Shown here: in pieces, positions 1-64,000 of the stretch
Layout: each line of letters begins with the position of its first letter
Numbering within the stretch: position 1 is the first letter of the stretch
Origin: Sphingobacteriales bacterium
GTDB lineage: Bacteria > Bacteroidota > Bacteroidia > Chitinophagales > CAIOSU01
NCBI GenBank assembly: GCA_027483645.1
Contig: JAIXUD010000004.1
Span: 62,001-126,000, forward strand
Length of the DNA stretch: 64,000 nt
Direction of reading: 5' to 3'
Notes under the pieces: generated by a model
Databases searched by the model: none
What the model was told of the DNA's origin: nothing
The model's input: the letters and a program-made list of their open reading frames with translations, nothing else
Position numbers and translations under genes: made by a program

Positions 1-430
1 TGCGTTGCTCTTCGGGTAGTTCTTCTAGGGCTTCAGCAATGCGGCTCATGATTATGCCACGGGCATATTGCTCATCGGGCATGCCGCTTAAGTCTGGTAT
101 TAGCTCTTCCAAGCCTGGGCCATCACCGTCCTCATCATCGCCACCGGCAAATATGAGATTGCTAAAGGTCTCCGGTTTCTTTTTACGGCTCTTATCTATG
201 ATTTTGTTGCGGGCTACTGTATAAAGCCAAGCGCTGCTGCGGTCAATGCCCTCAATAGTGCGGTATACTTCCACAAACTGCGAGAACACATCTTGCATAA
301 TGTCTTCCGCATCTTCGGCCACGCGCACCCGTTGGCGGATGAATCGCATCAATTGGCCTTTCATGGAATTGAAAATACCGACTATCTCACGGTCCTTATC
401 AGGCATCTGGGTTGTGGTCACGTGTTCCAT
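1..430 (-). CDS. ECF-type RNA polymerase sigma factor (partial, C-terminus off the window)
   Basis: About 143 codons are visible from an ATG at 430, read leftward off the edge. The translation has a sigma-70 region 2: the core-binding AEDAEDIMQDVF segment and the -10 recognition helix with WLYTVARNKIIDKSRKKK. The start of region 4 (ALEELPEEQR) is cut by the window edge. The acidic linker (GGDDEDGDGPGLEELIPDL) between the two is long. Sigma factors of this group redirect RNA polymerase to stress or envelope regulons; the regulon cannot be read here. No anti-sigma gene is visible on the right side, so one could lie to the left. A variant -7 box (TAACTTTA) sits about 44 bp upstream. Family call is firm; subgroup unknown. 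Confidence 0.88.
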   Translation of the reverse strand, partial: MEHVTTTQMPDKDREIVGIFNSMKGQLMRFIRQRVRVAEDAEDIMQDVFSQFVEVYRTIEGIDRSSAWLYTVARNKIIDKSRKKKPETFSNLIFAGGDDEDGDGPGLEELIPDLSGMPDEQYARGIIMSRIAEALEELPEEQR

Positions 431-473
431 TACGGTTATTGACGAGCCGCCTCTGGAAATATTTTATCGGGGG

Positions 474-481
474 TAAAGTTA
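474..481 (-). promoter_or_regulatory. Candidate -7 box (TAACTTTA) for the sigma factor gene
   Basis: Reads TAACTTTA on the minus strand, one base off the Bacteroidota TAnnTTTG -7 consensus, 44 bp upstream of the sigma factor ATG. No clear -33 TTG was found at the usual spacing. Confidence 0.3.
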
Positions 482-566
482 GAAGTAAATAAAGTAATCG
501 TTGGCCGTTAGATAGAACCTTGAATGGCCGGATGGGTACAAACTAAAAACCCGGCAGCATGTTTTC

Positions 567-899
567 TTATACAGAAGTCATGGCCTGCCGGGCAGATATT
601 GTATTGTGCGAATCGCTATAAGTAACTTCACCGTTTTTAATAACGATCAGTTGGGGCGATTGATGTTCAATATTAGTATCCTTAGCTATTGCATTGGATA
701 TATCTCGAAACCGAATAAGGTCGAGGTAGTAAACTGGGAAACCTGGCTCGTTGCCTTGCCAATCTCTCTCCAGCCGGCCTTTGGCCATACTGCTTATGCT
801 GCACCTAGTGCTATGCTTAAATACTGCTACTGGAGTTTGCCAGGATTGCTGCAGCAATTCAGCCCATTGGGCCAACGATGTCAGTTCCTGCCAATGCAT
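567..899 (-). CDS. ytxJ: Bacillithiol-system redox protein YtxJ-like (DUF2847), 110 aa
   Basis: A small thioredoxin-fold protein with the YtxJ monothiol motif KHSTRCSISS (Cys at about residue 33), followed by the typical YYLDLIRFRDISNAIA and SPQLIVIKNGEV segments. YtxJ proteins are thought to take part in bacillithiol-linked thiol exchange, probably as a monothiol bacilliredoxin or glutaredoxin-like factor in the cytoplasm. The ATG at 899 is preferred over an in-frame TTG at 917, because it starts just 4 bp after the stop of the upstream lipoprotein gene, suggesting coupled translation. Length matches the family (about 105-115 aa). Function in this organism is inferred from the family only. 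Confidence 0.82.
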   Translation of the reverse strand: MHWQELTSLAQWAELLQQSWQTPVAVFKHSTRCSISSMAKGRLERDWQGNEPGFPVYYLDLIRFRDISNAIAKDTNIEHQSPQLIVIKNGEVTYSDSHNTISARQAMTSV

Positions 900-903
900 T
901 GGC

Positions 904-1038
904 TTAGCACTGTTCAACTACAACCACATCGGCCTTAGTGATTTGACCTGGGCAACCTTCGCGGTGGCAAGAGGTAAAAGTTAGAGCCAACATTGCTATA
1001 GCAACAATCATGGTAACGGGCTTGCGGAACATTTTCAT
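904..1038 (-). CDS. Tiny Cys-rich lipoprotein, 44 aa
   Basis: An ATG at 1038 opens a 44-codon frame with a charged start (MKMFRKP), a hydrophobic stretch and a lipobox ending LTFTSC, so Cys24 would be lipidated. The mature part is only about 21 residues (CHREGCPGQITKADVVVVEQC) with two further Cys. It lies 4 bp upstream of ytxJ on the same strand. No family was recognised. The signal peptide and tight spacing support a real gene; a thiol-related role is only suggested by the Cys residues and the neighbour. Confidence 0.55.
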   Translation of the reverse strand: MKMFRKPVTMIVAIAMLALTFTSCHREGCPGQITKADVVVVEQC

Positions 1039-1183
1039 GGTGATTTATTTTAGTATCGGTTTAATAACGTAATTTAGTTTCAACTTGTTTTCTGGTACGT
1101 TCAAATGTTGTACCTAATTTTTTTGCTGCCACAAAATTACAACAAAATTTATCTCGTCATAATTAATGCGTAAAGGTTTCTAC

Positions 1184-2557
1184 ATGAATGTCCATTTTAT
1201 TGCGATTGGGGGAAGTATCATGCACAACCTTGCCATAAGTTTACGGCGGAGTGGGCATATTGTTACAGGATCGGACGACGAAATTTTTGAACCGGCTACC
1301 ACGTTGTTAGATAACGAAGGCATACTCCCTGCTAACTTAGGCTGGCACCCAGACCGCGTTACGGCCGATTTGGACGCCGTAATATTAGGCATGCACGCCA
1401 AAAAAGACAATCCGGAATTGCTACGTGCACAACAATTGGGGCTAAAAATCTACTCTTTTCCTGCTTTTGTGGGGCAGCAGATACAAGATAAGACAAGGGT
1501 GGTGATTGGGGGCAGCCATGGCAAGACTACCGTGACCGGAATGATAATGCATGTGCTAAGGGCCTGCAATAAAAATTTCGATTATCTAATAGGCTCGCGC
1601 ATTGAGGGTTTTGACCTTACTGTAAAAATAACCAACGATGCCCCAATAGTGGTTATAGAGGGTGATGAATATCTCTCCTCGGCATTGGAGCGGATACCTA
1701 AGTTTCACTTATATAGGCCGCATATAGCTTTGCTTACCGGTGTTGCGTGGGATCACATTAACGTTTTTCCTACATTCGAGAACTACGTGGCGCAGTTTGC
1801 CATATTTGTGGATACTATTGTAAAAAAAGGCAAACTAATATACAACCTTGAAGACCACATACTTAGGCAGATAGCCTTGTATTCCGATAGCTCCATATTG
1901 AAACTGCCATATTGCACACCAAGCTATGTGGTGCGAGACAATAGAACTTATATACTACAAGATGGCCAAGAGCGACAGTTGGAGGTATTTGGTAAACACA
2001 ATCTGCAAAACCTGGAAGGCGCCCGCAATGTGTGCAGCCAACTAGGCATAAGCGATGACGAGTTTTATGAAGCGATACAAAGCTTCAAAGGCGCATCGAA
2101 GCGATTGGAGAAGGTGGCTGAGAATACAGAAACAGTTATTTATAAAGATTTTGCCCATTCGCCAAGTAAGCTAAAAGCTACTACGGAGGCAGTGAAGGAA
2201 CAGTTCCCTACCCGAAAGCTAGTAGCCGTAATGGAATTACATACCTATAGCAGCCTTAACAAAGATTTCCTATCAGAATATAATGGCAGTATGGCGCACG
2301 CAGATGTGCCTGTAGTATTCTTCAACTCGCATGCGCTGGATATAAAGGGATTGCCACCAATAAGTGCAGAGCAGGTAAAGGCGGAGTTTGGACAGCACAA
2401 CATACAAGTGTTTACCCAAGGAGCAGACTTAAGCGATTTTCTATCGAAGCAAAATTGGCAGCAGGCCAACTTGCTGATGATGAGCAGTGGGAATTTTGAT
2501 GGGCTTGATTTTAAAGCACTCGCGCACAACATACTTATTGAAAATAGACTTTCGTAG
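1184..2557 (+). CDS. mpl: UDP-N-acetylmuramate:L-Ala-gamma-D-Glu-meso-DAP ligase (murein peptide recycling), 457 aa
   Basis: Mur ligase family member. The N-terminal nucleotide fold starts HFIAIGGSIMHNLA, which fits Mpl better than MurC. The ATP-binding GGSHGKTT loop is at about residues 109-116, and the central domain has VVIEGDEY and the LTGVAWDHINVFPT segment. Mpl joins recovered tripeptide to UDP-MurNAc in cytoplasmic cell-wall recycling. The in-frame ATG at 1166 adds six residues; the ATG at 1184 is preferred because the conserved family N-terminus begins there and an AAAGG lies 7 bp upstream. MurC is the main alternative, but the N-terminal motif and length (about 450) favour Mpl. The gene stands alone, followed 59 bp later by a membrane protein gene on the same strand. 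Confidence 0.88.
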   Translation: MNVHFIAIGGSIMHNLAISLRRSGHIVTGSDDEIFEPATTLLDNEGILPANLGWHPDRVTADLDAVILGMHAKKDNPELLRAQQLGLKIYSFPAFVGQQIQDKTRVVIGGSHGKTTVTGMIMHVLRACNKNFDYLIGSRIEGFDLTVKITNDAPIVVIEGDEYLSSALERIPKFHLYRPHIALLTGVAWDHINVFPTFENYVAQFAIFVDTIVKKGKLIYNLEDHILRQIALYSDSSILKLPYCTPSYVVRDNRTYILQDGQERQLEVFGKHNLQNLEGARNVCSQLGISDDEFYEAIQSFKGASKRLEKVAENTETVIYKDFAHSPSKLKATTEAVKEQFPTRKLVAVMELHTYSSLNKDFLSEYNGSMAHADVPVVFFNSHALDIKGLPPISAEQVKAEFGQHNIQVFTQGADLSDFLSKQNWQQANLLMMSSGNFDGLDFKALAHNILIENRLS

Positions 2558-2616
2558 TGCATTGGTCTGTTTTTTGAGAACTTTGCTTGGAATTATTGAC
2601 CACGAAACCAACAAGC

Positions 2617-3642
2617 ATGTCGGCAGCAAAGCTACGCAAAGAAGATATTGGAATATTTCTTATTGACATAATCATGACAGTGATATTGATTGTAAACCTA
2701 TTATGGTTTGCTTTCGATTTTTCGTTTTTGAACAAATCCGTTCGCGAATTTTTCCACCTCAACTTTAGCCAATTCTACAATTGGTACCTCCCAATCCACC
2801 AAGATTTTGGTAAATACGACTTGTGGTTTGTCATGATATTTCTTAGCGAGTTCCTTATACGGTGGGTTATTTCTGTGGTCAAAGGGGTATACCATCGCTG
2901 GTTTTACTATCCACTTATCCACTTTTATGATGTGCTTGGCCTTATACCTGCAGGCGGTTTCCGTTTCTTGAGGGTATTGAGGCTGTTTTCTATTTTATAC
3001 CGCTTGCAGCGCATGGGCATCATTAATATAAAAAAGTGGTACGCATACCAGCAGCTGATGCACGTAAAGGATATAGTGGCAGAAGAGATTTCGGACACGG
3101 TCATTATCAGGTTGCTCAGTGGCATACAGAAAGGGGTGGAGAAAGAAGCCGAACCAGGCACGCAGGGTCATTTGGTATACAATGCAGTATTGCCCCACCG
3201 GCAAGAGATTATCGACTGGATTAGTAACAAGGTGAAAAATACGGCCACCCAAGAGTATATGCCCAAAAGGGATGAAATACAGCGCCAAATAGAGGAAAAA
3301 GTGAGGTTGATACTGGAAGATAGCGGGCCGATACAAACCATTGAAAAAATCCCTTTAATTGGTAAGAGCATAGCCCAAAAGCTAGAAACTAGCGTGAGTG
3401 AAGGTATTTTTGAGGGGATTGATGGCATCATGCAAAAGCTTGCCGACGACCAGAATACCCAAGTAGCGGAAATGGCTGCCAAGGCATTTGATGCACTGAT
3501 TAATAAACAAGAGGGCGACCCAGAGCTGAACCGCATCATAAAGTCGATAGTGGTAAATATGCTGGAGGAGCTAAAAAAACAAACCGCAGTTAAAGAATGG
3601 CAGCAAAAAAACAGAAGGCCACAACAAGTTATAAATGCCTAA
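2617..3642 (+). CDS. Conserved membrane protein with a voltage-sensor-like N-terminus, 341 aa
   Basis: The first ~130 residues hold four hydrophobic segments: IGIFLIDIIMTVILIVNLLW, LWFVMIFLSEFLIRWVISVV, a YDVLGLIPAG segment, then RFLRVLRLFSILYRLQR. The last has arginines spaced like an S4 voltage-sensor helix. No pore-loop selectivity filter follows. Instead there is a ~200-residue soluble, helix-rich tail with repeated short segments (for example IEKIPLIGKSIAQKLE). It resembles ion-transporter-like proteins that Bacteroidota carry without known function. ATG at 2617 is chosen over an upstream TTG at 2587. The 3' end overlaps the convergent lipB by 14 bp. Membrane location is well supported; ion conduction is not shown. 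Confidence 0.7.
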   Translation: MSAAKLRKEDIGIFLIDIIMTVILIVNLLWFAFDFSFLNKSVREFFHLNFSQFYNWYLPIHQDFGKYDLWFVMIFLSEFLIRWVISVVKGVYHRWFYYPLIHFYDVLGLIPAGGFRFLRVLRLFSILYRLQRMGIINIKKWYAYQQLMHVKDIVAEEISDTVIIRLLSGIQKGVEKEAEPGTQGHLVYNAVLPHRQEIIDWISNKVKNTATQEYMPKRDEIQRQIEEKVRLILEDSGPIQTIEKIPLIGKSIAQKLETSVSEGIFEGIDGIMQKLADDQNTQVAEMAAKAFDALINKQEGDPELNRIIKSIVVNMLEELKKQTAVKEWQQKNRRPQQVINA

Positions 3643-4366
3643 AAGATAGGCTCTCGGTACGCAACTGGGCATTAAATATGATTGCAAAGTATTTCTGAAA
3701 GCGCTCCATTACAAGGCTCATATCTACTTCATAGCCAATTTCTTGCTTCATGCTAGTTACCTGCTTATCGTCAATACCGCAGGGGATAATCCAATCGAAG
3801 TAATCTAAATCATTATTTACATTTAGCGCAAAGCCATGCATGGTAACCCACCTACTGGCGCGGATACCCATAGCGCATATTTTACGGGCTCTAAGGGGAT
3901 TATCGGGCTCAATCCATACGCCTGTAGCGCCGGTTAGTCGGCCGGCTTCGATACCAAAATCATTCAAGGTGAGTATAATGGCCTCTTCTAAAAAGCGGAG
4001 ATACTTATGTATGTCGGTAAAAAACTCCTCTAAATCAAGAATGGGGTAGCCCACTAATTGACCTGGCCCATGGTGGGTAATGTCTCCTCCTCGGTTTATC
4101 TTATAGAAGTTTACCCCGCGCTGGCCCAGCTCATCTTCCTTCACCAGCAGGTTATCCATACTACCGCTTTTGCCAAGGGTAAAAACCGCTGGGTGCTCGC
4201 AAAGTAATAAATAATGCTCTTGGGTTTCGGGAGACTCTGCAGTGCGGTTGTTCAGTTTACGGGCAATGCAGGCATCCATTAGCTGCTGCTGGTAATCCCA
4301 AGCCTGCTGGTAATCTACCAAACCAAGGTGTCGTAAAATAACTTGCGGTTTCTGCTTGTAGGTCAA
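3629..4366 (-). CDS. lipB: Lipoyl(octanoyl) transferase LipB, 245 aa
   Basis: Transfers octanoyl groups from acyl carrier protein to lipoyl domains of E2 and GcvH, the first step of protein lipoylation in the cytoplasm. The LipB signature RGGDITHHGPGQLVGYPI is clear, as are RKICAMGIRASRWVTMHGFA (with the catalytic Lys) and IIPCGI (with the catalytic Cys). Length is usual for the family. Translation appears to start at a TTG (4366) that overlaps the stop of the upstream isomerase gene as TTGA, so the two are probably translationally coupled. No lipA is visible nearby. Confidence 0.93.
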   Translation of the reverse strand: MTYKQKPQVILRHLGLVDYQQAWDYQQQLMDACIARKLNNRTAESPETQEHYLLLCEHPAVFTLGKSGSMDNLLVKEDELGQRGVNFYKINRGGDITHHGPGQLVGYPILDLEEFFTDIHKYLRFLEEAIILTLNDFGIEAGRLTGATGVWIEPDNPLRARKICAMGIRASRWVTMHGFALNVNNDLDYFDWIIPCGIDDKQVTSMKQEIGYEVDMSLVMERFQKYFAIIFNAQLRTESLSFRHL

Positions 4367-5352
4367 ATTTTGGTAAGCTCGTTTTTTAGAAAGTCTATTA
4401 CCTTCACTTCAACAGCATCCACACCGTTAAGTTCCGCAAGGTAAACGCTTACCCAATCACCAAGGTGTATTAAGTAGAAGGCACGCTCGGTTTGGCTTTC
4501 GCCTTTAGCATATATTTCCAGCACATGCTCGGCATAGCCAGCAATGATGCCTTTATTAATCTCTATGCGCAGTTGGTTGCGGTCATAATCTTCACGACTG
4601 CGTAAAAAGATGGGTGCCCACTTACCAATATCGTTTCTCCAGCCAACTAGCTCATTGTGGTTCATTTCTGGCACTACGTGATGCCAGCAAAGCATTTTAG
4701 AGTTCTCGTTAAGCTGTTGGCGGAAACGCACTGCTACCGATTCCATTTCGGTTACCGTGTACAATACCGGTATGCGGCCTTGTAGCTGGGCAGCAATAGC
4801 CTTCGCCAAAGTACGTATATGGTCTTGCTCGCGCTCAAGCAAAGCGATGGTGGCTTCTAGCTCATCTTCAAACTTACCACCAATCAAGCCCAACTGTTTC
4901 AGTACAAACATCTGCTGTACCGAAGAGTAGCCAAGGCAAGCTCGTGGTGGATTGCCACCGGGTATAATTACATGGTCGATGTTGTACTGTTTGCAAAGTT
5001 CCAACAACTTACCACCCGAAGTAATGCAAATAATGTGGGCATTGGCTTTCAGCGCATCGCTAAATGCAGCCAAAGTCTCCTCGGTATTGCCCGAATAAGA
5101 AGAGCAGATAACCAATGTATTTTCGCTCACATAGGTAGGTAGGCCATACTCCTTATTTACCGAAAAGGGTACACGCAACTCCTTGCCAACCAGCTCAGCC
5201 ACTAAGTTGCCGCCAATGCCAGAGCCACCAAGGCCAGAAACCACAATGTTCCGAATTTCGGCCACAGCGGGCCTCAAGCTTATACCTCTACCAATCTCAA
5301 TTGCCTCTTTCAGTTGATCGGCAAACCCTGCCACCAATTTATCCATCGTCAT
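4363..5352 (-). CDS. Bifunctional phosphoglucose/phosphomannose isomerase (SIS family), 329 aa
   Basis: Two SIS domains: the first contains VSGLGGSGIGGNLVAELV and ICSSYSGNTEETLAAF, typical of sugar-phosphate binding. The C-terminal half has the PGI/PMI family hallmark PEMNHNELVGW, whose Glu and His are expected catalytic residues. The enzyme interconverts fructose-6-P with glucose-6-P and mannose-6-P. Length (about 330) matches the archaeal/Bacteroidota bifunctional type rather than the 550-residue PGI. Starts at ATG 5352, with a second ATG two codons later. It overlaps lipB by 4 bp. Confidence 0.87.
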   Translation of the reverse strand: MTMDKLVAGFADQLKEAIEIGRGISLRPAVAEIRNIVVSGLGGSGIGGNLVAELVGKELRVPFSVNKEYGLPTYVSENTLVICSSYSGNTEETLAAFSDALKANAHIICITSGGKLLELCKQYNIDHVIIPGGNPPRACLGYSSVQQMFVLKQLGLIGGKFEDELEATIALLEREQDHIRTLAKAIAAQLQGRIPVLYTVTEMESVAVRFRQQLNENSKMLCWHHVVPEMNHNELVGWRNDIGKWAPIFLRSREDYDRNQLRIEINKGIIAGYAEHVLEIYAKGESQTERAFYLIHLGDWVSVYLAELNGVDAVEVKVIDFLKNELTKI

Positions 5353-5479
5353 AATCCGCTTACTTTTAATAGCAAGTATTCAATAAAACCCCGCTAAACT
5401 AACAGAATTTTGTGAGCAAAGCATACGCTCTGCCTATAATTATCGTTAAGGTTAATGTACAATTACCAAAAATCGGCGT

Positions 5480-6241
5480 ATGAAAATGGTTATTGCTTTA
5501 ATTGTAGTTGTTGTTACCGCAAGTTTTATCAACGCCCAAAAGGTGGTGCACGTATACGTTGCTCTGTGCGATAATGTGCATCAAGGCATCGTGCCAGTGC
5601 CCAAAGCCATCGGCAATGGCGATGATCCGCGCAACAATTTATATTGGGGTTGTGGTTATGGCATCAAAACTTATTTTAAGAAACATGCCAACTGGACGTT
5701 GATAGAAACCAGGCCTGTAGATAAGGACTCCATCATCTTGGAGCGCTGCATCTTTAAGCACAAAACCCGCGATGTATATATTGTGGCTGATGCCTACCGA
5801 GGAAGGGAAATAAAGCGAGCTATTAATGACATGGTTTACGCTGGTGCGGGCTATAAGCGCGATACCGTAATGGTTGGGGCACAGTGCCTTAACGTGGGCT
5901 CTGGCGCCAGCCTATTGGCATACATCGGCCACGATGGGCTTATGGAATTTGACTTGGACGAGGTGCCTAAAAGCAAGGATAACGTTGAGCGCGAAGCAAT
6001 CATATTAGCCTGCATCAGCAAGGAGTATTTTAATAAATACGTAAAAGCCGCCAAGATGTACCCTCTCGTTTGGACCACGGGCCTAATGGCGCCCGAAGCC
6101 TATACCCTTGGCTATGCGCTGGATGCGTGGGTAAAAGGCGAAAGCCGCGAAACCATCCGCAACGAAGCGGCACTGGGCTACCATACCTATCAGAAATGCG
6201 GCATCAATGGCGCTAAGCGGTTGTTGGTGGGTGGATTTTAG
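5480..6241 (+). CDS. Secreted conserved protein of unknown function, 253 aa
   Basis: Begins with a signal peptide (MKMVIALIVVVVTASFINAQ, probable cleavage after Ala). The mature part opens with VVHVYVALCDNVHQGIVPVP and NNLYWGCGYGIKTYFKK, which read like a conserved family, but I cannot name a domain. Five Cys and a CXXXG-rich centre are present. Likely periplasmic or surface. Single gene: divergent from the isomerase operon to the left, convergent with the NUDIX gene to the right. A 7-bp-period repeat array starts immediately after the stop. Confidence 0.7.
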   Translation: MKMVIALIVVVVTASFINAQKVVHVYVALCDNVHQGIVPVPKAIGNGDDPRNNLYWGCGYGIKTYFKKHANWTLIETRPVDKDSIILERCIFKHKTRDVYIVADAYRGREIKRAINDMVYAGAGYKRDTVMVGAQCLNVGSGASLLAYIGHDGLMEFDLDEVPKSKDNVEREAIILACISKEYFNKYVKAAKMYPLVWTTGLMAPEAYTLGYALDAWVKGESRETIRNEAALGYHTYQKCGINGAKRLLVGGF

Positions 6242-6276
6242 TTTGGACAATAGACCATGGACGAAGGACCATGGCT
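6242..6276. repeat. Degenerate heptad array (unit nnTGGAC)
   Basis: Five consecutive 7-bp units: tttggac, aatagac, catggac, gaaggac, catggct. The array fills the junction between two convergent genes and begins just after a stop codon. It belongs to the class of period-7 arrays found at many junctions in this window. Confidence 0.75.
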
Positions 6277-6292
6277 GCTTCTATTAATAAAA

Positions 6293-7171
6293 TTACCACT
6301 CCCATATACCCGGCTCCACAATCTCCGCAAGGTTGGTATCTGGGTCATGGAAGTAGAAGGAGCGCCCACCACGTGGCCATTCCACATCTTGTAGTATGGT
6401 GATGCCTGAATCCACAATCTTTTTTCGCCAAGCATCGTAATCTTCCTTACGACATTCAAAGGCAAAGTGCTGCTGCCCGTAGCCAAAATGGGGTGGGAGG
6501 GAGGTGTCATTTTTGGTAGCCTCGGCAATAAAGCCCAGCAGCACCGACGTCCCCGCACGGAAGAAGATATGCCTACCTTCCACTTCGTTAAGGCATTCCA
6601 AACCTAACTTGCCCTCATAGAAAGCGCGGGTGCGCTTGAGGTCGGTTATATAGATGCAGGTTTCTTTTACTTTGGTGAAAGTAAGCTGGTTATGTACTTC
6701 GACTCCGCTCAGTATGACATTAGTTAAGGGTTGCGAGCTGCGGGTTGTGTTTTGCTTTATTGCTAATTCAATAATCTCTTTATGATCGAAAGCTAGCTCT
6801 GGCAAAGCATCTATCGCAAACCACTGCGCATCTCCAGCATCATCACCTGCGGTTATTTTGGCTTGTTCCAAATCTACATGCGCTAAGTATGCTACCGAAA
6901 CCATTCTACCCCTTGGGTCGCGGCCCGGCCTGCCAAAGGTGCCTAGTTGTTCTACCTTGCCAACCTTTAAGCCCGTTTCTTCTTGCAGCTCGCGCTTGGC
7001 TGCTGTTTCAAGGTCTTCATCTTTTTCTACAAAACCGCCTGGCAGGGCCCATTTACCTTTGAAAGGATCGTTTTTACGTTGGATGAGCAGTAGGGATGTT
7101 TTGCCATCTCGGCCCTGGCCAAATACTACCGCATCAACGGTTAGAAATATTTCGCTGGTGTATTTTGTCAT
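6293..7171 (-). CDS. NUDIX hydrolase fused to a glyoxalase/VOC domain, 292 aa
   Basis: Residues ~1-140 are a NUDIX domain with WALPGGFVEKDEDLETAAKR followed by ELQEETG, the full Gx5Ex7REUxEExGU box. Residues ~165-292 are a vicinal-oxygen-chelate (glyoxalase/bleomycin-resistance) domain: CIYITDLKRTRAFYEGKLGL ... FYFHDPDTNLAEIVEPG. The linker between them, around NVILSGVEVHN, is encoded by a dispersed repeat (6694-6726) that also occurs at 17683. The gene therefore looks like two neighbours joined in frame by that repeat. ATG 7171 is preferred to a TTG at 7192. Substrates are unknown. A sequencing error creating the fusion is possible but not needed, since the frame is open throughout. Confidence 0.82.
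   Translation of the reverse strand: MTKYTSEIFLTVDAVVFGQGRDGKTSLLLIQRKNDPFKGKWALPGGFVEKDEDLETAAKRELQEETGLKVGKVEQLGTFGRPGRDPRGRMVSVAYLAHVDLEQAKITAGDDAGDAQWFAIDALPELAFDHKEIIELAIKQNTTRSSQPLTNVILSGVEVHNQLTFTKVKETCIYITDLKRTRAFYEGKLGLECLNEVEGRHIFFRAGTSVLLGFIAEATKNDTSLPPHFGYGQQHFAFECRKEDYDAWRKKIVDSGITILQDVEWPRGGRSFYFHDPDTNLAEIVEPGIWEW
6694..6726. repeat. Dispersed TGTCAT-type repeat inside a coding region
   Basis: The core GTACTTCGACTCCGCTCAGT and the following ATGACATT match, in reverse complement, the junction repeat at 17683-17710 (2 mismatches in 28). It lies within the NUDIX-VOC gene and encodes the interdomain linker. It shares the TGTCAT end with the other repeats at 30841, 30917, 34397 and 41552. 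Confidence 0.8.
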
Positions 7172-7210
7172 AGCTAATTTATTCACTTGCAAAATAGCTA
7201 ACTTGGCATT

Positions 7211-7372
7211 ATGAAAGGCTTTTGGACAATATTTATTACTGTATTTCTGGCCCTATCCTTCGTCTCCTGCGCACCTCAGCAAGAGGCCAAGAAGGTAAAC
7301 CGCGCCGTCTACCTCTGGAGCAATACCTATCAAACAAGCCACGCAGAACGCCAAATATTGGAGCATTTATAA
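7211..7372 (+). pseudogene. Truncated lipoprotein gene, 53 aa remaining
   Basis: ATG at 7211 gives a lipoprotein signal (MKGFWTIFITVFLALSFVSC, Cys20) and then a short mature part ending YLWSNTYQTSHAERQILEHL before a TAA. The mature start resembles, from memory, the N-terminus of larger Bacteroidota lipoproteins of the form VYxWxTxFxxxxxExxxL that continue for 200 or more residues. The continuation is absent here, so this is probably a 5' remnant; a real short lipoprotein cannot be excluded. It follows the divergent NUDIX gene. Confidence 0.45.
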
Positions 7373-7446
7373 ACTTTAACAGGTTTTAACGGTGTAGGTA
7401 CAATTTTTGCCCCTACATCCACGTCATTTGTACTAATTTCGCCCCT

Positions 7447-7740
7447 ATGCAAGTTCAATACATCAACCTATTCAACCAGGCCAAGCAGTACCGTACTGCC
7501 AACCCTATCGTATCTGGTATAGTGCTGCTGCTTATTTTGGTATTGATACCAGTAGTTATTGCCGTAGCCATCGTTGGCTTTTTTGTGTTGATTATTTACG
7601 CCAAAGTAAAAACTTTCGTACGCTCCTTGATGCGTAATGATGGTGGCCAACCGCGCATAAAAGTAACCCGCAACAGCAAACCCGCTGAGCCCGAATATGC
7701 CCAGTATGAGATTATTGAGGAAACGACCGTGCAAAAATAG
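7447..7740 (+). CDS. Small membrane protein, 97 aa
   Basis: A short N-terminal helix is followed by a long hydrophobic stretch (about residues 21-52, IVSGIVLLLILVLIPVVIAV and onward), enough for one long or two short membrane helices. A basic and then acidic tail ends EYEIIEETTVQK-like. Small proteins of this layout (similar to DUF4834) are common in Bacteroidota, but the assignment is uncertain. Function unknown. Codon use resembles its neighbours. Confidence 0.6.
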   Translation: MQVQYINLFNQAKQYRTANPIVSGIVLLLILVLIPVVIAVAIVGFFVLIIYAKVKTFVRSLMRNDGGQPRIKVTRNSKPAEPEYAQYEIIEETTVQK

Positions 7741-7798
7741 TACGCGACATTTCATAATATTTCACCTCAGTTTTACTTCTTTTTTTCGGCAGTTATCT

Positions 7799-7806
7799 TA
7801 TGTTTG
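7799..7806 (+). promoter_or_regulatory. Candidate -7 box (TATGTTTG) for corA
   Basis: Exact match to the TAnnTTTG Bacteroidota -7 motif, about 63 bp upstream of the corA ATG. The -33 element is not clear. Confidence 0.4.
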
Positions 7807-7869
7807 ATTAACTATAGGCAACCGGGTGTTGTCCTAAGCTTTTTGATACCAAGAAAGCTCGCCTAAACC

Positions 7870-8934
7870 ATGTCAGAGAAGTCGAAAAATAAGTACAAAG
7901 AAAAAATTGGTAAGTCGCCAGGCACCTTGTTATACACTGGCGAGGGCAGCACCAAGGAAACCGTAATTACCCTCATTTCTTACAACCAGGAAAAGATAGT
8001 AAGCAGCACCTGCAACAAGCTGGAGCAATTGTTGCCCATGCTAAAACCTGGCTATACCAATTGGATAGATATCGATAAGATACAAGAGGTGCCGCTGGTA
8101 GAGCAAATCGGCAAGCATTATGGGCTTGATGGGCTGGTGCTTGAGGATATTTTGAACGTGGATCAACTTCCAAAACTGGATGATCACCACAACTATATTT
8201 TCTTTACCCTCAAGATGTTATCCCTTGAAAAGACAGGTCAAATACGGCAAGAGCACGTAAGCTTTGTTTTAGGAAATGACTATCTACTGTCGTTTCAAGA
8301 AAAGCCTGGTGATGTGTTCAACTCCATTCGTAAGCGCATTGAGAACCAATATGGCCGTCACCGCAGGAAGGGTACCGATTACCTATTATACTCCCTAATT
8401 GACGTAGTTGTAGACCATTATTTTATTATAGTAGAGCACTTGGGTGACAGATTGGCGGAACTGGAGTTTAAAGTTTCAGGTAAATCCGACCAGCGTTTGG
8501 TGCATAGTATTACTGAGCTGAAACGGGAGTTTATATACCTAAGAAAAGTATTGATACCGCTTCGGGAAGCCATTCGCAAGCTGTCTATCAGCGAAAATGA
8601 TTTGATAAAGGAAGAAAACACCAAGTACTTTGATGACGTGCTTGACCACGTAAACCAAGTAATACAAGATCTTGAGGCGCAGCGCGAATTGCTTGGCAGT
8701 GTAATGGACCTGTACAACTCATCGCTCACCCAGCGCATGAACAATGTGATGAAAACCCTCACGGTTATTACTACCGTGTTCATCCCGCTTACGTTTATAG
8801 TAGGCATATATGGCATGAACTTTAAGCATATGCCCGAGTTGGAATGGCACTATGGATACCCTGTCACGCTTGGGGTTATGTTCGTAATTGGCCTTTGTAT
8901 GTTTATCTGGATGAAGCGCCGAGAATGGCTATAA
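7870..8934 (+). CDS. corA: CorA-family magnesium/cobalt transporter, 354 aa
   Basis: Inner-membrane divalent cation channel. The large N-terminal cytoplasmic domain includes HYGLDGLVLEDILNVDQLPK and the FTLKML segment. A long helical stalk follows, then two C-terminal membrane helices. The first ends with the diagnostic YGMN motif and the second is VTLGVMFVIGLCMFIWMKRR. Length and the basic C-terminal tail are typical. A TAnnTTTG box lies upstream. The gene is followed by yqgE on the same strand with about 113 bp between. Confidence 0.94.
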   Translation: MSEKSKNKYKEKIGKSPGTLLYTGEGSTKETVITLISYNQEKIVSSTCNKLEQLLPMLKPGYTNWIDIDKIQEVPLVEQIGKHYGLDGLVLEDILNVDQLPKLDDHHNYIFFTLKMLSLEKTGQIRQEHVSFVLGNDYLLSFQEKPGDVFNSIRKRIENQYGRHRRKGTDYLLYSLIDVVVDHYFIIVEHLGDRLAELEFKVSGKSDQRLVHSITELKREFIYLRKVLIPLREAIRKLSISENDLIKEENTKYFDDVLDHVNQVIQDLEAQRELLGSVMDLYNSSLTQRMNNVMKTLTVITTVFIPLTFIVGIYGMNFKHMPELEWHYGYPVTLGVMFVIGLCMFIWMKRREWL

Positions 8935-9000
8935 TACAAGGTTGTGCAACTATTTCTATACAAAGCACTGTCTTTAAATTAAACATTGGCTTAGTTGTTG

Positions 9001-9051
9001 ATGTCAAAAACATTAGAGAGTTTAAACAAACCACAGGAGAAAGTAACTTGA
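9001..9051 (+). other. Possible 16-codon upstream ORF overlapping the yqgE start
   Basis: ATG at 9001 encodes 16 residues (MSKTLESLNKPQEKVT) and stops at TGA 9049-9051, overlapping the proposed TTG start of yqgE as TTGA. It could be a leader peptide coupling translation, or the true N-terminus displaced by a one-base frameshift. It could also be chance. Confidence 0.25.
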
Positions 9052-9608
9052 GCGATAAGACACCATATGAAGGATGTTTACTATTAGCAGAGCCATTTAT
9101 GCTCGACCCAAACTTTAAGCGCACCGTAATAGTATTGGTGCAGCATAACGATGAGGATGGATCAATGGGTTTTGTGCTTACCCGCCAAGCACCCATGATG
9201 CTGGAGGATGTAATAGACGGCTTCGAAGGATTTGTAGCACCTCTTTTTGTAGGCGGACCCGTGCAGATGGACACCTTGCATTATGTGCACAGCGTAGGTG
9301 ATAAAATACCAGGCAGTGTTGAAGTGGCTCCAGGCTTGTATTGGGGTGGAAATTTTGAAGTGCTGAAAGAGCTGGTACAAGCTGGTGAAGTGCAGCCCAG
9401 CCAATTTAAATTTTTCTTAGGCTATTCCGGCTGGTCGCCTGATCAACTGGTGGAGGAAATGAAAGACAACTCTTGGATTACCCAGCCTGCTAAATCTAAA
9501 TACATCTTCAGTACAGAAGCCGATAACTTGTGGAAGAAAGTGCTGCAAGACAAAGGTGGTGATTATGCGATGATGGTAAACTTCCCGGAGAATCCCATTC
9601 TAAATTGA
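9048..9608 (+). CDS. yqgE: YqgE/AlgH family protein, 186 aa
   Basis: The family motif GCLLLAEPFMLDPNFKRTVI near the N-terminus is characteristic, followed by DGSMGFVLTR, PLFVGGPVQMDTLHYVHS and FFLGYSGWSPDQL. Biochemical role is unknown; AlgH/YqgE is widespread in Gram-negatives. The open frame extends upstream into corA with an in-frame ATG at 8925. The TTG at 9048 is chosen because it gives the usual family length and has AGGAG 8 bp before it, a strong ribosome-binding site that is unusual in this window. Start confidence is moderate; family confidence is high. Confidence 0.88.
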   Translation: MSDKTPYEGCLLLAEPFMLDPNFKRTVIVLVQHNDEDGSMGFVLTRQAPMMLEDVIDGFEGFVAPLFVGGPVQMDTLHYVHSVGDKIPGSVEVAPGLYWGGNFEVLKELVQAGEVQPSQFKFFLGYSGWSPDQLVEEMKDNSWITQPAKSKYIFSTEADNLWKKVLQDKGGDYAMMVNFPENPILN

Positions 9609-9648
9609 GACATAAGACAATAGACACAAGACACAAGACACAAGATTT
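9607..9648. repeat. Heptad array (unit nAGACAn), left arm
   Basis: Six 7-bp units: gagacat, aagacaa, tagacac, aagacac, aagacac, aagattt. It starts right at the yqgE stop codon. An inverted counterpart lies at 9782-9817, so the two arms bracket about 130 bp between yqgE and the ABC-F gene. Confidence 0.85.
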
Positions 9649-9781
9649 GCCACTGCTTGATTTAAGATGCATACTGATTGTACGATCAACTTGCTTATTA
9701 GGCCAATTAAACATCCATTAAAGTGTACTATGAACATTGTACATCGTACAGCATTCGCGTATGCAAAATAGACATTGAAGC

Positions 9782-9817
9782 AAGTCTTGTGTCTTGCGTC
9801 TAAAAATCTTGTGTCTA
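9782..9817. repeat. Heptad array (unit nGTCTTn), right arm, inverted
   Basis: Units aagtctt, gtgtctt, gcgtcta, aaaatctt, gtgtcta: the reverse-complement type of the array at 9607-9648, with one 8-bp unit. It ends 6 bp before the -7 box of the ABC-F gene. Confidence 0.8.
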
Positions 9818-9823
9818 TTAAGT

Positions 9824-9831
9824 TACCTTTG
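9824..9831 (+). promoter_or_regulatory. -7 box (TACCTTTG) immediately before the ABC-F start codon
   Basis: Exact TAnnTTTG motif with only 5 bp to the ATG at 9837. Transcription would be expected to start at or next to the A of ATG, implying a leaderless mRNA. Confidence 0.55.
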
Positions 9832-9836
9832 CACCC

Positions 9837-11708
9837 ATGAATTATCTTACCGTCGAAAATCTCACTAAATCGTACACTGAAAAGGTACTTTTTGAGAACA
9901 TTACCTTCTATATTGACAAAGGCCAGAAAGTAGCTTTCATCGCCCAAAACGGCACCGGCAAAACCACCTTGTTGCGTATTATCGCTGGGTTGGAGTTTCC
10001 TGAAAGCGGCACTACCAAGATACATAAGGACATTAATCTGGGCTACCTAGGTCAAGATCCAAAGTTCAAGTCAGGCGAGACCATTCTGCAAGCTATTTAT
10101 GATAGCGGCAAACCAGTGATGCAAGCCATTAAAGAATACGAGGAATGCATGTTGCACCCAGAAGATGGCGACCGGATGCAAAAGGCCTTTGAACTGATGG
10201 ATACCACAGGCGCTTGGGACTTTGAGCAACGCGCCAAGGAGATATTGAGCTTGCTACAAGTGGGCCCGCTCGACCGTAAGGTTGATGTGCTTTCGGGTGG
10301 ACAGCAGAAGCGCTTAGCCTTGGCCAAGGTGTTGATTGATGAGCCCGATTTCCTGATCATGGATGAGCCTACCAACCACTTGGACCTTGATATGATTGAG
10401 TGGCTGGAAGAATACTTGAGCCGCGCAAACATGACCATATTAATGGTAACACACGACAGGTACTTCTTAGAGCATGTGTGCAACGAAATAATGGAGCTGG
10501 ATAGGGGAGTTATATACCGTAGTAAAGGCAACTATAGCTGGTATTTGGAGAAAAAGGGTGAACGGGAGGCCAATGAAACCTCTAGCATTGGTAAGGCGCA
10601 AAACCTGATGCGCAAAGAGCTGGAATGGATGCGCCGCCAACCGAAAGCACGTGGCACCAAATCAAAAAGTAGGATAGACGCCTTCTACGACTTGCGTGAC
10701 AAGGCCAACAGTGGGGTAGACAAGGACGAGCTGAACTTGCACATCAAAATGAACCGCATGGGTGGTAAAATTTTGGAGATGCACCATTTGAGCAAATCAT
10801 TCGGCGACCTAAACGTACTGGAGGATTTTAGCTACAAATTTAAAGAAGGCGAGCGGGTTGGTATTGTTGGTAGGAATGGGGTAGGAAAGACCACCTTCCT
10901 AGATATGATAATGGGCAACGAACAGCCTGATAGCGGCAAAGTGGTTGCTGGGCAAACTATAGTGTTTGGCTACTATAGCCAGGCGGGTATGAAATTTGAC
11001 GAAGGCAAGCGCGTGATTGAAATTGTAAAAGATATTGCCGAGCACATCCCGGTTGAGAAAGGCAAAACCATCAGCGCATCTCAGTTCTTGGAGCGTTTCC
11101 TTTTCCCACCTGAGCAACAATATACTCCTGTGGCCAAATTGAGCGGTGGTGAAAAGCGCCGATTGTACTTAATGACGGTGCTGATGAAGAACCCGAACTT
11201 CCTAATTCTGGATGAGCCAACTAATGATTTGGACATATTGACCTTGAACGTATTGGAAGACTTTCTAGAAAGCTACCGCGGCTGCCTAATGATGGTGAGC
11301 CACGACAGGCACTTTATGGATAAGCTGGTGGACCATCTATTTATCTTCGAAGGAGGCGGCAAGGTGAAGGACTTCAACGGAAATTACTCTCACTACCGCG
11401 CCGTGCAAGATTACGAGTTGGAGCAATTGCGCGAGAGCAAGCGCAACGTGGCGGCCAAACCTGCGGTTGTGGTGGAAACCAAACCAATCGAAAAGAAAAA
11501 GCTGAGCTATAAAGAGAAGCTGGAATACGAGCAACTGGAAGCCGATATTGCCGAATTGGAGCAAAAGAAAACCGACTTAACCGAAAAATTAAGTTCTGGT
11601 AAACTTAGTAACAATGACGTCCAAAACGTGAGCAGCGACCTAACCGTGGTAATCCGAAACATTGAAATGAAAACGGAACGTTGGTTGTATTTGGCCGATT
11701 TTATTTGA
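9837..11708 (+). CDS. ABC-F family ATPase, Uup-like, 623 aa
   Basis: A soluble twin-ATPase without membrane segments, of the ribosome-associated ABC-F type. NBD1 has AQNGTGKTTLL (Walker A), VLSGGQQKRLALAK (signature) and [12 protein letters not shown] (Walker B). NBD2 has GRNGVGKTTF, KLSGGEKRRL and [12 protein letters not shown]. The two are joined by the basic interdomain linker. The C-terminus (about 550-623) is a charged coiled coil (ELEQKKTDLTEKL), as in Uup. Such proteins bind the ribosomal E site or branched DNA intermediates; which applies here is unknown. A rho-independent terminator follows. Confidence 0.9.
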   Translation: MNYLTVENLTKSYTEKVLFENITFYIDKGQKVAFIAQNGTGKTTLLRIIAGLEFPESGTTKIHKDINLGYLGQDPKFKSGETILQAIYDSGKPVMQAIKEYEECMLHPEDGDRMQKAFELMDTTGAWDFEQRAKEILSLLQVGPLDRKVDVLSGGQQKRLALAKVLIDEPDFLIMDEPTNHLDLDMIEWLEEYLSRANMTILMVTHDRYFLEHVCNEIMELDRGVIYRSKGNYSWYLEKKGEREANETSSIGKAQNLMRKELEWMRRQPKARGTKSKSRIDAFYDLRDKANSGVDKDELNLHIKMNRMGGKILEMHHLSKSFGDLNVLEDFSYKFKEGERVGIVGRNGVGKTTFLDMIMGNEQPDSGKVVAGQTIVFGYYSQAGMKFDEGKRVIEIVKDIAEHIPVEKGKTISASQFLERFLFPPEQQYTPVAKLSGGEKRRLYLMTVLMKNPNFLILDEPTNDLDILTLNVLEDFLESYRGCLMMVSHDRHFMDKLVDHLFIFEGGGKVKDFNGNYSHYRAVQDYELEQLRESKRNVAAKPAVVVETKPIEKKKLSYKEKLEYEQLEADIAELEQKKTDLTEKLSSGKLSNNDVQNVSSDLTVVIRNIEMKTERWLYLADFI

Positions 11709-11729
11709 TTGTAGAAAGTTTAAAGTTTT

Positions 11730-11775
11730 GCCGCAATTGCACTTATCCCTAAGATGTGATTGCGGCTTTCTTTTT
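11730..11775 (+). terminator. Rho-independent terminator after the ABC-F gene
   Basis: Stem GCCGCAAT / ATTGCGGC with a further TGCAC/GTG pairing and a loop of about a dozen bases, followed by a T-rich run (TTTCTTTTT). It is 21 bp after the stop codon. Confidence 0.75.
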
Positions 11776-11893
11776 GAGGCAATTGCTAAGATTAGCCATA
11801 GAGTTAGTTTCCAGCCAATACCGTTCATTTTCACAACAATATTTTTGTCTTATAATTGACATTATGTAAAGTTGATTTCTTGAGTTTACAGCG

Positions 11894-12328
11894 TTATGGA
11901 TTAATGGTAACCAAATTGCTGGATAAAGTATTACTCCTATTACCAGCATTATCAGTCATGTAGATTTCAAATGTGGCCGTCTCCGGCGTGCTGCCCGATA
12001 TCAATCCTACATTATCTAACACCACCGTCAGATTTCCGGAGATGGCAATTGCAGTATTTGATGGTGTTAACTGCTTCACCCGAAATTCGTACGTTACATT
12101 ATTGCGGCTATCCGTCAGGAAAAGATTTCTGATGTTCGGGTCATTGCTGCCCAAGTCGCCATCGCCATCTTCGTATTTAATGGTAAAGCTTAACGAGTCT
12201 TGGTATTGGATAGCCGCAGTTGGGATTACGCTAATAAACTCAATAGCGGGCACATTGCTGAGTGGCTCCTCTCCTTTTCTACAAGAAAAAATTGAACATA
12301 TTACGATAATAGGCAACAAGTATCTCAT
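11894..12328 (-). CDS. Small lipoprotein, last gene of the 11.9-16.0 kb cluster, 144 aa
   Basis: Signal with lipobox (MRYLLPIIVICSIFSC, Cys16), then a beta-rich mature domain containing YEDGDGDLGSNDPNIRNLF. This Asp/Gly-rich loop recurs in Bacteroidota surface lipoproteins and may bind calcium. The ATG overlaps the stop of the upstream gene as ATGA, indicating coupled translation. No function can be assigned; it is probably an outer-membrane partner of the cluster products. Confidence 0.68.
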   Translation of the reverse strand: MRYLLPIIVICSIFSCRKGEEPLSNVPAIEFISVIPTAAIQYQDSLSFTIKYEDGDGDLGSNDPNIRNLFLTDSRNNVTYEFRVKQLTPSNTAIAISGNLTVVLDNVGLISGSTPETATFEIYMTDNAGNRSNTLSSNLVTINP

Positions 12329-13269
12329 GGCTTCACGTAAAAACTAAAATAGGTTTTGTAGGGCAAAATCAAATTTGTAGTAGGCATTTCTACAATAGGC
12401 CCCGCCACATCATCTTGCGTATAGTAGCGGAAGTACACAATGTTTCCAGGTGTATAGTCAGCTGTATTCAAGGTTACAATCCAATATTGCCCTGCCCCGC
12501 CTAGGTTGGTGAACACCGCATTGTACTCCCTATACCCTGCTGCCCCGGTACTGAAATCATCAGGACTATAAGAAGTGCGCAGCTTGTTGTACTTCAACTG
12601 ATCTATTGAAGTATTATCGTCGGTAATAGAGGGTATTATATTGATAGTGATTGAGTTGTCAACTATAAAAGGGTTATAGTAAACCGAATCTATACGGTTA
12701 CTATTTGCCGATATATTGACGGTAAAGGTACTATTGGCTGCCAAGTAATAATCAATGGAAGGTTTCTTATTTGGCAGTGGCCTCACTTGCCCCATCATAT
12801 CAGGTGCACCTGCCATTATCCAAGCGGCAATGGCATCTATGTACTGTTGGTCAAGCGGTACTCCAATATTATCTTGGGGCATACGGTCGTTAGTGCCTAC
12901 AAAGCAGCAATTGGTAATGCGCTCATGCAGTACGGAGTTAGTGGTATCGTAAGGCACTACCCGATATACAAAGCTAGAATCCTGGTTGTTTTTCACTATT
13001 GGATGGTACACAAGCGTTGCAAAAGAGCTTTCCACGGTACGGAAGTCGGGTTCAAAGTTACCATCATGGCAGCCAGGCAGTGCACAGCGGGTTTCCAGTA
13101 TGTTCTTGTGCAGCCAAACTATCGTGTTGGGTTGCAGCGTATCCACTGGCGCGGGTGGCGTTAAGTAATCCACGTCATCATACGGATTATATGGCAAATC
13201 CGCTTCCTTATCGCAAGCCACAAAGCCAGCAACCAAAGCAAGTAGAAGAATGTATGGAGCGTATTTCAT
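12325..13269 (-). CDS. Lipoprotein with a cytochrome c-like CALPGCH motif, 314 aa
   Basis: Lipobox at Cys19 (LVAGFVAC). At about residues 61-67 the sequence reads TRCALPGCHDGNFEPD, a Cx4CH spacing instead of the standard CxxCH. It is followed by NDRMPQDN...LDQQYIDAIAAWIMAGAP, the second half of a small c-type cytochrome fold where an axial Met would be expected. Similar CALxGCHDG proteins occur in Bacteroidota and Planctomycetes and are often called planctomycete-type cytochrome c. The C-terminal ~150 residues look like a beta domain. Haem attachment is plausible but unproven. The gene is in an operon with the genes on both sides. Confidence 0.65.
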   Translation of the reverse strand: MKYAPYILLLALVAGFVACDKEADLPYNPYDDVDYLTPPAPVDTLQPNTIVWLHKNILETRCALPGCHDGNFEPDFRTVESSFATLVYHPIVKNNQDSSFVYRVVPYDTTNSVLHERITNCCFVGTNDRMPQDNIGVPLDQQYIDAIAAWIMAGAPDMMGQVRPLPNKKPSIDYYLAANSTFTVNISANSNRIDSVYYNPFIVDNSITINIIPSITDDNTSIDQLKYNKLRTSYSPDDFSTGAAGYREYNAVFTNLGGAGQYWIVTLNTADYTPGNIVYFRYYTQDDVAGPIVEMPTTNLILPYKTYFSFYVKP

Positions 13270-13296
13270 TAAAAGCTTTTCTTCATTAATTCAATT

Positions 13297-13328
13297 GGTA
13301 TATCAGTACATTGATCAATCGGTACATT
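13297..13328. repeat. Octad array (period 8) at a gene junction
   Basis: Four 8-bp units: ggtatatc, agtacatt, gatcaatc, ggtacatt. It lies between the haem-motif lipoprotein and the Tat protein genes and touches the latter's stop codon. Confidence 0.55.
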
Positions 13329-14613
13329 ACACAAAAGCTTCCCCCAAATGCCGCCCAAACAACCTGCCGCCCGGTATCTCGCTGTCAAAGCCCAAAATGC
13401 GTGCTATGGTGGGAACAAGGTCGATGCTCTCCCCGACTTGCTGCGTAATCAGTTGGTTCTGTTTTACTTTGCTCGGCGGGCCCACTACTAGGCAGAAAAT
13501 CTCCCTACTTGTAGGGTCACTGGTATGGTCGAGCGCATAGCGACCATATTGGTCGCTGATGGTGTTGGGCTGCAAGTTGCGGCCGTGCTCAGGTGCTACT
13601 ATCAATATAGTGTCGTTCGCCATGCCGGGCGTATTTTGTATGGTTTCCCATAGTTTGGCCACGGCATAGTCTGCCTTGCGGATGTTGTTGGCATAGCGCG
13701 TGAAATTTTGGTGGCAGGTATCCACATCTTGCATGTTTACCACCAGCAGTTCCGGCTTAAATTCTTTAATCACCTGCTCGGCAAAGAACATGGTTACCTG
13801 GTCGTTGTTGATGGTGTTTTGCTGCAACCCCCAGAAACTACTGTATTGGCCGTTAACTGCGTTTTGGTATTCCGCCCTCAAGAACTCTTCAATGCGCTTT
13901 CGGTTGGCTGCCGTATTGGTAATGCCGGCATCCTTAGCAGTGGTTTTGCTGGTAAAGTTATTATCCATAAACTGGCGCATACTTGCCACTTTATCCAGTT
14001 TCACGTCATCCAACTGTATGGGGTCTTGCGGCATGCCTACTATCATGGAGCCTGGCTGCACATAGTTGGCGCCATAAATGGCACCATATTCAGGGTCGTC
14101 GCTAAAGTTGAGCGCTGGGTAGGGGCCAAGGCTGTTACTTACCCACCAGCTATTCAACGCGGCCTGCTCCGGGCTGCTATGCTTGCGGTATAGCTCGAAT
14201 ACCGTGGGGTATTTGGGCCGCTGGGCGAGCGAAATGGTTTCATCATATCTGCCAGTAAGAATCGTGTTGTGCCCACCATAGTGCCCTGTTGGGCCTTGCT
14301 TATAGCGAAACTCCCTGAACAGCGTACCCAAAGTTTGCAACCTTGTGCTGGCCGGTGAAGGCAGGTTGCTCATGCCCCCTAAAATATCGTTGCTAATGCT
14401 TTCGTTGCCTGTAAGCATATTCGGCATTAGGTTACCGTCTATCTTATGCACGCTTTCCAAGTTGCGCACCCCACCGGCAAACAGGCAAAATACTACATGG
14501 TTGGCAATGCGGCTACCCGTAGGGGCAAACAAGGTGCCCCCTGGCAATAGGTATGGCAACGAAACGGCACCCGCGGCCATGGCACTCTTTTTTAAGAAGT
14601 CTCTCCTGTTCAT
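13327..14613 (-). CDS. Tat-exported alkaline phosphatase/sulfatase-superfamily protein (DUF1501-like), 428 aa
   Basis: The N-terminus MNRRDFLKKSAMAAGAVSLP is a twin-arginine signal, so the protein is exported folded. The core has the alkaline-phosphatase-like layout: GHYGGHNTILTGRYDE where the nucleophile region would be, LLVVNMQDVDTCHQNFTRYA (metal-ligand Asp/His) and ILIVAPEHGRN (His ligand). The C-terminus is DLVPTIARILGFD. A classical Cys/Ser sulfatase motif (C/S-x-P-x-R) was not seen, so DUF1501-type is the better description. In the PVC group DUF1501 pairs with DUF1549 and cytochrome-like proteins, and the neighbours here mirror that. Periplasmic; substrate unknown. Confidence 0.75.
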   Translation of the reverse strand: MNRRDFLKKSAMAAGAVSLPYLLPGGTLFAPTGSRIANHVVFCLFAGGVRNLESVHKIDGNLMPNMLTGNESISNDILGGMSNLPSPASTRLQTLGTLFREFRYKQGPTGHYGGHNTILTGRYDETISLAQRPKYPTVFELYRKHSSPEQAALNSWWVSNSLGPYPALNFSDDPEYGAIYGANYVQPGSMIVGMPQDPIQLDDVKLDKVASMRQFMDNNFTSKTTAKDAGITNTAANRKRIEEFLRAEYQNAVNGQYSSFWGLQQNTINNDQVTMFFAEQVIKEFKPELLVVNMQDVDTCHQNFTRYANNIRKADYAVAKLWETIQNTPGMANDTILIVAPEHGRNLQPNTISDQYGRYALDHTSDPTSREIFCLVVGPPSKVKQNQLITQQVGESIDLVPTIARILGFDSEIPGGRLFGRHLGEAFV

Positions 14614-14622
14614 GGCTAGAGT

Positions 14623-15135
14623 TTAGTAGTAGCGGTATTCATCGCTGGTGAGTATGGCGAAATAGAACATTTGCGGGGTGATGCTCGGATCTTCGGCAAA
14701 TAATCGCTCGAAGTGCCACAATTCAAACTCATCGGGTTCGCGCGCCAAAAACTTTACGTACGCATCCGTAACAAACTGGCTGCGGTTAGCATCCATTTCA
14801 GCTTGCGTAGGCACATCGGCACCAGGGACGTTCAGGAAGCTTTTGATAATCATTTGCTCAATAAGCTTCTGGTCTCCAAATGCTTGGTAAGGGGACAGCA
14901 GTACTTCTAAAGTTGCCCTATCAATGCCAGTCTGAAACAAATCGGAATAGGCAATCGCAATAAACTCCGTCTGCGATTTTACGTTGTTTTTGTCGCCCTT
15001 ATCTTGCTTTACTTTTACATCATTAACCTCATACACATACAACTCCTCCTTCTTGCAAGAAGCAAAAAACAGTAGGCTAGCAAGGAATAACATAGCCACA
15101 CCTCTGCCCTGCTTTTTGAAGCATCTATGGTCCAT
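14623..15135 (-). CDS. Lipoprotein with a DUF1549-like repeat unit, about 170 aa
   Basis: The mature part contains YVKFLAREPDEFELWHFERL, similar to the LxRxPxxxE units of DUF1549/DUF1553-type proteins and to the neighbour at 15161. The lipobox is MLFLASLLFFASC. Start choice is uncertain: ATG 15135 gives a charged n-region but lies inside a heptad repeat; ATG 15093 gives a short uncharged start; an ATG at 15180 reads through the whole repeat. So the array appears to have replaced or extended the 5' end. Second gene of the cluster, 9 bp upstream of the Tat protein gene. Function unknown. Confidence 0.65.
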   Translation of the reverse strand: MDHRCFKKQGRGVAMLFLASLLFFASCKKEELYVYEVNDVKVKQDKGDKNNVKSQTEFIAIAYSDLFQTGIDRATLEVLLSPYQAFGDQKLIEQMIIKSFLNVPGADVPTQAEMDANRSQFVTDAYVKFLAREPDEFELWHFERLFAEDPSITPQMFYFAILTSDEYRYY

Positions 15136-15156
15136 CGTCCATCGTCTATGGTCCAA
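15122..15156. repeat. Degenerate heptad array (unit SGTCYAT) overlapping a gene start
   Basis: Units catctat, ggtccat, cgtccat, cgtctat, ggtccaa. The array supplies one possible start codon and N-terminal residues of the lipoprotein read leftward from here. Same type as 34512 and 63301. Confidence 0.8.
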
Positions 15157-15160
15157 AAAT

Positions 15161-16021
15161 TTAAAACCCAGCATACTCATTTAAGGATAAAAGTTCGGTA
15201 AACAATATTTTTTGGTCGCCATTTTGTTGGTAGATATTGGTATAGAAGGCCAACTCCTCAGTTTTAGCATCTCTAAAAAAATAACGCTGAAATGCCCAGC
15301 GCACTTGGCCTTCAACATAAGCGTTATTGTTGAAGAACAGTTCTACAAAATCGCTTCGGCTATCGCCTGTTTGGGTAAATAAAACCGCCTCAAAACCATC
15401 CACCATCTTAATCCCTTCTGCCAACTCAGCCGTTGTGGGGTAGCGCAGCAAAAAATGGTCGAATACCGACCGTACAAAGTTCTCCGAACCCATATTTATC
15501 TCATCGTAAGCATAGTTGTTCACCATGTATTTATGCATGGTACGGGTATCGATGGTACCGTTAGTAAAGTCGGTGGTTATACTTAGTAGTCGCTCCAAGC
15601 CTACAATACCTGTATCAATCACGGGATAGATGGCCACATTGTTGGTGTCTTGGCGCGCTGTTGTAAATTGATATAGAAAGAAGGCATACAGCGAAGTGTC
15701 CCATTTGTTCAGTAGCAGGTCGCCATCATTAGTATATGCTTTTACCAGAAATTCCTCTTGATTGAGGATGTTGGATAGCATCAGCTTTCGCCCGCCTGAA
15801 GAAAGGCTGCTATCACGCAATGTTTGCACCGCAGCAGTCATCTCCGCATCCAAAGGCTTGCGCCCCAACAGACCTATGTAGCATTTGTTTACGTAGGTTT
15901 CCAGTTTTAGGGTAGATACCGAGCGGTCTGGTGGGGCTTCATTATCGGGTATATACACCCGTTCTGTTTTAGCGCAGCCAAACAGTAGCAAACACAGCAA
16001 AGCAAAAGACAATTGTCTCAA
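15161..16021 (-). CDS. Lipoprotein with DUF1549-like features, first gene of the cluster, 286 aa
   Basis: Starts at TTG 16021 (no ATG in frame nearby) with a lipobox MRQLSFALLCLLLFGC, Cys16. The mature region has YVNKCYIGLLGRKPLDAEMT and a second related unit FDHFLLRYPTTAELAEGIKM, i.e. two L(L/A)xRxPxxxE modules as in DUF1549-type proteins. It heads a leftward cluster of five genes ending at 11894. A variant -7 box (TATCTTTA) at 16047-16054 lies 26 bp upstream. Probably an outer-membrane-anchored component; no enzymatic residues were recognised. Confidence 0.65.
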   Translation of the reverse strand: MRQLSFALLCLLLFGCAKTERVYIPDNEAPPDRSVSTLKLETYVNKCYIGLLGRKPLDAEMTAAVQTLRDSSLSSGGRKLMLSNILNQEEFLVKAYTNDGDLLLNKWDTSLYAFFLYQFTTARQDTNNVAIYPVIDTGIVGLERLLSITTDFTNGTIDTRTMHKYMVNNYAYDEINMGSENFVRSVFDHFLLRYPTTAELAEGIKMVDGFEAVLFTQTGDSRSDFVELFFNNNAYVEGQVRWAFQRYFFRDAKTEELAFYTNIYQQNGDQKILFTELLSLNEYAGF

Positions 16022-16046
16022 TGGTAGGGTTTTGTACCTATTAAAG

Positions 16047-16054
16047 ATAGGGAA
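16047..16054 (-). promoter_or_regulatory. Candidate -7 box (TATCTTTA) for the lipoprotein cluster
   Basis: One base off TAnnTTTG on the minus strand, upstream of the first gene of the five-gene cluster. No other -7-like box was noticed within the cluster. Confidence 0.35.
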
Positions 16055-16158
16055 AAATGTGAAATGAAAAGAAATTGGATTTAAAAATACGAGAGCTTAA
16101 TGGCAAACAATTGACAGCGACAAGGAGGCAATCCAACAGCTACTAGCAGTGGAAAAAC

Positions 16159-16506
16159 CTACACGTGCAACCTATCCTTCTTCGCCAGCAAAGTCTCTTT
16201 GCTTTCTACAACATCTGGATCGGGAACGCAACAATCCACCGGGCAAACGGCCGCACATTGCGGCTCTTCGTGGAAGCCCACGCACTCGGTGCACTTATCT
16301 GGAACGATGTAGTAGTAATCTTCTGATACGGGCGGGAATTTCTCGTTTGGCTCCGCAACACGGCCGTCCATCAACGTTAATGGGCCGCCCAATTCGGTGC
16401 CGTCGGAAAGCTTCCACTCTACGCCACCTTCATAAATTGCATTATTAGGGCATTCTGGCTCGCAAGCCCCGCAGTTAATGCACTCATCGGTTATCATTAT
16501 TGCCAT
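16159..16506 (-). CDS. 4Fe-4S dicluster ferredoxin, 115 aa
   Basis: The first cluster motif is [12 protein letters not shown] (Cx2Cx2Cx3C). The second is [18 protein letters not shown] (Cx2Cx8Cx3C), the longer spacing of the Allochromatium/YfhL type. An insert of about 45 residues separates them. It carries electrons at low potential in the cytoplasm; the partner enzyme is not identified. ATG 16506 is chosen because it precedes the conserved [17 protein letters not shown]; an upstream in-frame extension runs into a repeat. The C-terminal tail is charged. Confidence 0.88.
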
Positions 16507-16532
16507 AGGTAATGTAAAGTTAGTTATTTTTT

Positions 16533-16645
16533 GGTCCACAGTCCACAGACCACGGTCCACAGTAAATAGTTTTTTGGGTCAAAAGGTTGACGGAAATACA
16601 AATTAATCATGTGTTTTTTTGTCCGTGGACCGAGGACTGTCGACC
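16533..16645. repeat. Inverted pair of heptad arrays around a 57-bp spacer
   Basis: Left arm 16533-16563: ggtccac, agtccac, agaccac, ggtccac, agt. Right arm 16621-16645: gtccgtg, gaccgag, gactgtc, gacc, which is the reverse-complement type. The right arm overlaps the last codons of the acyl-CoA reductase gene. Best example of the inverted-pair architecture. Confidence 0.85.
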
Positions 16646-17658
16646 AAAAAGCCAATCACATCTACATCATCAGCATAATCCCACAACTGGGGCTGCTGCG
16701 CTTGGCCGAAAGGGACGGCTTTCTCCCCCACTTCTGGGCGGCCAACTATACACTGTATTTCTTTACGCTTTAGGCGAATGTCCAGCGCTACCTCTTCTAG
16801 CTTCTTGTAATATTGGTAGTGCAATATGGCCACCGGTGAGGCGATGCTCTCGCTTTCCTGCAACATTAGGAAATCGTTGCTGAAGTGCTTGGTGTTGTTC
16901 ATCAGCAGCAAGGTGCGATGGTAATCGTAGTTGTTTTTGTATTTGTCCACGTCCATTGCTTTGGCAAACGGCTCTAGGGCTTCAAATAATGGGCGCAACT
17001 CATAATCGGCGGGCACGTATATCTTGCTCACATTGCGGCAACCCAGCCCAAAATATTGAAAGATATCTTCCCCTAGTTGGGCTAGTTCTTCAGGCGTTTC
17101 ATTACCGGTGAGCACCGCTACCGAGTTGCGGTTTTTGCGGATGATATTGGGGTATTTGCCGAAGTAATACTCAAAGTAACGAGAGGTATTGTTACCTCCT
17201 GTTGCTATAATGGCATCGAAGTTTTTCAGCCTTTCCGTAATATCAATCTGCTCTTTAAACCTCGGTTCAATAGTGTATAAACTATTGATTATAAAGGTCA
17301 TTAATGCGGTATCCTTACTACTTAGCTTTATCTGGGCTTTGTTGCCCGTAACCAATACGCTCAACAAATCGTGAAAGCCCACCAACGGCACATTGCCCGC
17401 CATGGTAAGGCCGATGACCTTGGGTTGGTGCTTCTCAATGTGGCTTTGGTATGGGGCTAGCCATTGATCGAGCTTTGCTTGGTGAAGGTAGTTGTGCGCA
17501 ATGGCCTCCACCATGTGGCGGCTGTTCTCATGTGTAAACCATCGGTTTTGATGGTAGGCTAGCTGTATAGCAGCATCCAATTCTTCGCCACCCGGCAATA
17601 GCTGCTGGCCTAGTGTTGCAAATGCGCTTATGCGTTCTTTTAATGTCATTGTTTTCAT
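16603..17658 (-). CDS. Acyl-CoA reductase (LuxC-like), 351 aa
   Basis: Resembles the LuxC/acyl-CoA reductase family (PF05893), which reduces acyl-CoA to the aldehyde with NAD(P)H. Visible landmarks are VIGLTMAGNVPLVGFHDLLS, the NADP-site-like DAIIATGGNNTSRYFEYYF, and FGLGCRNVSKIYVP, whose Cys is the expected thioester nucleophile. Length is normal for Bacteroidota members. The last ~10 residues (SPRSTDKKTHD) are encoded by the heptad repeat and are probably an acquired tail. ATG 17658 is chosen over a TTG at 17673. Physiological substrate unknown; no luxD or luxE nearby. Confidence 0.85.
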   Translation of the reverse strand: MKTMTLKERISAFATLGQQLLPGGEELDAAIQLAYHQNRWFTHENSRHMVEAIAHNYLHQAKLDQWLAPYQSHIEKHQPKVIGLTMAGNVPLVGFHDLLSVLVTGNKAQIKLSSKDTALMTFIINSLYTIEPRFKEQIDITERLKNFDAIIATGGNNTSRYFEYYFGKYPNIIRKNRNSVAVLTGNETPEELAQLGEDIFQYFGLGCRNVSKIYVPADYELRPLFEALEPFAKAMDVDKYKNNYDYHRTLLLMNNTKHFSNDFLMLQESESIASPVAILHYQYYKKLEEVALDIRLKRKEIQCIVGRPEVGEKAVPFGQAQQPQLWDYADDVDVIGFLVDSPRSTDKKTHD

Positions 17659-17682
17659 TTTTGCCCTAACCAACCCATAACA

Positions 17683-17710
17683 AATGTCATATTGAGCGGC
17701 GTCGAAGTAC
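17683..17710. repeat. Dispersed TGTCAT-type repeat
   Basis: Contains TGTCATATTGAGCGGCGTCG and then AAGTAC. Reverse complement matches 6694-6720 with two mismatches. It lies between mltG and the acyl-CoA reductase gene. Confidence 0.8.
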
Positions 17711-17722
17711 GCAACCCGTAAC

Positions 17723-18748
17723 TTAACGATAAATCCCTCTTTCGTTCAACCATTTCCTATACTTGCGAGCATTCTCGTTATGCTGGTCCAAAGTTTTAGC
17801 AAATACGTGACCAATCTCGTTATTGGGTTTGGCGCACATAAACAGGTAATCATGGCTCTCTGCGTTCAGTACCGCCTCAATTGCATTGATAGATGGGGTG
17901 CAGATAGGCCCAGGGGGTAGACCCGCATAGACGTAGGTATTATATGGCGATTCATACGTCAAATCGCTATAAAGCACCCGGCGTGCACCAAAATTTTGGG
18001 TAGCGAATTTCACCGTTGGGTCGGCTTGCAGCGCCATGCCTTTCTTAAAACGGTTGAGGTATAGGCCTGCAATCGTTGGGCGCTCTGCTTTAATTTCCGA
18101 TTCTTCTTCTACTATGCTGGCCAATATACTTACCTGTATCGGACTCAAACCTTGGTCGGCAGCCAATTTGCGCCGCTCCTCCGTCCAATATTTATCATAC
18201 TCCTTCTTCATCCTTTCCAAAAACTCGTCGGCACTAGTGTTCCAATAGAACTCAAAGGTATTGGGGATGAAAAGTGCCAGAATGGTTTGGTCACTAAAGC
18301 CCAAGCTATCCAGCTTTTGCGGATTGTTGAGCAAGGTTAGCACCGAAAGCGAATCTGCCTCAAGCTTTTGCCCAATCAAGCCCGCCACTTCCTCTTTGCT
18401 GCGGGCCTTGCGGGTGGTAAGCTTTACCGGTGCTTGATTGCCTGAGCGCAGCATGGCGGCAATATCATAGCTACTCATGGGTACGGTAAAAATATAGCGG
18501 CCAGCCTTTACTTTCTCGGGTATGTCCATGCGCTGGGCAACGAAATCAAAGTTGTTAGGGTGAATGAGTACCTGCTGTGCAAGGTTATCCAGCATCTGGC
18601 TGTAATCAGCACCGGTGCGCACGAAAAATTCATGCTTGGTGCCGCTCTCGCCCTTTAAATTGTTGGTAAAAATGCGCTGATAGAAATACCCGGAAATTCC
18701 AAGACCTAAAACTAGTATTACCGAAAAGTTGATTATCCACTTCCTCAT
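17723..18748 (-). CDS. mltG: Endolytic murein transglycosylase MltG, 341 aa
   Basis: One N-terminal membrane helix (WIINFSVILVLGLGISGYFY) with the rest periplasmic. The YceG/MltG core includes the catalytic Glu in ILASIVEEESEI, then LQADPTVKFA, SPYNTYVYAGLPPGPICTP and the C-terminal YLFMCAK. MltG cuts nascent glycan strands near sites of peptidoglycan synthesis. Start overlaps the stop of the upstream cytochrome gene by 4 bp (ATGA). Confidence 0.94.
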   Translation of the reverse strand: MRKWIINFSVILVLGLGISGYFYQRIFTNNLKGESGTKHEFFVRTGADYSQMLDNLAQQVLIHPNNFDFVAQRMDIPEKVKAGRYIFTVPMSSYDIAAMLRSGNQAPVKLTTRKARSKEEVAGLIGQKLEADSLSVLTLLNNPQKLDSLGFSDQTILALFIPNTFEFYWNTSADEFLERMKKEYDKYWTEERRKLAADQGLSPIQVSILASIVEEESEIKAERPTIAGLYLNRFKKGMALQADPTVKFATQNFGARRVLYSDLTYESPYNTYVYAGLPPGPICTPSINAIEAVLNAESHDYLFMCAKPNNEIGHVFAKTLDQHNENARKYRKWLNERGIYR

Positions 18749-20706
18749 ATACTGCGGATCATTTGCAGCAGTTGCCTGCCTTTTTCGCTGTCAGGGTTCA
18801 CTTTCATCAATCTATCTGCCCAGATGCGGGCTTTGTCTTTTTCTTTCAGCTCAATGTATAATATGGTGCGGTTTACCAATGCTTGCTCGTAATCTGGGTC
18901 AAGGACTAAGGCCATTCCTAGTAGAGCATCGGCCTTATTCCAGTTGAACTCCAACATATTGAGATAAGCCAAGTTGGTCAACGCTTCCTTCGATTTCGGG
19001 TACAGGGCCAACATCTGCTCATACACCTTCTTTGCTTCCACATTGTTACCGCTCAGCGCCAAAGTTGAGGCTTTTTTGTTTAACAAATCAAGGTTGTAAG
19101 GCTCCAGCTCTACCGCTCTATTAAAATACCCTTGCGCTGCAGAAAGGTTCCCGAGGCGGAAGTGACTCTCTCCCACCCTATAGGCGGTCCATTTATTCTG
19201 TGACTGTGAGGGTTTTAGTTGGCCGGTGAGTTTGGTAACCTCTTGGTAGTTGCCCTTCAAATACCAATAATGCACCGCCAGTGGCAGGTAATGAGCATCG
19301 GTAGTTTTAATCTGCTTCAAATAGCCCAAAGCCGAATCCAGTACATAACCTTGGGCGCTGTACTTCTCATAAAAATCAAGGTAGGCCTCTACCCTATTTT
19401 GTAAGCTTGGTTGTTCATCGGTAAGGCACTCCAAACCAAGGAAACGTCGCACATTGGCCACCTCTTCAACCGTTATGGTGTTGCCGCCGCCATAATCCTT
19501 GCGGATGTAGTGGTCAGTAATAGTTACGTGCGGAATGTCGATGCTGCCCGTGCGAGGCATATGGCAACTAACGCAATTGTTGTTAGCCGCTTTTAAATCC
19601 GCTTCAGGGGCGCTGCACAGCTTTTGAGATAACGCTTTTGGGCTGTTTTGATGGCAGCTGTTGCAGTTGGCGTTAAATTGCTCCTTCTTCGCAGCCCTAA
19701 CGCTCACGTGCGGGTTGTGACAGGTAATGCAGCTCATTTCGGTATTGATAAAACATGGGCTCATACGCATCCTATCAGCTTGACTGGCCATAATGAAGTC
19801 ATTCTCGCCGCCTTCGTAGCGGGGTAGGTATACGTCCATAACCTCGTGCAGGTGCTGACCGGGCTTAAAGTCGTCCCAATCCTTACCTTCCTGCAGCACG
19901 GCAATACCCTGCAAATGGCAACGCTGGCAAAGGCTCATCTGCAAATCGCGGGTTAGCCTGCGCGGGTTCACGATGGTGTAATCAGCTTCTTTGGCAGTGT
20001 CTACAATTACTCCTTGAAGCTTTTCCTTTACGTGCAGCTCACCCGGACCGTGGCAGCGCTCACAATCGATGCCAGTGGGCACTTGATCATATTTGTTTAC
20101 CGAGCCTTCTACAAACTCCGGCAGGCCGTTGTGGCAGGTCATGCACTCCTTGCCAATTATGCGGCTAAAACGGGAATTAAACCCACCCTCGAAGCCCGGT
20201 GCCATATCCCAATATTTATCTTCAGTATAGAAGGTAATGGGCGCTTGGAACACAAAGCCGTTGACGTTATACAAATGTGAATTGGTATGATGCCCAGAGC
20301 CGATAACATAGCTAACGTGCTCAATACGGCTGTGTGTGGTATCCTTGCCCTCCAAGCGGTACTCGCGCACAAACATGCTATCGTTTTGCCAAAAAGGATG
20401 GTAATAGAGGTTGTTAGCCGTATCGTAAACGGTGGTATGGTGTTCGAAAACGCCCGCGCTCTTTTCTTTGGTGGCAAGCCCGAACGACTGCCCCATGGCG
20501 GTTTGGATGTAGGTATCGTAAATATCGGCATGGCAGCTGCGGCATTGGCTCATGCCGACATAATCCACGCTATCATTTAAGTTAAGAAAGGGCGAATCGC
20601 TTTGCGATATAGGTTCCACTACCCCCTCTTCACCACCGCAAAAGCTAATGGTGGCCACAAAAGCCCCAAGAAGCAAAAACAATAACCAGCGATGTATGCG
20701 ATGCAT
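18745..20706 (-). CDS. Seven-haem cytochrome c with C-terminal TPR domain, 653 aa
   Basis: The N-terminus is a signal (MHRIHRWLLFLLLGAFVATI) with FCGG, possibly a lipobox. Seven CxxCH haem sites follow: CRSCH, CMTCH, CERCH, CQRCH, CITCH, CNSCH and CVSCH, within about residues 55-380. Many extra His could be axial ligands. From about residue 430 to the end there are TPR-like helical repeats (YFNRAVELEPYNLDLLNKKA, MLALYPKSKEALTNLAYLNM). Multihaem-plus-TPR proteins of this type are widespread in Bacteroidota and act in periplasmic electron transfer; donor and acceptor are unknown. Translationally coupled to mltG. A TATCTTTA box lies 5 bp from the ATG. Confidence 0.85.
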   Translation of the reverse strand: MHRIHRWLLFLLLGAFVATISFCGGEEGVVEPISQSDSPFLNLNDSVDYVGMSQCRSCHADIYDTYIQTAMGQSFGLATKEKSAGVFEHHTTVYDTANNLYYHPFWQNDSMFVREYRLEGKDTTHSRIEHVSYVIGSGHHTNSHLYNVNGFVFQAPITFYTEDKYWDMAPGFEGGFNSRFSRIIGKECMTCHNGLPEFVEGSVNKYDQVPTGIDCERCHGPGELHVKEKLQGVIVDTAKEADYTIVNPRRLTRDLQMSLCQRCHLQGIAVLQEGKDWDDFKPGQHLHEVMDVYLPRYEGGENDFIMASQADRMRMSPCFINTEMSCITCHNPHVSVRAAKKEQFNANCNSCHQNSPKALSQKLCSAPEADLKAANNNCVSCHMPRTGSIDIPHVTITDHYIRKDYGGGNTITVEEVANVRRFLGLECLTDEQPSLQNRVEAYLDFYEKYSAQGYVLDSALGYLKQIKTTDAHYLPLAVHYWYLKGNYQEVTKLTGQLKPSQSQNKWTAYRVGESHFRLGNLSAAQGYFNRAVELEPYNLDLLNKKASTLALSGNNVEAKKVYEQMLALYPKSKEALTNLAYLNMLEFNWNKADALLGMALVLDPDYEQALVNRTILYIELKEKDKARIWADRLMKVNPDSEKGRQLLQMIRSI

Positions 20707-20710
20707 GATG

Positions 20711-20718
20711 TAAAGATA
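20711..20718 (-). promoter_or_regulatory. Candidate -7 box (TATCTTTA) for the cytochrome-mltG operon
   Basis: Minus-strand TAnnTTTA located 4 bp from the ATG at 20706, again suggesting a leaderless or nearly leaderless transcript. Confidence 0.4.
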
Positions 20719-20741
20719 GTACCTGTATCATAAAGTAGTGA

Positions 20742-20785
20742 GCCCGCCTGCCGGTAGGCGGGTATCAAGTATCAGGTATCAATCA
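20742..20785. repeat. Small hairpin plus heptad array (unit GTATCAn)
   Basis: CCCGCCTGCCGGTAGGCGGG forms a strong palindrome at 20743-20762, directly followed by ggtatca, agtatca, ggtatca. It may terminate transcription from the left. Unit type differs from other arrays but the 7-bp period is the same. Confidence 0.6.
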
Positions 20786-20889
20786 AACCTAATTATGATA
20801 ACAATATTGAACCGTATTGCGGTACGCCCCAAAGGGGCACAAGAATGTTAGCGGGGGGCAACGCCCTCCGTACGTAATGCATTAACAAT

Positions 20890-21231
20890 CTACCACTTCT
20901 TAAACATCACCACCACCGCTGCGATAATCAACAGAAAAGCCACCGCATAATTCCACTTAAATTCTTCCTTCAGAACTAATACTGAAAAGACCCCGAATAC
21001 CACCAAGCTGATCACCTCTTGCATTACCTTCAATTGAGCCGCACTAAAGGTTTCGTGCCCGATGCGGTTGGCAGGTACTTGGAAGCAATACTCCACAAAA
21101 GCAATGAGCCAAGCGATGATTATTACCTTGAATAACGGCTGATCTTTGTACTGAAGATGTCCGTACCAAGCAATGGTCATAAAAACATTGGAGAGAACTA
21201 GGAGGAAAACGGGGAGGAATGCGGCTTGCAT
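20890..21231 (-). CDS. DUF486 family membrane protein (DMT-like), 113 aa
   Basis: Four hydrophobic helices. Family-typical sequence includes LVLSNVFMTIAWYGHL, WLIAFVEYCFQVPANRIGH, FSAAQLKVMQEVISLVVFGV and WNYAVAFLLIIAAVVVMF. Related to the drug/metabolite transporter superfamily; small proteins of this kind are presumed to dimerise in the inner membrane. Substrate unknown. Single gene, transcribed leftward. Confidence 0.82.
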   Translation of the reverse strand: MQAAFLPVFLLVLSNVFMTIAWYGHLQYKDQPLFKVIIIAWLIAFVEYCFQVPANRIGHETFSAAQLKVMQEVISLVVFGVFSVLVLKEEFKWNYAVAFLLIIAAVVVMFKKW

Positions 21232-21338
21232 GAAAGGTGGTTTGTGTTGTAATGGTAAGAAAAATCCTTTTCAAATCCTCAAAACAAACCAGCCATGCTT
21301 AGCCACTGAACAAAAAATACGTTCGAGCCAAAGGCGAG

Positions 21339-21376
21339 GCGTAAAAAATCCATCTCCCTCCGGGAGAGGTTAGGTG
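21339..21376. repeat. Short palindromic junction repeat
   Basis: TCTCCCTCCGGGAGA hairpin followed by GGTTAGGTGAGGG. It resembles a dispersed junction repeat known from many bacteria. It lies between the DUF486 gene and hisA and may serve as a weak terminator. Confidence 0.45.
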
Positions 21377-21395
21377 AGGGAACAAAACACCTATC

Positions 21396-22109
21396 TTAAA
21401 ACTTCGCCAACTCCTTCAACGTAACCCTTCCCTCATAAATCGCTTTCCCAAGTATAGTACCCGCTGCTCCAATTTCACGCAGACGGTGCAGGTCATCCAT
21501 ATTACTTACGCCGCCGCTTGCAATGAGTTGTAGTTTAGGGAAGCCTGCTAAAATGTCTTTATATAAATCCAAAGAAGGGCCTTGCAACATGCCATCTTTG
21601 GCAACATCTGTGCAGATAACTTGGGTGATGCCTTTTTGGGTATAATCCTCAATAAAGGCTGGCCACTTTACTGTGCCTTTCTCTTGCCAGCCGTGTATGG
21701 CGATAAACTGCCCTTTTACATCCGCACCTAGGATAATCTTATCCGCACCGTATTTGGAAAGCCACTGTTCCACGGTATCGGGTTGGGTAACGGCGATGCT
21801 GCCTGCTGTTATCATGCTGGCACCGCTATTAAACACCACTTCCAAATCCTCATTGGTGCGAAGCCCGCCTCCGAAATCAATTACCAAGCTGGTGTTATTG
21901 GCAATGCGCTCCAATACTTTCCAGTTGATGACCTTTTTGGCTTTGGCACCATCTAAATCTACCAGATGCAGGCGTGCGATGCCGGCTCCTTCAAACTCCT
22001 TGGCAACCTCCAGCGGGTCTTCGTTGTAAATGGTTTTTTGGTTGTAGTCGCCTTGGGTTAGGCGTACGCACTTGGCGTCTATGATGTCTATGGCGGGGAT
22101 TATCTGCAT
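21396..22109 (-). CDS. hisA: HisA, ProFAR isomerase, 237 aa
   Basis: Phosphoribosylformimino-5-aminoimidazole carboxamide ribotide isomerase of histidine synthesis, a beta/alpha barrel. Starts MQIIPAIDIIDAKCVRLTQG with the catalytic Asp in PAID. LVIDFGGGLR, GSIAVTQP, ICTDVAKDGMLQGPSLDLY and LIASGGVSNMDDL follow. ATG 22109 is preferred over an upstream in-frame codon at 22142. A direct hisF follower would be usual but is missing: the next gene leftward is the DUF486 protein. Confidence 0.95.
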   Translation of the reverse strand: MQIIPAIDIIDAKCVRLTQGDYNQKTIYNEDPLEVAKEFEGAGIARLHLVDLDGAKAKKVINWKVLERIANNTSLVIDFGGGLRTNEDLEVVFNSGASMITAGSIAVTQPDTVEQWLSKYGADKIILGADVKGQFIAIHGWQEKGTVKWPAFIEDYTQKGITQVICTDVAKDGMLQGPSLDLYKDILAGFPKLQLIASGGVSNMDDLHRLREIGAAGTILGKAIYEGRVTLKELAKF

Positions 22110-22128
22110 TCGTATTATGTCTTTTAAC

Positions 22129-22212
22129 CGCAACGAACGCAAAGGAAACCCGCAACGAACGCAACGTATACTTAGTGTACTTAGTGAAATTTCCTTAGTG
22201 TTCTTAGTGTTT
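22129..22212. repeat. Nonad-type tandem blocks between hisH and hisA
   Basis: Two blocks with a roughly 9-bp period: CGCAACGAA repeated with CGCAAAGGAAACC, then CTTAGTGTA, CTTAGTGAA, CTTAGTGTT, CTTAGTGTT. It separates hisH from hisA by 108 bp in an otherwise tight operon. Confidence 0.6.
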
Positions 22213-22217
22213 CAACC

Positions 22218-22802
22218 TTATAGCTCCAGGAAATTCTTCAAAATCTGCTCACCTAAGGGGCCAGATTTCTCAGGATGGAACTGCGCGCCGTAAAAATTAT
22301 CCTTTTGCAATGCGGCACTGAAGGGCATAATATAGTCGCACACTGCCGCCGTATCGGCCCCTAAAGGCACGTAGTAGCTATGCACAAAGTAGGCATAACC
22401 ATTCTCCATATCTGGGGTAAACAAGTCACCGCTCAGGCGGATGATGTTGTCCCAGCCCATGTGGGGTACCTTCAAGCCATCGGTAGGCTCAAATTTCAAT
22501 ACCCGATGTGGGAAGATACCCAATCCCGCAGTGTTGCCCTCGTCGGAGTATTCGCACATCAACTGCATACCCAGGCACACGCCTAATACCGGTTGTGTAA
22601 GAGACGGAATTATTTCATGCAGACCTAATTCCGACAAAAAAGCCATGGTTGACGATGCCTCACCCACGCCCGGGAAAATCACCTTATCGGCTTTGCGGAG
22701 CGTCTCCACATCGCGTGTGAGCACAGGCTCCACTTCTAGCCTTTGCAAGGCAAATATTACACTCTGCGTATTTCCTGCATTATAATCTATAATTGCAATC
22801 AT
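22218..22802 (-). CDS. hisH: HisH, glutaminase subunit of imidazole glycerol phosphate synthase, 194 aa
   Basis: Class I glutamine amidotransferase. The nucleophile Cys is in [12 protein letters not shown] and the catalytic His is in AQFHPEKSG; the N-terminus [14 protein letters not shown] is family-typical. It feeds ammonia to HisF, which is not in this window. ATG overlaps the hisB stop by 4 bp, so the two are coupled. Confidence 0.95.
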
Positions 22803-23902
22803 AATGTACCTTTTGTGGATGGCAGTTCGCCAGTGCCTTCATCTTTAATGGCCATTTTAAGGGCTTTCGCGAACGCCTTAAAGATAGACTCAATCTTATG
22901 ATGCTCGTTTTCGCCTTCCACTTTAATATTCAGATTGCAACGGGCAGTATCGCTAAGCGATTTAAAGAAGTGGTAGAACATCTCCGTAGGCATGTCGCCA
23001 ACCATATCTCGCTTAAACTCTGCTTCCCAAACCAACCATGGGCGACCACCGAAATCAAGTGCAATCTGTGCCAAGCAATCATCCATCGGCAATGCAAAAC
23101 CATAGCGCTGTATGCCCCGTTTGCTGCCCAATGCTTGGTCGATGGCCTGGCCAAGCGCTAAAGCAGTATCTTCAATGGTATGGTGCTCGTCTATGTGTAA
23201 GTCGCCCTTTACGTTTATCTGCAAACCGATGCCACCGTGGCGGGCAATTTGTTCCAGCATATGGTCGAAAAAGCCAAGACCCGTGTGTATTTGGGTTGGG
23301 GTAAGGTTCTCCAAATCAACGGTAATGTTGATGTCGGTCTCTTTGGTGGTGCGCCTTACCGTTGCCTTGCGGCCGGTTTGCTTTAGGAAGTTGAATACCT
23401 CATTCCAATCGGTAGTTACCAGTTTACAGGTTTCCGCAAGCGCTTCCGGAACTTCGAGTGTGTTTAGCAAGACCGATTTGGCACCGAGGTTTTTGGCAAG
23501 CTCCATGTCCGTAAGCCTATCCCCAATCACCCAAGATTTGGCAAGGTCGTACTGGCCGTTCATATAGTCCACCAACATGCCTGTGCGCGGTTTGCGGGTT
23601 GGGGATTTTTCTTCCTCAAACGATTGGTCGATGTGCACCCCGATAAACGAAATACCTTCCCCTCGCAGCGTATCCATGAGCATATTGTGGGCCGGCCAAA
23701 ACGTACCTTCAGGAAACGACGAGGTGCCCAAGCCGTCTTGGTTGGTTACCATTACCAGTTCGTAACCTAGCTCATGTTGCAAGCGATATAGGTTGCGGAT
23801 TACGCCAGGGTAGAATTTTAGTTTTTCTAGAGAATCTATCTGGAAGTCTTCCGGCTCCATTATTAGCACACCGTCACGGTCGAGGAATAGCACTTTTTTC
23901 AT
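22799..23902 (-). CDS. hisB: HisB, fused histidinol-phosphatase / IGP dehydratase, 367 aa
   Basis: Residues ~1-165 are a HAD phosphatase ([16 protein letters not shown], with DxD). Residues ~175-367 are imidazoleglycerol-phosphate dehydratase with [35 protein letters not shown] and [19 protein letters not shown] supplying the metal-binding His/Glu. Catalyses steps 6 and 8 of histidine synthesis. First gene of the hisB-hisH-hisA block, with its own TATCTTTG box. Confidence 0.96.
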
Positions 23903-23906
23903 GAGG

Positions 23907-23914
23907 CAAAGATA
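23907..23914 (-). promoter_or_regulatory. -7 box (TATCTTTG) of hisB, 4 bp from the start codon
   Basis: Exact TAnnTTTG on the minus strand next to the hisB ATG at 23902; predicts a leaderless his mRNA, leaving no room for a conventional his attenuator. Confidence 0.55.
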
Positions 23915-23983
23915 GGGTTTGGGAATTTGAAAACATCAAATTGCTAGCGTTACCTAGCATGTTGCATCAAACATTTGAACCCA

Positions 23984-24136
23984 GCCCACGGTTTTAACCG
24001 TGGGAAAAGCATACCCGAATCACATAACCGTTTCAACGGTTTAAATTGCCCGAAATACAAACATTACATATGACGGAAAACCGTTAAAACGGTTGGTATT
24101 ATGAATCTTTATTTTCCCACGGTTGAAACCGTGGGC
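23984..24136. repeat. BIME-like element of four palindromes (REP type)
   Basis: Four hairpins in mirror order: CCCACGGTTTTAACCGTGGG (23985-24004), AACCGTTTCAACGGTT (24026-24041), AACCGTTAAAACGGTT (24079-24094), CCCACGGTTGAAACCGTGGG (24116-24135). The outer pair and inner pair match each other, so the whole element is symmetric. It resembles REP elements mobilised by REP-associated tyrosine transposases (RAYT), but no such gene is in the window. Lies between recN and hisB and could also end recN transcription. Confidence 0.85.
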
Positions 24137-24176
24137 TTGATTGATTGTCATCACTCTTTACACTGTGCTTTCTACA

Positions 24177-25835
24177 TCATTTCGACATAAGCAATTCGCG
24201 CGCATTTACTAGCGCCGCCTCCGTCACCTTATCACCACCCAGCATCTTCGCAATTTCGGTAGCACGTTCGTCATGCGTTAGTTTGCGGATCCGGGTGACG
24301 GTGCGGTTGTTTTCCAGGCCCTTGTAAACAAACAAATGGCTATCGCCTTTGCTAGCTATCTGTGGTAAGTGGGTAATGGCTATCACTTGATGGCCTTGCG
24401 CCAACTCCTCCATTACCAAACCTGCCTTATGCGCCACCTCACCACTGATGCCAGTATCTATTTCATCAAAGATTAAGGTAGGTAATGCCATATTTTTAGC
24501 AATCAACGACTTAAGCACCAACATCAATCTTGAAAGCTCACCACCAGAAGCTACCTTACGCAGCTCATCCATCCTGCCACCTTTGTTGGCAGAGAATAGG
24601 AAGCGGATACGGTCGGCACCATCGGCGCCGGGTTCAGAGAGGGGTTCTATTTCAATTTTAAACTGGCTGTTCTCCATCCCCACGTATGCCAGCTTCTCTA
24701 TTACCTGCTTTTCGATTTGTGGGGCTACCTTCTGTCGGTTGGCGGTAATCTGCGTGCCGAGCTTTTTTAATTCCAGCAGCAACTGCACTTCTTGTTTCGT
24801 TAGCTTATCTATATCGGCACGGAGGTTATCGAATGCACTGATGCGGGTTTCCACATCGGCTTGCAGGGCCAGCAACTCGTTTATGCTTGCGGCATGGTGC
24901 TTGGCCAATAGACGGTTGATGATGGTTTGGCGCTCTTGTAAAGTGGCAATGCGCTCCGGGTCATATTGCAGGCCTTCTTCCAAACGTTCCATTTCTCGGG
25001 AAATGTCTTCCAATTCAATGGTGGCACTGTTAAGGCGCTCACTGAGGCCTTTTACTTCAGTGTTGTATTTGCTGATGTCATCAAGCAGGGTGCGCAACTC
25101 ATTCAATCTATCTACTACCGAACCATCGGCATTGCTCAGTACCATTACCGAGCGACTCAGGTTGCCCTTTATTTCTTCCGCATTGGCCAAGGAGTTCAGT
25201 TCTTGCTCCAGCGTTTCAAATTCTTCTTTATCCAAACTAGCTTCTGCTAGCTCGCTTAGTTGGTAATTGAGGTAGTCTATATCGCCAATATCCTGCTTGC
25301 TGCGGTCCAGCAAATCTTGCAACTGCTTTTTGGTTTTGCGCCAGAGGCCGTATTGGGTGGTATATTGCTGTAGCAACGCCTCGTGGTGCGCAACGGCATC
25401 TACCAATTGTAGTTGAAAGCTGGCGCTGCTCAAGGCTAAGGTCTCATGCTGGCTGTGTAAGTTAATTAGTTGTGCGCCCAGTTCCTTCAACACTTCCAGC
25501 GTTACGGGCGTATCGTTTACAAAGGCGCGGCTTTTGCCCGCGGTGGTCAGCTCTCGGCGGATGATGAGCTGCTCTTCGTAATCTAAGTCGTTGGCCTGGA
25601 AAAACGCCTGCAAGCGGTAGCCCTTTAGCGAGAAATGCGCCTCAACCACGCACTTGCGGCTATCATCAAACAACACTTTGCTTTCTGCCCTCGAACCCAA
25701 TATAAGCGACAACGCGCCCAGCAGTATGGATTTGCCCGCACCGGTTTCACCGGTAATAATGTTCAACGAACCGGAAAAATCCACCTCAATATGGTCGATA
25801 ATGGCATAATTGCTCACTACGAGCTTTTGCAACAT
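24177..25835 (-). CDS. recN: DNA repair ATPase RecN, 552 aa
   Basis: SMC-like protein. The N-terminal half-ATPase has IITGETGAGKSILLGALSLI (Walker A) and LINLHSQHETLAL. A long coiled-coil middle runs from about residue 160 to 370. The C-terminal half has KVASGGELSRLMLVLKSL (signature), LIFDEIDTGISG (Walker B) and VIAITHLPQIAS. RecN acts early in double-strand-break repair. Length is typical. Single gene; no sigma-box is obvious upstream. Confidence 0.95.
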   Translation of the reverse strand: MLQKLVVSNYAIIDHIEVDFSGSLNIITGETGAGKSILLGALSLILGSRAESKVLFDDSRKCVVEAHFSLKGYRLQAFFQANDLDYEEQLIIRRELTTAGKSRAFVNDTPVTLEVLKELGAQLINLHSQHETLALSSASFQLQLVDAVAHHEALLQQYTTQYGLWRKTKKQLQDLLDRSKQDIGDIDYLNYQLSELAEASLDKEEFETLEQELNSLANAEEIKGNLSRSVMVLSNADGSVVDRLNELRTLLDDISKYNTEVKGLSERLNSATIELEDISREMERLEEGLQYDPERIATLQERQTIINRLLAKHHAASINELLALQADVETRISAFDNLRADIDKLTKQEVQLLLELKKLGTQITANRQKVAPQIEKQVIEKLAYVGMENSQFKIEIEPLSEPGADGADRIRFLFSANKGGRMDELRKVASGGELSRLMLVLKSLIAKNMALPTLIFDEIDTGISGEVAHKAGLVMEELAQGHQVIAITHLPQIASKGDSHLFVYKGLENNRTVTRIRKLTHDERATEIAKMLGGDKVTEAALVNARELLMSK

Positions 25836-26149
25836 AACACAGCAGGCTTTGCGGTAAAATTAGGGCTTTTGGGGGATATTTAGCGGAATACTAAAAGCTA
25901 AATTACATTTACTTCACCGTATGCCACAGCTCCATTACATTATTACAGTAATAGTCAACAGCGGTCTATTGGCTAACAGTATTTGGGTCGTTTCCATATC
26001 TTAGCATTTATCCGATGCGAGAATAACTATTCAATTTCGAAATAAGCGGGGGTTTACTTATTAGGCCAAGATAGTTTGAATGGAGAGATCCGTATTTGGT
26101 TTTGAGGGAGTTTGTGGGGTGGTATGAGTATTGGGTGAGGTATTGAGGG
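25836..26149. other. Non-coding stretch between recN and vapC
   Basis: About 314 bp with no ORF I can support on either strand, no palindrome and no tandem array. AT content rises toward the right, where the accessory island begins. Confidence 0.5.
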
Positions 26150-26536
26150 TTAAGGAATATAGAACTTCAACCCTTCAATAAAATCAAAATCCTGCTTATT
26201 GTCGGTAAACAATTCAATTTGAAGCTGCAATGCAGTAGCGGCAATCAAGCAATCTGGTGGTAGCAACTTCTTCTCTGGCAAATACTTCTTGGCGAGCAAA
26301 AGTGCATCTGCCGAAGTTTTCTCATTGAGATGAACAAGTTGGTATGCTTTAAATTGTTTCTCTAAGCCAAACTTGCGCTTCTTGGTATTTGCTCCTTGGT
26401 ACAGCTCTAGGTATGTAACCACGGACACGGCAATCCTTCCCGCTAGCGCATCCAAGTGTTTCTTGTGCTTTTCATCGCCCCGAAAAACTTTAATGAAAAT
26501 ATCGGTATCAACTAATACTACTTTCTTCGCTCCCAT
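26150..26536 (-). CDS. vapC: VapC-type PIN-domain toxin, 128 aa
   Basis: PIN nuclease fold: VLVDTDIFIKVFRGD supplies the first acidic residue, SVVTYLELYQGA the conserved Glu, and LLPPDCLIAATALQL plus ELFTDNKQDF the later Asp residues. VapC toxins cleave tRNA or rRNA. Start overlaps the antitoxin stop by 19 bp, the usual antitoxin-first order. GC is lower than in the flanking core genes. Confidence 0.88.
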   Translation of the reverse strand: MGAKKVVLVDTDIFIKVFRGDEKHKKHLDALAGRIAVSVVTYLELYQGANTKKRKFGLEKQFKAYQLVHLNEKTSADALLLAKKYLPEKKLLPPDCLIAATALQLQIELFTDNKQDFDFIEGLKFYIP

Positions 26537-26844
26537 AACTGCTTCCGGTAATTAGTGGGATCTATGTCGGCATCCTTCCACTCACCAAAAAGCAGCGTGG
26601 GTGAAGGTACTTCTAATCCGGTAAGGCTTTCGGATTTGCCTAATTTAATATTAAGTTCCCTTAGACGACGCAGGCGCTCATTAAGTAAATCATTTTCATC
26701 ATTAGAGACCATAAATTGTTCTATGTCAGAAAGCCTAAAAACAAAATCTTGGTCTTCTAAAACCTTTTCGAAGCCAATATTTTTTAACAACTTCTCTACA
26801 AATTCCTTATTATCGTCATCTACTTCTATTTTTAGATAGCTCAT
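26518..26844 (-). CDS. vapB: VapB-like antitoxin, 108 aa
   Basis: Immediately upstream of and overlapping vapC. The acidic N-terminus (MSYLKIEVDDDNKEFVEKLL) and the C-terminal FGEWKDADIDPTNYRKQLW match the toxin-binding tails of VapB antitoxins paired with PIN toxins. The N-terminal DNA-binding type is not clear, so the operator cannot be predicted. The assignment rests mostly on position and the C-terminal motif. Confidence 0.72.
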   Translation of the reverse strand: MSYLKIEVDDDNKEFVEKLLKNIGFEKVLEDQDFVFRLSDIEQFMVSNDENDLLNERLRRLRELNIKLGKSESLTGLEVPSPTLLFGEWKDADIDPTNYRKQLWERRK

Positions 26845-26993
26845 GGCTGTTTCTTATACTTAACCAAATTAAACTACTTTTTGTCCCGAAAGCAAATTTG
26901 ATGCAGTTGAGGAGGAAAATTTTGTTCGGATAAGCCATAATTCTACGTACAGCAAAGGTAGGTCAAGTTAAATATAGGATATACTATTATGTT

Positions 26994-27917
26994 ATGAATC
27001 TAGAAGAAGAAGTTTTCAAAATTAGTACAGTAGATAGTTGGAGCGAATTAAAGGAAAGACTAGTAAAATTTAATACGAACTGGGTATTTAGAGGTCATTC
27101 TGATACTGCATGGTATCTATCTAATACTCTTGGACGGTTAAAATTACCTCCATCGGTTTTGAAGTATCCTACTTCCGATATGGTATCGATAGAAAAAAGT
27201 ATACTCCATCACTTTGAAAGGAATCTTGATGAATATGGAATAAGCCAATATTTAGCTTCAGATAAATTAACTGTCTTGTCATTGTTGCAACATTACGGAG
27301 CTCCTACCCGCCTGCTAGATTTTACTTATTCCCCATTTGTTGCAGCTTTTTTTGCTAACAGAGACAATATGAAGCAAGACAAAGAGGGCGCCATTTATGC
27401 AGTAAACATACGAAATGCTTTGATGCGAACAGATATGTTAATTAGACAAGTGGCGAAAGAGAATGTTAATGACAAAGATGACGGTGAGATATTTGCTAAA
27501 TATCTACTTAACAAATCAAAGGTACGAACAGCTATCAACTTGAGTAATAGTGAAACGTTCATTGATTTTGCTTTTAATTTAAAGAAGCCAATTCCATTCA
27601 TTGCATATGTGGATGCAAAATATTCTCATCCTCGAAGTAATTCTCAGCAAGGTTGTTTTCTTTCTGTAGGTGATATAACTAAAACATTCTATGAAAATAT
27701 AAACATACAGCACACGCCCTTTAATTTTCATGGTTATCAGGAAGACTTTATAAAAATTATAATCCCTCCAAGAGTTAAAGATGAAATGCAACGTGAGCTT
27801 ATGCAAATGAATATTACTGAAGTAGCACTATTTCCGGGACTAGATGGTTTTTCAAGATCCTTATATCAAAAATCAGTTATGGACATTATTAGAGGAGAGG
27901 ATTTTAAAACTGGATAA
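26994..27917 (+). CDS. FRG-domain protein, 307 aa
   Basis: Contains the FRG signature near the N-terminus (NWVFRGHSDTAWYLSNTLGR) and the second hallmark LLQHYGAPTRLLDFTYSPFV with AAFFAN. FRG proteins are frequent in phage-defence islands and next to toxin genes; their activity is not established. The coding region is much more AT-rich than its neighbours, with codons such as AAA, TTA and AAT favoured, suggesting transfer. It is divergent from vapBC, with about 150 bp between. Confidence 0.85.
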   Translation: MNLEEEVFKISTVDSWSELKERLVKFNTNWVFRGHSDTAWYLSNTLGRLKLPPSVLKYPTSDMVSIEKSILHHFERNLDEYGISQYLASDKLTVLSLLQHYGAPTRLLDFTYSPFVAAFFANRDNMKQDKEGAIYAVNIRNALMRTDMLIRQVAKENVNDKDDGEIFAKYLLNKSKVRTAINLSNSETFIDFAFNLKKPIPFIAYVDAKYSHPRSNSQQGCFLSVGDITKTFYENINIQHTPFNFHGYQEDFIKIIIPPRVKDEMQRELMQMNITEVALFPGLDGFSRSLYQKSVMDIIRGEDFKTG

Positions 27918-27967
27918 CATTTAGCAGCTGATACAGAGAACACATTTAGCAATTACCATAGCCATAG

Positions 27968-29664
<1,697 letters not shown>

Positions 29665-29665
<1 letters not shown>

Positions 29666-29807
29666 TTTGAAAATGAGGAAATTTGAAAATTTGAAAATGA
29701 TGCTTCAATTGTTTTCTTGCAACTCCATGATACTATTTTCAAATTACCACACTCTCAAATTTTCAAATTGAATCTTGATACTTGACACTCACTACTTGAT
29801 ACTAATA
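29665..29807. repeat. Inverted octad arrays (unit TTTGAAAA) followed by a heptad array (unit TTGATAC)
   Basis: Left arm 29665-29702 repeats TTTGAAAA; right arm about 29733-29771 repeats TTTTCAAA. Together they form an inverted pair. A second array, cttgata, cttgaca, ctcacta, cttgata, sits at 29774-29801. It fills nearly the entire junction between the ABC-F gene and fbp. Confidence 0.75.
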
Positions 29808-29811
29808 TAAT

Positions 29812-30828
29812 ATGTCTGTTCGCCAAATCGTTCTTGATGAATTTATAATCCAGAAGGAAAAGGATTTTCCTTACGCCACTGGGGAGCTTTCTGCTCTGTT
29901 GCGCGATATTGGCGTGGCAGCTAAAATTGTGAACCGGGAGGTAAACCGTGCCGGCCTGGGCGATATACTGGGCCAGCATGGCAGCGATAACGTACAAGGC
30001 GAAGCGCAACAAAAGCTGGATGTATTGGCTAACAATACTTTCATCAATAGCTTGAAAACCAGTGGCATGTGCGCTGGTATCGCTAGTGAGGAAGATGAGG
30101 ACATCATCTGTATTGACGAGGATGGACACAAGTCTCATTATGTGGTGACCATGGATCCTTTGGACGGATCATCAAATATTGATGTGAACGTTTCGATCGG
30201 CACCATTTTCTCTATTTATCGCCGATTGAGCACAAAGTGCCCTTGTACGCACGAGGACTTTCTACAACCGGGTCGCCAACAAGTGGCTGCGGGTTACGTT
30301 ATCTACGGCTCCAGCACCATGCTAGTATATACTACAGGCAAAGGCGTGAACGGATTTACCCTTGATCCAACCATTGGTGAGTTCTACCTCTCCCACCCCG
30401 ATATTAAAATACCTGCCAAGGGCAGCATCTACTCCATCAACCAAGGTAGCTATACCAAGTTCCCTAAGGGCGTACAGGCCTACTTGGACTATTGCCTAGG
30501 TATAGATGGCACCAACCCCAAGCCCTACAGCCTGCGCTACATAGGCTCTATGGTGGCCGATTTGCACCGTAACCTCATTAAGGGAGGTATCTTCATCTAC
30601 CCAAGTACCGACGATGCGCCTAAAGGCAAACTACGCTTGTTGTACGAGTGCAACCCAATGGCATTCATCGTGGAACAAGCTGGCGGCAAAGCCACCGACG
30701 GAAAACGCAACATCCTAGACCTAAAGCCTGAGAAATTACACGAGCGTACACCAATCTTTATTGGCAATACCGAGATGGTAGAGAAAGCTGAGGCGTTGTT
30801 GGCGCAGTACGACCAGGCGACGGTGTAG
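29812..30828 (+). CDS. fbp: Class I fructose-1,6-bisphosphatase, 338 aa
   Basis: Gluconeogenic enzyme hydrolysing fructose-1,6-bisphosphate. Metal site [41 protein letters not shown] and KATDG near the C-terminus are family signatures, as is [17 protein letters not shown]. Length is normal. Starts at ATG 29812 right after a heptad array. Confidence 0.95.
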
Positions 30829-30840
30829 TCCCAAAGTATG

Positions 30841-30903
30841 TGTCATCTCGAGTTTTTCGCGAGGGACCTTCCGGCGATTATGGACTGAACTTGAATTATG
30901 AAT
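30841..30903. repeat. Solo end of the GIY-YIG element family
   Basis: Begins TGTCATCTCGAGTTTTTCGC then GAGGGACCTTC, close to the 35-bp ends of the element at 41552-42036. Similarity continues inward (GATTATGGACTGAACTTGAATTA versus GATAAGTACGAAATTGAATTA). No GIY-YIG gene follows, so it looks like a decayed or non-autonomous copy. Confidence 0.75.
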
Positions 30904-30916
30904 TAATTAGTATTGT

Positions 30917-30959
30917 GCCACCTACGTTGCGGATGGTTCGACTCCGCTCACCATGACAC
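30917..30959. repeat. 43-bp dispersed repeat, copy 1
   Basis: GCCACCTACGTTGCGGATGG followed by TTCGACTCCGCTCACCATGACAC. Nearly identical to 34397-34439 (4 mismatches). The right end reads ATGACA, the inverse of the TGTCAT start at 30841, so both could bound one 120-bp unit. Confidence 0.8.
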
Positions 30960-31005
30960 GCGTGAAAAGCCGCCCCATGTCAAAACGTTCTCCCGAAGCA
31001 GGTTT

Positions 31006-32097
31006 TTACGCATCATAACTATAAACCACCCTTTCGGTAAGCGGTTTGCTCTGGCAGGTAAGCACGTAGCCTTCTTCTATCTCACTATCGGATAATGATT
31101 CGCGATCGGCCATGATTACTTTGCCTTCGGTTACTTTCGCACGGCAGGTGCAGCAGGCGCCAATTTGGCAAGCGTAAGGGGCATCAATGCCGTTATCCAA
31201 AGCTGCCTCTAGTAGCGAGTCTTCGCCACGGTATTCAACATTATACTCACTGCCATCCAGCTTAAAAGTTAGTGCTGCTTTCTTCAGTGGCTTATCAGAT
31301 ACTTCCATGGTATTTGTAGTGCTTTCGGTGCCACCGGCAATGCCCGGCTCGGTAGTGGCGTGGCTGGTAAAAAATTCTTTGTGTATACGCTCTAGGTTAA
31401 CACCTCGCTGCATTAAAAGTTTTTCAACAATCTCCATCATCGGCGATGGGCCGCAAATATAGTAGTGTACATTAATGGCATCATCAACATGCGTAAGCAT
31501 TTCCATGGCGCGCTCCTTATCAAACTGGCCACGGTAGCCAAACCAACCATCAGTTGGTGCATCTAGCGTATGTATGGCTTTGAACCTGCCCTGGTGCGCG
31601 GCCGTTAGTTTGCCCAAAGTATCGGCAAACATAATGTGCTCTTGGTTTCTGTTGGCATATAGTAACGTAATGGGGCTAGAGGGCTCGTCGGCAAGTACGG
31701 CTTTGGTGATGGACATCATGGGGGTTATGCCACTTCCACCAGCAAACAGCACGTAATGCTTCTGCTTAAATGGTTGCGGGTCTACCGTAAACTTGCCCAT
31801 GGGTGGTAGCACTTTTATTACTTGCCCAGCCTGAGCATTTTCATTCAAAAATACAGACATGGCACCACCCATTACTTTCTTTACCCCAATGGATAGAGGC
31901 TCATTGCGGTGGCTGCAAATGGAATACGAACGGCGCACCTTTTTACCTTCTATCTCAGTCTCTAGGGTAATATATTGCCCAGGCTCATACCTAAACTGCT
32001 CGCGCAGGTGCGGCGGAATATCAAATGATATTACCTTGGCGTGTGGCGTTTCCGCTTGTACATCACTTATCCTTATATCGTATAGTTGCTGGCTCAT
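31006..32097 (-). CDS. PaaE-like ferredoxin reductase with C-terminal 2Fe-2S domain, 363 aa
   Basis: Three domains. The FAD domain has VRRSYSICSHRNEPLSIGVK. The NAD domain has LFAGGSGITPMMSITKAVL and YYICGPSPMMEIVE. A plant-type 2Fe-2S ferredoxin domain from about residue 270 has YACQIGACCTCRAKVTEGK and VLTCQ. This order matches PaaE (phenylacetyl-CoA epoxidase reductase) and related oxygenase reductases. No paaABCD genes are nearby, so the partner oxygenase (for example a desaturase or monooxygenase) is unknown. A TATATTTG box lies upstream. Confidence 0.87.
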   Translation of the reverse strand: MSQQLYDIRISDVQAETPHAKVISFDIPPHLREQFRYEPGQYITLETEIEGKKVRRSYSICSHRNEPLSIGVKKVMGGAMSVFLNENAQAGQVIKVLPPMGKFTVDPQPFKQKHYVLFAGGSGITPMMSITKAVLADEPSSPITLLYANRNQEHIMFADTLGKLTAAHQGRFKAIHTLDAPTDGWFGYRGQFDKERAMEMLTHVDDAINVHYYICGPSPMMEIVEKLLMQRGVNLERIHKEFFTSHATTEPGIAGGTESTTNTMEVSDKPLKKAALTFKLDGSEYNVEYRGEDSLLEAALDNGIDAPYACQIGACCTCRAKVTEGKVIMADRESLSDSEIEEGYVLTCQSKPLTERVVYSYDA

Positions 32098-32127
32098 GCT
32101 TAGTAATTGGCGTTAAAAACAAGTGTG

Positions 32128-32135
32128 CAAATATA
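32128..32135 (-). promoter_or_regulatory. -7 box (TATATTTG) of the ferredoxin reductase gene
   Basis: Exact TAnnTTTG on the minus strand, 30 bp upstream of the ATG at 32097. Confidence 0.5.
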
Positions 32136-32189
32136 GGCAAATCCCCCTTTTCGTCTCAATAAAATTGGGCAAATCTTGTTAGCCAACTA

Positions 32190-33404
32190 CTATGGGGCCT
32201 GGAGCGTAAGCTTTATACCTTTCGTTCCAATTAGCTGCTTGGTATCATCCAAGGCTTCCTTCATTAATACCACTAGGTCTTTTGTGAGATATGGTGGAAG
32301 GCTATCCATCTCTGCCCATTGCGCCGGGAGAACTATGTGTTGCTGCATTGATTTGTTTTGGCCGCGGTAAACCCATGTAGGTAAATAACTACTGGTGGCA
32401 ATATAAATGGAATCGGTAAGCTTGTTTTTTTCGATGCTGATGTTGAGCACCACCCCCGCATCGGTATAGCGCCAGTATTGGTTGCTGATAAAGTTGCCTA
32501 GCCCCCAAGCCACGAACCCTGAATCTACCCTTGCTGACGTATCGGCTTTGAAGTATTCCATTGTGCTCAGCACATGAGAGTGAGCACCAATGATGATATC
32601 AGCGCCCGCCTGTTTGGCAAATTCCACTTGGCGTTTTTGGGTAGTGGTTGGCTGGGCTTCGTTCTCTTTACCATAGTGGTAATACACCAGCACAATCTCA
32701 GCCCCTTTTCCACGAGCTGAAAGAATGTCTTTCCTTATCAATGCAGTGTCAATCAAGTTGAGCATATACGGTTTGGATGGCAACACGCCATTAACCCCGT
32801 AAGTATAGTTAAGCACGGCTAGCTTAATATTATTCAAGTTATACACCCTTACAGAATCTCTATCCTGTTGGCTTTTATGGGTGCCAACATAGGAAATGGC
32901 AAACTGCTCCAAAATTTTGATGGTGCGCAGCAGGCCCTTATCGCCCGTGTCGGTGGAGTGATTGTTAGCAGTTACCAGCAAATCGAATCCAGCATCTTTT
33001 AAAGCCACTACCAGTTGGTCAGGTGTATTGAAGCCAGGATAGCCTGAATATGGCTGATCTGGGCCAGCAAAGGTGGTTTCCAAGTTACCGATGGTTAAGT
33101 CAGCCTTATTGAGATATTGCTTGATAACAGCGAAAGATGGAGCGTAATCATAAGTACCGTCCTCCAGTTTAGCGTTGCCCACCTGCGACATATGGCTCAT
33201 AATATCGCCCACCAAACTAATGGTAATGGTAGCAAAGGTATCGGTGCGAGGTGCGCATATCACCGTATCGAATTTATCATTAGGCGACATTTCCTTTAAC
33301 AACATGGCGTTATCCGAAGACATGGGTATTACCGTTTCCTTAATCGTTTTGCACGACATCCAGATTACTAAGGTTGCCAAAAGGCAGAACCAGATTTTTC
33401 GCAT
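32190..33404 (-). CDS. CapA-family metallophosphatase-like lipoprotein, 404 aa
   Basis: Lipobox MRKIWFCLLATLVIWMSC (Cys18). The CapA/PGA_cap fold is recognised by ITISLVGDIMSH, IGNLETTFAG, LLVTANNHSTDTGDKGLLRT, VYYHYGKENE and DIIIGAHSHVL, which supply metal-binding Asp/Asn/His residues. CapA in Bacillus takes part in poly-gamma-glutamate synthesis, but most homologues lie outside such loci, and no capB/capC is present here. Probably a periplasm-facing or surface hydrolase. Confidence 0.83.
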   Translation of the reverse strand: MRKIWFCLLATLVIWMSCKTIKETVIPMSSDNAMLLKEMSPNDKFDTVICAPRTDTFATITISLVGDIMSHMSQVGNAKLEDGTYDYAPSFAVIKQYLNKADLTIGNLETTFAGPDQPYSGYPGFNTPDQLVVALKDAGFDLLVTANNHSTDTGDKGLLRTIKILEQFAISYVGTHKSQQDRDSVRVYNLNNIKLAVLNYTYGVNGVLPSKPYMLNLIDTALIRKDILSARGKGAEIVLVYYHYGKENEAQPTTTQKRQVEFAKQAGADIIIGAHSHVLSTMEYFKADTSARVDSGFVAWGLGNFISNQYWRYTDAGVVLNISIEKNKLTDSIYIATSSYLPTWVYRGQNKSMQQHIVLPAQWAEMDSLPPYLTKDLVVLMKEALDDTKQLIGTKGIKLTLQAP

Positions 33405-33485
33405 TGGGTAAAATTACGGTAATTGGCAATTGAATGATAAAAGCGTCATCTTGGAGGTTGTTTTAAACAGACTCTTGTAGAATGC

Positions 33486-33493
33486 TACCTTTG
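33486..33493 (+). promoter_or_regulatory. -7 box (TACCTTTG) of the sulfotransferase-like gene
   Basis: Exact TAnnTTTG, 16 bp before the ATG at 33510. Confidence 0.5.
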
Positions 33494-33509
33494 TACCAAT
33501 TAACATGCC

Positions 33510-34373
33510 ATGAAGGGAAAAGTTGTATTTATACTGGGGTGTACTCCACGAAGCTCTACTACCGCTACGATGAAAGCGCTTTGCGCCCACTCGCAACTAC
33601 ATGCGCCTTCCATGGCCGATTTGGTCCTACCCAATGCCCCAAAGCTAGTACGCAGCGGATTTGAATGGATAGCACCGGTAGTGCAACCATTTTTCGATAG
33701 CCGTTGGAACCCTGCTATACACGCTACTGGATTCAATAAACGGGAGGCCTTTGATATAGCGGTAATGAGAAAATTTAAAGGTGAAGGGGTAATGGGCTTT
33801 ACCTACCATGGCCTGCTGAATGGCAAAACTGCCCCAACCTTCACCAGCCAGCATATTGATTTTTTGGAGCAAATAATAGAACGGGTAAAGAAGGAAGCGC
33901 CAAGCAAAATACCGCTGGTAAAATACTTTGGCGGCATATTTATGATAGATGAGTTGCGAGCGCGTTTCCCCGATGCCAAGTTCATCTTCCTACAACGCAA
34001 CCCCGAAAAGGCATTTACCTCTTATGTAACCCTGCTGGGCAATGCCTTAAAAAATGAAAAGCTACCTACTGATTATTGGAAAGGTGTTTATAGCATGGTA
34101 GTAAGTGCCTACGCCTTAGCACCTAAGGTACAAGGCTTTAAGGATGTGCTATCCCTACGTAGCGAGGAAGTATCAGCCGATATGGAGAAGCATGTAAAAA
34201 TCATGTTGGAGTACATCGGCATCCCTTTCGATGGCGAGCCAGAGTTAGTAGATGCCCTAGCTCAACTTAAAAACAAATGGCAAGAAAGGAGCGAGAAAGG
34301 TATGGGCTATACTTATAGCGATGAGATTGCGAAGGAGTTGTATAGGGCGGAGGATTTTAAAGGGATTGTCTGA
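33510..34373 (+). CDS. Sulfotransferase-like protein, 287 aa
   Basis: The N-terminal VVFILGCTPRSSTTATMKAL aligns with the 5'-phosphosulfate-binding loop of PAPS sulfotransferases. FIFLQRNPEKAFTSYVTLLG matches the 3'-phosphate-binding strand-helix (R..P..x..S). A C-terminal MLEYIGIPFDGEPE segment is also common in the family. The acceptor substrate is unknown and no PAPS synthesis genes are nearby. Soluble, single gene. Confidence 0.75.
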   Translation: MKGKVVFILGCTPRSSTTATMKALCAHSQLHAPSMADLVLPNAPKLVRSGFEWIAPVVQPFFDSRWNPAIHATGFNKREAFDIAVMRKFKGEGVMGFTYHGLLNGKTAPTFTSQHIDFLEQIIERVKKEAPSKIPLVKYFGGIFMIDELRARFPDAKFIFLQRNPEKAFTSYVTLLGNALKNEKLPTDYWKGVYSMVVSAYALAPKVQGFKDVLSLRSEEVSADMEKHVKIMLEYIGIPFDGEPELVDALAQLKNKWQERSEKGMGYTYSDEIAKELYRAEDFKGIV

Positions 34374-34396
34374 ATTATATCTATAATAGGCATTTT

Positions 34397-34439
34397 GCCA
34401 CCTACATTATGGATGGTTCGGCTCCGCTCACCATGACAC
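34397..34439. repeat. 43-bp dispersed repeat, copy 2
   Basis: GCCACCTACATTATGGATGG then TTCGGCTCCGCTCACCATGACAC. Second copy of the repeat at 30917-30959, same orientation. Confidence 0.8.
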
Positions 34440-34511
34440 ATTTTGAAGGCATTCTAACTACCTTTAGAATACTGTCTGGTTAGAATCATTATTTTCATTT
34501 TGAAGCAAAAC

Positions 34512-34541
34512 CATGGTCCATCGTCTATTGTCCATGGTCTA
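34512..34541. repeat. Heptad array (unit nATnGTC) overlapping the purD stop codon
   Basis: Units catggtc, catcgtc, tattgtc, catggtc. The purD stop codon (34539-34541) falls inside it. Confidence 0.75.
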
Positions 34542-35816
34542 ACCAACAAACTCATACCCAATATCCTTCCTGTAGTTCTTGCCGTCAAACTCTATGCGGT
34601 GTGCATTGGCAAGGGAAGTGTTTAAAGCATCTTGCAAAGTAGCTCCCAAAGAAGTAACGGCAATCACACGGCCACCGTTGGTAACCAACTTGCCATCATC
34701 AGCTTTGGTACCGGCATGGAAGATAAGACTATCCTCAATATCATGGTCGCCTTTAATCACTTTTCCTTTCTCGTAATCGCCCGGATAGCCTCCTGAGACT
34801 AGCATAATGGTGGCGCAGTGCTCGTTTTTAAACTCTAGTTCTTCCTCGCTCAAGTAGCCACCAGCTACCGCTAGGAATAGTTTTACCAAATCCGTTTCCA
34901 ATAGTGGTATTACCACCTCGGTTTCTGGGTCGCCTAGGCGGCAATTGTACTCTATCACTTTAGGCTCCTCGCCTACTTTTATTAAGCCTACGTACACAAA
35001 CCCTTTGTAGTCCATACCTTCAGCCTTTATGCCGGCAATGGTTGGCTTCACTACTTGCTCTTCCACTTTGCGCATCAACTCTTCGGTTACAAATGGTACT
35101 GGGCTTATCGCACCCATACCACCGGTGTTGAGGCCCGTGTCGGCCACTCCTACCCTTTTATAATCCTTCGCAGGTGGCAATATTTTATAGCTAGTTCCAT
35201 CTGTTAATACAAATACCGAAAACTCAATTCCATCCAAAAACTCCTCTATTACTACCTTCTTGCTAGCCTCACCAAAGCGCGATTCCAATATCATATCCTT
35301 CAAGGCGGCTTTGGCTTCTTCCTTATCTTGAATAATCAAAACACCCTTTCCTGCTGCCAAACCGTCAGCCTTCAACACTATTGGAGGCGTAAGACTATCA
35401 ATGTATGCCAAACCGTCATTTACATTCGTCGCATCAAACTCTTTATAGCCCGCCGTCGGCACGTTATACTTCATCATAAACTGCTTGGCGAAGGCTTTGC
35501 TGCCTTCCAATTGCGCGCCTTGCGCATCGGGGCCGATAACAGGAATGTGTTGGAGTGCGGGTTTGCCTTTAAAATAATCCACAACACCCAATACCAAAGG
35601 GTCTTCTGGGCCTACTACGATCATTTCAATCTCCTTCTCCAGCGCAAAATCTGCCAAAGCGTCAAAATCGGTGGCCGAAATGTTCACATTAGTGCCTACA
35701 TTTCGGGTGCCGCCATTGCCTGGGGCTATCCATAAATTCCTGCAAAGTGGGCTACGGCTTAGTTTCCAAGCCAAAGCGTGTTCGCGACCGCCGCTACCGA
35801 GCAAGAGAATATTCAT
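34539..35816 (-). CDS. purD: Phosphoribosylamine-glycine ligase PurD, 425 aa
   Basis: ATP-grasp enzyme of purine synthesis joining glycine to phosphoribosylamine. The N-terminus MNILLLGSGGREHALAWKLS, MIVVGPEDPLVLGVVDYF, VLKADGLAAGKGVLII, NTGGMGAISPVPFVTEELM and VIEYNCRLGDPETEVV are all diagnostic. ATG 35816 is used; a TTG two codons upstream is not needed. The C-terminal codons run into a heptad repeat. Divergent from secA. Confidence 0.96.
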   Translation of the reverse strand: MNILLLGSGGREHALAWKLSRSPLCRNLWIAPGNGGTRNVGTNVNISATDFDALADFALEKEIEMIVVGPEDPLVLGVVDYFKGKPALQHIPVIGPDAQGAQLEGSKAFAKQFMMKYNVPTAGYKEFDATNVNDGLAYIDSLTPPIVLKADGLAAGKGVLIIQDKEEAKAALKDMILESRFGEASKKVVIEEFLDGIEFSVFVLTDGTSYKILPPAKDYKRVGVADTGLNTGGMGAISPVPFVTEELMRKVEEQVVKPTIAGIKAEGMDYKGFVYVGLIKVGEEPKVIEYNCRLGDPETEVVIPLLETDLVKLFLAVAGGYLSEEELEFKNEHCATIMLVSGGYPGDYEKGKVIKGDHDIEDSLIFHAGTKADDGKLVTNGGRVIAVTSLGATLQDALNTSLANAHRIEFDGKNYRKDIGYEFVG

Positions 35817-35846
35817 AAACAATTATTTTACGTGAATGGGAGTGAG

Positions 35847-35854
35847 CAAATATA
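35847..35854 (-). promoter_or_regulatory. -7 box (TATATTTG) of purD
   Basis: Exact TAnnTTTG on the minus strand, 30 bp upstream of the purD ATG. No purine riboswitch-like structure was recognised in the short leader. Confidence 0.5.
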
Positions 35855-35919
35855 AGCCTTTGAGCCAAATTAGTCCTGATTTTATAATGCTTTTGACCTC
35901 AAGGCTGCGGAATTAGTAT

Positions 35920-35927
35920 TATTTTTG
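35920..35927 (+). promoter_or_regulatory. -7 box (TATTTTTG) of the secA operon
   Basis: Exact TAnnTTTG with an upstream TTTTG at 35891-35895 that may act as the -33 box (spacing 24, slightly long). 37 bp before the secA ATG. Confidence 0.5.
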
Positions 35928-35964
35928 CGGAAAGGGCATACACACTAAAAATCAGCTTTCGAGC

Positions 35965-38900
35965 ATGTTAGACTTTATCAATAAGGCAATCAATAAGTTA
36001 TTCGGGACAAAATCGGATAAGGACATTAAAGAAGTAATGCCATACGTGGAGAAGGTGCAGGCCGTTTTCCCTTCTATGGCAGCTTTGAGCAACGACGAAC
36101 TGCGCGGCAAAACCCAGGAATTCAAAAATCGCATTGCAGAAGGTTTAAAAGATATTGACACCCAAGTAGCCAATTTGCGGGAGGGTGCCAAAGCCGAAGA
36201 CATTGATCCAGATGCGAAAGAGGCCATGTTCAAACAAGTAGATGAACTAGGCAAACAGCGCGACAAGCAATTGGAAGCCATTTTGCTAGAGTTATTGCCC
36301 GAGGCATTTGCCGTAGTAAAAGAAACCGCCCGCCGCTTTAAAGAAAACCCAAGCCTTACTGCCACTGCTACCCAGCTTGATCGTGACTTGGCAGTGGGCC
36401 CAGACCATATCAGCATCAGTGGAGACCAAGTAACCTACCAGAATAACTGGTTGGCTGCCGGCAACCGCATTACGTGGGATATGGTGCACTATGATGTGCA
36501 GTTGATTGGCGGCGCGGTGTTGCACACGGGCAAAATTGCCGAGATGGCTACTGGTGAGGGTAAAACCTTGGTAGCGACCTTGCCTGCATACTTGAACGGA
36601 CTAACCGGCCAAGGTGTACACATTGTAACCGTGAACGATTACCTTGCTCGTAGGGATAGCGAGTGGATGGCGCCATTGTTGAACTTCCTAGGCTTGACCG
36701 TGGATTGCATCGACAAATATGAGCCAAACAGTGAAGAGCGCCGTGCGGCCTATAATGCCGACATTACTTACGGAACCAATAACGAATTTGGCTTTGACTA
36801 CCTGCGTGATAATATGACCCGCAGCCCAGAAGAGCTGGTACAGCGAAAGCACCACTACGCTATGGTGGATGAGGTGGATAGCGTGTTGGTGGATGACGCC
36901 CGAACGCCTTTGATTATCTCTGGCCCCGTACCGAAGAATGATATTCAGGAATTTATGGTATTGAAGCCACGCATCGAGCGTTTGGTAGAAGCCCAAAAGA
37001 AAGCCATCAACACTTTCCTAAACCAAGCCAAGAAGGATATTGAATCTGGTAAAACTGGGGAGAAAGACGCAGGTTTAGCATTGTTACGTGCTCACCGCGC
37101 ATTCCCTCGTTACAAGCCGCTTATCAAGTTTATGAGCGAGCCGGGTAACAAGGTTATCATGCAGAAGGCAGAGAACCACTACATGTCGGAAAACAACAAG
37201 CGGATGCCTGAAGTGGATGAGGAGTTGTTCTTTGTAATTGAAGAGAAGCAGAACAGCGTTGACCTTACAGAGCAAGGTATCGATTTGATTACTGGTGCTG
37301 GCGAGGATAAAACTTTCTTCGTAATGCCTGACGTGGGCGCTGAAGTAGCAGATATAGAGAAGAGCAATCTATCCGACGAAGATAAGATTGCCCGCAAAGA
37401 CCAGCTGATGCAAGAATTCGCCATTAAGGCCGAACGCTTGCACATCGTACAGCAGCTATTAAAAGCTTACGCTTTGTTCGAACGCGATACCGAATACGTG
37501 GTGGTGGAAGGAAAGGTTAAGATTGTTGACGAAAACACTGGCCGTATCATGGAAGGCCGCCGCTATAGCGACGGTTTGCACCAAGCGATTGAGGCCAAAG
37601 AAAACGTTAAAGTAGAAGGTGCTACACAAACGTACGCCACAGTTACCCTGCAGAACTACTTCCGTATGTACCACAAGCTATGTGGTATGACCGGTACTGC
37701 CGAAACTGAGGCAGGTGAGTTATGGGAAATATACAAGTTGGACGTGGTGGTAATACCAACCAACCGTAACATTGTACGCGACGACCAGCAGGATGTGGTT
37801 TACAAAACCAAGCGGACCAAATACAACGCCGTAATTGACCACATTGCCGAGCTGCGCGAAAAGGGCCGCCCGGTACTAGTAGGTACTACTTCGGTTGAGA
37901 TTTCGGAATTGATGGGCCGCATGTTGCGCCAACGGAATATTCCGCACAACGTGTTGAACGCCAAGCAGCACCAGCGAGAGGCGGAGATTGTAGCCGAAGC
38001 GGGCCGTGCAGGTATGATTACCATCGCCACCAACATGGCTGGTAGGGGTACCGACATTAAGCTAGGGCCAGGCGTTAAGGAAGCCGGTGGCTTAGCCATT
38101 GTAGGCACCGAGCGCCACGATAGCCGCAGGGTTGATAGGCAGTTGCGAGGCCGTGCCGGTCGTCAAGGAGATCCGGGTTCATCTTTGTTTTTCGTATCGC
38201 TGGAGGATGATTTGATGCGCCGCTTCGGCTCTGACCGTATTGCTGGTGTAATGGATAAGCTTGGCTACAAAGAAGACGAGGTAATTCAGCACAGTATGAT
38301 TACCAAATCAATCGAGCGCGCACAGCAGAAGGTTGAGGAAAATAACTTCGGGATGCGTAAACGCTTGCTGGAGTATGATGATGTGATGAACGCCCAGCGT
38401 GAAGTAATATACAAACGCCGTAAGAACGCCTTGTTTGGTGAGCGCCTAGCCGTAGACGTGAGCAACATGTTCTATGATCTATGCGAGGATTTGGTTACCA
38501 CCCACCGCAACAGCGAAGACTATGAAGGCTTCAAGTTGGAGGCCATCCGCTACCTATCAGTAAACCCAGCTGTGGGCGAAGACGATTTTAAACGCAAATC
38601 GATCAGCAACTTATCCACCGAGTTGTATGAGCAAGCTTGGGCTGCTTATAAGCGCAAAGGTGAGCACTTGGCTCAACAGGCAATGCCATTGTTGTTGCAG
38701 GTTCGGGGTGGTACTTACACCAACGTTTTGTTTCCATTTACCGATGGTATTAAGAACCTACGCGTAATCGTTCCGATTGAGAAAGGCATTGAAACACAAG
38801 GCCATGAAGTAATTACCGGCTTTGAGAAAGCAGTAGTATTGGGCTTGATTGACGAGGCTTGGAAAAACCACCTTCGTGAGATGGACGATTTGAAGCAAGC

Positions 38901-39276
38901 CGTACACGGCGCGGTATATGAGCAGAAGGACCCATTGCTGGTTTATAAACTCGAAGCTTTCGAATTGTTTAAAACTATGGTTGCAACATTCAACCGCGAT
39001 GTAGTATCTTTCCTGTGCAAAGGCGGATTGCCCGTGCAGCAGCAACAAGAAATTCGTACCGCACCTACTGAAGAAAAGACCGACCTGAGCCGATTGAAAG
39101 CAGGCCGCGACGAGAACAACAGTGTGGTTAACCCGAATGCGGCACAGCAACAACCCCAGCAACCACAGGAGCGCAAGCTAGAACCTGTGCGAGTGGAAGA
39201 AAAAACAGGACGAAACGACTTATGCCCTTGCGGTAGCGGTAAAAAATATAAACAGTGCCATGGCAAAGAGCAGTAG
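35965..39276 (+). CDS. secA: Preprotein translocase ATPase SecA, 1103 aa
   Basis: Motor ATPase of the Sec pathway. The DEAD-like motor has MATGEGKTLVATLPAYL (Walker A) and MVDEVDSVLVDDARTPLI (DEVD, Walker B). TNMAGRGTDIKLGPGV and RQLRGRAGRQGDPGSSLF are the second motor-domain motifs. The C-terminus has the zinc-binding CPCGSGKKYKQCH motif that contacts SecB or ribosomes. At 1103 residues it is longer than the ~900-residue E. coli protein, with an extra segment near residues 340-400, as is usual in Bacteroidota. First gene of a four-gene operon; overlaps deoC by 17 bp. Confidence 0.97.
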   Translation: MLDFINKAINKLFGTKSDKDIKEVMPYVEKVQAVFPSMAALSNDELRGKTQEFKNRIAEGLKDIDTQVANLREGAKAEDIDPDAKEAMFKQVDELGKQRDKQLEAILLELLPEAFAVVKETARRFKENPSLTATATQLDRDLAVGPDHISISGDQVTYQNNWLAAGNRITWDMVHYDVQLIGGAVLHTGKIAEMATGEGKTLVATLPAYLNGLTGQGVHIVTVNDYLARRDSEWMAPLLNFLGLTVDCIDKYEPNSEERRAAYNADITYGTNNEFGFDYLRDNMTRSPEELVQRKHHYAMVDEVDSVLVDDARTPLIISGPVPKNDIQEFMVLKPRIERLVEAQKKAINTFLNQAKKDIESGKTGEKDAGLALLRAHRAFPRYKPLIKFMSEPGNKVIMQKAENHYMSENNKRMPEVDEELFFVIEEKQNSVDLTEQGIDLITGAGEDKTFFVMPDVGAEVADIEKSNLSDEDKIARKDQLMQEFAIKAERLHIVQQLLKAYALFERDTEYVVVEGKVKIVDENTGRIMEGRRYSDGLHQAIEAKENVKVEGATQTYATVTLQNYFRMYHKLCGMTGTAETEAGELWEIYKLDVVVIPTNRNIVRDDQQDVVYKTKRTKYNAVIDHIAELREKGRPVLVGTTSVEISELMGRMLRQRNIPHNVLNAKQHQREAEIVAEAGRAGMITIATNMAGRGTDIKLGPGVKEAGGLAIVGTERHDSRRVDRQLRGRAGRQGDPGSSLFFVSLEDDLMRRFGSDRIAGVMDKLGYKEDEVIQHSMITKSIERAQQKVEENNFGMRKRLLEYDDVMNAQREVIYKRRKNALFGERLAVDVSNMFYDLCEDLVTTHRNSEDYEGFKLEAIRYLSVNPAVGEDDFKRKSISNLSTELYEQAWAAYKRKGEHLAQQAMPLLLQVRGGTYTNVLFPFTDGIKNLRVIVPIEKGIETQGHEVITGFEKAVVLGLIDEAWKNHLREMDDLKQAVHGAVYEQKDPLLVYKLEAFELFKTMVATFNRDVVSFLCKGGLPVQQQQEIRTAPTEEKTDLSRLKAGRDENNSVVNPNAAQQQPQQPQERKLEPVRVEEKTGRNDLCPCGSGKKYKQCHGKEQ

Positions 39277-39931
39277 TACGGAGCAGGGGTTGAACAAGCT
39301 CATTGAGCATACCTTGCTAAAACAAGATGCTACTACCGACGATGTGAAAACACTATGTGATGAGGCCATTGCTCACAAATTCTTCGCGGTTTGTGTACCA
39401 CCATATTATGTAGAGCAGGCGAGCAAGTTGTTGGACAAGACATCGGTGAAGATAGTTACCGTAGTGGGTTTCCCACTGGGGTACAGCCTTACTTCAATTA
39501 AGGTAGAAGAAGCTAAAAAGGCCATCGAGAAAGGCGCTGATGAAATTGATATGGTGATCAACTTGGCAGCCTTCCGCAACAAGGAGTACAACTACATCAA
39601 AAACGAGATTGACAGCGTTGCTACCATTGCCCGCATGAACAATAAGTTGATGAAGGTAATCATCGAATCGGGCTCATTGACCGATGAGGAGATTGTAAAG
39701 GCTTGTGAATTAGCTGTAGATGGCGGTGCGGATTTTGTTAAAACATCCACTGGCTTTAACGGAACTGGCGCCCAGGTAGAACATGTGAAATTGATGCGCG
39801 CCAACTTGCCGGAGAAAATCAAGATTAAAGCATCTGGCGGCATTAAAGAGCGCGCCTTTGCTTTGGATTTGGCCAAAGCTGGCGCCGACCGCATTGGTGC
39901 ATCGGCTAGTGTAAACCTAATGGAAGCATGA
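39260..39931 (+). CDS. deoC: Deoxyribose-phosphate aldolase DeoC, 223 aa
   Basis: Class I aldolase cleaving 2-deoxyribose-5-phosphate. The Schiff-base Lys is in ADFVKTSTGFNGTGA; KIKASGGIKERAFALDLAKA and TVVGFPLGYSLTSIKVEEAK are family motifs. The start codon lies within the secA 3' end and its stop overlaps the next ATG, so the operon is translationally coupled. No other nucleoside-salvage gene is present. Confidence 0.95.
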   Translation: MAKSSSTEQGLNKLIEHTLLKQDATTDDVKTLCDEAIAHKFFAVCVPPYYVEQASKLLDKTSVKIVTVVGFPLGYSLTSIKVEEAKKAIEKGADEIDMVINLAAFRNKEYNYIKNEIDSVATIARMNNKLMKVIIESGSLTDEEIVKACELAVDGGADFVKTSTGFNGTGAQVEHVKLMRANLPEKIKIKASGGIKERAFALDLAKAGADRIGASASVNLMEA

Positions 39932-40323
39932 AACGTATTGTTATCATAGCAATATTGATGATGCCTTTGCTGGTAGCATTTGGGCAGCAGCAGGGCACTA
40001 TCGAGATTGTGTTGAGCAATCCTGAAATCACCTCTTTAATAGATGCCTACAAGGCCGAAGGCGAGAAAGACCAAACCATTAAAGGCTACCGAGTACAAAT
40101 CTTATCTGCAGACAACCGCAACGATATAAATAGGGTTAAAAGCCAATTTTATACTTTGTTTCCTGATGTAAAATCGTTTGTTATATACCAGCAGCCAAAC
40201 TTTAAGCTGCGTGTTGGCAATTTCCGCACCAGGTTGGAGGCGCATAAAGTATGGCAAGAGGTTGTAAAGAGTTTCCCAGGTGCTTTTATTACGCCCGACG
40301 AATTGAAGCTAAGCGAGTTCTAA
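39928..40323 (+). CDS. Exported SPOR-domain protein, 131 aa
   Basis: Signal peptide MKRIVIIAILMMPLLVAFGQ, then a SPOR-type fold: GYRVQILSADNRNDINRVKS, VIYQQPNFKLRVGNFRTRLE and AHKVWQEVVKSFPGAFI. SPOR domains bind denuded peptidoglycan, often at the division septum. ATGA overlap with deoC. No other domain is present. Confidence 0.87.
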   Translation: MKRIVIIAILMMPLLVAFGQQQGTIEIVLSNPEITSLIDAYKAEGEKDQTIKGYRVQILSADNRNDINRVKSQFYTLFPDVKSFVIYQQPNFKLRVGNFRTRLEAHKVWQEVVKSFPGAFITPDELKLSEF

Positions 40324-40333
40324 ACACTCTAAT

Positions 40334-41527
40334 ATGACCGAACAGCTACACCGGATAAAAGCATTAGCCGCACAGGTCTATCCGGAGGTAGTAGCTATTC
40401 GTCGCGATTTACACGCTCACCCGGAGTTATCATTTGATGAAAACCGCACTTCCGCTAAGATTTGTGAGTATTTGGATAAATGGGGCATTCCTTATCAAGC
40501 AGGCGTTGCCAAAACTGGTGTAGTTGCTTTGATAAAAGGCCGTAACCCCGAAAAGAAGACGGTAGCCCTGCGTGGCGACATGGACGCGCTGCCAATACAG
40601 GAAACCAACGAAATAGACTACAAATCAACCAATGCTGGAGTAATGCACGCTTGCGGACACGATGTGCATACGGCATCCGTGTTGGGCAGTGCATATATTC
40701 TTAACCAACTAAAAGATTCGTTTGAAGGCACTGTAAAGCTCATTTTTCAGCCAGGAGAAGAAAAACTGCCAGGCGGAGCTTCTATTATGATAGCCGAGGG
40801 TGTATTGCAAAATCCTAAGCCTGCCGCTATATATGGTCAGCATGTATTCCCTGAGTTGCCAGCTGGCACGGTTGGTTTCCGCCCAGGGATGTACATGGCT
40901 TCTGCTGATGAGATATATGTAACTGTAAAGGGCAAGGGAGGCCACGCTGCCCTACCCCATCGTAATATCGACCCGGTGCTGATTGCGTCGCACCTGATTG
41001 TTGCTTTACAGCAATTGGTAAGCCGTAATGCCGATCCGCGCATACCCACCGTGCTATCCTTCGGCAAAGTAATCGCCAATGGGGCCACCAATGTAATACC
41101 CGATGAGGTAAAGTTGGAAGGCACCTTCCGTACGCTAGATGAAGATTGGCGCAACCGCGCCCACCAACTGATGGTTGACCTTGCCGAAAACCTAGCCAAA
41201 AGCATGGGCGGCAGCGTTCATTTTGACATCCACAAAGGCTATCCCTTCCTCGCCAACGACCCATCACTCACGCACCGCGCCATTGCCGATGCCATTACCT
41301 ACCTAGGCGAGGAAAACGTAGTTGAACTCGACGTACGCATGACTGCGGAAGACTTCGCTTGGTACACGCACCACTTGCCTGCTTGCTTTTACCGCCTCGG
41401 CACCGCTAGCGCTGATGGGCGCTTTACCAGCTCCGTGCATACTTCCACTTTTAATGTGGACGAGAAGGCATTGGAAACGGGAATGGGTTTGATGGCTTGG
41501 CTGGGGTTGCGGGAGTTGGGGTATTGA
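40334..41527 (+). CDS. M20-family amidohydrolase, 397 aa
   Basis: Metal-dependent N-acyl amino-acid amidohydrolase / IAA-amino-acid hydrolase-like enzyme. Metal-site segments are VMHACGHDVHTASVLGSAYI, FQPGEEKLPGGAS and GQHVFPELPAGTVGFRPG. The dimerisation insert contains GKGGHAALPHRNIDPVLIAS, and the C-terminal SSVHTSTFNVDEKAL completes the site. Substrate unknown; cytoplasmic. It follows the SPOR gene by 10 bp. Confidence 0.92.
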   Translation: MTEQLHRIKALAAQVYPEVVAIRRDLHAHPELSFDENRTSAKICEYLDKWGIPYQAGVAKTGVVALIKGRNPEKKTVALRGDMDALPIQETNEIDYKSTNAGVMHACGHDVHTASVLGSAYILNQLKDSFEGTVKLIFQPGEEKLPGGASIMIAEGVLQNPKPAAIYGQHVFPELPAGTVGFRPGMYMASADEIYVTVKGKGGHAALPHRNIDPVLIASHLIVALQQLVSRNADPRIPTVLSFGKVIANGATNVIPDEVKLEGTFRTLDEDWRNRAHQLMVDLAENLAKSMGGSVHFDIHKGYPFLANDPSLTHRAIADAITYLGEENVVELDVRMTAEDFAWYTHHLPACFYRLGTASADGRFTSSVHTSTFNVDEKALETGMGLMAWLGLRELGY

Positions 41528-41551
41528 TTTAATGTTTGCTTTTCCCCATCC

Positions 41552-42036
41552 TGTCATCCCGAGTTTTTCACGAGGGACCTTCGGGCCGATAAGTACGAAA
41601 TTGAATTACCGATAACCTCTTTTCTTTTCCACATTTGTATATTAGTGGAAACATCTTTAAATGCAACACAATTATTACATCTACATCGTTACCAATGAGA
41701 GCAAAACCACGTTATATACAGGCGTAACAAGCAACTTACTGAAAAGAATTTTAGAACACAGGGAAAATAAAGGGGAAGATAAAACCTTTGCAGGCAAATA
41801 CTACTGCCACAACTTGATATACTATGAGCACTTTACGGATATATCCCATGCAATAGTAAGAGAGAAGCAGATTAAAGGTTGGAGTAGAGCTAAGAAAATT
41901 GTGTTGATTGAAAAGATGAACCCGGAATGGGAGTTTTATGACCCATATAATTTTTTGTAGTTGAAATAATGTTCACCTTGATTCCAGTGCGTTACCCAAT
42001 TGCCCGAAGGTCCCTCGTGAAAAACTCGGGATGACA
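41552..42036. mobile_element. 485-bp GIY-YIG element with perfect 35-bp terminal inverted repeats
   Basis: Left end 41552-41586 (starts TGTCATCCCGAGTTTTTCAC, continues GAGGGACCTTCGGGC). Right end 42002-42036 is its exact reverse complement. The only ORF between them is the GIY-YIG gene at 41661-41960. A related solo end is at 30841, and other TGTCAT-type repeats are at 6694, 17683, 30917 and 34397. This suggests a small mobile unit moved by, or parasitising, the endonuclease. No flanking target duplication was established. Confidence 0.7.
41661..41960 (+). CDS. GIY-YIG endonuclease-domain protein (UPF0213/YhbQ-like), 99 aa
   Basis: Single-domain nuclease: YYIYIVTNESKTTLYTGVTS carries the YIY-x(n)-YTG variant of GIY-YIG, LLKRILEHRENK the conserved Arg and His, and HAIVREKQIKGWSRAKKIVL the conserved Glu and basic helix. 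The order and about 99-aa length match UPF0213 proteins. It sits centrally between perfect inverted repeats, which is unusual for a housekeeping nuclease. Confidence 0.9.
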   Translation: MQHNYYIYIVTNESKTTLYTGVTSNLLKRILEHRENKGEDKTFAGKYYCHNLIYYEHFTDISHAIVREKQIKGWSRAKKIVLIEKMNPEWEFYDPYNFL

Positions 42037-42090
42037 TTACGGGTTAGGCAAACGAGTTATATCATACAGCAGATGTTGCTACCTTTTACG

Positions 42091-42098
42091 TAATTTTG
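42091..42098 (+). promoter_or_regulatory. -7 box (TAATTTTG) next to the 42103 start codon
   Basis: Exact TAnnTTTG with 4 bp to the ATG; predicts a leaderless transcript. Confidence 0.45.
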
Positions 42099-42102
42099 TC
42101 GT

Positions 42103-42417
42103 ATGCCCACCCATTCCCGCTCCAACAAAACCCCAAAAGAAATCCTGCTAGAAATAGCCAAGGAGCTAAATAGCAGTGATACGCACGAACAGGTGGAAAC
42201 CCTATTGAACGAGGCGAAGATGCTGATATGGATGGAGTTTGACGATGTGGACAATAACATCCTAAAGAAGGAAATTGATACGCACCTTGCTTCCATTAGT
42301 AAGTACACTTGGCAGAAGTCGCAGCACAAGAAAGATACGTTGCTGAAGAACGTAGTGGATGATGCGCAGGACTCTATCCAATACTATTATAAGATTGTCT
42401 CGCCGAACGAGAAGTGA
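42103..42417 (+). CDS. Hypothetical helical protein, 104 aa
   Basis: No family recognised. Predicted mostly alpha-helical and charged (TPKEILLEIAKELNSSD, KKEIDTHLASISKYTWQKS). No signal or membrane segment. It has a -7 box almost adjoining its ATG and lies 66 bp to the right of the GIY-YIG element. The next gene starts 14 bp after its stop, so they may be an operon. Confidence 0.55.
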   Translation: MPTHSRSNKTPKEILLEIAKELNSSDTHEQVETLLNEAKMLIWMEFDDVDNNILKKEIDTHLASISKYTWQKSQHKKDTLLKNVVDDAQDSIQYYYKIVSPNEK

Positions 42418-42431
42418 TAACAGCAACTACT

Positions 42432-42872
42432 ATGAGTACTTTAACCAATAATCAATTAGCAGAAATAGCGGAGGACTTACAAGGCGGCATGCGTGTGTTT
42501 TGGAATCCTGAAAATGGTGAGTTATTAACCGTTCCCGATGAATCTCAGTTTGGCATTGTTGACGAAGACTTGTGGGCGGAGCAATTAGAAAAGCTCGAGA
42601 ACAACCCGTTGGATTACAAGCAGTTTGAAGGCATGTCTTCAAAAGAGGCCTTTAACCTAATGGAAGATTTTATCGAAACCTTAGCCAACAAACATCCCCT
42701 TAAACGTCAATTGAAAGAGGCACTAGGTAAACCACAGCCCTTCGCAAAATACAAATGGATAATAGAGGGGGCCGGCAGAGAAAAACAGGAGTGGTTTACC
42801 TTTAGAAAACAACAGTGGTTGGAATATGTAGAGAAAACCTATCACGATATAATTGCAGCAAAAGAAAATTAA
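42432..42872 (+). CDS. UPF0158-family-like protein, 146 aa
   Basis: Pattern EIAEDLQGGMRVFWNPENGE, then an acidic helix region (DYKQFEGMSSKEAFNLMEDF) and FAKYKWIIEGAGREKQEWF, resembles UPF0158 (PF03682) proteins of unknown function. ATG 42432 is used, not a GTG at 42414 inside the previous gene's end. Convergent with the methyltransferase gene, overlapping by 4 bp. Confidence 0.65.
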   Translation: MSTLTNNQLAEIAEDLQGGMRVFWNPENGELLTVPDESQFGIVDEDLWAEQLEKLENNPLDYKQFEGMSSKEAFNLMEDFIETLANKHPLKRQLKEALGKPQPFAKYKWIIEGAGREKQEWFTFRKQQWLEYVEKTYHDIIAAKEN

Positions 42873-43525
42873 TTAGCCTTCTCCAGCACAACCACCGTAA
42901 ACTCACGCTCCACCCACTCCCCTGCTTGGCTCTCCACTTGTTCGGTGTGGTTAAACACATCAGCTACTTGGAATTGGGTAGACTCCACCAATTCCTCTAC
43001 TTTATCGGTATCGTAGAGGTTGAAGCCATATTGGGTAAATGGTAAGTGCTTCATAAAACTGCGCTGCGCAAAACAGATGGCGAATTGCCCACCGGGCTGC
43101 AGCACCCGATACACCTCATTCAAGAGCAACACAGGTTCTTTCCAAAAGTAGATGGTGTTTATGGTCATCACTTTCTTGAAACTACCATCAGCAAAAGGCA
43201 TTTTAGTAGCATCGGCTATTACAAACTTGGCATTGCTATAACCTGCATTGGCTTTGCTGGCTTCGTGGCTCATCAACTCCGAAAGCTCTAATCCAGTGTA
43301 TTGCAAGATTGGTAGGCCTTCCAACAATTCAGCTATATGTCCGCCAATGCCATGTCCAATCTCTAGCAAGGTGTCATTATCCTCCAAATCCAATGCATTG
43401 ATGGCCGCACCAATCATCCCGATGTTGGAAGTCAGCATTTTATTGCCGACCGAAATACCCATTTCGCCGCTAGGGCAGGCAAGTTGTGCGGCCACATTTT
43501 TGATGTCTTGTTCGGAGAGTGCCAT
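42869..43525 (-). CDS. Class I SAM-dependent methyltransferase, 218 aa
   Basis: Rossmann methyltransferase: motif I LLEIGHGIGGHIAELLEG binds SAM, motif II VIADATKMPFADGSF, motif III VLQPGGQFAICFAQRS. A short N-terminal helical part (MALSEQDIKNVAAQL) precedes it. Substrate unknown. ATG 43525 is chosen over an upstream in-frame start at 43597. It is divergent from the GNAT gene, with about 80 bp between. Confidence 0.85.
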   Translation of the reverse strand: MALSEQDIKNVAAQLACPSGEMGISVGNKMLTSNIGMIGAAINALDLEDNDTLLEIGHGIGGHIAELLEGLPILQYTGLELSELMSHEASKANAGYSNAKFVIADATKMPFADGSFKKVMTINTIYFWKEPVLLLNEVYRVLQPGGQFAICFAQRSFMKHLPFTQYGFNLYDTDKVEELVESTQFQVADVFNHTEQVESQAGEWVEREFTVVVLEKAN

Positions 43526-43605
43526 GCCGTTGAGTTTATGCAAGATTAAAATTACCGTTTTCCAGTTAGTTTGATATCGCTTAATTTTACAAAACAATAA
43601 GCAAC

Positions 43606-43890
43606 ATGACCTTACAAGTACAACACGAACAACCCGACCACAAAGGGGCTTTCTATATTGAGCAAGATGGCAAGCGCGTGGCAGAAATGACCTACGTGAT
43701 GGCTGGCGATACCAATATGATTATTGACCATACGGAAGTCTCCGACGCTTTGCGCGGTCAAGGCGCCGGTGCGCAGATGGTTGCTGCAGCAGTAGTATAT
43801 GCTAGGGAGAAGGGCATCAAGATTCGACCATTATGCCCGTTTGCTAAATCGGTTTTTGATAAAACGCCAGAGTATATTGATGTGCTGTGA
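43606..43890 (+). CDS. Small GNAT-like acetyltransferase (YidJ/Gcn5-related), 94 aa
   Basis: Compact one-domain GNAT: VAEMTYVMAGDTNMIIDHTE, LRGQGAGAQMVAAAVVYARE with the acetyl-CoA-binding (R/Q)xxGxG/A loop, and PLCPFAKSVFDKTPEY, the conserved C-terminal part. This matches the YidJ-type N-acetyltransferase group of about 90-100 residues. Substrate unknown. Confidence 0.88.
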   Translation: MTLQVQHEQPDHKGAFYIEQDGKRVAEMTYVMAGDTNMIIDHTEVSDALRGQGAGAQMVAAAVVYAREKGIKIRPLCPFAKSVFDKTPEYIDVL

Positions 43891-43900
43891 CCACCCCTTA

Positions 43901-43923
43901 CCCCTCCTTAAAAAAAGGAGGGG
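43901..43923. terminator. Bidirectional hairpin between convergent genes
   Basis: CCCCTCCTT...AAGGAGGGG with a poly-A loop on the plus strand, between the GNAT and CMD genes, which converge here. A plausible two-way terminator, though without long T runs after the stem. Confidence 0.5.
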
Positions 43924-43928
43924 AGCTA

Positions 43929-44474
43929 TTACTTTCTAAACTCTCCCAAATAATCATCCAACTCCACCTGCAACACATTGTTGAATAGGTTGGTGGCTAT
44001 CATAATACCCGCAAAGGCAATTAGGTTTACCACGAAAACCTCGCCGTACTTTTCTTTAAAAGGCAACACCAATGCTGGTGGTACTTTGCTGAAGTTGTCG
44101 GCAATAGCGCGCCCGAGGTTTACCAGTGTTTGCTCTTCATCGTTTAGCACCAAGCTATCCGGGTTTTCGCCCCATTGAATCAATATCTTCCGGAAGAAAG
44201 TGGAGCAAATCAGGCAATCCGTCTCAGTGCTGATGGCATGTGCAAAAAGGATGGCTGGCCGCTCGCCTATTACCGCAGCTATTTCGTTTTTTAGCGGATA
44301 CCATTCCATATAGCTACGCAAAGCAGGGGTGCTGTGGCCTAAGGTGCGCTTCATATTGGTCATACGGCCATAGTCGGCTAATTGCTGGTCCCAAATAGTT
44401 TGGGCGCCTTCTGGTGCTGCTTCATAAGTGCTTTGCGAAACGAGCGGTTTCACTTGGTTATCAATGCTTCCCAT
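43929..44474 (-). CDS. Carboxymuconolactone decarboxylase/AhpD-like protein, 181 aa
   Basis: All-helical. The key segment FAHAISTETDCLICSTFFRK has a CxxC, as in AhpD-like peroxidase-coupled proteins and CMD-family members; LVNLGRAIADNFSKVP and FVVNLIAFAGIMIATNLFNN follow. It may act in thiol-dependent peroxide reduction, but many such proteins are uncharacterised. Overlaps the flippase gene by 25 bp. Confidence 0.75.
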   Translation of the reverse strand: MGSIDNQVKPLVSQSTYEAAPEGAQTIWDQQLADYGRMTNMKRTLGHSTPALRSYMEWYPLKNEIAAVIGERPAILFAHAISTETDCLICSTFFRKILIQWGENPDSLVLNDEEQTLVNLGRAIADNFSKVPPALVLPFKEKYGEVFVVNLIAFAGIMIATNLFNNVLQVELDDYLGEFRK

Positions 44475-45739
44475 ACAGTTGTTTTAGTGCCGCCCTGCTT
44501 GGCAATGCGCAGCACATAAATGAGCAAAATGAAGTTGAATATTACACTTACACCACTAAAGCCAATGACAGCCCACAATGCATCGCCCCACATTGCCCCT
44601 AGGGCAACGGCCAATATACGAGCTATCAGGAACGCAGCTTGGTAAATTAGCTCCACGCCCAGTTTGCCCTTGATATCCATCATGGTACTTACGGGCATAA
44701 CGGCCAATAACAGCCACATCCAAGGGCTAAGGTAGCTGGTGAACACACCTGCCTCCAACCATTCAGGCCCAAACACCCAAGCAAACAAGTTCGGGCCGAT
44801 AAGGGCTAAAATCAATATCGGCAAAAAGCCCAACAGTAAAAGGTTACGTGCGGTTTTTACAACAAATGGAAGCAGCTCATGAGGGGCATCATGTTGCTTT
44901 TGAGCGGCATGCTGGTAGAATATTTGCCCATACGATTGCGACACCAGTAACACCGGCGTACCAAGCACCCGGTTGCTCATACTAAACTGCCCCACTACCC
45001 CACTGCCAAAGAAATATTGAAGCAAATAAACTGGTACGTGCTTGGAGATATTGTTGAGCAACGACGACCAAGTGGAAAGGCGGGGAAAGTGAGCATATTC
45101 CTTTGCGGTGGACAAACTAATGCCTCGGCTTTGCCAAAGATTGAAAAGATTATCATGGTTAAGATACCCCCATTGCAATACTACTAAAGTAAGCGCCTGC
45201 CCTGCCACGAAGCCATAAACCAAGCCCATACTACCCCACCCTAAATAGCCTAAATAAACACTTATACCACCCATACCTACCGCTTGCCCTAGTTTTGATA
45301 TGGCAATGGCCCGATACTGTTTTTGGCGATTGAGATAAACGGTAAGGGGTTGCGTAACGGACGACAGCCAAACCGCCAAGGGCAGCAACCATAGCGGTGT
45401 TGCTAACTGTGGTGCGTTCACCCAACCGGCTATGTGGCTACCGGCAACTGCCACAATCACCAAGCTCGCCAAGGAGATACCGAAGCCTATTTGTAAACTA
45501 AGCAGCAACAACGACCGCGCCTGCGATTGCTCTTTCGGCAACATAATGGCCACATCGTAACGTCCATTGGCAAATACGGAGATTATCATTTGGGTGGCAG
45601 AAAACAAGGCCAATATCCCAAAGTCCACATCGGTATAGAAAAAACGAGCCAGCAGTACTGTTACACCAAAGGTGAGCACCTGCGCCAGGCCCGAGCCTGT
45701 CATCAATACCAAGGTGTTTTTCAAAAAGCCTGATGCCAT
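44450..45739 (-). CDS. Polysaccharide flippase-like (Wzx/MATE-type) membrane protein, 429 aa
   Basis: About twelve hydrophobic helices across the length, starting MASGFLKNTLVLMTGSGLAQ, with the flippase-typical VLLARFFYTDVDFGILALFS and a C-terminal helix pair. It resembles Wzx proteins that flip undecaprenyl-linked glycans. No glycosyltransferases adjoin it, so its cargo cannot be predicted. ATG 45739 is preferred to 45748. Same operon as the CMD gene. Confidence 0.83.
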   Translation of the reverse strand: MASGFLKNTLVLMTGSGLAQVLTFGVTVLLARFFYTDVDFGILALFSATQMIISVFANGRYDVAIMLPKEQSQARSLLLLSLQIGFGISLASLVIVAVAGSHIAGWVNAPQLATPLWLLPLAVWLSSVTQPLTVYLNRQKQYRAIAISKLGQAVGMGGISVYLGYLGWGSMGLVYGFVAGQALTLVVLQWGYLNHDNLFNLWQSRGISLSTAKEYAHFPRLSTWSSLLNNISKHVPVYLLQYFFGSGVVGQFSMSNRVLGTPVLLVSQSYGQIFYQHAAQKQHDAPHELLPFVVKTARNLLLLGFLPILILALIGPNLFAWVFGPEWLEAGVFTSYLSPWMWLLLAVMPVSTMMDIKGKLGVELIYQAAFLIARILAVALGAMWGDALWAVIGFSGVSVIFNFILLIYVLRIAKQGGTKTTVWEALITK

Positions 45740-45758
45740 GGAAAGCAAAGATAATGAT

Positions 45759-45786
45759 TTGGACCATGGACGATGCTTGCGTCCAT
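45759..45786. repeat. Weak heptad array (unit TGGACnA)
   Basis: Units ttggacc, atggacg, atgcttg, cgtccat; degenerate, in the divergent junction between the flippase and the BNR gene. Confidence 0.4.
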
Positions 45787-45879
45787 TACTCCCTAAAAAA
45801 ACGTACTTTTACGACTTTAGCAGCACATTCACTTGACCCTAATCGAATTGGCGCTAGCCGTTCGGCACCATATCTGGCT

Positions 45880-48717
45880 ATGAAGCAGCGTATAGCAGTT
45901 GTTCTATTCTGGACCGTACTAATTATTTGCGCCATTTGGTTGGCTTATACCAAGGCACACATCAACCCTGTGGTATCTCAGCAGCAAACTTCTGAAGCAC
46001 CTGCTGGCAAGAAAAATAACAGAGTAAAAAAAAAGATGCCGGGCATGCCCTCTGGCATCGGCACACCTGAAGACCGTTTCGCCCGCTTTACTTGGGAAAT
46101 GAGCCGATTGGTGAACCCCACAACGGGCAAAATACCCGATAACATCCGTTATAAAGAACTTGCCTTCGCCCAAGGCCTAGCTCATAAAACGGAAATGGGA
46201 ACAGGTGCTACTTGGAACAAGCGCGGACCCGGTAACGTAGGTGGCCGTACCCGCGCCTTGGCATTTGACGTAACCAACGAGAACACCCTAATTGCAGGCG
46301 GCGTAACGGGAGGTATGTTCCGTAGTACTGATGCCGGTGCCACTTGGATAAAAACCACTACCCCTGCCCAGTTACATAGTGTAACCACCGTAGCGCAAGA
46401 CAAACGCGCCGGCAAAACCAACATCTGGTACCACGGCACGGGCGAATATTATGCCATAATAAGTGCCAGCATTGCCCAAGCAAGTGGCAATGGTATTTAT
46501 AAAAGTACCGATAGTGGCCAAAGCTGGCAGTTATTGCCTTCCACGGTTTCCAATACACCTACTACCCTTTACGCCAATGGCGATTTTGACTTTGTATGGG
46601 ATATCATAACTGACCATACTGACTTGGATGAGGATGTGGTATATGCCGCCGTTATCAACGGTATTTATCGCAGTAGAGATGGCGGTACTACCTGGGCGGC
46701 TGTATTGGCTGGTGATAGTGTTGCTACTGGCTTATTGGCCCAGTATACCTCTATAACCATTACCCCATCAGGAGTATTGTATGCTACTATAAGTGGCAAT
46801 CGCCAGTACAGCGGTATTTGGCGCAGTACCGACCAAGGCGATAATTGGACGCAGATAAAGCCTGCTGGCTTTTACAACAATTTTAGCCGTGTAGTGGTGG
46901 CCATTACCCCACAAGACGAAAACCGCTTGTATTTCTTAGCATTACAAGGCAGTGGGCATCAACTTTGGAAATATAATTACCTAGCCGGCAACGGTAGTGG
47001 GGTGAACGGAGCTTGGGCCAACCTTACCAGCAATCTACCCGCTTCAACCTGTCAGTACTTCTATGATTTCGACTTTGGCCCGTACGACTCGCAAGGTGGC
47101 TATGATATGTGTATGGCCGTTAGCCCAACTGATAGCAACTTGGTAATGCTGGGCGGCACCAATGTGTATAGGAGCACCGACGGGTTTGCCACCAGCTCCA
47201 ATACCGACTGGATAGGCGGCTACCGCTGCGATACGGTAACACCATCGGATTATGTCTATCCGAACCACCATCCAGACCAGCACCGCTTTTTGTTCTCGCC
47301 AAGTGATGGCAACATACTTTTCACGGCCAGCGACGGTGGCATACACAAAACCGTGGATGTGCGCGCCGATTCAGTAACCTGGATTCCGTTGAATAGCGGC
47401 TACATCACTACCCAATTCTACACCTGTGCTATGGAGCCCGGCGAAACCAACACCAATATTGTGGTAGGCGGCATGCAAGACAATGGTACTTTCTTTACCA
47501 ACTCAGGCAACTGGCAGCAACCTTGGGAGTCGGTGTTTTATGGCGATGGCGCTTACTGCGCCATTACCGAAGGCCGTGGAAACTACTACCTATCTTGGCA
47601 AGGGGGCAAAACCTTTAAGTTTACCATTGCCGATGATGGCACGGTAACCGGCCTTACCCGCATCGACCCTACTGGAGCCGTTGGGTATCAATTTATCAAC
47701 CCATTTATTCTAGACCCTGCGGACGACAACCAGATGTATTTGGCGGCGGGTAGGTATGTTTGGCGCAATCTAGACTTGGCTGCTATACCGATTGTGGGCG
47801 AGGAATATACTACAACAAATGTTGGTTGGGTAAGGCTAGATGTTTCGAATGTTGGCAACCCCACCTTCGACGGCGCGGTAAGTGCTTTAGGTATGTCGAA
47901 AAGCGATAATGATAAACTGTATTACGGCACCAGCGCAGGTAAATTGTTCCGTTTGGATAGTCTGCAAAACGGCACCATAACCAAAACGAATCTGTTTAGC
48001 CCTGGTTTTCCAAGCGGTTACCTGGCTGCAATTAGCGTGAGTGATGTCGACGCGAATGATGTCCTGGTAGCTTTTAGTAATTATGAAATTACCAGTATCT
48101 TCCATAGCACGGATGGCGGGCAGAACTGGGCAGATGTTAGCGGTACCTTAGAAGATAATCCTGACGGTAGTGGCGATGGACCCGCGGTATTGTGGGTAAG
48201 CCGCCTGGAACTGGAAGATAGTACCGTTTACTTCGCGGGGACTTCAACTGGATTATACAGCACAACTAGTTTAGATAGCACCAACACCGTTTGGGAGCAA
48301 GAAGGCGCTGAAAGTATTGGTAATGTAGTCATCAACATGATACAAACCCGCGCGCATGATGGTAAAGTACTGGTAGCCACCCATGGTACGGGTATGTACA
48401 GCACGCGCTATAAAGATTATGTTGGCGTAAATGAAGTGAAGCGACCATCACTGGAAGTCCGCTTGTATCCTAACCCAGTTATCAACCAAGCCATATTCCG
48501 TTTCAACATCGCCAAGGCTAGCCCAGTAACGCTGGAAGTATTTGATATACAGGGTCGTAAGGTTAACCAACTGCTCAATCAACCCTTGGCCGCTGGCGAG
48601 CATACTGTTACATGGTTTGGTAATGATTTTAATGCGAATAAACTTGCTGCCGGTACCTATATTGCGGTGCTAAAAGCGGGCAATAAACAAACTACCATCA
48701 AGCTCGTTATAAATTGA
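45880..48717 (+). CDS. Large BNR/sortilin-like repeat protein with T9SS C-terminal signal, 945 aa
   Basis: N-terminal hydrophobic signal (MKQRIAVVLFWTVLIICAIW). The body is a beta-propeller-like array with Asp-boxes: FRSTDAGATW, YKSTDSGQSW, YRSRDGGTTW, WRSTDQGDNW and FHSTDGGQNW. The last ~80 residues start VRLYPNPVINQAIF and end AGTYIAVLKAGNKQTTIKLV, the Por-type sorting domain recognised by T9SS. So it is exported by Sec and then secreted or attached at the surface. Function could be glycan binding or enzyme-like; unknown. ATG 45880 is chosen because upstream in-frame ATGs precede a signal-less stretch. Confidence 0.87.
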   Translation: MKQRIAVVLFWTVLIICAIWLAYTKAHINPVVSQQQTSEAPAGKKNNRVKKKMPGMPSGIGTPEDRFARFTWEMSRLVNPTTGKIPDNIRYKELAFAQGLAHKTEMGTGATWNKRGPGNVGGRTRALAFDVTNENTLIAGGVTGGMFRSTDAGATWIKTTTPAQLHSVTTVAQDKRAGKTNIWYHGTGEYYAIISASIAQASGNGIYKSTDSGQSWQLLPSTVSNTPTTLYANGDFDFVWDIITDHTDLDEDVVYAAVINGIYRSRDGGTTWAAVLAGDSVATGLLAQYTSITITPSGVLYATISGNRQYSGIWRSTDQGDNWTQIKPAGFYNNFSRVVVAITPQDENRLYFLALQGSGHQLWKYNYLAGNGSGVNGAWANLTSNLPASTCQYFYDFDFGPYDSQGGYDMCMAVSPTDSNLVMLGGTNVYRSTDGFATSSNTDWIGGYRCDTVTPSDYVYPNHHPDQHRFLFSPSDGNILFTASDGGIHKTVDVRADSVTWIPLNSGYITTQFYTCAMEPGETNTNIVVGGMQDNGTFFTNSGNWQQPWESVFYGDGAYCAITEGRGNYYLSWQGGKTFKFTIADDGTVTGLTRIDPTGAVGYQFINPFILDPADDNQMYLAAGRYVWRNLDLAAIPIVGEEYTTTNVGWVRLDVSNVGNPTFDGAVSALGMSKSDNDKLYYGTSAGKLFRLDSLQNGTITKTNLFSPGFPSGYLAAISVSDVDANDVLVAFSNYEITSIFHSTDGGQNWADVSGTLEDNPDGSGDGPAVLWVSRLELEDSTVYFAGTSTGLYSTTSLDSTNTVWEQEGAESIGNVVINMIQTRAHDGKVLVATHGTGMYSTRYKDYVGVNEVKRPSLEVRLYPNPVINQAIFRFNIAKASPVTLEVFDIQGRKVNQLLNQPLAAGEHTVTWFGNDFNANKLAAGTYIAVLKAGNKQTTIKLVIN

Positions 48718-48729
48718 TAGCTTAGCAAC

Positions 48730-49881
48730 ATGGCCAAAAAGAAGCCCTTACGTTTTCTAGTCGCACCTAATACCTTAAAGGGGAGTATTAATGCCATTGA
48801 TGCTGCTAAGGCAATCCGTAAGGGTATTGAACGGGGTGTACCAGGCGCCATAGTTGTTGAGCAACCCATAGCCGACGGTGGCGAACTGACCACCGAGATA
48901 TTGGTGAGGGCCATGGGCGGGGTGATGAAGGAAGCGACCGTTCGCGACCCGCTTGGCCGTGAAGTAAAGGCAAAATATGGGTTGGTGGATGATGGTAAAA
49001 CTGGTATCCTAGAGCTTGCTGCTGCTTCGGGCATGAGCTTGCTGAAACGTGAAGAGCTTAACCCCATGCGTACCTCTACTTTCGGGACGGGGCAATTGAT
49101 AAACGTGATATTGGATCAAGGCTGTAAGCGCATCATCCTCGGCTTGGGCAACAGTGCCACGGTTGATGCTGGCACGGGTATATTGAAAGCCCTTGGCATA
49201 CGCCTTACCGAGCGAAACAAAAGTGCCATACCACTGGGCGGCAGCTACCTGCACATCATTGAGCAGATAGACATGACCGAGCTGGACATGCGCATAAACG
49301 ATACGGAAATAATAGTGCTTTGCGATGTGGAGAATACCCTGCTCGGTAAAGAAGGTGCCGCCCGAATGTTTGCCCCTCAAAAAGGAGCTACTGGTGAGCA
49401 GGTAAAGCTATTAGAGGAAAACTTGGAACATTTCGCCAAAAAGTCAAAGCAATTGTTTGGTTTCGATTTGCCATCCATAGTGCATGGCGGTGCGGCAGGC
49501 GGGGTGGCTGCTACCTTGGCCACTTACTTGAATGCTAAGCTGGTACATGGCGCCAACTACCTACTGGAAGTAACCGGTACGCCCGCCAAAATTGAAGACG
49601 CTGATTTTATATTCACTGCCGAGGGCCAATTGGATGAGCAAACCCTAAAAGGTAAAGGCCCGCATGGTTTGGCACTACTAGCCCAAGAACACAATAAGCC
49701 CGTGGTATGTTTTACTGGTGGATTGGCACCTAGCTTTGTTCCAGAAAACTTCCCGTTGTTTCAAGCGGTAATACCCCTACCCACCCGCCCTATGACCTTG
49801 CATGAAAGCATGCAAAATGCCGCTGATTTGCTAGAGTACCAAGCCATGCAAACCGCCAGGCTGTTGGCAATTGGACGATAG
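48730..49881 (+). CDS. Glycerate kinase (GlxK/GarK type), 383 aa
   Basis: FLVAPNTLKGSINAIDAAKA and IVVEQPIADGGELTTEIL at the N-terminus, LGLGNSATVDAGTGILKALG in the middle and VHGGAAGGVAATLATYL near the C-terminal half match the type I glycerate 2-kinase family. Converts glycerate to 2-phosphoglycerate with ATP. Follows the BNR gene by 12 bp. The stop codon lies in a small heptad array. Confidence 0.92.
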   Translation: MAKKKPLRFLVAPNTLKGSINAIDAAKAIRKGIERGVPGAIVVEQPIADGGELTTEILVRAMGGVMKEATVRDPLGREVKAKYGLVDDGKTGILELAAASGMSLLKREELNPMRTSTFGTGQLINVILDQGCKRIILGLGNSATVDAGTGILKALGIRLTERNKSAIPLGGSYLHIIEQIDMTELDMRINDTEIIVLCDVENTLLGKEGAARMFAPQKGATGEQVKLLEENLEHFAKKSKQLFGFDLPSIVHGGAAGGVAATLATYLNAKLVHGANYLLEVTGTPAKIEDADFIFTAEGQLDEQTLKGKGPHGLALLAQEHNKPVVCFTGGLAPSFVPENFPLFQAVIPLPTRPMTLHESMQNAADLLEYQAMQTARLLAIGR

Positions 49882-49891
49882 ACAAAGGACC
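49871..49891. repeat. Short heptad array at the glycerate kinase stop codon
   Basis: Units ttggacg, atagaca, aaggacc, starting inside the last codons of the gene. Confidence 0.5.
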
Positions 49892-49905
49892 GTTCTCGTA
49901 AAGAA

Positions 49906-49940
49906 CAATTCGGAATTTTAAATTTTGAATTCGGAATTCA
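49906..49940. repeat. Heptad array (unit GAATTCG) at the hldD 3' end
   Basis: Units caattcg, gaatttt, aaatttt, gaattcg, gaattca. It encodes the last residues of HldD (NSEFKI) and its stop codon. A different unit lies only 15 bp away at 49871. Confidence 0.75.
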
Positions 49941-50880
49941 ACACCCCAATATACTCCCCCACTCCTTCTTCCAATGATTTAAACGGCGCGGTATAGCCAG
50001 CCGCACGCAGTTTATCCATTTTTGCTTCAGTGAAGTATTGATACTTGTCGCGTATATCTTCGGGAGTATCGCGGAAGTTGATAACTGGTTCCAGTCCCAG
50101 CGCATTGAAAGTAGCTTTAGTAAGGTCTAGAAACGTACGAGCCTGACCGGTGCCAAGGTTGTAAATAGCAGAAGCGGGTTTGCTTTCCATCAGCCAAAGT
50201 ATCACATCCACCAAGTCGGAGACATAAATAAAATCCCTGCGCTGCTCTCCGTCTTGGTATTCTGGGTTATGTGAGCGGAAGAGCGTCATTTGACCGGTTT
50301 CCTTTATCTGCTTGTAGGCGTGGAGCACTACCGATGCCATGCGGCCTTTGTGGTACTCATGCGGGCCGTATACATTGAAGAACTTCAGCCCTGCCCAAAA
50401 TGGCGGTTGCTGGGTTTGTTCCAATGCCCACACGTCAAAGTCTAGCTTGCTTTGCCCATAGGGGTTAAGTGGCTGCAATTGAGGAATTAAGGCATGATCA
50501 TCGTCAAAGCCTAGCTCACCCAAGCCATACGTAGCTGCCGAGGAAGCGTAAATAAGCGGAATGCCATGCTCGGCGCAGGTTTGCCAAATAGCCTTGGTGT
50601 AGTTCAGGTTTAGCTCATCGAAAATGGCCGTATTGAACTCAGTGGTATCGGTGCGGGCGCCTAGATGTATAACCAGCTCTACCTGACGGTTATTACCCGA
50701 AAACCAATCCAAGAACTCCGTACGATCCATGCGGTTTTGTTGCTTCAACAGAGCTAGGTTGGGCAGTTTATCCTCCCGCTCAAAGTCATCCACCAGCAAC
50801 AAGTTGTGCTTGCCCTGGAGATATAGCCTTTCGGCCACACAGCTACCAATAAAACCTGCCGCACCTGTAACTACGATCAT
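49918..50880 (-). CDS. hldD: ADP-L-glycero-D-manno-heptose 6-epimerase, 320 aa
   Basis: Short-chain dehydrogenase/epimerase. NAD-binding VTGAAGFIGSCVAERLY, catalytic YASSAATYG, YGQSKLDFD, then FFNVYGPHEYHKGRMASVVL, which is diagnostic for the heptose epimerase. Makes the L-glycero-heptose donor for LPS core. Promoter TATCTTTG lies 50 bp upstream, with a heptad array between it and the ATG. The C-terminal six residues derive from the repeat at 49906. Confidence 0.93.
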   Translation of the reverse strand: MIVVTGAAGFIGSCVAERLYLQGKHNLLLVDDFEREDKLPNLALLKQQNRMDRTEFLDWFSGNNRQVELVIHLGARTDTTEFNTAIFDELNLNYTKAIWQTCAEHGIPLIYASSAATYGLGELGFDDDHALIPQLQPLNPYGQSKLDFDVWALEQTQQPPFWAGLKFFNVYGPHEYHKGRMASVVLHAYKQIKETGQMTLFRSHNPEYQDGEQRRDFIYVSDLVDVILWLMESKPASAIYNLGTGQARTFLDLTKATFNALGLEPVINFRDTPEDIRDKYQYFTEAKMDKLRAAGYTAPFKSLEEGVGEYIGVLNSEFKI

Positions 50881-50893
50881 TGCCTTTGTTGAG

Positions 50894-50928
50894 GAATTAG
50901 GGACTAGTAATTAGGAATTAGGAATTAG
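50894..50928. repeat. Heptad array (unit GAATTAG) in the hldD 5' leader
   Basis: Units gaattag, ggactag, taattag, gaattag, gaattag. It sits between the -7 box (50930) and the hldD ATG, so it would be part of the mRNA leader. Confidence 0.85.
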
Positions 50929-50929
50929 G

Positions 50930-50937
50930 CAAAGATA
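50930..50937 (-). promoter_or_regulatory. -7 box (TATCTTTG) of hldD
   Basis: Exact TAnnTTTG on the minus strand, 50 bp upstream of the hldD ATG and adjoining the GAATTAG array. Confidence 0.5.
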
Positions 50938-50978
50938 AGTAGGAAGAGGTTAGAATTGAGAATATTGGGCAAGTGAGG

Positions 50979-51392
50979 TTAATCATCAAACCTAACCCGA
51001 ACTGGTAACACCATCTTAGTCGAAACTATTTTATCATACCACTTCCCAGGTGTCCATCGCGGCATATTACGAAGGTGGTTTAAGTAAGCAAGGTCAAAGC
51101 ATCTAACTCCGGAGCTTTTAGCAATTTCTACTAGTGTTACATTGCCAACTGTATCAACCACAAAGCTCAGAAATAGTGAACTTGGCGTATGTGACGAATC
51201 AATACAACCAGCTATATTTACGCTTTTCATGTATTCAATCACGGCCTTATCTCCGCCCGGATAATGGGGTGGTGTGTCGGGATTTACAAAAATGACCTCT
51301 TTAGAAGTATCTGGTTCAACAGGGTTATCTTGCCCTACTACCGAAGAGCTGATAAACAAAAGCAGGCACAGAACAAAAAGCAAATTTCTCAT
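50979..51392 (-). CDS. Exported TonB C-terminal-like protein, 137 aa
   Basis: Signal peptide MRNLLFVLCLLLFISSSVVG. The mature part has the TonB_C-type pattern: LFLSFVVDTVGNVTLVEIAK, SGVRCFDLAYLNHLRNMPRW and TPGKWYDKIVSTKMVLPVRV. Unlike real TonB there is no membrane anchor, so it belongs to the free periplasmic energy-transducer-like group common in Bacteroidota. Role unknown. ATG 51392 is chosen over 51410 because the signal starts there. 30 bp downstream of the response regulator. Confidence 0.75.
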   Translation of the reverse strand: MRNLLFVLCLLLFISSSVVGQDNPVEPDTSKEVIFVNPDTPPHYPGGDKAVIEYMKSVNIAGCIDSSHTPSSLFLSFVVDTVGNVTLVEIAKSSGVRCFDLAYLNHLRNMPRWTPGKWYDKIVSTKMVLPVRVRFDD

Positions 51393-51422
51393 ACACCCCA
51401 TTAACAGCAATCGGTAACAATC

Positions 51423-52115
51423 TCAATCCGTAAACTTATACCCAATCCCCCTTACCGAATGGAAGTGCCGAGGCTCCTTCATATCCTCCTCAAAATACTT
51501 ACGGAAAGAAAGGATAAAGTTATCGATGGTGCGGGTGGAAGGGTACACATCGTAGCCCCAAACGAATTGCAGTATCTGGTTTCTGGAAACAGGCTCGCCC
51601 TTTTTGTCAATTAGGAGCTTAAGCAACATAGCTTCGCGCTTGGTGAGCAGGAAGTCGCCGTTTACGCCTTTGGCTTCGTGGGTGACAAAGTTTACTTCGT
51701 TGCCCCCAAACTTATAGCCCCGCAGGCTGTGCTCATCGTTGGTGCCTTTTAAGCTATGCTTGATGAGTACTCGAACACGTAGAAGCAACTCCTCCAGGTT
51801 AAATGGCTTGGGCAGGTAATCATCGCCACCAGCCTTAAAGCCCCGTATTTTATCGCTGCTATCACCTTTGGCAGTAAGGAAGATGATGGGAATATCCATA
51901 TCCGACAGGCGTATCTGCTCGCATACCTCAAAGCCATCCATGCGGGGCAACATAACATCCAGCACTACCAAATTAAAGCGTTGGTCTTTAAATTTTGCAA
52001 TAGCCTGCTCACCATCCGTCACGGCCACTACTTCATAATCCTCCAGTTCTAGGTTCATCTTCACCGCCTCAAGCAGGTGCTCTTCATCTTCAACCAAAAG
52101 GATGCGTGGCTTCAT
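51423..52115 (-). CDS. OmpR/PhoB-type response regulator, 230 aa
   Basis: Receiver domain (residues ~1-120): ILLVEDEEHL, phospho-Asp in NLVVLDVMLPRMDGFEV, FLTAKGD, and the conserved Lys in DDYLPKPFNLEELL. The C-terminal winged helix (~135-230) has LTKREAMLLKLLIDKKGEPV, then QFVWGYDVYPSTRTIDNFIL and HSVRGIGYKF. No histidine kinase adjoins it, so its sensor is elsewhere. Bacteroidota homologues of this type are often paired at a distance. Confidence 0.93.
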   Translation of the reverse strand: MKPRILLVEDEEHLLEAVKMNLELEDYEVVAVTDGEQAIAKFKDQRFNLVVLDVMLPRMDGFEVCEQIRLSDMDIPIIFLTAKGDSSDKIRGFKAGGDDYLPKPFNLEELLLRVRVLIKHSLKGTNDEHSLRGYKFGGNEVNFVTHEAKGVNGDFLLTKREAMLLKLLIDKKGEPVSRNQILQFVWGYDVYPSTRTIDNFILSFRKYFEEDMKEPRHFHSVRGIGYKFTD

Positions 52116-52232
52116 AAGGTGCGGTTAGTATAGCAATGATAATGTAATTGCCACCAAATAGGAAGGTGTTGATGGTTTTTGACAATGTTGTGACACTAAA
52201 ATAGTGTAAACCAGAATATCGGGACAGTCCCA

Positions 52233-52266
52233 AAAACAAAAAAGGGCACCCACCTAGTGAGCGCCC
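52233..52266 (-). terminator. Rho-independent terminator of the 52301 gene
   Basis: On the minus strand GGGCGCTCAC TAG GTGGGTGCCC (two G-T pairs) followed by TTTTTTG. Located 35 bp after the stop of the T9SS protein gene. Confidence 0.85.
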
Positions 52267-52300
52267 CTCTTTGGGCCATCAACCGTTCATTCTGCCCGTC

Positions 52301-54484
52301 CTAACGGCTGATGTTCCTGACAATCCGACAAGTTTTTGTCCGTCCGGACAAGTCTCTTATAACCGCCGTATACACGCCGGGTGCTAATGTGCTTATGTTA
52401 ATTTGGCCTTGGCTAGAGCCGCCTAGAGACTGCTCCAATACCATTGCGCCCAATACATTATAAACGTTTATTTGCTCAAGTTGGTTGCCTGTAGCGCTTA
52501 TCGAAACCCAATCACTCGCAGGGTTTGGATATACTTGCGCTTGCAAATCAAGTTCTAAATCATTACTAGTAGTAAATTGCTTTGCTACAAGCGATAAATC
52601 AACGGTAGTTACTGGCAACTCTATGCCCGAAGCATTGATCATCTTGGCTCCACTAAATCCAAAATGTAGCGGCGTGGTGTACAAATCCTTACCAGTAATG
52701 TCATCTTGCATTACAATATTCACTTGGCATATCTCGCCGTTGCCATTTACGGCCATTTGGGTATTTCTGGTAATGCCAATGTCTATTTGGCCAATTACAG
52801 GCATATTGTATTCTAGGGCAATTACTTCTGTGCCTACCGCCCCTAGCCAACTGGCAGGGTAAGTGATATACACGCTGTCGCCTACAATCAACGTTTCATT
52901 ATAAAACACACTAAAAGCTATGCCATATACATCCTCAGCAGGCTGCTGCACGGTGCCTAAATGAATAGGAATCGTGATTGTGGATCCCGCCACAACAGTA
53001 TCATCAAAAGAGATGAACTGCAGGACGGGATCCATTACAGAACCACGTAGACCTTCTTGTTTATTATGAGTTTGACCATAGTTTTGGATGATGGCCAAAG
53101 TGTCGTTTATATCTATAACGCCGTTGCCGTCGCAATCGGCATGCTTAAAGTTTACACCGCTTATATAATCCCAAGCCCAATCGTTACCATCTTGTCCAAC
53201 CCAATTGTTGGCTGCGAAAGGCCGGCTTGGCCCAGTGTAACCATAAGCGAGGCCAATCGGCAGCAGGTCGTACATATTGGCTGTGAAATCGCTATTGGCA
53301 TCCCCGGGCCATACCGGCGCCCCGCAATTTGTAACGTATAGCTTCAATACCCGCGTTTGGCTAAAGTACACCGGGCACCCGTCGTCCGTTGTTTTCAGCC
53401 TAAGCAGGTAGGGCAATGCCGATACGTCACTTGTATCTACTATCCAAAAGAAATCCAAAGAAGGGTGAACCCCTGGGTTAATGGTAATGATAGCACCAGG
53501 TATCGTTTGCAGCGTATCTAGCACCAAAGTTTGGGTTTGGTCAGGGTCGGCTGTATATATGCGGAAACTGATGGTATCGCCCACGCATGCGTATTGTGTA
53601 ATCACGTTGGTACTGTCAAACCCGCTCAATGCTGGTGGCGTATTGTAAGGCACCAAGTTTCGAACGTACATGTGCACATCCCTATACACGGTTCCAACTA
53701 GTATTCCTCCTCTATATTCGCGAATCCGTATGGCAATCGCCGCATCTTGAACAGTGGTAGGCGTTACTGTAAATATTCCGGTAACAGCATCAACATTCGC
53801 TGGTGGTAATGAATTCATCGGGTTTGAAGCACTGAAAGGCGCATTATATGGATTGGTTTGACCTATACTGCGAAAAGGCTCCACCACTTCGTACACCAGC
53901 GAATCGCCATCTACATCCGTCGCGCTAAAATCAAGATAGTAGGTTTGGCCAGCGGTAAGGTAAAACGATGGCTGCGCATTGAAGGTAGCCGAATTGTTAA
54001 AGTTTACGGTTCCATTATTGAGTTGCGACAGCAAAGTAAAGCCCGATGCTGTGGCGCTAAGGTTGCTAATTGCCCCGCTGCGACAACATTCGCTAACCGA
54101 GAGCACATAATCGGTACAGTGCTGTGGTAAGGAAATAGTGCCCTGGTAAACCTCTTCGAATATGCCAGTGAACGTACTGCCCCCTTGGCAATCGGATAGG
54201 TTTAGGTTGGCAGGGCAAAGTGGCGTAACCTCGCCACTGGAAACCAAACTTAACGGTACGCTGGTGCCATTAATGCCACACGAGGTAGATTGTATCAACA
54301 AATCAGAAATGCCCGTACCGCTAAAGCTTTGGCAATCGCGATAAAAACGTAGCGTTACCTCATAGCTATCCCCGCCCAAATATCGGTAGCTGATGTCGCC
54401 ACCCATAGGCACCAAGTGCACCGCTTGGCTAGTTAGGCCGAGCAAGCTCATCAGTAGGATTAATATGGAGGTTTTCTGGTTCAT
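52301..54484 (-). CDS. Large T9SS-secreted protein with dockerin-like and cohesin-like regions, 727 aa
   Basis: Signal peptide (MNQKTSILILLMSLLGLTSQ). The N-terminal ~440 residues are beta-rich with several Cys. Residues about 440-520 contain two dockerin-like calcium-loop units: PGDANSDFTANMYDLLPIGL and DCDGNGVIDINDTLAIIQNY. After that comes a cohesin-like region (VYGIAFSVFYNETLIVGDSV). The last ~80 residues have VYPNPASDWVSISATG and end with CRIVRN, a T9SS sorting domain. Probably a surface protein. ATG 54484 chosen by the signal peptide. -7 box TATGTTTG upstream and a good terminator downstream. Confidence 0.8.
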   Translation of the reverse strand: MNQKTSILILLMSLLGLTSQAVHLVPMGGDISYRYLGGDSYEVTLRFYRDCQSFSGTGISDLLIQSTSCGINGTSVPLSLVSSGEVTPLCPANLNLSDCQGGSTFTGIFEEVYQGTISLPQHCTDYVLSVSECCRSGAISNLSATASGFTLLSQLNNGTVNFNNSATFNAQPSFYLTAGQTYYLDFSATDVDGDSLVYEVVEPFRSIGQTNPYNAPFSASNPMNSLPPANVDAVTGIFTVTPTTVQDAAIAIRIREYRGGILVGTVYRDVHMYVRNLVPYNTPPALSGFDSTNVITQYACVGDTISFRIYTADPDQTQTLVLDTLQTIPGAIITINPGVHPSLDFFWIVDTSDVSALPYLLRLKTTDDGCPVYFSQTRVLKLYVTNCGAPVWPGDANSDFTANMYDLLPIGLAYGYTGPSRPFAANNWVGQDGNDWAWDYISGVNFKHADCDGNGVIDINDTLAIIQNYGQTHNKQEGLRGSVMDPVLQFISFDDTVVAGSTITIPIHLGTVQQPAEDVYGIAFSVFYNETLIVGDSVYITYPASWLGAVGTEVIALEYNMPVIGQIDIGITRNTQMAVNGNGEICQVNIVMQDDITGKDLYTTPLHFGFSGAKMINASGIELPVTTVDLSLVAKQFTTSNDLELDLQAQVYPNPASDWVSISATGNQLEQINVYNVLGAMVLEQSLGGSSQGQINISTLAPGVYTAVIRDLSGRTKTCRIVRNISR

Positions 54485-54510
54485 AGCTCCCCTTTCGGGC
54501 TTTGATATTA

Positions 54511-54518
54511 CAAACATA
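54511..54518 (-). promoter_or_regulatory. -7 box (TATGTTTG) of the 52301 gene
   Basis: Exact TAnnTTTG on the minus strand, 26 bp upstream of the ATG. Confidence 0.5.
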
Positions 54519-54674
54519 AGCCGTCCTTCGCTGGATAAAAAAGACATTTTTTGTCAATCGTGGAATAGTGGTTGCATTTATTGTTAAGCGAAGGTTACTT
54601 GAAATTGTTGAAAATGCTTAGTTTTAACTTGATTTAGAAATTGCCCTTTTTTAGAATCGTGGATTTGTGCTTTT

Positions 54675-56123
54675 ATGAAGAATAGTAAACTCCTTGATTT
54701 ATTTCAATTGTTGACGGCAAAAGAGCGGCCGCGGTTGCAGGAGTTGGTGTATTCGCCCTATTATAATAAGCACCAGAACTCGCAAAAGTTGCTTACTTAC
54801 ATACTGGAGCACTTTGACGCAGGCTTCGACAGTGGGCTGCTTACTAAAGAGGCAGCGTTCAAAGCCATCTTCCCTACTGAGCCTTATGATGTGCAGCGCA
54901 TTAAAGATGTAATGACCCTACTTACCCGACAAGTGGAGCAATACCTACAGCTTGCCAACTATGAAAAAGAGCCGCTGGCAGGGCAGCACCATTTATTAAG
55001 GGAACTGCGAACCCGAAAAACATCCAAATACTTTGAGCAGGCCGAGCGTCAAATGCGGTTGTCGCTGGAGAAAACCAAAGATGATGGCGAACGCCACCGC
55101 TGGAGCTACGAGCTAGAGAGCGAAGCGGACACGTACTTTATGTCTCAATCTGCCAGAGCACAGCACCAGAGCATTCAGCACCGCGCTAACCACCTAGACC
55201 GGTACTATCTGCTGAACAAGCTGCGGGTAAGCTGCGAAATGATTAACCGCAGCAACATTATCAAAGTAAAGTACGAAACTCCCTTTTTGGATGAAGTGTG
55301 CCAGCACCTAGACGAGAACCCCGAACGCTACGCCGAGGAAAAGCTGGTGTTTGCTTACTACCGCATCTTAAAAGCCCTTACCGAGCCTGATAACGAGGAG
55401 CACTACAATGCGCTTATCAAGTATTTAAACGAGCACGCCACCGCCTTCGATTTGGATGAGGCACGTGGCATATACGATTATGCTAAAAACTACTGCATCA
55501 AGAAAATTAACAGTGGTAAAAGCGAGTATCTTCAACGGTTGTTTGAAGTATATAAGGCATTGCTGGAAAACCAAATCATCTACCAAAATGGCATCCTCAC
55601 CGAGTGGGATTATAAGAACATTGTGACCGTGGCTACGCGCCAAAAGGAATTTGACTGGTGCCATGCCTTTATTGAGCATAACCGCCCGCTGCTGGACCCT
55701 ACCCAGCGCGACAATGCCTACACCTACAACCTGGCCATGTATCACTACAGCCGCAACCAGTTTAAAGAGGCCATGACCTTGCTGCGCGATGTAGAGTTTA
55801 CGGACATATATTATAGCCTGGGCGCCAAAACCACCCTATTGCGCACCTACTATGAGCTGGACGAGCTGGATGCGTTCTTTAATATGATTGACACCTTCCG
55901 CACCTATCTTAAGCGCAACAAGCTCATCAGTGAGTACCAATATACCGTTAACAACAACCTGCTGAAATTTGCGAAGAAGCTGGCGGGGCTGAAGAATAAG
56001 AAGGGTGTAATCTCCAAAAACGCTTACGATAAGGAACACCAAGAACTACAAAAGGCCATTGCCAATACCCCACAAATAACCAATGTGGATTGGTTGAAGG
56101 TTAAGTTGGCGGAGTTGGGATAA
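54675..56123 (+). CDS. Conserved helical-repeat protein of unknown function, 482 aa
   Basis: Almost entirely alpha-helical, with TPR-like helix pairs in the C-terminal half (YTYNLAMYHYSRNQFKEAMT, LRTYYELDELDAFFNMIDTF). No signal or membrane segment, so cytoplasmic. Proteins with the same N-terminus (LLDLFQLLTAKERPRLQELV) are, from memory, widespread in Bacteroidota but unnamed. Single gene. Confidence 0.7.
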   Translation: MKNSKLLDLFQLLTAKERPRLQELVYSPYYNKHQNSQKLLTYILEHFDAGFDSGLLTKEAAFKAIFPTEPYDVQRIKDVMTLLTRQVEQYLQLANYEKEPLAGQHHLLRELRTRKTSKYFEQAERQMRLSLEKTKDDGERHRWSYELESEADTYFMSQSARAQHQSIQHRANHLDRYYLLNKLRVSCEMINRSNIIKVKYETPFLDEVCQHLDENPERYAEEKLVFAYYRILKALTEPDNEEHYNALIKYLNEHATAFDLDEARGIYDYAKNYCIKKINSGKSEYLQRLFEVYKALLENQIIYQNGILTEWDYKNIVTVATRQKEFDWCHAFIEHNRPLLDPTQRDNAYTYNLAMYHYSRNQFKEAMTLLRDVEFTDIYYSLGAKTTLLRTYYELDELDAFFNMIDTFRTYLKRNKLISEYQYTVNNNLLKFAKKLAGLKNKKGVISKNAYDKEHQELQKAIANTPQITNVDWLKVKLAELG

Positions 56124-56269
56124 AACAATGCTATGCCTATCTTCTACTTCGCAATAATGTTTGGATAAGCGCTAAAGGATGACACCGCGCGACCACTCAA
56201 CCCAATGTGTTTTGTCGTCCACGAAATGAATGTTGCTGAGGGTTTGCGAGCCTTTCCTCTCCCATTGCC

Positions 56270-56324
56270 GTCATTGCGAGGATTGACACGAAGCTTTTCG
56301 TGTAGTAGCATGACGAAGCAATCC
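56270..56324. repeat. GTCATTGCGAGGA...GCAATCC dispersed repeat, copy 1
   Basis: Starts GTCATTGCGAGGATTGACAC, contains the hairpin ACACGAAGCTTTTCGTGT and ends TGACGAAGCAATCC. Related copies are at 59146-59200 and, inverted, 59292-59347. The 56124-56402 stretch holds nothing else that I can support. Confidence 0.7.
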
Positions 56325-56402
56325 GCTGACCCGAAGCAAAGCGCTCATCAACCGCAGTTTTGTCGTCCAGAAAGTTAGCGGTGGCGAGGTTCTCCATGGA
56401 AA

Positions 56403-56444
56403 TAAAAAACACCCCGCTACATCTATCAAATGCAGCGGGGTGTT
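56403..56444 (-). terminator. Strong rho-independent terminator of lon
   Basis: AACACCCCGCTGCAT / ATGTAGCGGGGTGTT stem (one mismatch) with a 7-base loop, then TTTTT on the minus strand, 24 bp after the lon stop. Confidence 0.9.
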
Positions 56445-56467
56445 CTCAATATCGTTTAAAAAAACTC

Positions 56468-58885
56468 TTACTTCTTCTTCCCAACCTTAGCACCCACCGG
56501 CTCCAGCGCCAGTTCCAGCACTTCTTCCATCCTTTCCACATAATGGAAGGTCAACCCTTCCAAGTATTCGGCAGGGATTTCGGCGATGTCGCGCTTGTTG
56601 GTTTTGCAGAGGATGATTTCTTTGAGGCCGGAGCGCTTGGCGGCCAGTATCTTCTCTTTGATACCGCCTACTGGCAACACCTTGCCGCGCAGGGTTATCT
56701 CGCCCGTCATGGCCAGGTACGGCTTAATGGCGCGGCCAGTAAAGGCAGAGGCCAGCGCGGTAAGCATGGTAATGCCCGCCGATGGGCCGTCTTTAGGGAT
56801 GGCGCCTTCGGGCACGTGTATGTGCACGTTCCAAGCACTGAAATCTTCCACATCCACACCTAGCTTCTCAGTATTGGCGCGTATGTAGCTTAGGGCCGTG
56901 GTGGCGCTTTCTTTCATCACATCGCCCAGATTGCCTGTAAGGGTCAGTATGCCCTTACCTTTGCTAAGGCTGGCCTCGATAAAGAGAATGTCGCCACCTA
57001 CTGAAGTCCATGCCAAGCCGATGGCCACCCCTGCGGGCTGTTTTTCGGTAAAGATGTCGCGGTCGTAGCGCTCGGCACCCAGTATCTTATGCAACTGGTC
57101 TTTGCTGATTACAGGGTTGTACTCCTCGTTCATCGCCACGTGCTTGGCCACGAAGCGCATAATGCCCGCCAGTTGCCGGTCCAGCTCGCGCACCCCGGCT
57201 TCGCGGGTATATTTATCAATAATGGCCTCCAGCACCTTGTCGCTGATCTTCACCTGGTTGGGCTTGATGCCGTGGTCGGTGCGGGTTTTAGGTACTAGGT
57301 GGCGCTTGGCAATCTCAATTTTTTCCTCCACGCTGTAGCCGCCCAGCATAATAATTTCCATACGGTCGCGCAGGGCGGGCTGTATGGTGTTCAGGCTGTT
57401 GGCAGTAGCTATGAAAAGCACTTTGCTCAAGTCATATTCCAGCTCCAAGTAATTGTCATAGAAGGCATTGTTCTGCTCGGGGTCCAGCACTTCCAACAGG
57501 GCGCTCGATGGATCGCCACGGAAATCCGTGCCTACCTTATCCACCTCATCTAATATAAACACAGGGTTGCCGGTCTTTACCTTTTTGATGCTCTGTATCA
57601 CACGGCCCGGCATCGCGCCGATGTAGGTTTTGCGGTGGCCACGTATCTCGCTCTCATCGTGCAGGCCGCCGAGCGACATCCTCACGTACTTCCTGTTCAA
57701 CGACTGCGCAATGCTGCGCCCCAGCGAGGTTTTACCCACACCCGGAGGGCCTACGAAACATAGTATCGGGCTCTTCATGTCTCCCTTCAGTTTCAGCACG
57801 GCGAGGTATTCCAGTATACGGTCTTTTATCTTATCGAGGCCGTAGTGGTCCTTGTCCAATATTTTACGCGCCTTGCTCAAGTCAAAGTTGTCCTTAGTAT
57901 ATTCTTCCCAAGGTAGTTCTAGCAACAGGTCCAGGTAGTTCAAGCTCACCGAGTATTCGGCGGCAGCGGCGTTCATGCGCTCCAGCTTCTCCAGTTCCTT
58001 GGTAAAAGTATCCTGTACCGGCTTGCTCCATTTCTTGCCTCTCGATTTCTCTTTCAGGCGCTTAATATCGGGGTTAAACTCATCGGCACCCAACTCTTCC
58101 TGAATGGTTTTCAATTGTTGGTGCAAGAAGTAATCCTTCTGCTGCTTCTCAATATCGCTCTTTACCTTGCTCTGTATGCGGTTGCGCAGCTCCAGCATTT
58201 GCAGCTCTTTGTTGAGGTGTGTAAGCACCATCTGCGAGCGCTTATACAGGTCGTCTTCTGCTAAAATAGCCTGCTTCTCAACCAGCTCGTTATTTAGGTT
58301 GGAAGAGATAAAATGCATCAAGAAAGTAGGGCTATCAATGTTCTTCAACACAATAGCGGCCTCCGAAGGAATGTTGGGTGCCAAGCGGATAATCTCGCCA
58401 GCCAACTCTTTGATGTTTGCCACGGTAGCGTTAAACTCATCTGTGTTGCTCGGCTGCTCTTCGGCCAAGTACTCCACCTTGGCGCGGATGTACGGGTCTT
58501 CCTTGGTAAACTCCTTGATTTTGAAACGCTGCTTGCCCTGTATGATTACGGTATTACTGCCGTCGGGCATCTTCAACAGTTTCACAATGCGGGCAACGGT
58601 ACCAATCTCGCTAAGGTCCTTGGTTTCAGGGTCCTCCACTCGGGCATCTTGCTGCGCCACCACGCCGATAATTTTATCGGCTTTGTATGCTTCCTTCACC
58701 GCCTTCAGCGATTTATCGCGCCCAACGGTAATGGGTATCACCACACCGGGGTACAGCACCGTGTTTCGCAGCGGCAGTATCGGCAGGCTTTCTTTATAGG
58801 TTTCCTTTTTGCTGTCGTCTTCTTCCTCGATAGACATCATCGGCAAAAACTCCACCTCATCGTCTCCAAATGGTAAATTGAACAT
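56468..58885 (-). CDS. lon: ATP-dependent protease Lon (LonA), 805 aa
   Basis: N-terminal substrate domain starting ESLPILPLRNTVLYPGVVIP, then the AAA+ module with CFVGPPGVGKTSLGRSIAQS (Walker A) and VFILDEVDKVG (Walker B). The C-terminal protease domain has the catalytic Ser in KDGPSAGITMLTALAS and Lys in GGIKEKILAAKRSG. Degrades misfolded and regulatory proteins in the cytoplasm. Length is typical. Single gene with a strong terminator; a nested inverted repeat lies upstream. Confidence 0.97.
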   Translation of the reverse strand: MFNLPFGDDEVEFLPMMSIEEEDDSKKETYKESLPILPLRNTVLYPGVVIPITVGRDKSLKAVKEAYKADKIIGVVAQQDARVEDPETKDLSEIGTVARIVKLLKMPDGSNTVIIQGKQRFKIKEFTKEDPYIRAKVEYLAEEQPSNTDEFNATVANIKELAGEIIRLAPNIPSEAAIVLKNIDSPTFLMHFISSNLNNELVEKQAILAEDDLYKRSQMVLTHLNKELQMLELRNRIQSKVKSDIEKQQKDYFLHQQLKTIQEELGADEFNPDIKRLKEKSRGKKWSKPVQDTFTKELEKLERMNAAAAEYSVSLNYLDLLLELPWEEYTKDNFDLSKARKILDKDHYGLDKIKDRILEYLAVLKLKGDMKSPILCFVGPPGVGKTSLGRSIAQSLNRKYVRMSLGGLHDESEIRGHRKTYIGAMPGRVIQSIKKVKTGNPVFILDEVDKVGTDFRGDPSSALLEVLDPEQNNAFYDNYLELEYDLSKVLFIATANSLNTIQPALRDRMEIIMLGGYSVEEKIEIAKRHLVPKTRTDHGIKPNQVKISDKVLEAIIDKYTREAGVRELDRQLAGIMRFVAKHVAMNEEYNPVISKDQLHKILGAERYDRDIFTEKQPAGVAIGLAWTSVGGDILFIEASLSKGKGILTLTGNLGDVMKESATTALSYIRANTEKLGVDVEDFSAWNVHIHVPEGAIPKDGPSAGITMLTALASAFTGRAIKPYLAMTGEITLRGKVLPVGGIKEKILAAKRSGLKEIILCKTNKRDIAEIPAEYLEGLTFHYVERMEEVLELALEPVGAKVGKKK

Positions 58886-59067
58886 CTTTTATAGACTCAA
58901 GATTTGTAGACACAGAACACTAGGCTTTGGGCGTTGCGTGAAATGTCGTTTTTATTGAATAGGTAGCAAGATAAAGGACACGGGGCAGAAGAACAATTAA
59001 AATAGGTGTTTTCCGTCACAATGTCACTTACTATCAAGTCGGATGGTTAAGTCAAGTATTGTGCCAC

Positions 59068-59425
59068 TTGTCTGAATCAAAATTTACAGAATTTAAGAAT
59101 TGTAGAATTCTATCGTGTACGTTAAAGCGAAGCTACAGAACTAACGTCATTGCGAGGAGCGACTTTGCGCCTTTCGCGCAATGGAGCGACGCGGCAATCC
59201 CTACCCCCAGAGCATGATATGCATTGACCAAGGCACCAAACATATTATGTATTGGCTTCTCCGATAATCGACCATCATTTTCCATAGCATTGGATTGCTT
59301 CGTCACTCCAATCTCGCGAAAAGCTCGAAAGTCATTCCTCGCAATGGCGTTCGTTTTGCGAGGCTCGCCATTTGCACACAACGAATTCTACAATTCTTAA
59401 ATTCTGTAAATTCTGATTCAGACAA
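59068..59425. repeat. 358-bp nested inverted-repeat element
   Basis: Outer arms 59068-59110 and 59383-59425 are 43-bp inverted repeats with one mismatch, themselves octad arrays (AGAATTTA, AGAATTGT, AGAATTCT). Inner arms 59146-59200 and 59292-59347 are inverted copies of the GTCATTGCGAGGA...GCAATCC repeat. Only about 90 bp lie in the centre. It has no ORF and lies between the ABC ATPase stop codon and lon. Confidence 0.85.
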
Positions 59426-59429
59426 CCAC

Positions 59430-60050
59430 CTACTTATAATCCAATATGCTCAACCTTTCCTCGCAAAACCCATACTCCTCGGGCCTATTGGAGCTTACGA
59501 TTACTAAGCGATTGCTGCGGTGTTGGGCGAGTAGATTGAGATACCAGTTAAGGCCCACTTCATCTAGGTTGGTGGCGGGCTCGTCGAGAAGGAGGATGGG
59601 GGTGTCGGATAGGATGCTAAGGGCAAGTTTTACCCTTTGTTTCATACCCGAAGAAAAATTAAGTATTTGCTTGTTGGCGTGAGCGGCTAAGCCAGTCAAT
59701 GCCAATATGTCATTAGGTTGCAGGTTTTGGCGGAAGGGTTTGAATTGCTGATGAAAGCGTATTTGCTCCAGCAGGGTCATTTCTTCAACCAGTTGGATAT
59801 AAGGGCCAGAGTAACTTACTTGACGAAATACCTCTTCAACAGGTATTGGTTTGTTGTTGAAACTGTACACGATGGAACCTGCCGAAGGCGAAACCGCCCC
59901 GGAAACTATTTGCATTAATGTGCTTTTGCCTGAGCCGTTTGGGCCAAGGATGGCATAAGCCTTGTTGTTTTCAAAGGTGTAGGTAAGGTCTTTGATGACC
60001 CATTCGAGCTCGAAGCGCTTGCGTACTTTATCGAGCTTAATCATTTCCAT
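59430..60050 (-). CDS. ABC transporter ATP-binding protein, 206 aa
   Basis: Walker A YAILGPNGSGKSTLMQIVSG, signature LNFSSGMKQRVKLALSILS and Walker B ILLLDEPATNLDEVGLNWYL. Short, single NBD, no membrane segment. The permease partner is not in the window. Position directly after lpxA, overlapping it by 14 bp, suggests co-expression with lipid A genes, but that does not show it transports lipid A. Another start two codons in (60044) is possible. Confidence 0.88.
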   Translation of the reverse strand: MEMIKLDKVRKRFELEWVIKDLTYTFENNKAYAILGPNGSGKSTLMQIVSGAVSPSAGSIVYSFNNKPIPVEEVFRQVSYSGPYIQLVEEMTLLEQIRFHQQFKPFRQNLQPNDILALTGLAAHANKQILNFSSGMKQRVKLALSILSDTPILLLDEPATNLDEVGLNWYLNLLAQHRSNRLVIVSSNRPEEYGFCEERLSILDYK

Positions 60051-60831
60051 TGCGCTGGCGGAAACCTTTCATAATACCCCGAACCGAATCGCGGATAAAG
60101 CTGATAATATGGTCGCGCTCTGGCGATGCAGGTACCGATGCCTCGATAATGTTGAGGGCGATACTCACGTTGCTGTGCTGCACGAAAAGGATGCGGTAGA
60201 TGTCGAGGATGTGGTTGATTTGCTCGGTGCTATACCCACGGCGGCGAAGGCCCACCGAGTTTACACCTACATAGCTCAAAGGGAAACGACCGGCCTTTAC
60301 ATATGGCGGAATATCTTTACCAACCAATGCGCCGCCAGAAAGAAACGCGTGTGCACCAATCTTTACGAACTGGTGGATGGCGCTCATGCCGCCGATGATG
60401 GCGTAGTCGTCAATTTCGATGTGGCCGGCCAGGTTTACGCAGTTGGCCAGCACCACATTGTTGCCGATGTAGCAATCGTGCGCAATGTGCACGTAGGCCA
60501 TCAGCAGGCAATCATTTCCGATAACGGTTTTGTTGGTGTGCTGGGTGCCGCGGTTGATGGTAACACACTCGCGGATAACCACGTTGTTGCCAATTTCCAC
60601 TACCGACGATTCCCCACGGAACTTCAAATCCTGTGGCACGGCCGAAATAACCGCCCCCGGGAAAATCTTACAGTTCTTGCCTATTCGGGCGCCTTCCATA
60701 ATGGTCACGTTGGAGCCTATCCAAGTTCCCTCTCCAATTTCCACATCTTTATGGATGGTGGTAAACGGCTCTATCACTACATTATCGGCTATCTTGGCCG
60801 ATGGGTGTATATATGCTAGTGGTTGGTTCAT
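60037..60831 (-). CDS. lpxA: LpxA, UDP-N-acetylglucosamine acyltransferase, 264 aa
   Basis: Left-handed beta-helix of hexapeptide repeats (IHPSAKIADNVVIEPFTTIH, IGNDCLLMAYVHIAHDCYIG). The catalytic His is in VHIAHDCYIGN and the C-terminal helices include GVNSVGLRRRGYSTEQINHI. First committed acyl transfer of lipid A synthesis. It overlaps lpxC/fabZ by 4 bp. Confidence 0.95.
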   Translation of the reverse strand: MNQPLAYIHPSAKIADNVVIEPFTTIHKDVEIGEGTWIGSNVTIMEGARIGKNCKIFPGAVISAVPQDLKFRGESSVVEIGNNVVIRECVTINRGTQHTNKTVIGNDCLLMAYVHIAHDCYIGNNVVLANCVNLAGHIEIDDYAIIGGMSAIHQFVKIGAHAFLSGGALVGKDIPPYVKAGRFPLSYVGVNSVGLRRRGYSTEQINHILDIYRILFVQHSNVSIALNIIEASVPASPERDHIISFIRDSVRGIMKGFRQRNGND

Positions 60832-62231
60832 GCCTGTGGTTCCCTTTTCATAATCTTGGCCATTAACAATGCTTCTGATGCTATTTTATCACCCACGTAC
60901 GCGGTGCCTTTCATTTCGCAAATGCCGCGGCGGATGGGGCTAAGGAGTTCTAGTTTCAAAACAAGGGTATCGCCTGGGCCTACTTTGTTTTTAAAGCGGG
61001 CTTGGTCTATTTTAAGGAAGTAAGTATCGTAATTCTCCGGGTCGGGCACAGTGCTCAAGGCAAGGATGCCACCGGCTTGCGCCAAAGCCTCCAGTTGCAA
61101 TACGCCTGGCATTACTGGGTTGCCAGGGAAGTGCCCTTGAAAAAACGGCTCGTTAAACGTAACGTTTTTGATGCCTACCACGTGCTTGTCGCTCATCTCT
61201 ACAATCTTATCTACTAACAAAAAAGGGTATTTGTGCGGCAGTATCTTTTCTATTTGCTTAATGTCGTATACTGGCGTTTGCAGCGGGTCGTACTTGGGTA
61301 TGTCTTCTTTGTTGCGGTTCTCTTTTATGTATGCTTTTATGACCTTCGCCATTTGCACGTTAGCTGCGTGGCCGGGTCGTGCCGCTACAATCCGGCCTTT
61401 GATCGGGCGGCCTACTAGGGCTAAATCACCCAACAAATCCAACAACTTATGTCGGGCAGGCTCATTCTCATGCCTGAGCTCGATATTGCTAAGGATACCT
61501 GTACTTTCTACCCGCACCTTAGGTTTATTTAGCACTCTGGCCAAGTGGTCAAGTTCATCCTCGCTTACTTCGCGGTCAACTACTACAATGGCGTTGCTCA
61601 GGTCTCCGCCTTTGATTAGGTTTTGTTTTACCAAAAACTCTATCTCGTGTAGAAAGCAGAAGGTACGCGCACCGCTGGCATATTCCTCAAAGTCCTCTAC
61701 CCTATCCAAGTGCGCATGCTGCGTGCCAATTACCTTGGAGTTGTAATCAATCATCACCGTAAGGCGATAACCGTTATCGGGCACGGCCACAATCTCCACT
61801 TGGTTTTTGGCGTCTTTGTACTCCAATATGGTATCCAGCACAAAGTAGTTGCGCGGCGAGTCTTGTTGCTCAGTACCGGCCTCATGCAGGGCTTTGATGT
61901 AGGGCATGGCGCTACCATCCAAAATCGGCACTTCCATGCTGTCAATCTCCACTAGCACATTGTCAATCTGCAAACCAACCAAGGCGGCCAGCAAATGCTC
62001 CACAGTAGCCACGCGGCCGCCATTTTGCTCAAGCGTAGTGCCACGGCTTATGTCTACCACCAAATCCACATCGGCATTGATGGTAGGCCTCTCGGGCAAA
62101 TCTATCCTCTGGAAACGGATACCATGATTCGGGGCGGCGGGTTTGAAGGTAACGGTAACGGGATGGCCGGTGTGCAGGCCAATGCCCGACAGGCTTACAG
62201 GCTGTTTAATCGTTTGTTGCTTATCGTTCAT
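60828..62231 (-). CDS. lpxC/fabZ: Fused LpxC deacetylase / FabZ dehydratase, 467 aa
   Basis: Residues ~1-310 are LpxC: SLSGIGLHTGHPVTVTFKPA, ATVEHLLAALVGLQIDNVLV with a Zn-binding His, and HKLLDLLGDLALVGRP with the other Zn ligands (HxxxD). Residues ~320-467 are FabZ: ILPHKYPFLLVDKIVEM and FQGHFPGNPVMPGVLQLEAL with the catalytic His/Glu. The fusion joins lipid A commitment to fatty-acid supply and is typical of Bacteroidota. Middle gene of the lpx block. Confidence 0.96.
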   Translation of the reverse strand: MNDKQQTIKQPVSLSGIGLHTGHPVTVTFKPAAPNHGIRFQRIDLPERPTINADVDLVVDISRGTTLEQNGGRVATVEHLLAALVGLQIDNVLVEIDSMEVPILDGSAMPYIKALHEAGTEQQDSPRNYFVLDTILEYKDAKNQVEIVAVPDNGYRLTVMIDYNSKVIGTQHAHLDRVEDFEEYASGARTFCFLHEIEFLVKQNLIKGGDLSNAIVVVDREVSEDELDHLARVLNKPKVRVESTGILSNIELRHENEPARHKLLDLLGDLALVGRPIKGRIVAARPGHAANVQMAKVIKAYIKENRNKEDIPKYDPLQTPVYDIKQIEKILPHKYPFLLVDKIVEMSDKHVVGIKNVTFNEPFFQGHFPGNPVMPGVLQLEALAQAGGILALSTVPDPENYDTYFLKIDQARFKNKVGPGDTLVLKLELLSPIRRGICEMKGTAYVGDKIASEALLMAKIMKREPQA

Positions 62232-63280
62232 TCATCAGCAGGTTTCGTCAGTGCAGCCAATTTGTGCTCTAGCTCACGTAGGCGCCGTTCCATTTCGGGC
62301 AGGTTCCGTAAAGTTATAAAAGTTTTTATCTGCTTGTTGTAATCATAGGCCGGACTTCCAGCATAAGCGCCATTTGGTTGCCTAATAGACTGTGCCACAC
62401 CCGTTTGCGCTTGAAATTTACTGCCGTCGGCAATGGTAATATGCCCCGCAAAGCCTACTTGACCACCCACCATAACGTGTTTGCCCAGCTTGGTACTGCC
62501 CGAAATACCCGTTTGCGAGGCGATAACCGTGTGCTCTCCAATCTCCACGTTGTGGGCAACCTGAATTAAGTTATCCAGTTTCACCCCCTTACGGATGACG
62601 GTTGAGCCCAAGGTTGCCCTATCAATTACCGTGTTGGCACCTATCTCTACATCGTCTTCTATAACGACATTGCCGGTCTGCGGTATCTTTTTAAAGCTGC
62701 CATCGGGCTGTGGCGCAAAGCCAAATCCATCAGAGCCAATTACCACTCCTGCGTGTACTACTACCCTACTCCCAACTACGCAATTGTAATACACTACTAC
62801 GTTGGGATACAAGGTAGTATCTTTACCTACTTCAACTTTAGCTCCAATGTAGCAGCCTGGGTATATCTTCACATTATTGCCGATTACCGCACCCTCGGCA
62901 ATGTAGCTATTGGCACCTATATATACGTCATTACCCAGCTTAGCGGTGGGCGCTATAAAGCACGGTTGTTCTATTTTATGCTCTTGGGTTGATGCCGTCA
63001 TGCTGGCGTACTTCTCCAGCAAAACGGTAAACGCCGAGTAAGGGTCTGCCACGCGAACCAAAGTAGCTTTTACGCCAACTGTTTTGATGAAGTCGTTGCC
63101 CACGATCAATATGCTAGCACCCGTTTTATCAGCAAAGTGGAGGTACTTAGGGTTGGCGATAAAGCTAAGGTCGCCAGCTTTGGCCTCTTCTATCTTGGCG
63201 AGGTTATTAACGGCTATACTGGGGTCGCCATCTACGGTTCCCTTCAGCCAACCAGCCAGTTCCTGTGCGGTAATTTGCAT
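62228..63280 (-). CDS. lpxD: LpxD, UDP-3-O-acyl-glucosamine N-acyltransferase, 350 aa
   Basis: N-terminal uridine-binding domain (SFIANPKYLHFADKTGASIL) followed by a hexapeptide-repeat beta-helix. The catalytic His is in LDNLIQVAHNVEIGEHTVIA; the C-terminus is a coiled helix (MERRLRELEHKLAAL). First gene of the lpxD-lpxC/fabZ-lpxA-ABC block, each overlapping the next. A TACCTTTG box lies almost at its ATG. Confidence 0.96.
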   Translation of the reverse strand: MQITAQELAGWLKGTVDGDPSIAVNNLAKIEEAKAGDLSFIANPKYLHFADKTGASILIVGNDFIKTVGVKATLVRVADPYSAFTVLLEKYASMTASTQEHKIEQPCFIAPTAKLGNDVYIGANSYIAEGAVIGNNVKIYPGCYIGAKVEVGKDTTLYPNVVVYYNCVVGSRVVVHAGVVIGSDGFGFAPQPDGSFKKIPQTGNVVIEDDVEIGANTVIDRATLGSTVIRKGVKLDNLIQVAHNVEIGEHTVIASQTGISGSTKLGKHVMVGGQVGFAGHITIADGSKFQAQTGVAQSIRQPNGAYAGSPAYDYNKQIKTFITLRNLPEMERRLRELEHKLAALTKPADE

Positions 63281-63285
63281 ATGGG

Positions 63286-63293
63286 CAAAGGTA
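63286..63293 (-). promoter_or_regulatory. -7 box (TACCTTTG) of the lpx block, 5 bp from the lpxD ATG
   Basis: Exact TAnnTTTG on the minus strand. With only 5 bp to the ATG at 63280, a leaderless mRNA is predicted for lpxD. Confidence 0.55.
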
Positions 63294-63300
63294 GGTTATT

Positions 63301-63335
63301 TGGTCGATGGTCCATAGTCGATGGACGATGGAAAA
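63301..63335. repeat. Heptad array (unit TGGTCnA) upstream of lpxD
   Basis: Units tggtcga, tggtcca, tagtcga, tggacga, tggaaaa. Lies just outside the lpxD -7 box; same class as 15122 and 34512. Confidence 0.8.
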
Positions 63336-63403
63336 AATGTACTGCAATAAACGAAAAGATTATAGCGAAAATTATAATACATTTATAATGATAAAGAGAT
63401 CTT

Positions 63404-64000
63404 ATGTATTTAAGGATAGTGACTGCAAGCTTTTTTGTACTTATGCTTTTATCGTTTATCAGCAATGGGCAGACTACGACCAACAAGAAAGATCAATCAG
63501 CAAGAAAGGATTCATTGCTTCAAGTGCTAAATTTTGACACTACCAAAGTTTACGAGCCAATATGTTTAAACCTTAAAGGCAAGCCGGTAGTATCTTTAGG
63601 TCAAAAAAGGGAAAACTTATCTGATGAATTCCATTACAATTTAGACCCTAACGGAAAATACACTGACTTTGCCCCGAAAATTTGGGACTATTACTCTACC
63701 TATTATGTTGTGGAGCAAACCGAAGGTTCACTTAATGGTATGCTACATTTTTCGACCGATAACAACGGCAGAATTTTTACGGTAGGTGTAAACTGGTTGT
63801 TTGATATTTATGAGATGACCGAGGCGGCGGAACAGGAAATACTGACTACTTTATCAAAATTATATCCTTGCTTAAACAATCAATTAGACTTCGAAAACAG
63901 AAGGGAAGTTATTATCGAATCTAAAGATTATCTACAAACATTTAGACTTATATCTCCTGAAGAATTCGATAACAGTTTCAAAAACTGGCGATTAAGCTAT
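63404..64000 (+). CDS. Secreted protein of unknown function (partial, C-terminus off the window)
   Basis: ATG at 63404 opens a frame that stays open to the window edge (199 codons). It starts with a signal peptide (MYLRIVTASFFVLMLLSFIS, then NGQ). The mature sequence (LNFDTTKVYEPICLNLKGKP, DYYSTYYVVEQTEGSL) has no family I can name. It is AT-rich compared with the lpx genes, which may mean recent acquisition. A shorter ORF in another frame (63307-63537) overlaps it and is less likely to be real. Confidence 0.65.
   Translation, partial: MYLRIVTASFFVLMLLSFISNGQTTTNKKDQSARKDSLLQVLNFDTTKVYEPICLNLKGKPVVSLGQKRENLSDEFHYNLDPNGKYTDFAPKIWDYYSTYYVVEQTEGSLNGMLHFSTDNNGRIFTVGVNWLFDIYEMTEAAEQEILTTLSKLYPCLNNQLDFENRREVIIESKDYLQTFRLISPEEFDNSFKNWRLSY

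Follow-up and report, generated by a model that had tools for sequence, protein, structure and literature searches.

The window analysed here, a single stretch of 64,000 nucleotides, carries a compact unit in which one small gene lies between two copies of the same 35-bp sequence (Table 1). These two arms are identical at 35 of 35 bases in inverted orientation, and with their flanks included the identity covers 42 nt at 93%. The 35-mer occurs three times in the window against zero expected, and the third occurrence is the solo end that the initial annotation had placed at 30841, which proved to be real. Inside the unit (41552-42036) the sole open reading frame of at least 60 aa encodes a GIY-YIG protein, and among frames of that size there was no DDE, serine, tyrosine or HUH transposase. 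The original description of perfect inverted ends enclosing one small GIY-YIG gene is thus borne out. Three further sites in the window match the repeat pattern described below and belong to other repeat families.

Table 1. Repeats and gene of the window, with positions counted from its first nucleotide.
Feature	Position	Strand	Basis
Left REP arm, 35 bp, TGTC tag, core ATCCC	41552..41586	+	Self-comparison of window; 20 genome copies
Right REP arm, same 35 bp inverted	42002..42036	-	Self-comparison of window
Class-A GIY-YIG nuclease gene, 99 aa	41661..41960	+	Pfam PF01541, 57.1 bits; AF2 pLDDT 92.3
Solo REP copy, family of the 35-bp arms, 3 mismatches, gene-less	30841..30875	+	
REP-pattern match, other family, core ATTGC	56270..56293	+	Exact pattern match
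REP-pattern match, other family, core ATATT	17686..17707	+	Exact pattern match
REP-pattern match, other family, core ATACT	6697..6718	-	Exact pattern match

The Pfam GIY-YIG score of the gene is to be read against a cut-off of 22.6 bits. Its AF2 model, predicted with confidence, was compared with solved structures, matches below Z 5 being taken as noise. The nearest folds were Slx1 (Z 7.7 over 92 residues) and the UPF0213 protein BH0048 (1zg2; Z 7.2 over 76 residues), followed by I-TevI (Z 5.8) and UvrC (Z 5.6). All of these fall under Z 8, so they show the fold only. Residues Y8, Y19, G21, R29 and E68 are invariant in 20 of 20 aligned sequences, in keeping with the Y, Y, R and E conserved in GIY-YIG domains, and the profile A1 matched the solved UPF0213 proteins 1zg2 and 1ywl with 66.9 and 51.3 bits, respectively. 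By sequence and modelled fold, the window gene is a member of the GIY-YIG superfamily of the UPF0213 kind. UPF0213 proteins are usually listed with their role unknown. The subfamily to which the window gene belongs is called class A below.

Twenty copies of the 35-mer were found in the 4.27-Mb source genome when up to three mismatches were allowed; the reversed-pattern control gave none. Ten of these copies form five clear head-to-head pairs with no gene, the arms being 81-96 bp apart. Fourteen loci were checked for a second arm: the gene-less pairs are L002, L004, L012, L015 and L017, the gene-bearing unit is L007, and the remaining loci have one recognisable arm each, L003 with a degenerate second one. 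As the initial annotation had supposed, gene-less relatives of the unit exist, and the count of copies with and without the gene that it proposed stands at five clear pairs and one gene-bearing unit among 20 copies, nowhere near the hundreds of copies unconnected with GIY-YIG genes that would have spoken against it. Judged by eye, a TTGAATTACC-like subterminal stretch inside the arm is common to 9 of the 14 copies, either with each other or with the gene-bearing unit. An origin of the gene-less pairs by simple internal deletion was considered and rejected, as several of the pair centres resemble one another and not the gene-bearing copy. Because their centres are mutually alike, the pairs look like units that spread as pairs.

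Of the 10 GIY-YIG genes in the same genome, 8 are small and stand-alone, and 6 are of class A by inspection (7 matches at E <= 0.001). Inverted repeats with a score of at least 25 flank all but one of the six class-A genes. These repeats differ in sequence, CGTCATTGCGAAGG.., CGTCATTGCGAGGA.. and GTCACCCTGAGCC.. being seen in addition to the sequence found in the window; the score at L026 is only 25, a value equalled by 135 of 1003 mismatched flank pairs. The sixth gene, L022, has two matches to the REP pattern, both on its upstream side. Exact matches to this pattern number 60 in the source genome, and five of them lie within 350 bp of four class-A genes, where about 0.1 would be expected by chance as estimated from their density.

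The different flanking repeats have a common layout: GTC-A is followed by a variable core, then by GAG and a loop, and finally by CGAA/G with the complement of the core. Among 309 flanking copies, freed of redundancy and representing 51 cores, 201 have the exact complement of their 5-nt core downstream; 200 shuffles gave 33.6 on average and 50 at most. In Di Nocera 2013 (PMC3733652), the CGTC REPs are described as having a CGTC or TGTC tag, a stem starting with AT and a head-to-head dimeric arrangement, and as including Neisseria dRS3 and Rickettsia RPE-4/RPE-6. The window repeats resemble them in tag, start of the stem, dimers and copy number. The window copy begins TGTC, the flanking REPs fit a GTCA-led pattern whose reversed control is near zero, and the 20 copies with five gene-less inverted pairs match the multi-copy, head-to-head character of the superfamily. 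Judged from their sequence, the repeats of the window are TGTC-tagged REPs laid out like the CGTC REP superfamily and not the private ends of a transposon.

The resemblance has its limits. The superfamily is marked by a stem of 8-9 bp with a loop of 4-5 nt and, in most members, by a CCA tail; in the REP copies of the window's class the stems are short or imperfect, the loops longer and the tails of other kinds. Stems of 8-9 bp are present in the Azospirillum, Sinorhizobium and Neisseria types; no such stem was found in the window copy. The isolated 35-mer folded no better than its shuffles (z 0.08), nor did the L061 copy (z 0.07), compared with z of -3.7 and -4.9 for the strongly folding Azospirillum and Sinorhizobium copies, respectively. 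The CCA tail occurs in several alphaproteobacterial REP types and is absent from the window arm, which continues ..GGGACCTTCGGGC. A generic scan for perfect GTC-tagged hairpins with stems of at least 6 gave a weak signal, 55 on the inner and 26 on the outer side, probably because the stems are short in the window's class. With its poor folding and lack of a CCA tail, the window copy is an imperfect member of the CGTC REPs.

Class-A genes are widely distributed. A match was found in 106 of the 149 genomes of the window's class, probably Bacteroidia, the counts per genome possibly including some genes of a second subfamily, class B, since matches of the two overlap. When named genomes were searched with 12 class-A proteins, the best 80 loci belonged to many phyla. 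A first set of 110 loci yielded 106 genes in 105 loci, of which 101 genes had flanks of at least 150 bp. A REP (at most one mismatch) lay within 350 bp upstream of 77, downstream of 65 and on both sides of 54 of the 101. The corresponding figures were 1, 0 and 0 for the reversed pattern and 6, 8 and 0 for 83 neighbouring genes. Inverted repeats scoring at least 40 flanked 39 of 101 genes; mismatched flank pairs reached this score in 12 of 1003 cases, and neighbouring genes in 6 of 243.

The REP pattern had been drawn up from this first set, and a held-out set was therefore used. It comprised 80 further loci, reduced to 76 genes from 75 loci by the loss of three with short flanks, one with an open reading frame over 200 aa and one without a match. 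Within 350 bp, REPs were present upstream of 35, downstream of 32, on both sides of 25 and on either side of 42 of the 76 genes; the reversed pattern gave 0, 1, 0 and 1. In the zone 350-700 bp out, a REP was seen in 3 of 68 upstream segments and in 5 downstream segments. Two other kinds of gene served as controls, ParE (29 of 30 loci, one being too short, with flanks taken outside the domain match rather than the open reading frame) and class-B GIY-YIG. Neither had a REP nearby (0 of 29 each), giving a Fisher p of 1.4e-8 for class A against each control, either side being counted, with controls that were not matched by genome. Class-A genes are associated with REPs, and the case in the window is one example of a widespread partnership between nuclease and REP.

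Flanking repeats as such are less distinctive. An inverted or direct repeat scoring at least 30 was found around 55 of the 76 held-out genes, compared with mismatched flank pairs showing an inverted repeat in 19 of 752 cases and a direct one in 24 of 750, and none at that score around the other 21. They are not peculiar to class A: at the same score class-B genes had direct repeats in 20 of 29 cases and inverted ones in 9 of 29, and ParE genes had direct repeats in 6 of 29. Direct repeats of up to about 300 bp are common around class-A genes, so a fixed pair of terminal inverted repeats is not typical. The initial annotation had suggested that the two arms are the terminal inverted repeats of a 485-bp unit that moves or homes; this part of it needs revision, as at other loci CGTC/TGTC REPs stand beside the gene singly, inverted or direct, or as complete dimers. 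At L222, two class-A genes stand in tandem with near-identical spacers and a 251-bp direct repeat on both sides.

Over the 149 genomes the REP pattern matched 3623 times and the reversed pattern 314 times. REP count and class-A count were correlated (rho 0.50, p 7e-11; reversed pattern rho -0.007), with the reservation that related genomes are not independent, and 56 of the 106 class-A-positive genomes had fewer than 10 REP matches. Among 26 further genomes, hand-chosen from the non-Bacteroidota rows of the best 80 loci, the totals were 1551 and 70 (control), unevenly spread, with none in one genome and several near the control level. Genomes with at least 20 REP matches and no class-A match were screened for other GIY-YIG genes. 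Three of them, G044 (687 matches), G051 (22) and G068 (32), are rich in REPs and have no stand-alone GIY-YIG gene, their GIY-YIG content being one or two long proteins of 457-613 aa. It follows that the gene can be lost or that another mover exists. The 687 matches in G044 lie on one 3.9-Mb contig, and in the part listed two REP types are often about 33 bp apart in like orientation.

Class B deserves a description of its own. It is a stand-alone GIY-YIG subfamily of about 83 aa that adjoins tRNA genes. This is so at nine of ten genus loci (L024, L025, L032, L038, L040, L042, L044, L048 and L052), the tenth, L046, being a fragment at a contig end. In a further set (L295-L324) of 33 class-B genes, a tRNA gene lies within 250 bp upstream of 17 and just downstream of 5 more, and the tRNA 3' end is directly repeated after the gene in 9 of the 33; beside class-A genes an upstream tRNA was seen in 0 of 108 cases. 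The direct repeats counted above for 20 of 29 class-B genes lie near tRNA tails, and at L318 the tRNA tail recurs at steps of about 368 bp. Class B thus has the look of a second kind of minimal unit, one that targets the 3' ends of tRNA genes.

Whether the type of REP goes with the nuclease or with the host genome was examined on a protein tree of 191 rows, 136 of which had a REP core label; five class-B rows were unlabelled. Identical proteins and those under 70 aa were excluded from the tree and pair analysis, and pairs over 95% identity were skipped. The core changes 72 times on the tree, compared with 96.0 +/- 1.6 when the labels were shuffled (minimum 91, 300 shuffles). The proportion of protein pairs with the same core was 1 of 497 at 20-30% identity, 22 of 42 at 70-80%, 9 of 9 at 80-90% and 2 of 3 at 90-95%. 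Within one genome the core was shared by 2 of 29 pairs, against 865 of 9150 between genomes; there is no excess of sharing, and a comparison of only 29 pairs is by itself no proof of specificity. Taken together, these sequence comparisons suggest that it is the nuclease, and not the host genome, with which REP type is linked.

These results bear on the idea of a passenger or regulatory link, in which the nuclease, itself horizontally mobile or domesticated, has no part in moving the REPs, and these act around it as terminators or insulators. The small size of the gene and the usual position of REPs between genes fit this idea, and so does the lack of a REP match within 350 bp of 34 of the 76 held-out class-A genes. 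ParE genes, however, are also small and often mobile and have no REPs beside them (in genomes not matched one by one), nor do class-B genes; class-A genes of the same genome carry different REP types in 27 of 29 pairs, and close relatives of a nuclease in other genomes have their REP type in common. We regard this explanation as very unlikely.

An alphaproteobacterial class-A protein matched 35 plasmid records. Azospirillum lipoferum, Sinorhizobium meliloti, Novosphingobium aromaticivorans and Neisseria, found here by means of the nuclease alone, are all named as hosts of CGTC REPs in the earlier study (PMC3733652). Sixteen of the 35 records were taken and 14 genes counted, L285 and L287 being left out; the locus of Shinella sp. 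PSBB067 was assessed by eye. Inverted or direct repeats scoring at least 30 flank 12 of the 14 genes, a mismatched-flank control not being part of this set. On inspection most of these repeats were CGTC-tagged hairpins, and such REPs stand beside the gene in Azospirillum, Sinorhizobium, Rhizobium, Neorhizobium, Shinella, Novosphingobium, Sphingobium, Neisseria and Aeromonas. No flanking REP pair was found within 350 bp at the Rhizobium tumorigenes and Photobacterium loci.

Sites with and without the unit could be compared directly, and they are polymorphic. In A. lipoferum 4B a unit of 509 bp, consisting of a REP pair, the gene and a second REP pair, lies between sufB and sufC. Neither gene nor REPs were found at the sufB-sufC junction of A. 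ramasamyi, A. oryzae, A. sp. B510, A. argentinense and A. thermophilum. Shinella sp. PSBB067 (L294) has a REP-gene-REP unit at the same junction with a REP type unlike that of A. lipoferum (L273), and the two units are apparently independent. No target duplication was evident at the Azospirillum sites, where the intergenic flanks have diverged.

At the site of the window unit, genomes G002 and G004 have both flanking genes with no REP and no GIY-YIG between them, so that the empty sites which the initial annotation had proposed to look for do exist. In G001 neither REP nor GIY-YIG gene was found in the 1.5 kb after the left flanking gene, a distance within which the right flank was not met with. 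G003 does have the REP there: contig C181 breaks inside it (32-bp match), and contig C482 stops shortly after a GGGATGACA, which is what the other end should give. From these two contig ends, some element is probably present in G003. Presence of the element at the same position in all relatives would have told against its mobility, and this is not the case. In G004 (L263) and G002 (L265) the site matching 41528-42102 of the window holds a small gene pair that on inspection resembles a ParE/RelE-type toxin-antitoxin, the toxin-like frame of G002 stopping early, and a similar pair follows the left flank, the only one found, in G001 (L264). This may be a small hot spot for insertions.

The empty sites bear on a second explanation, in which REPs spread by other means and the GIY-YIG gene parasitises them by a kind of homing, the nuclease cutting a REP and the gene being inserted by repair of the break. 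The fold is that of classic homing endonucleases, as the match to I-TevI indicates; G044, G051 and G068 have REPs without the gene, and the long direct repeats around many class-A genes could come from break repair at a pre-existing REP pair. Against this explanation, the gene-less sites described above (five in Azospirillum, those of G002 and G004 and, for the left flank only, that of G001) are also REP-less, which speaks for movement of the whole unit and not for homing into REPs; the REP core, moreover, follows the nuclease tree. Homing of this kind seems to us doubtful. Chance or an assembly artefact, for which there is nothing beyond the G003 contigs breaking at the REP, can be given next to no weight: zero matches were expected, a like arrangement occurs in complete named replicons, and the controls refute it.

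We consider it probable that the window holds a member of a widespread two-part system, in which a class-A, UPF0213-like GIY-YIG nuclease would recognise CGTC/TGTC REPs and move them in the manner of REPIN-RAYT. The broader proposal, to which we incline with somewhat less assurance, extends this to the CGTC REP superfamily as a whole, with Neisseria dRS3 as a part of it: stand-alone class-A GIY-YIG proteins would be its missing dedicated mobility enzymes and so make up a second, non-homologous system beside RAYT, each enzyme reading its own REP stem. Cleavage and transposition of REPs by class A are what the sequences lead us to infer. The nuclease would bind the REP hairpin, or a folded REP pair exposed as a single strand or cruciform, and would cut beside the unpaired GTC tag like a structure-selective enzyme of the Slx1 type. 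Once freed or primed, the unit would be copied by host repair or replication into another intergenic site. In this way the nuclease would move its own gene-bearing unit and, in trans, the gene-less pairs, and the system would work like REPIN-RAYT with an unrelated enzyme. Against this reading count the three REP-rich genomes devoid of a stand-alone GIY-YIG gene, the 34 of 76 held-out genes with no REP match, the 56 of 106 class-A-positive genomes with few REPs and the poor folding of the isolated window repeat.

In many bacteria the class-A gene appears to encode the enzyme, missing for so long, behind the spread of one of the two main REP families. Palindromes of the CGTC type are spread over several phyla (PMC3733652), and a cognate nuclease would make the question of their mover directly testable. 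If the proposal is true, a large family of GIY-YIG proteins listed as unknown would acquire a role, and two unrelated nuclease folds would have evolved a like partnership with small genomic palindromes.

Among known proteins, those of UPF0213 (1zg2, 1ywl) are alike in sequence and fold; class A differs from them in being multi-copy, patchy in distribution and bracketed by REPs. With Slx1, the nearest solved fold, the likeness is in fold only. Slx1 is a eukaryotic nuclease for branched DNA that acts with its partner Slx4, and we know of no link between it and repeats. The free-standing GIY-YIG homing endonucleases (I-TevI and the phage Seg types) are alike in their nuclease fold and selfish spread. 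They home into cognate alleles, and to our knowledge a dispersed REP family never brackets them. The literature reachable by search, which leaves out most subscription papers and all preprints, yielded no report of a link between GIY-YIG proteins and REPs, and within the same literature the statement of the initial annotation that no transposition system with a lone UPF0213 GIY-YIG protein has been described is upheld. Nor do we know of a lone GIY-YIG protein as the enzyme of any prokaryotic REP or transposon.

The CGTC REP superfamily is said to 'apparently lack a dedicated transposase', its mover being left open (PMC3733652); here CGTC/TGTC REPs bracket GIY-YIG genes. In the same paper, REPIN-RAYT (REPtron) systems have a lone small nuclease gene with REPs around it, either single or in pairs, paired REPs with no gene, and enzyme-specific REP types in one genome (PMC3733652). 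All of these features have their counterparts in the present system. The enzyme and tag are different, being an HUH/Y1 TnpA-REP protein with GTAG in the one case and a GIY-YIG protein with GTC (TGTC in the window) in the other. A covalent tyrosine intermediate is not expected of GIY-YIG chemistry, unlike that of HUH/Y1. The layout in which the GIY-YIG gene is found parallels that of REPIN-RAYT.
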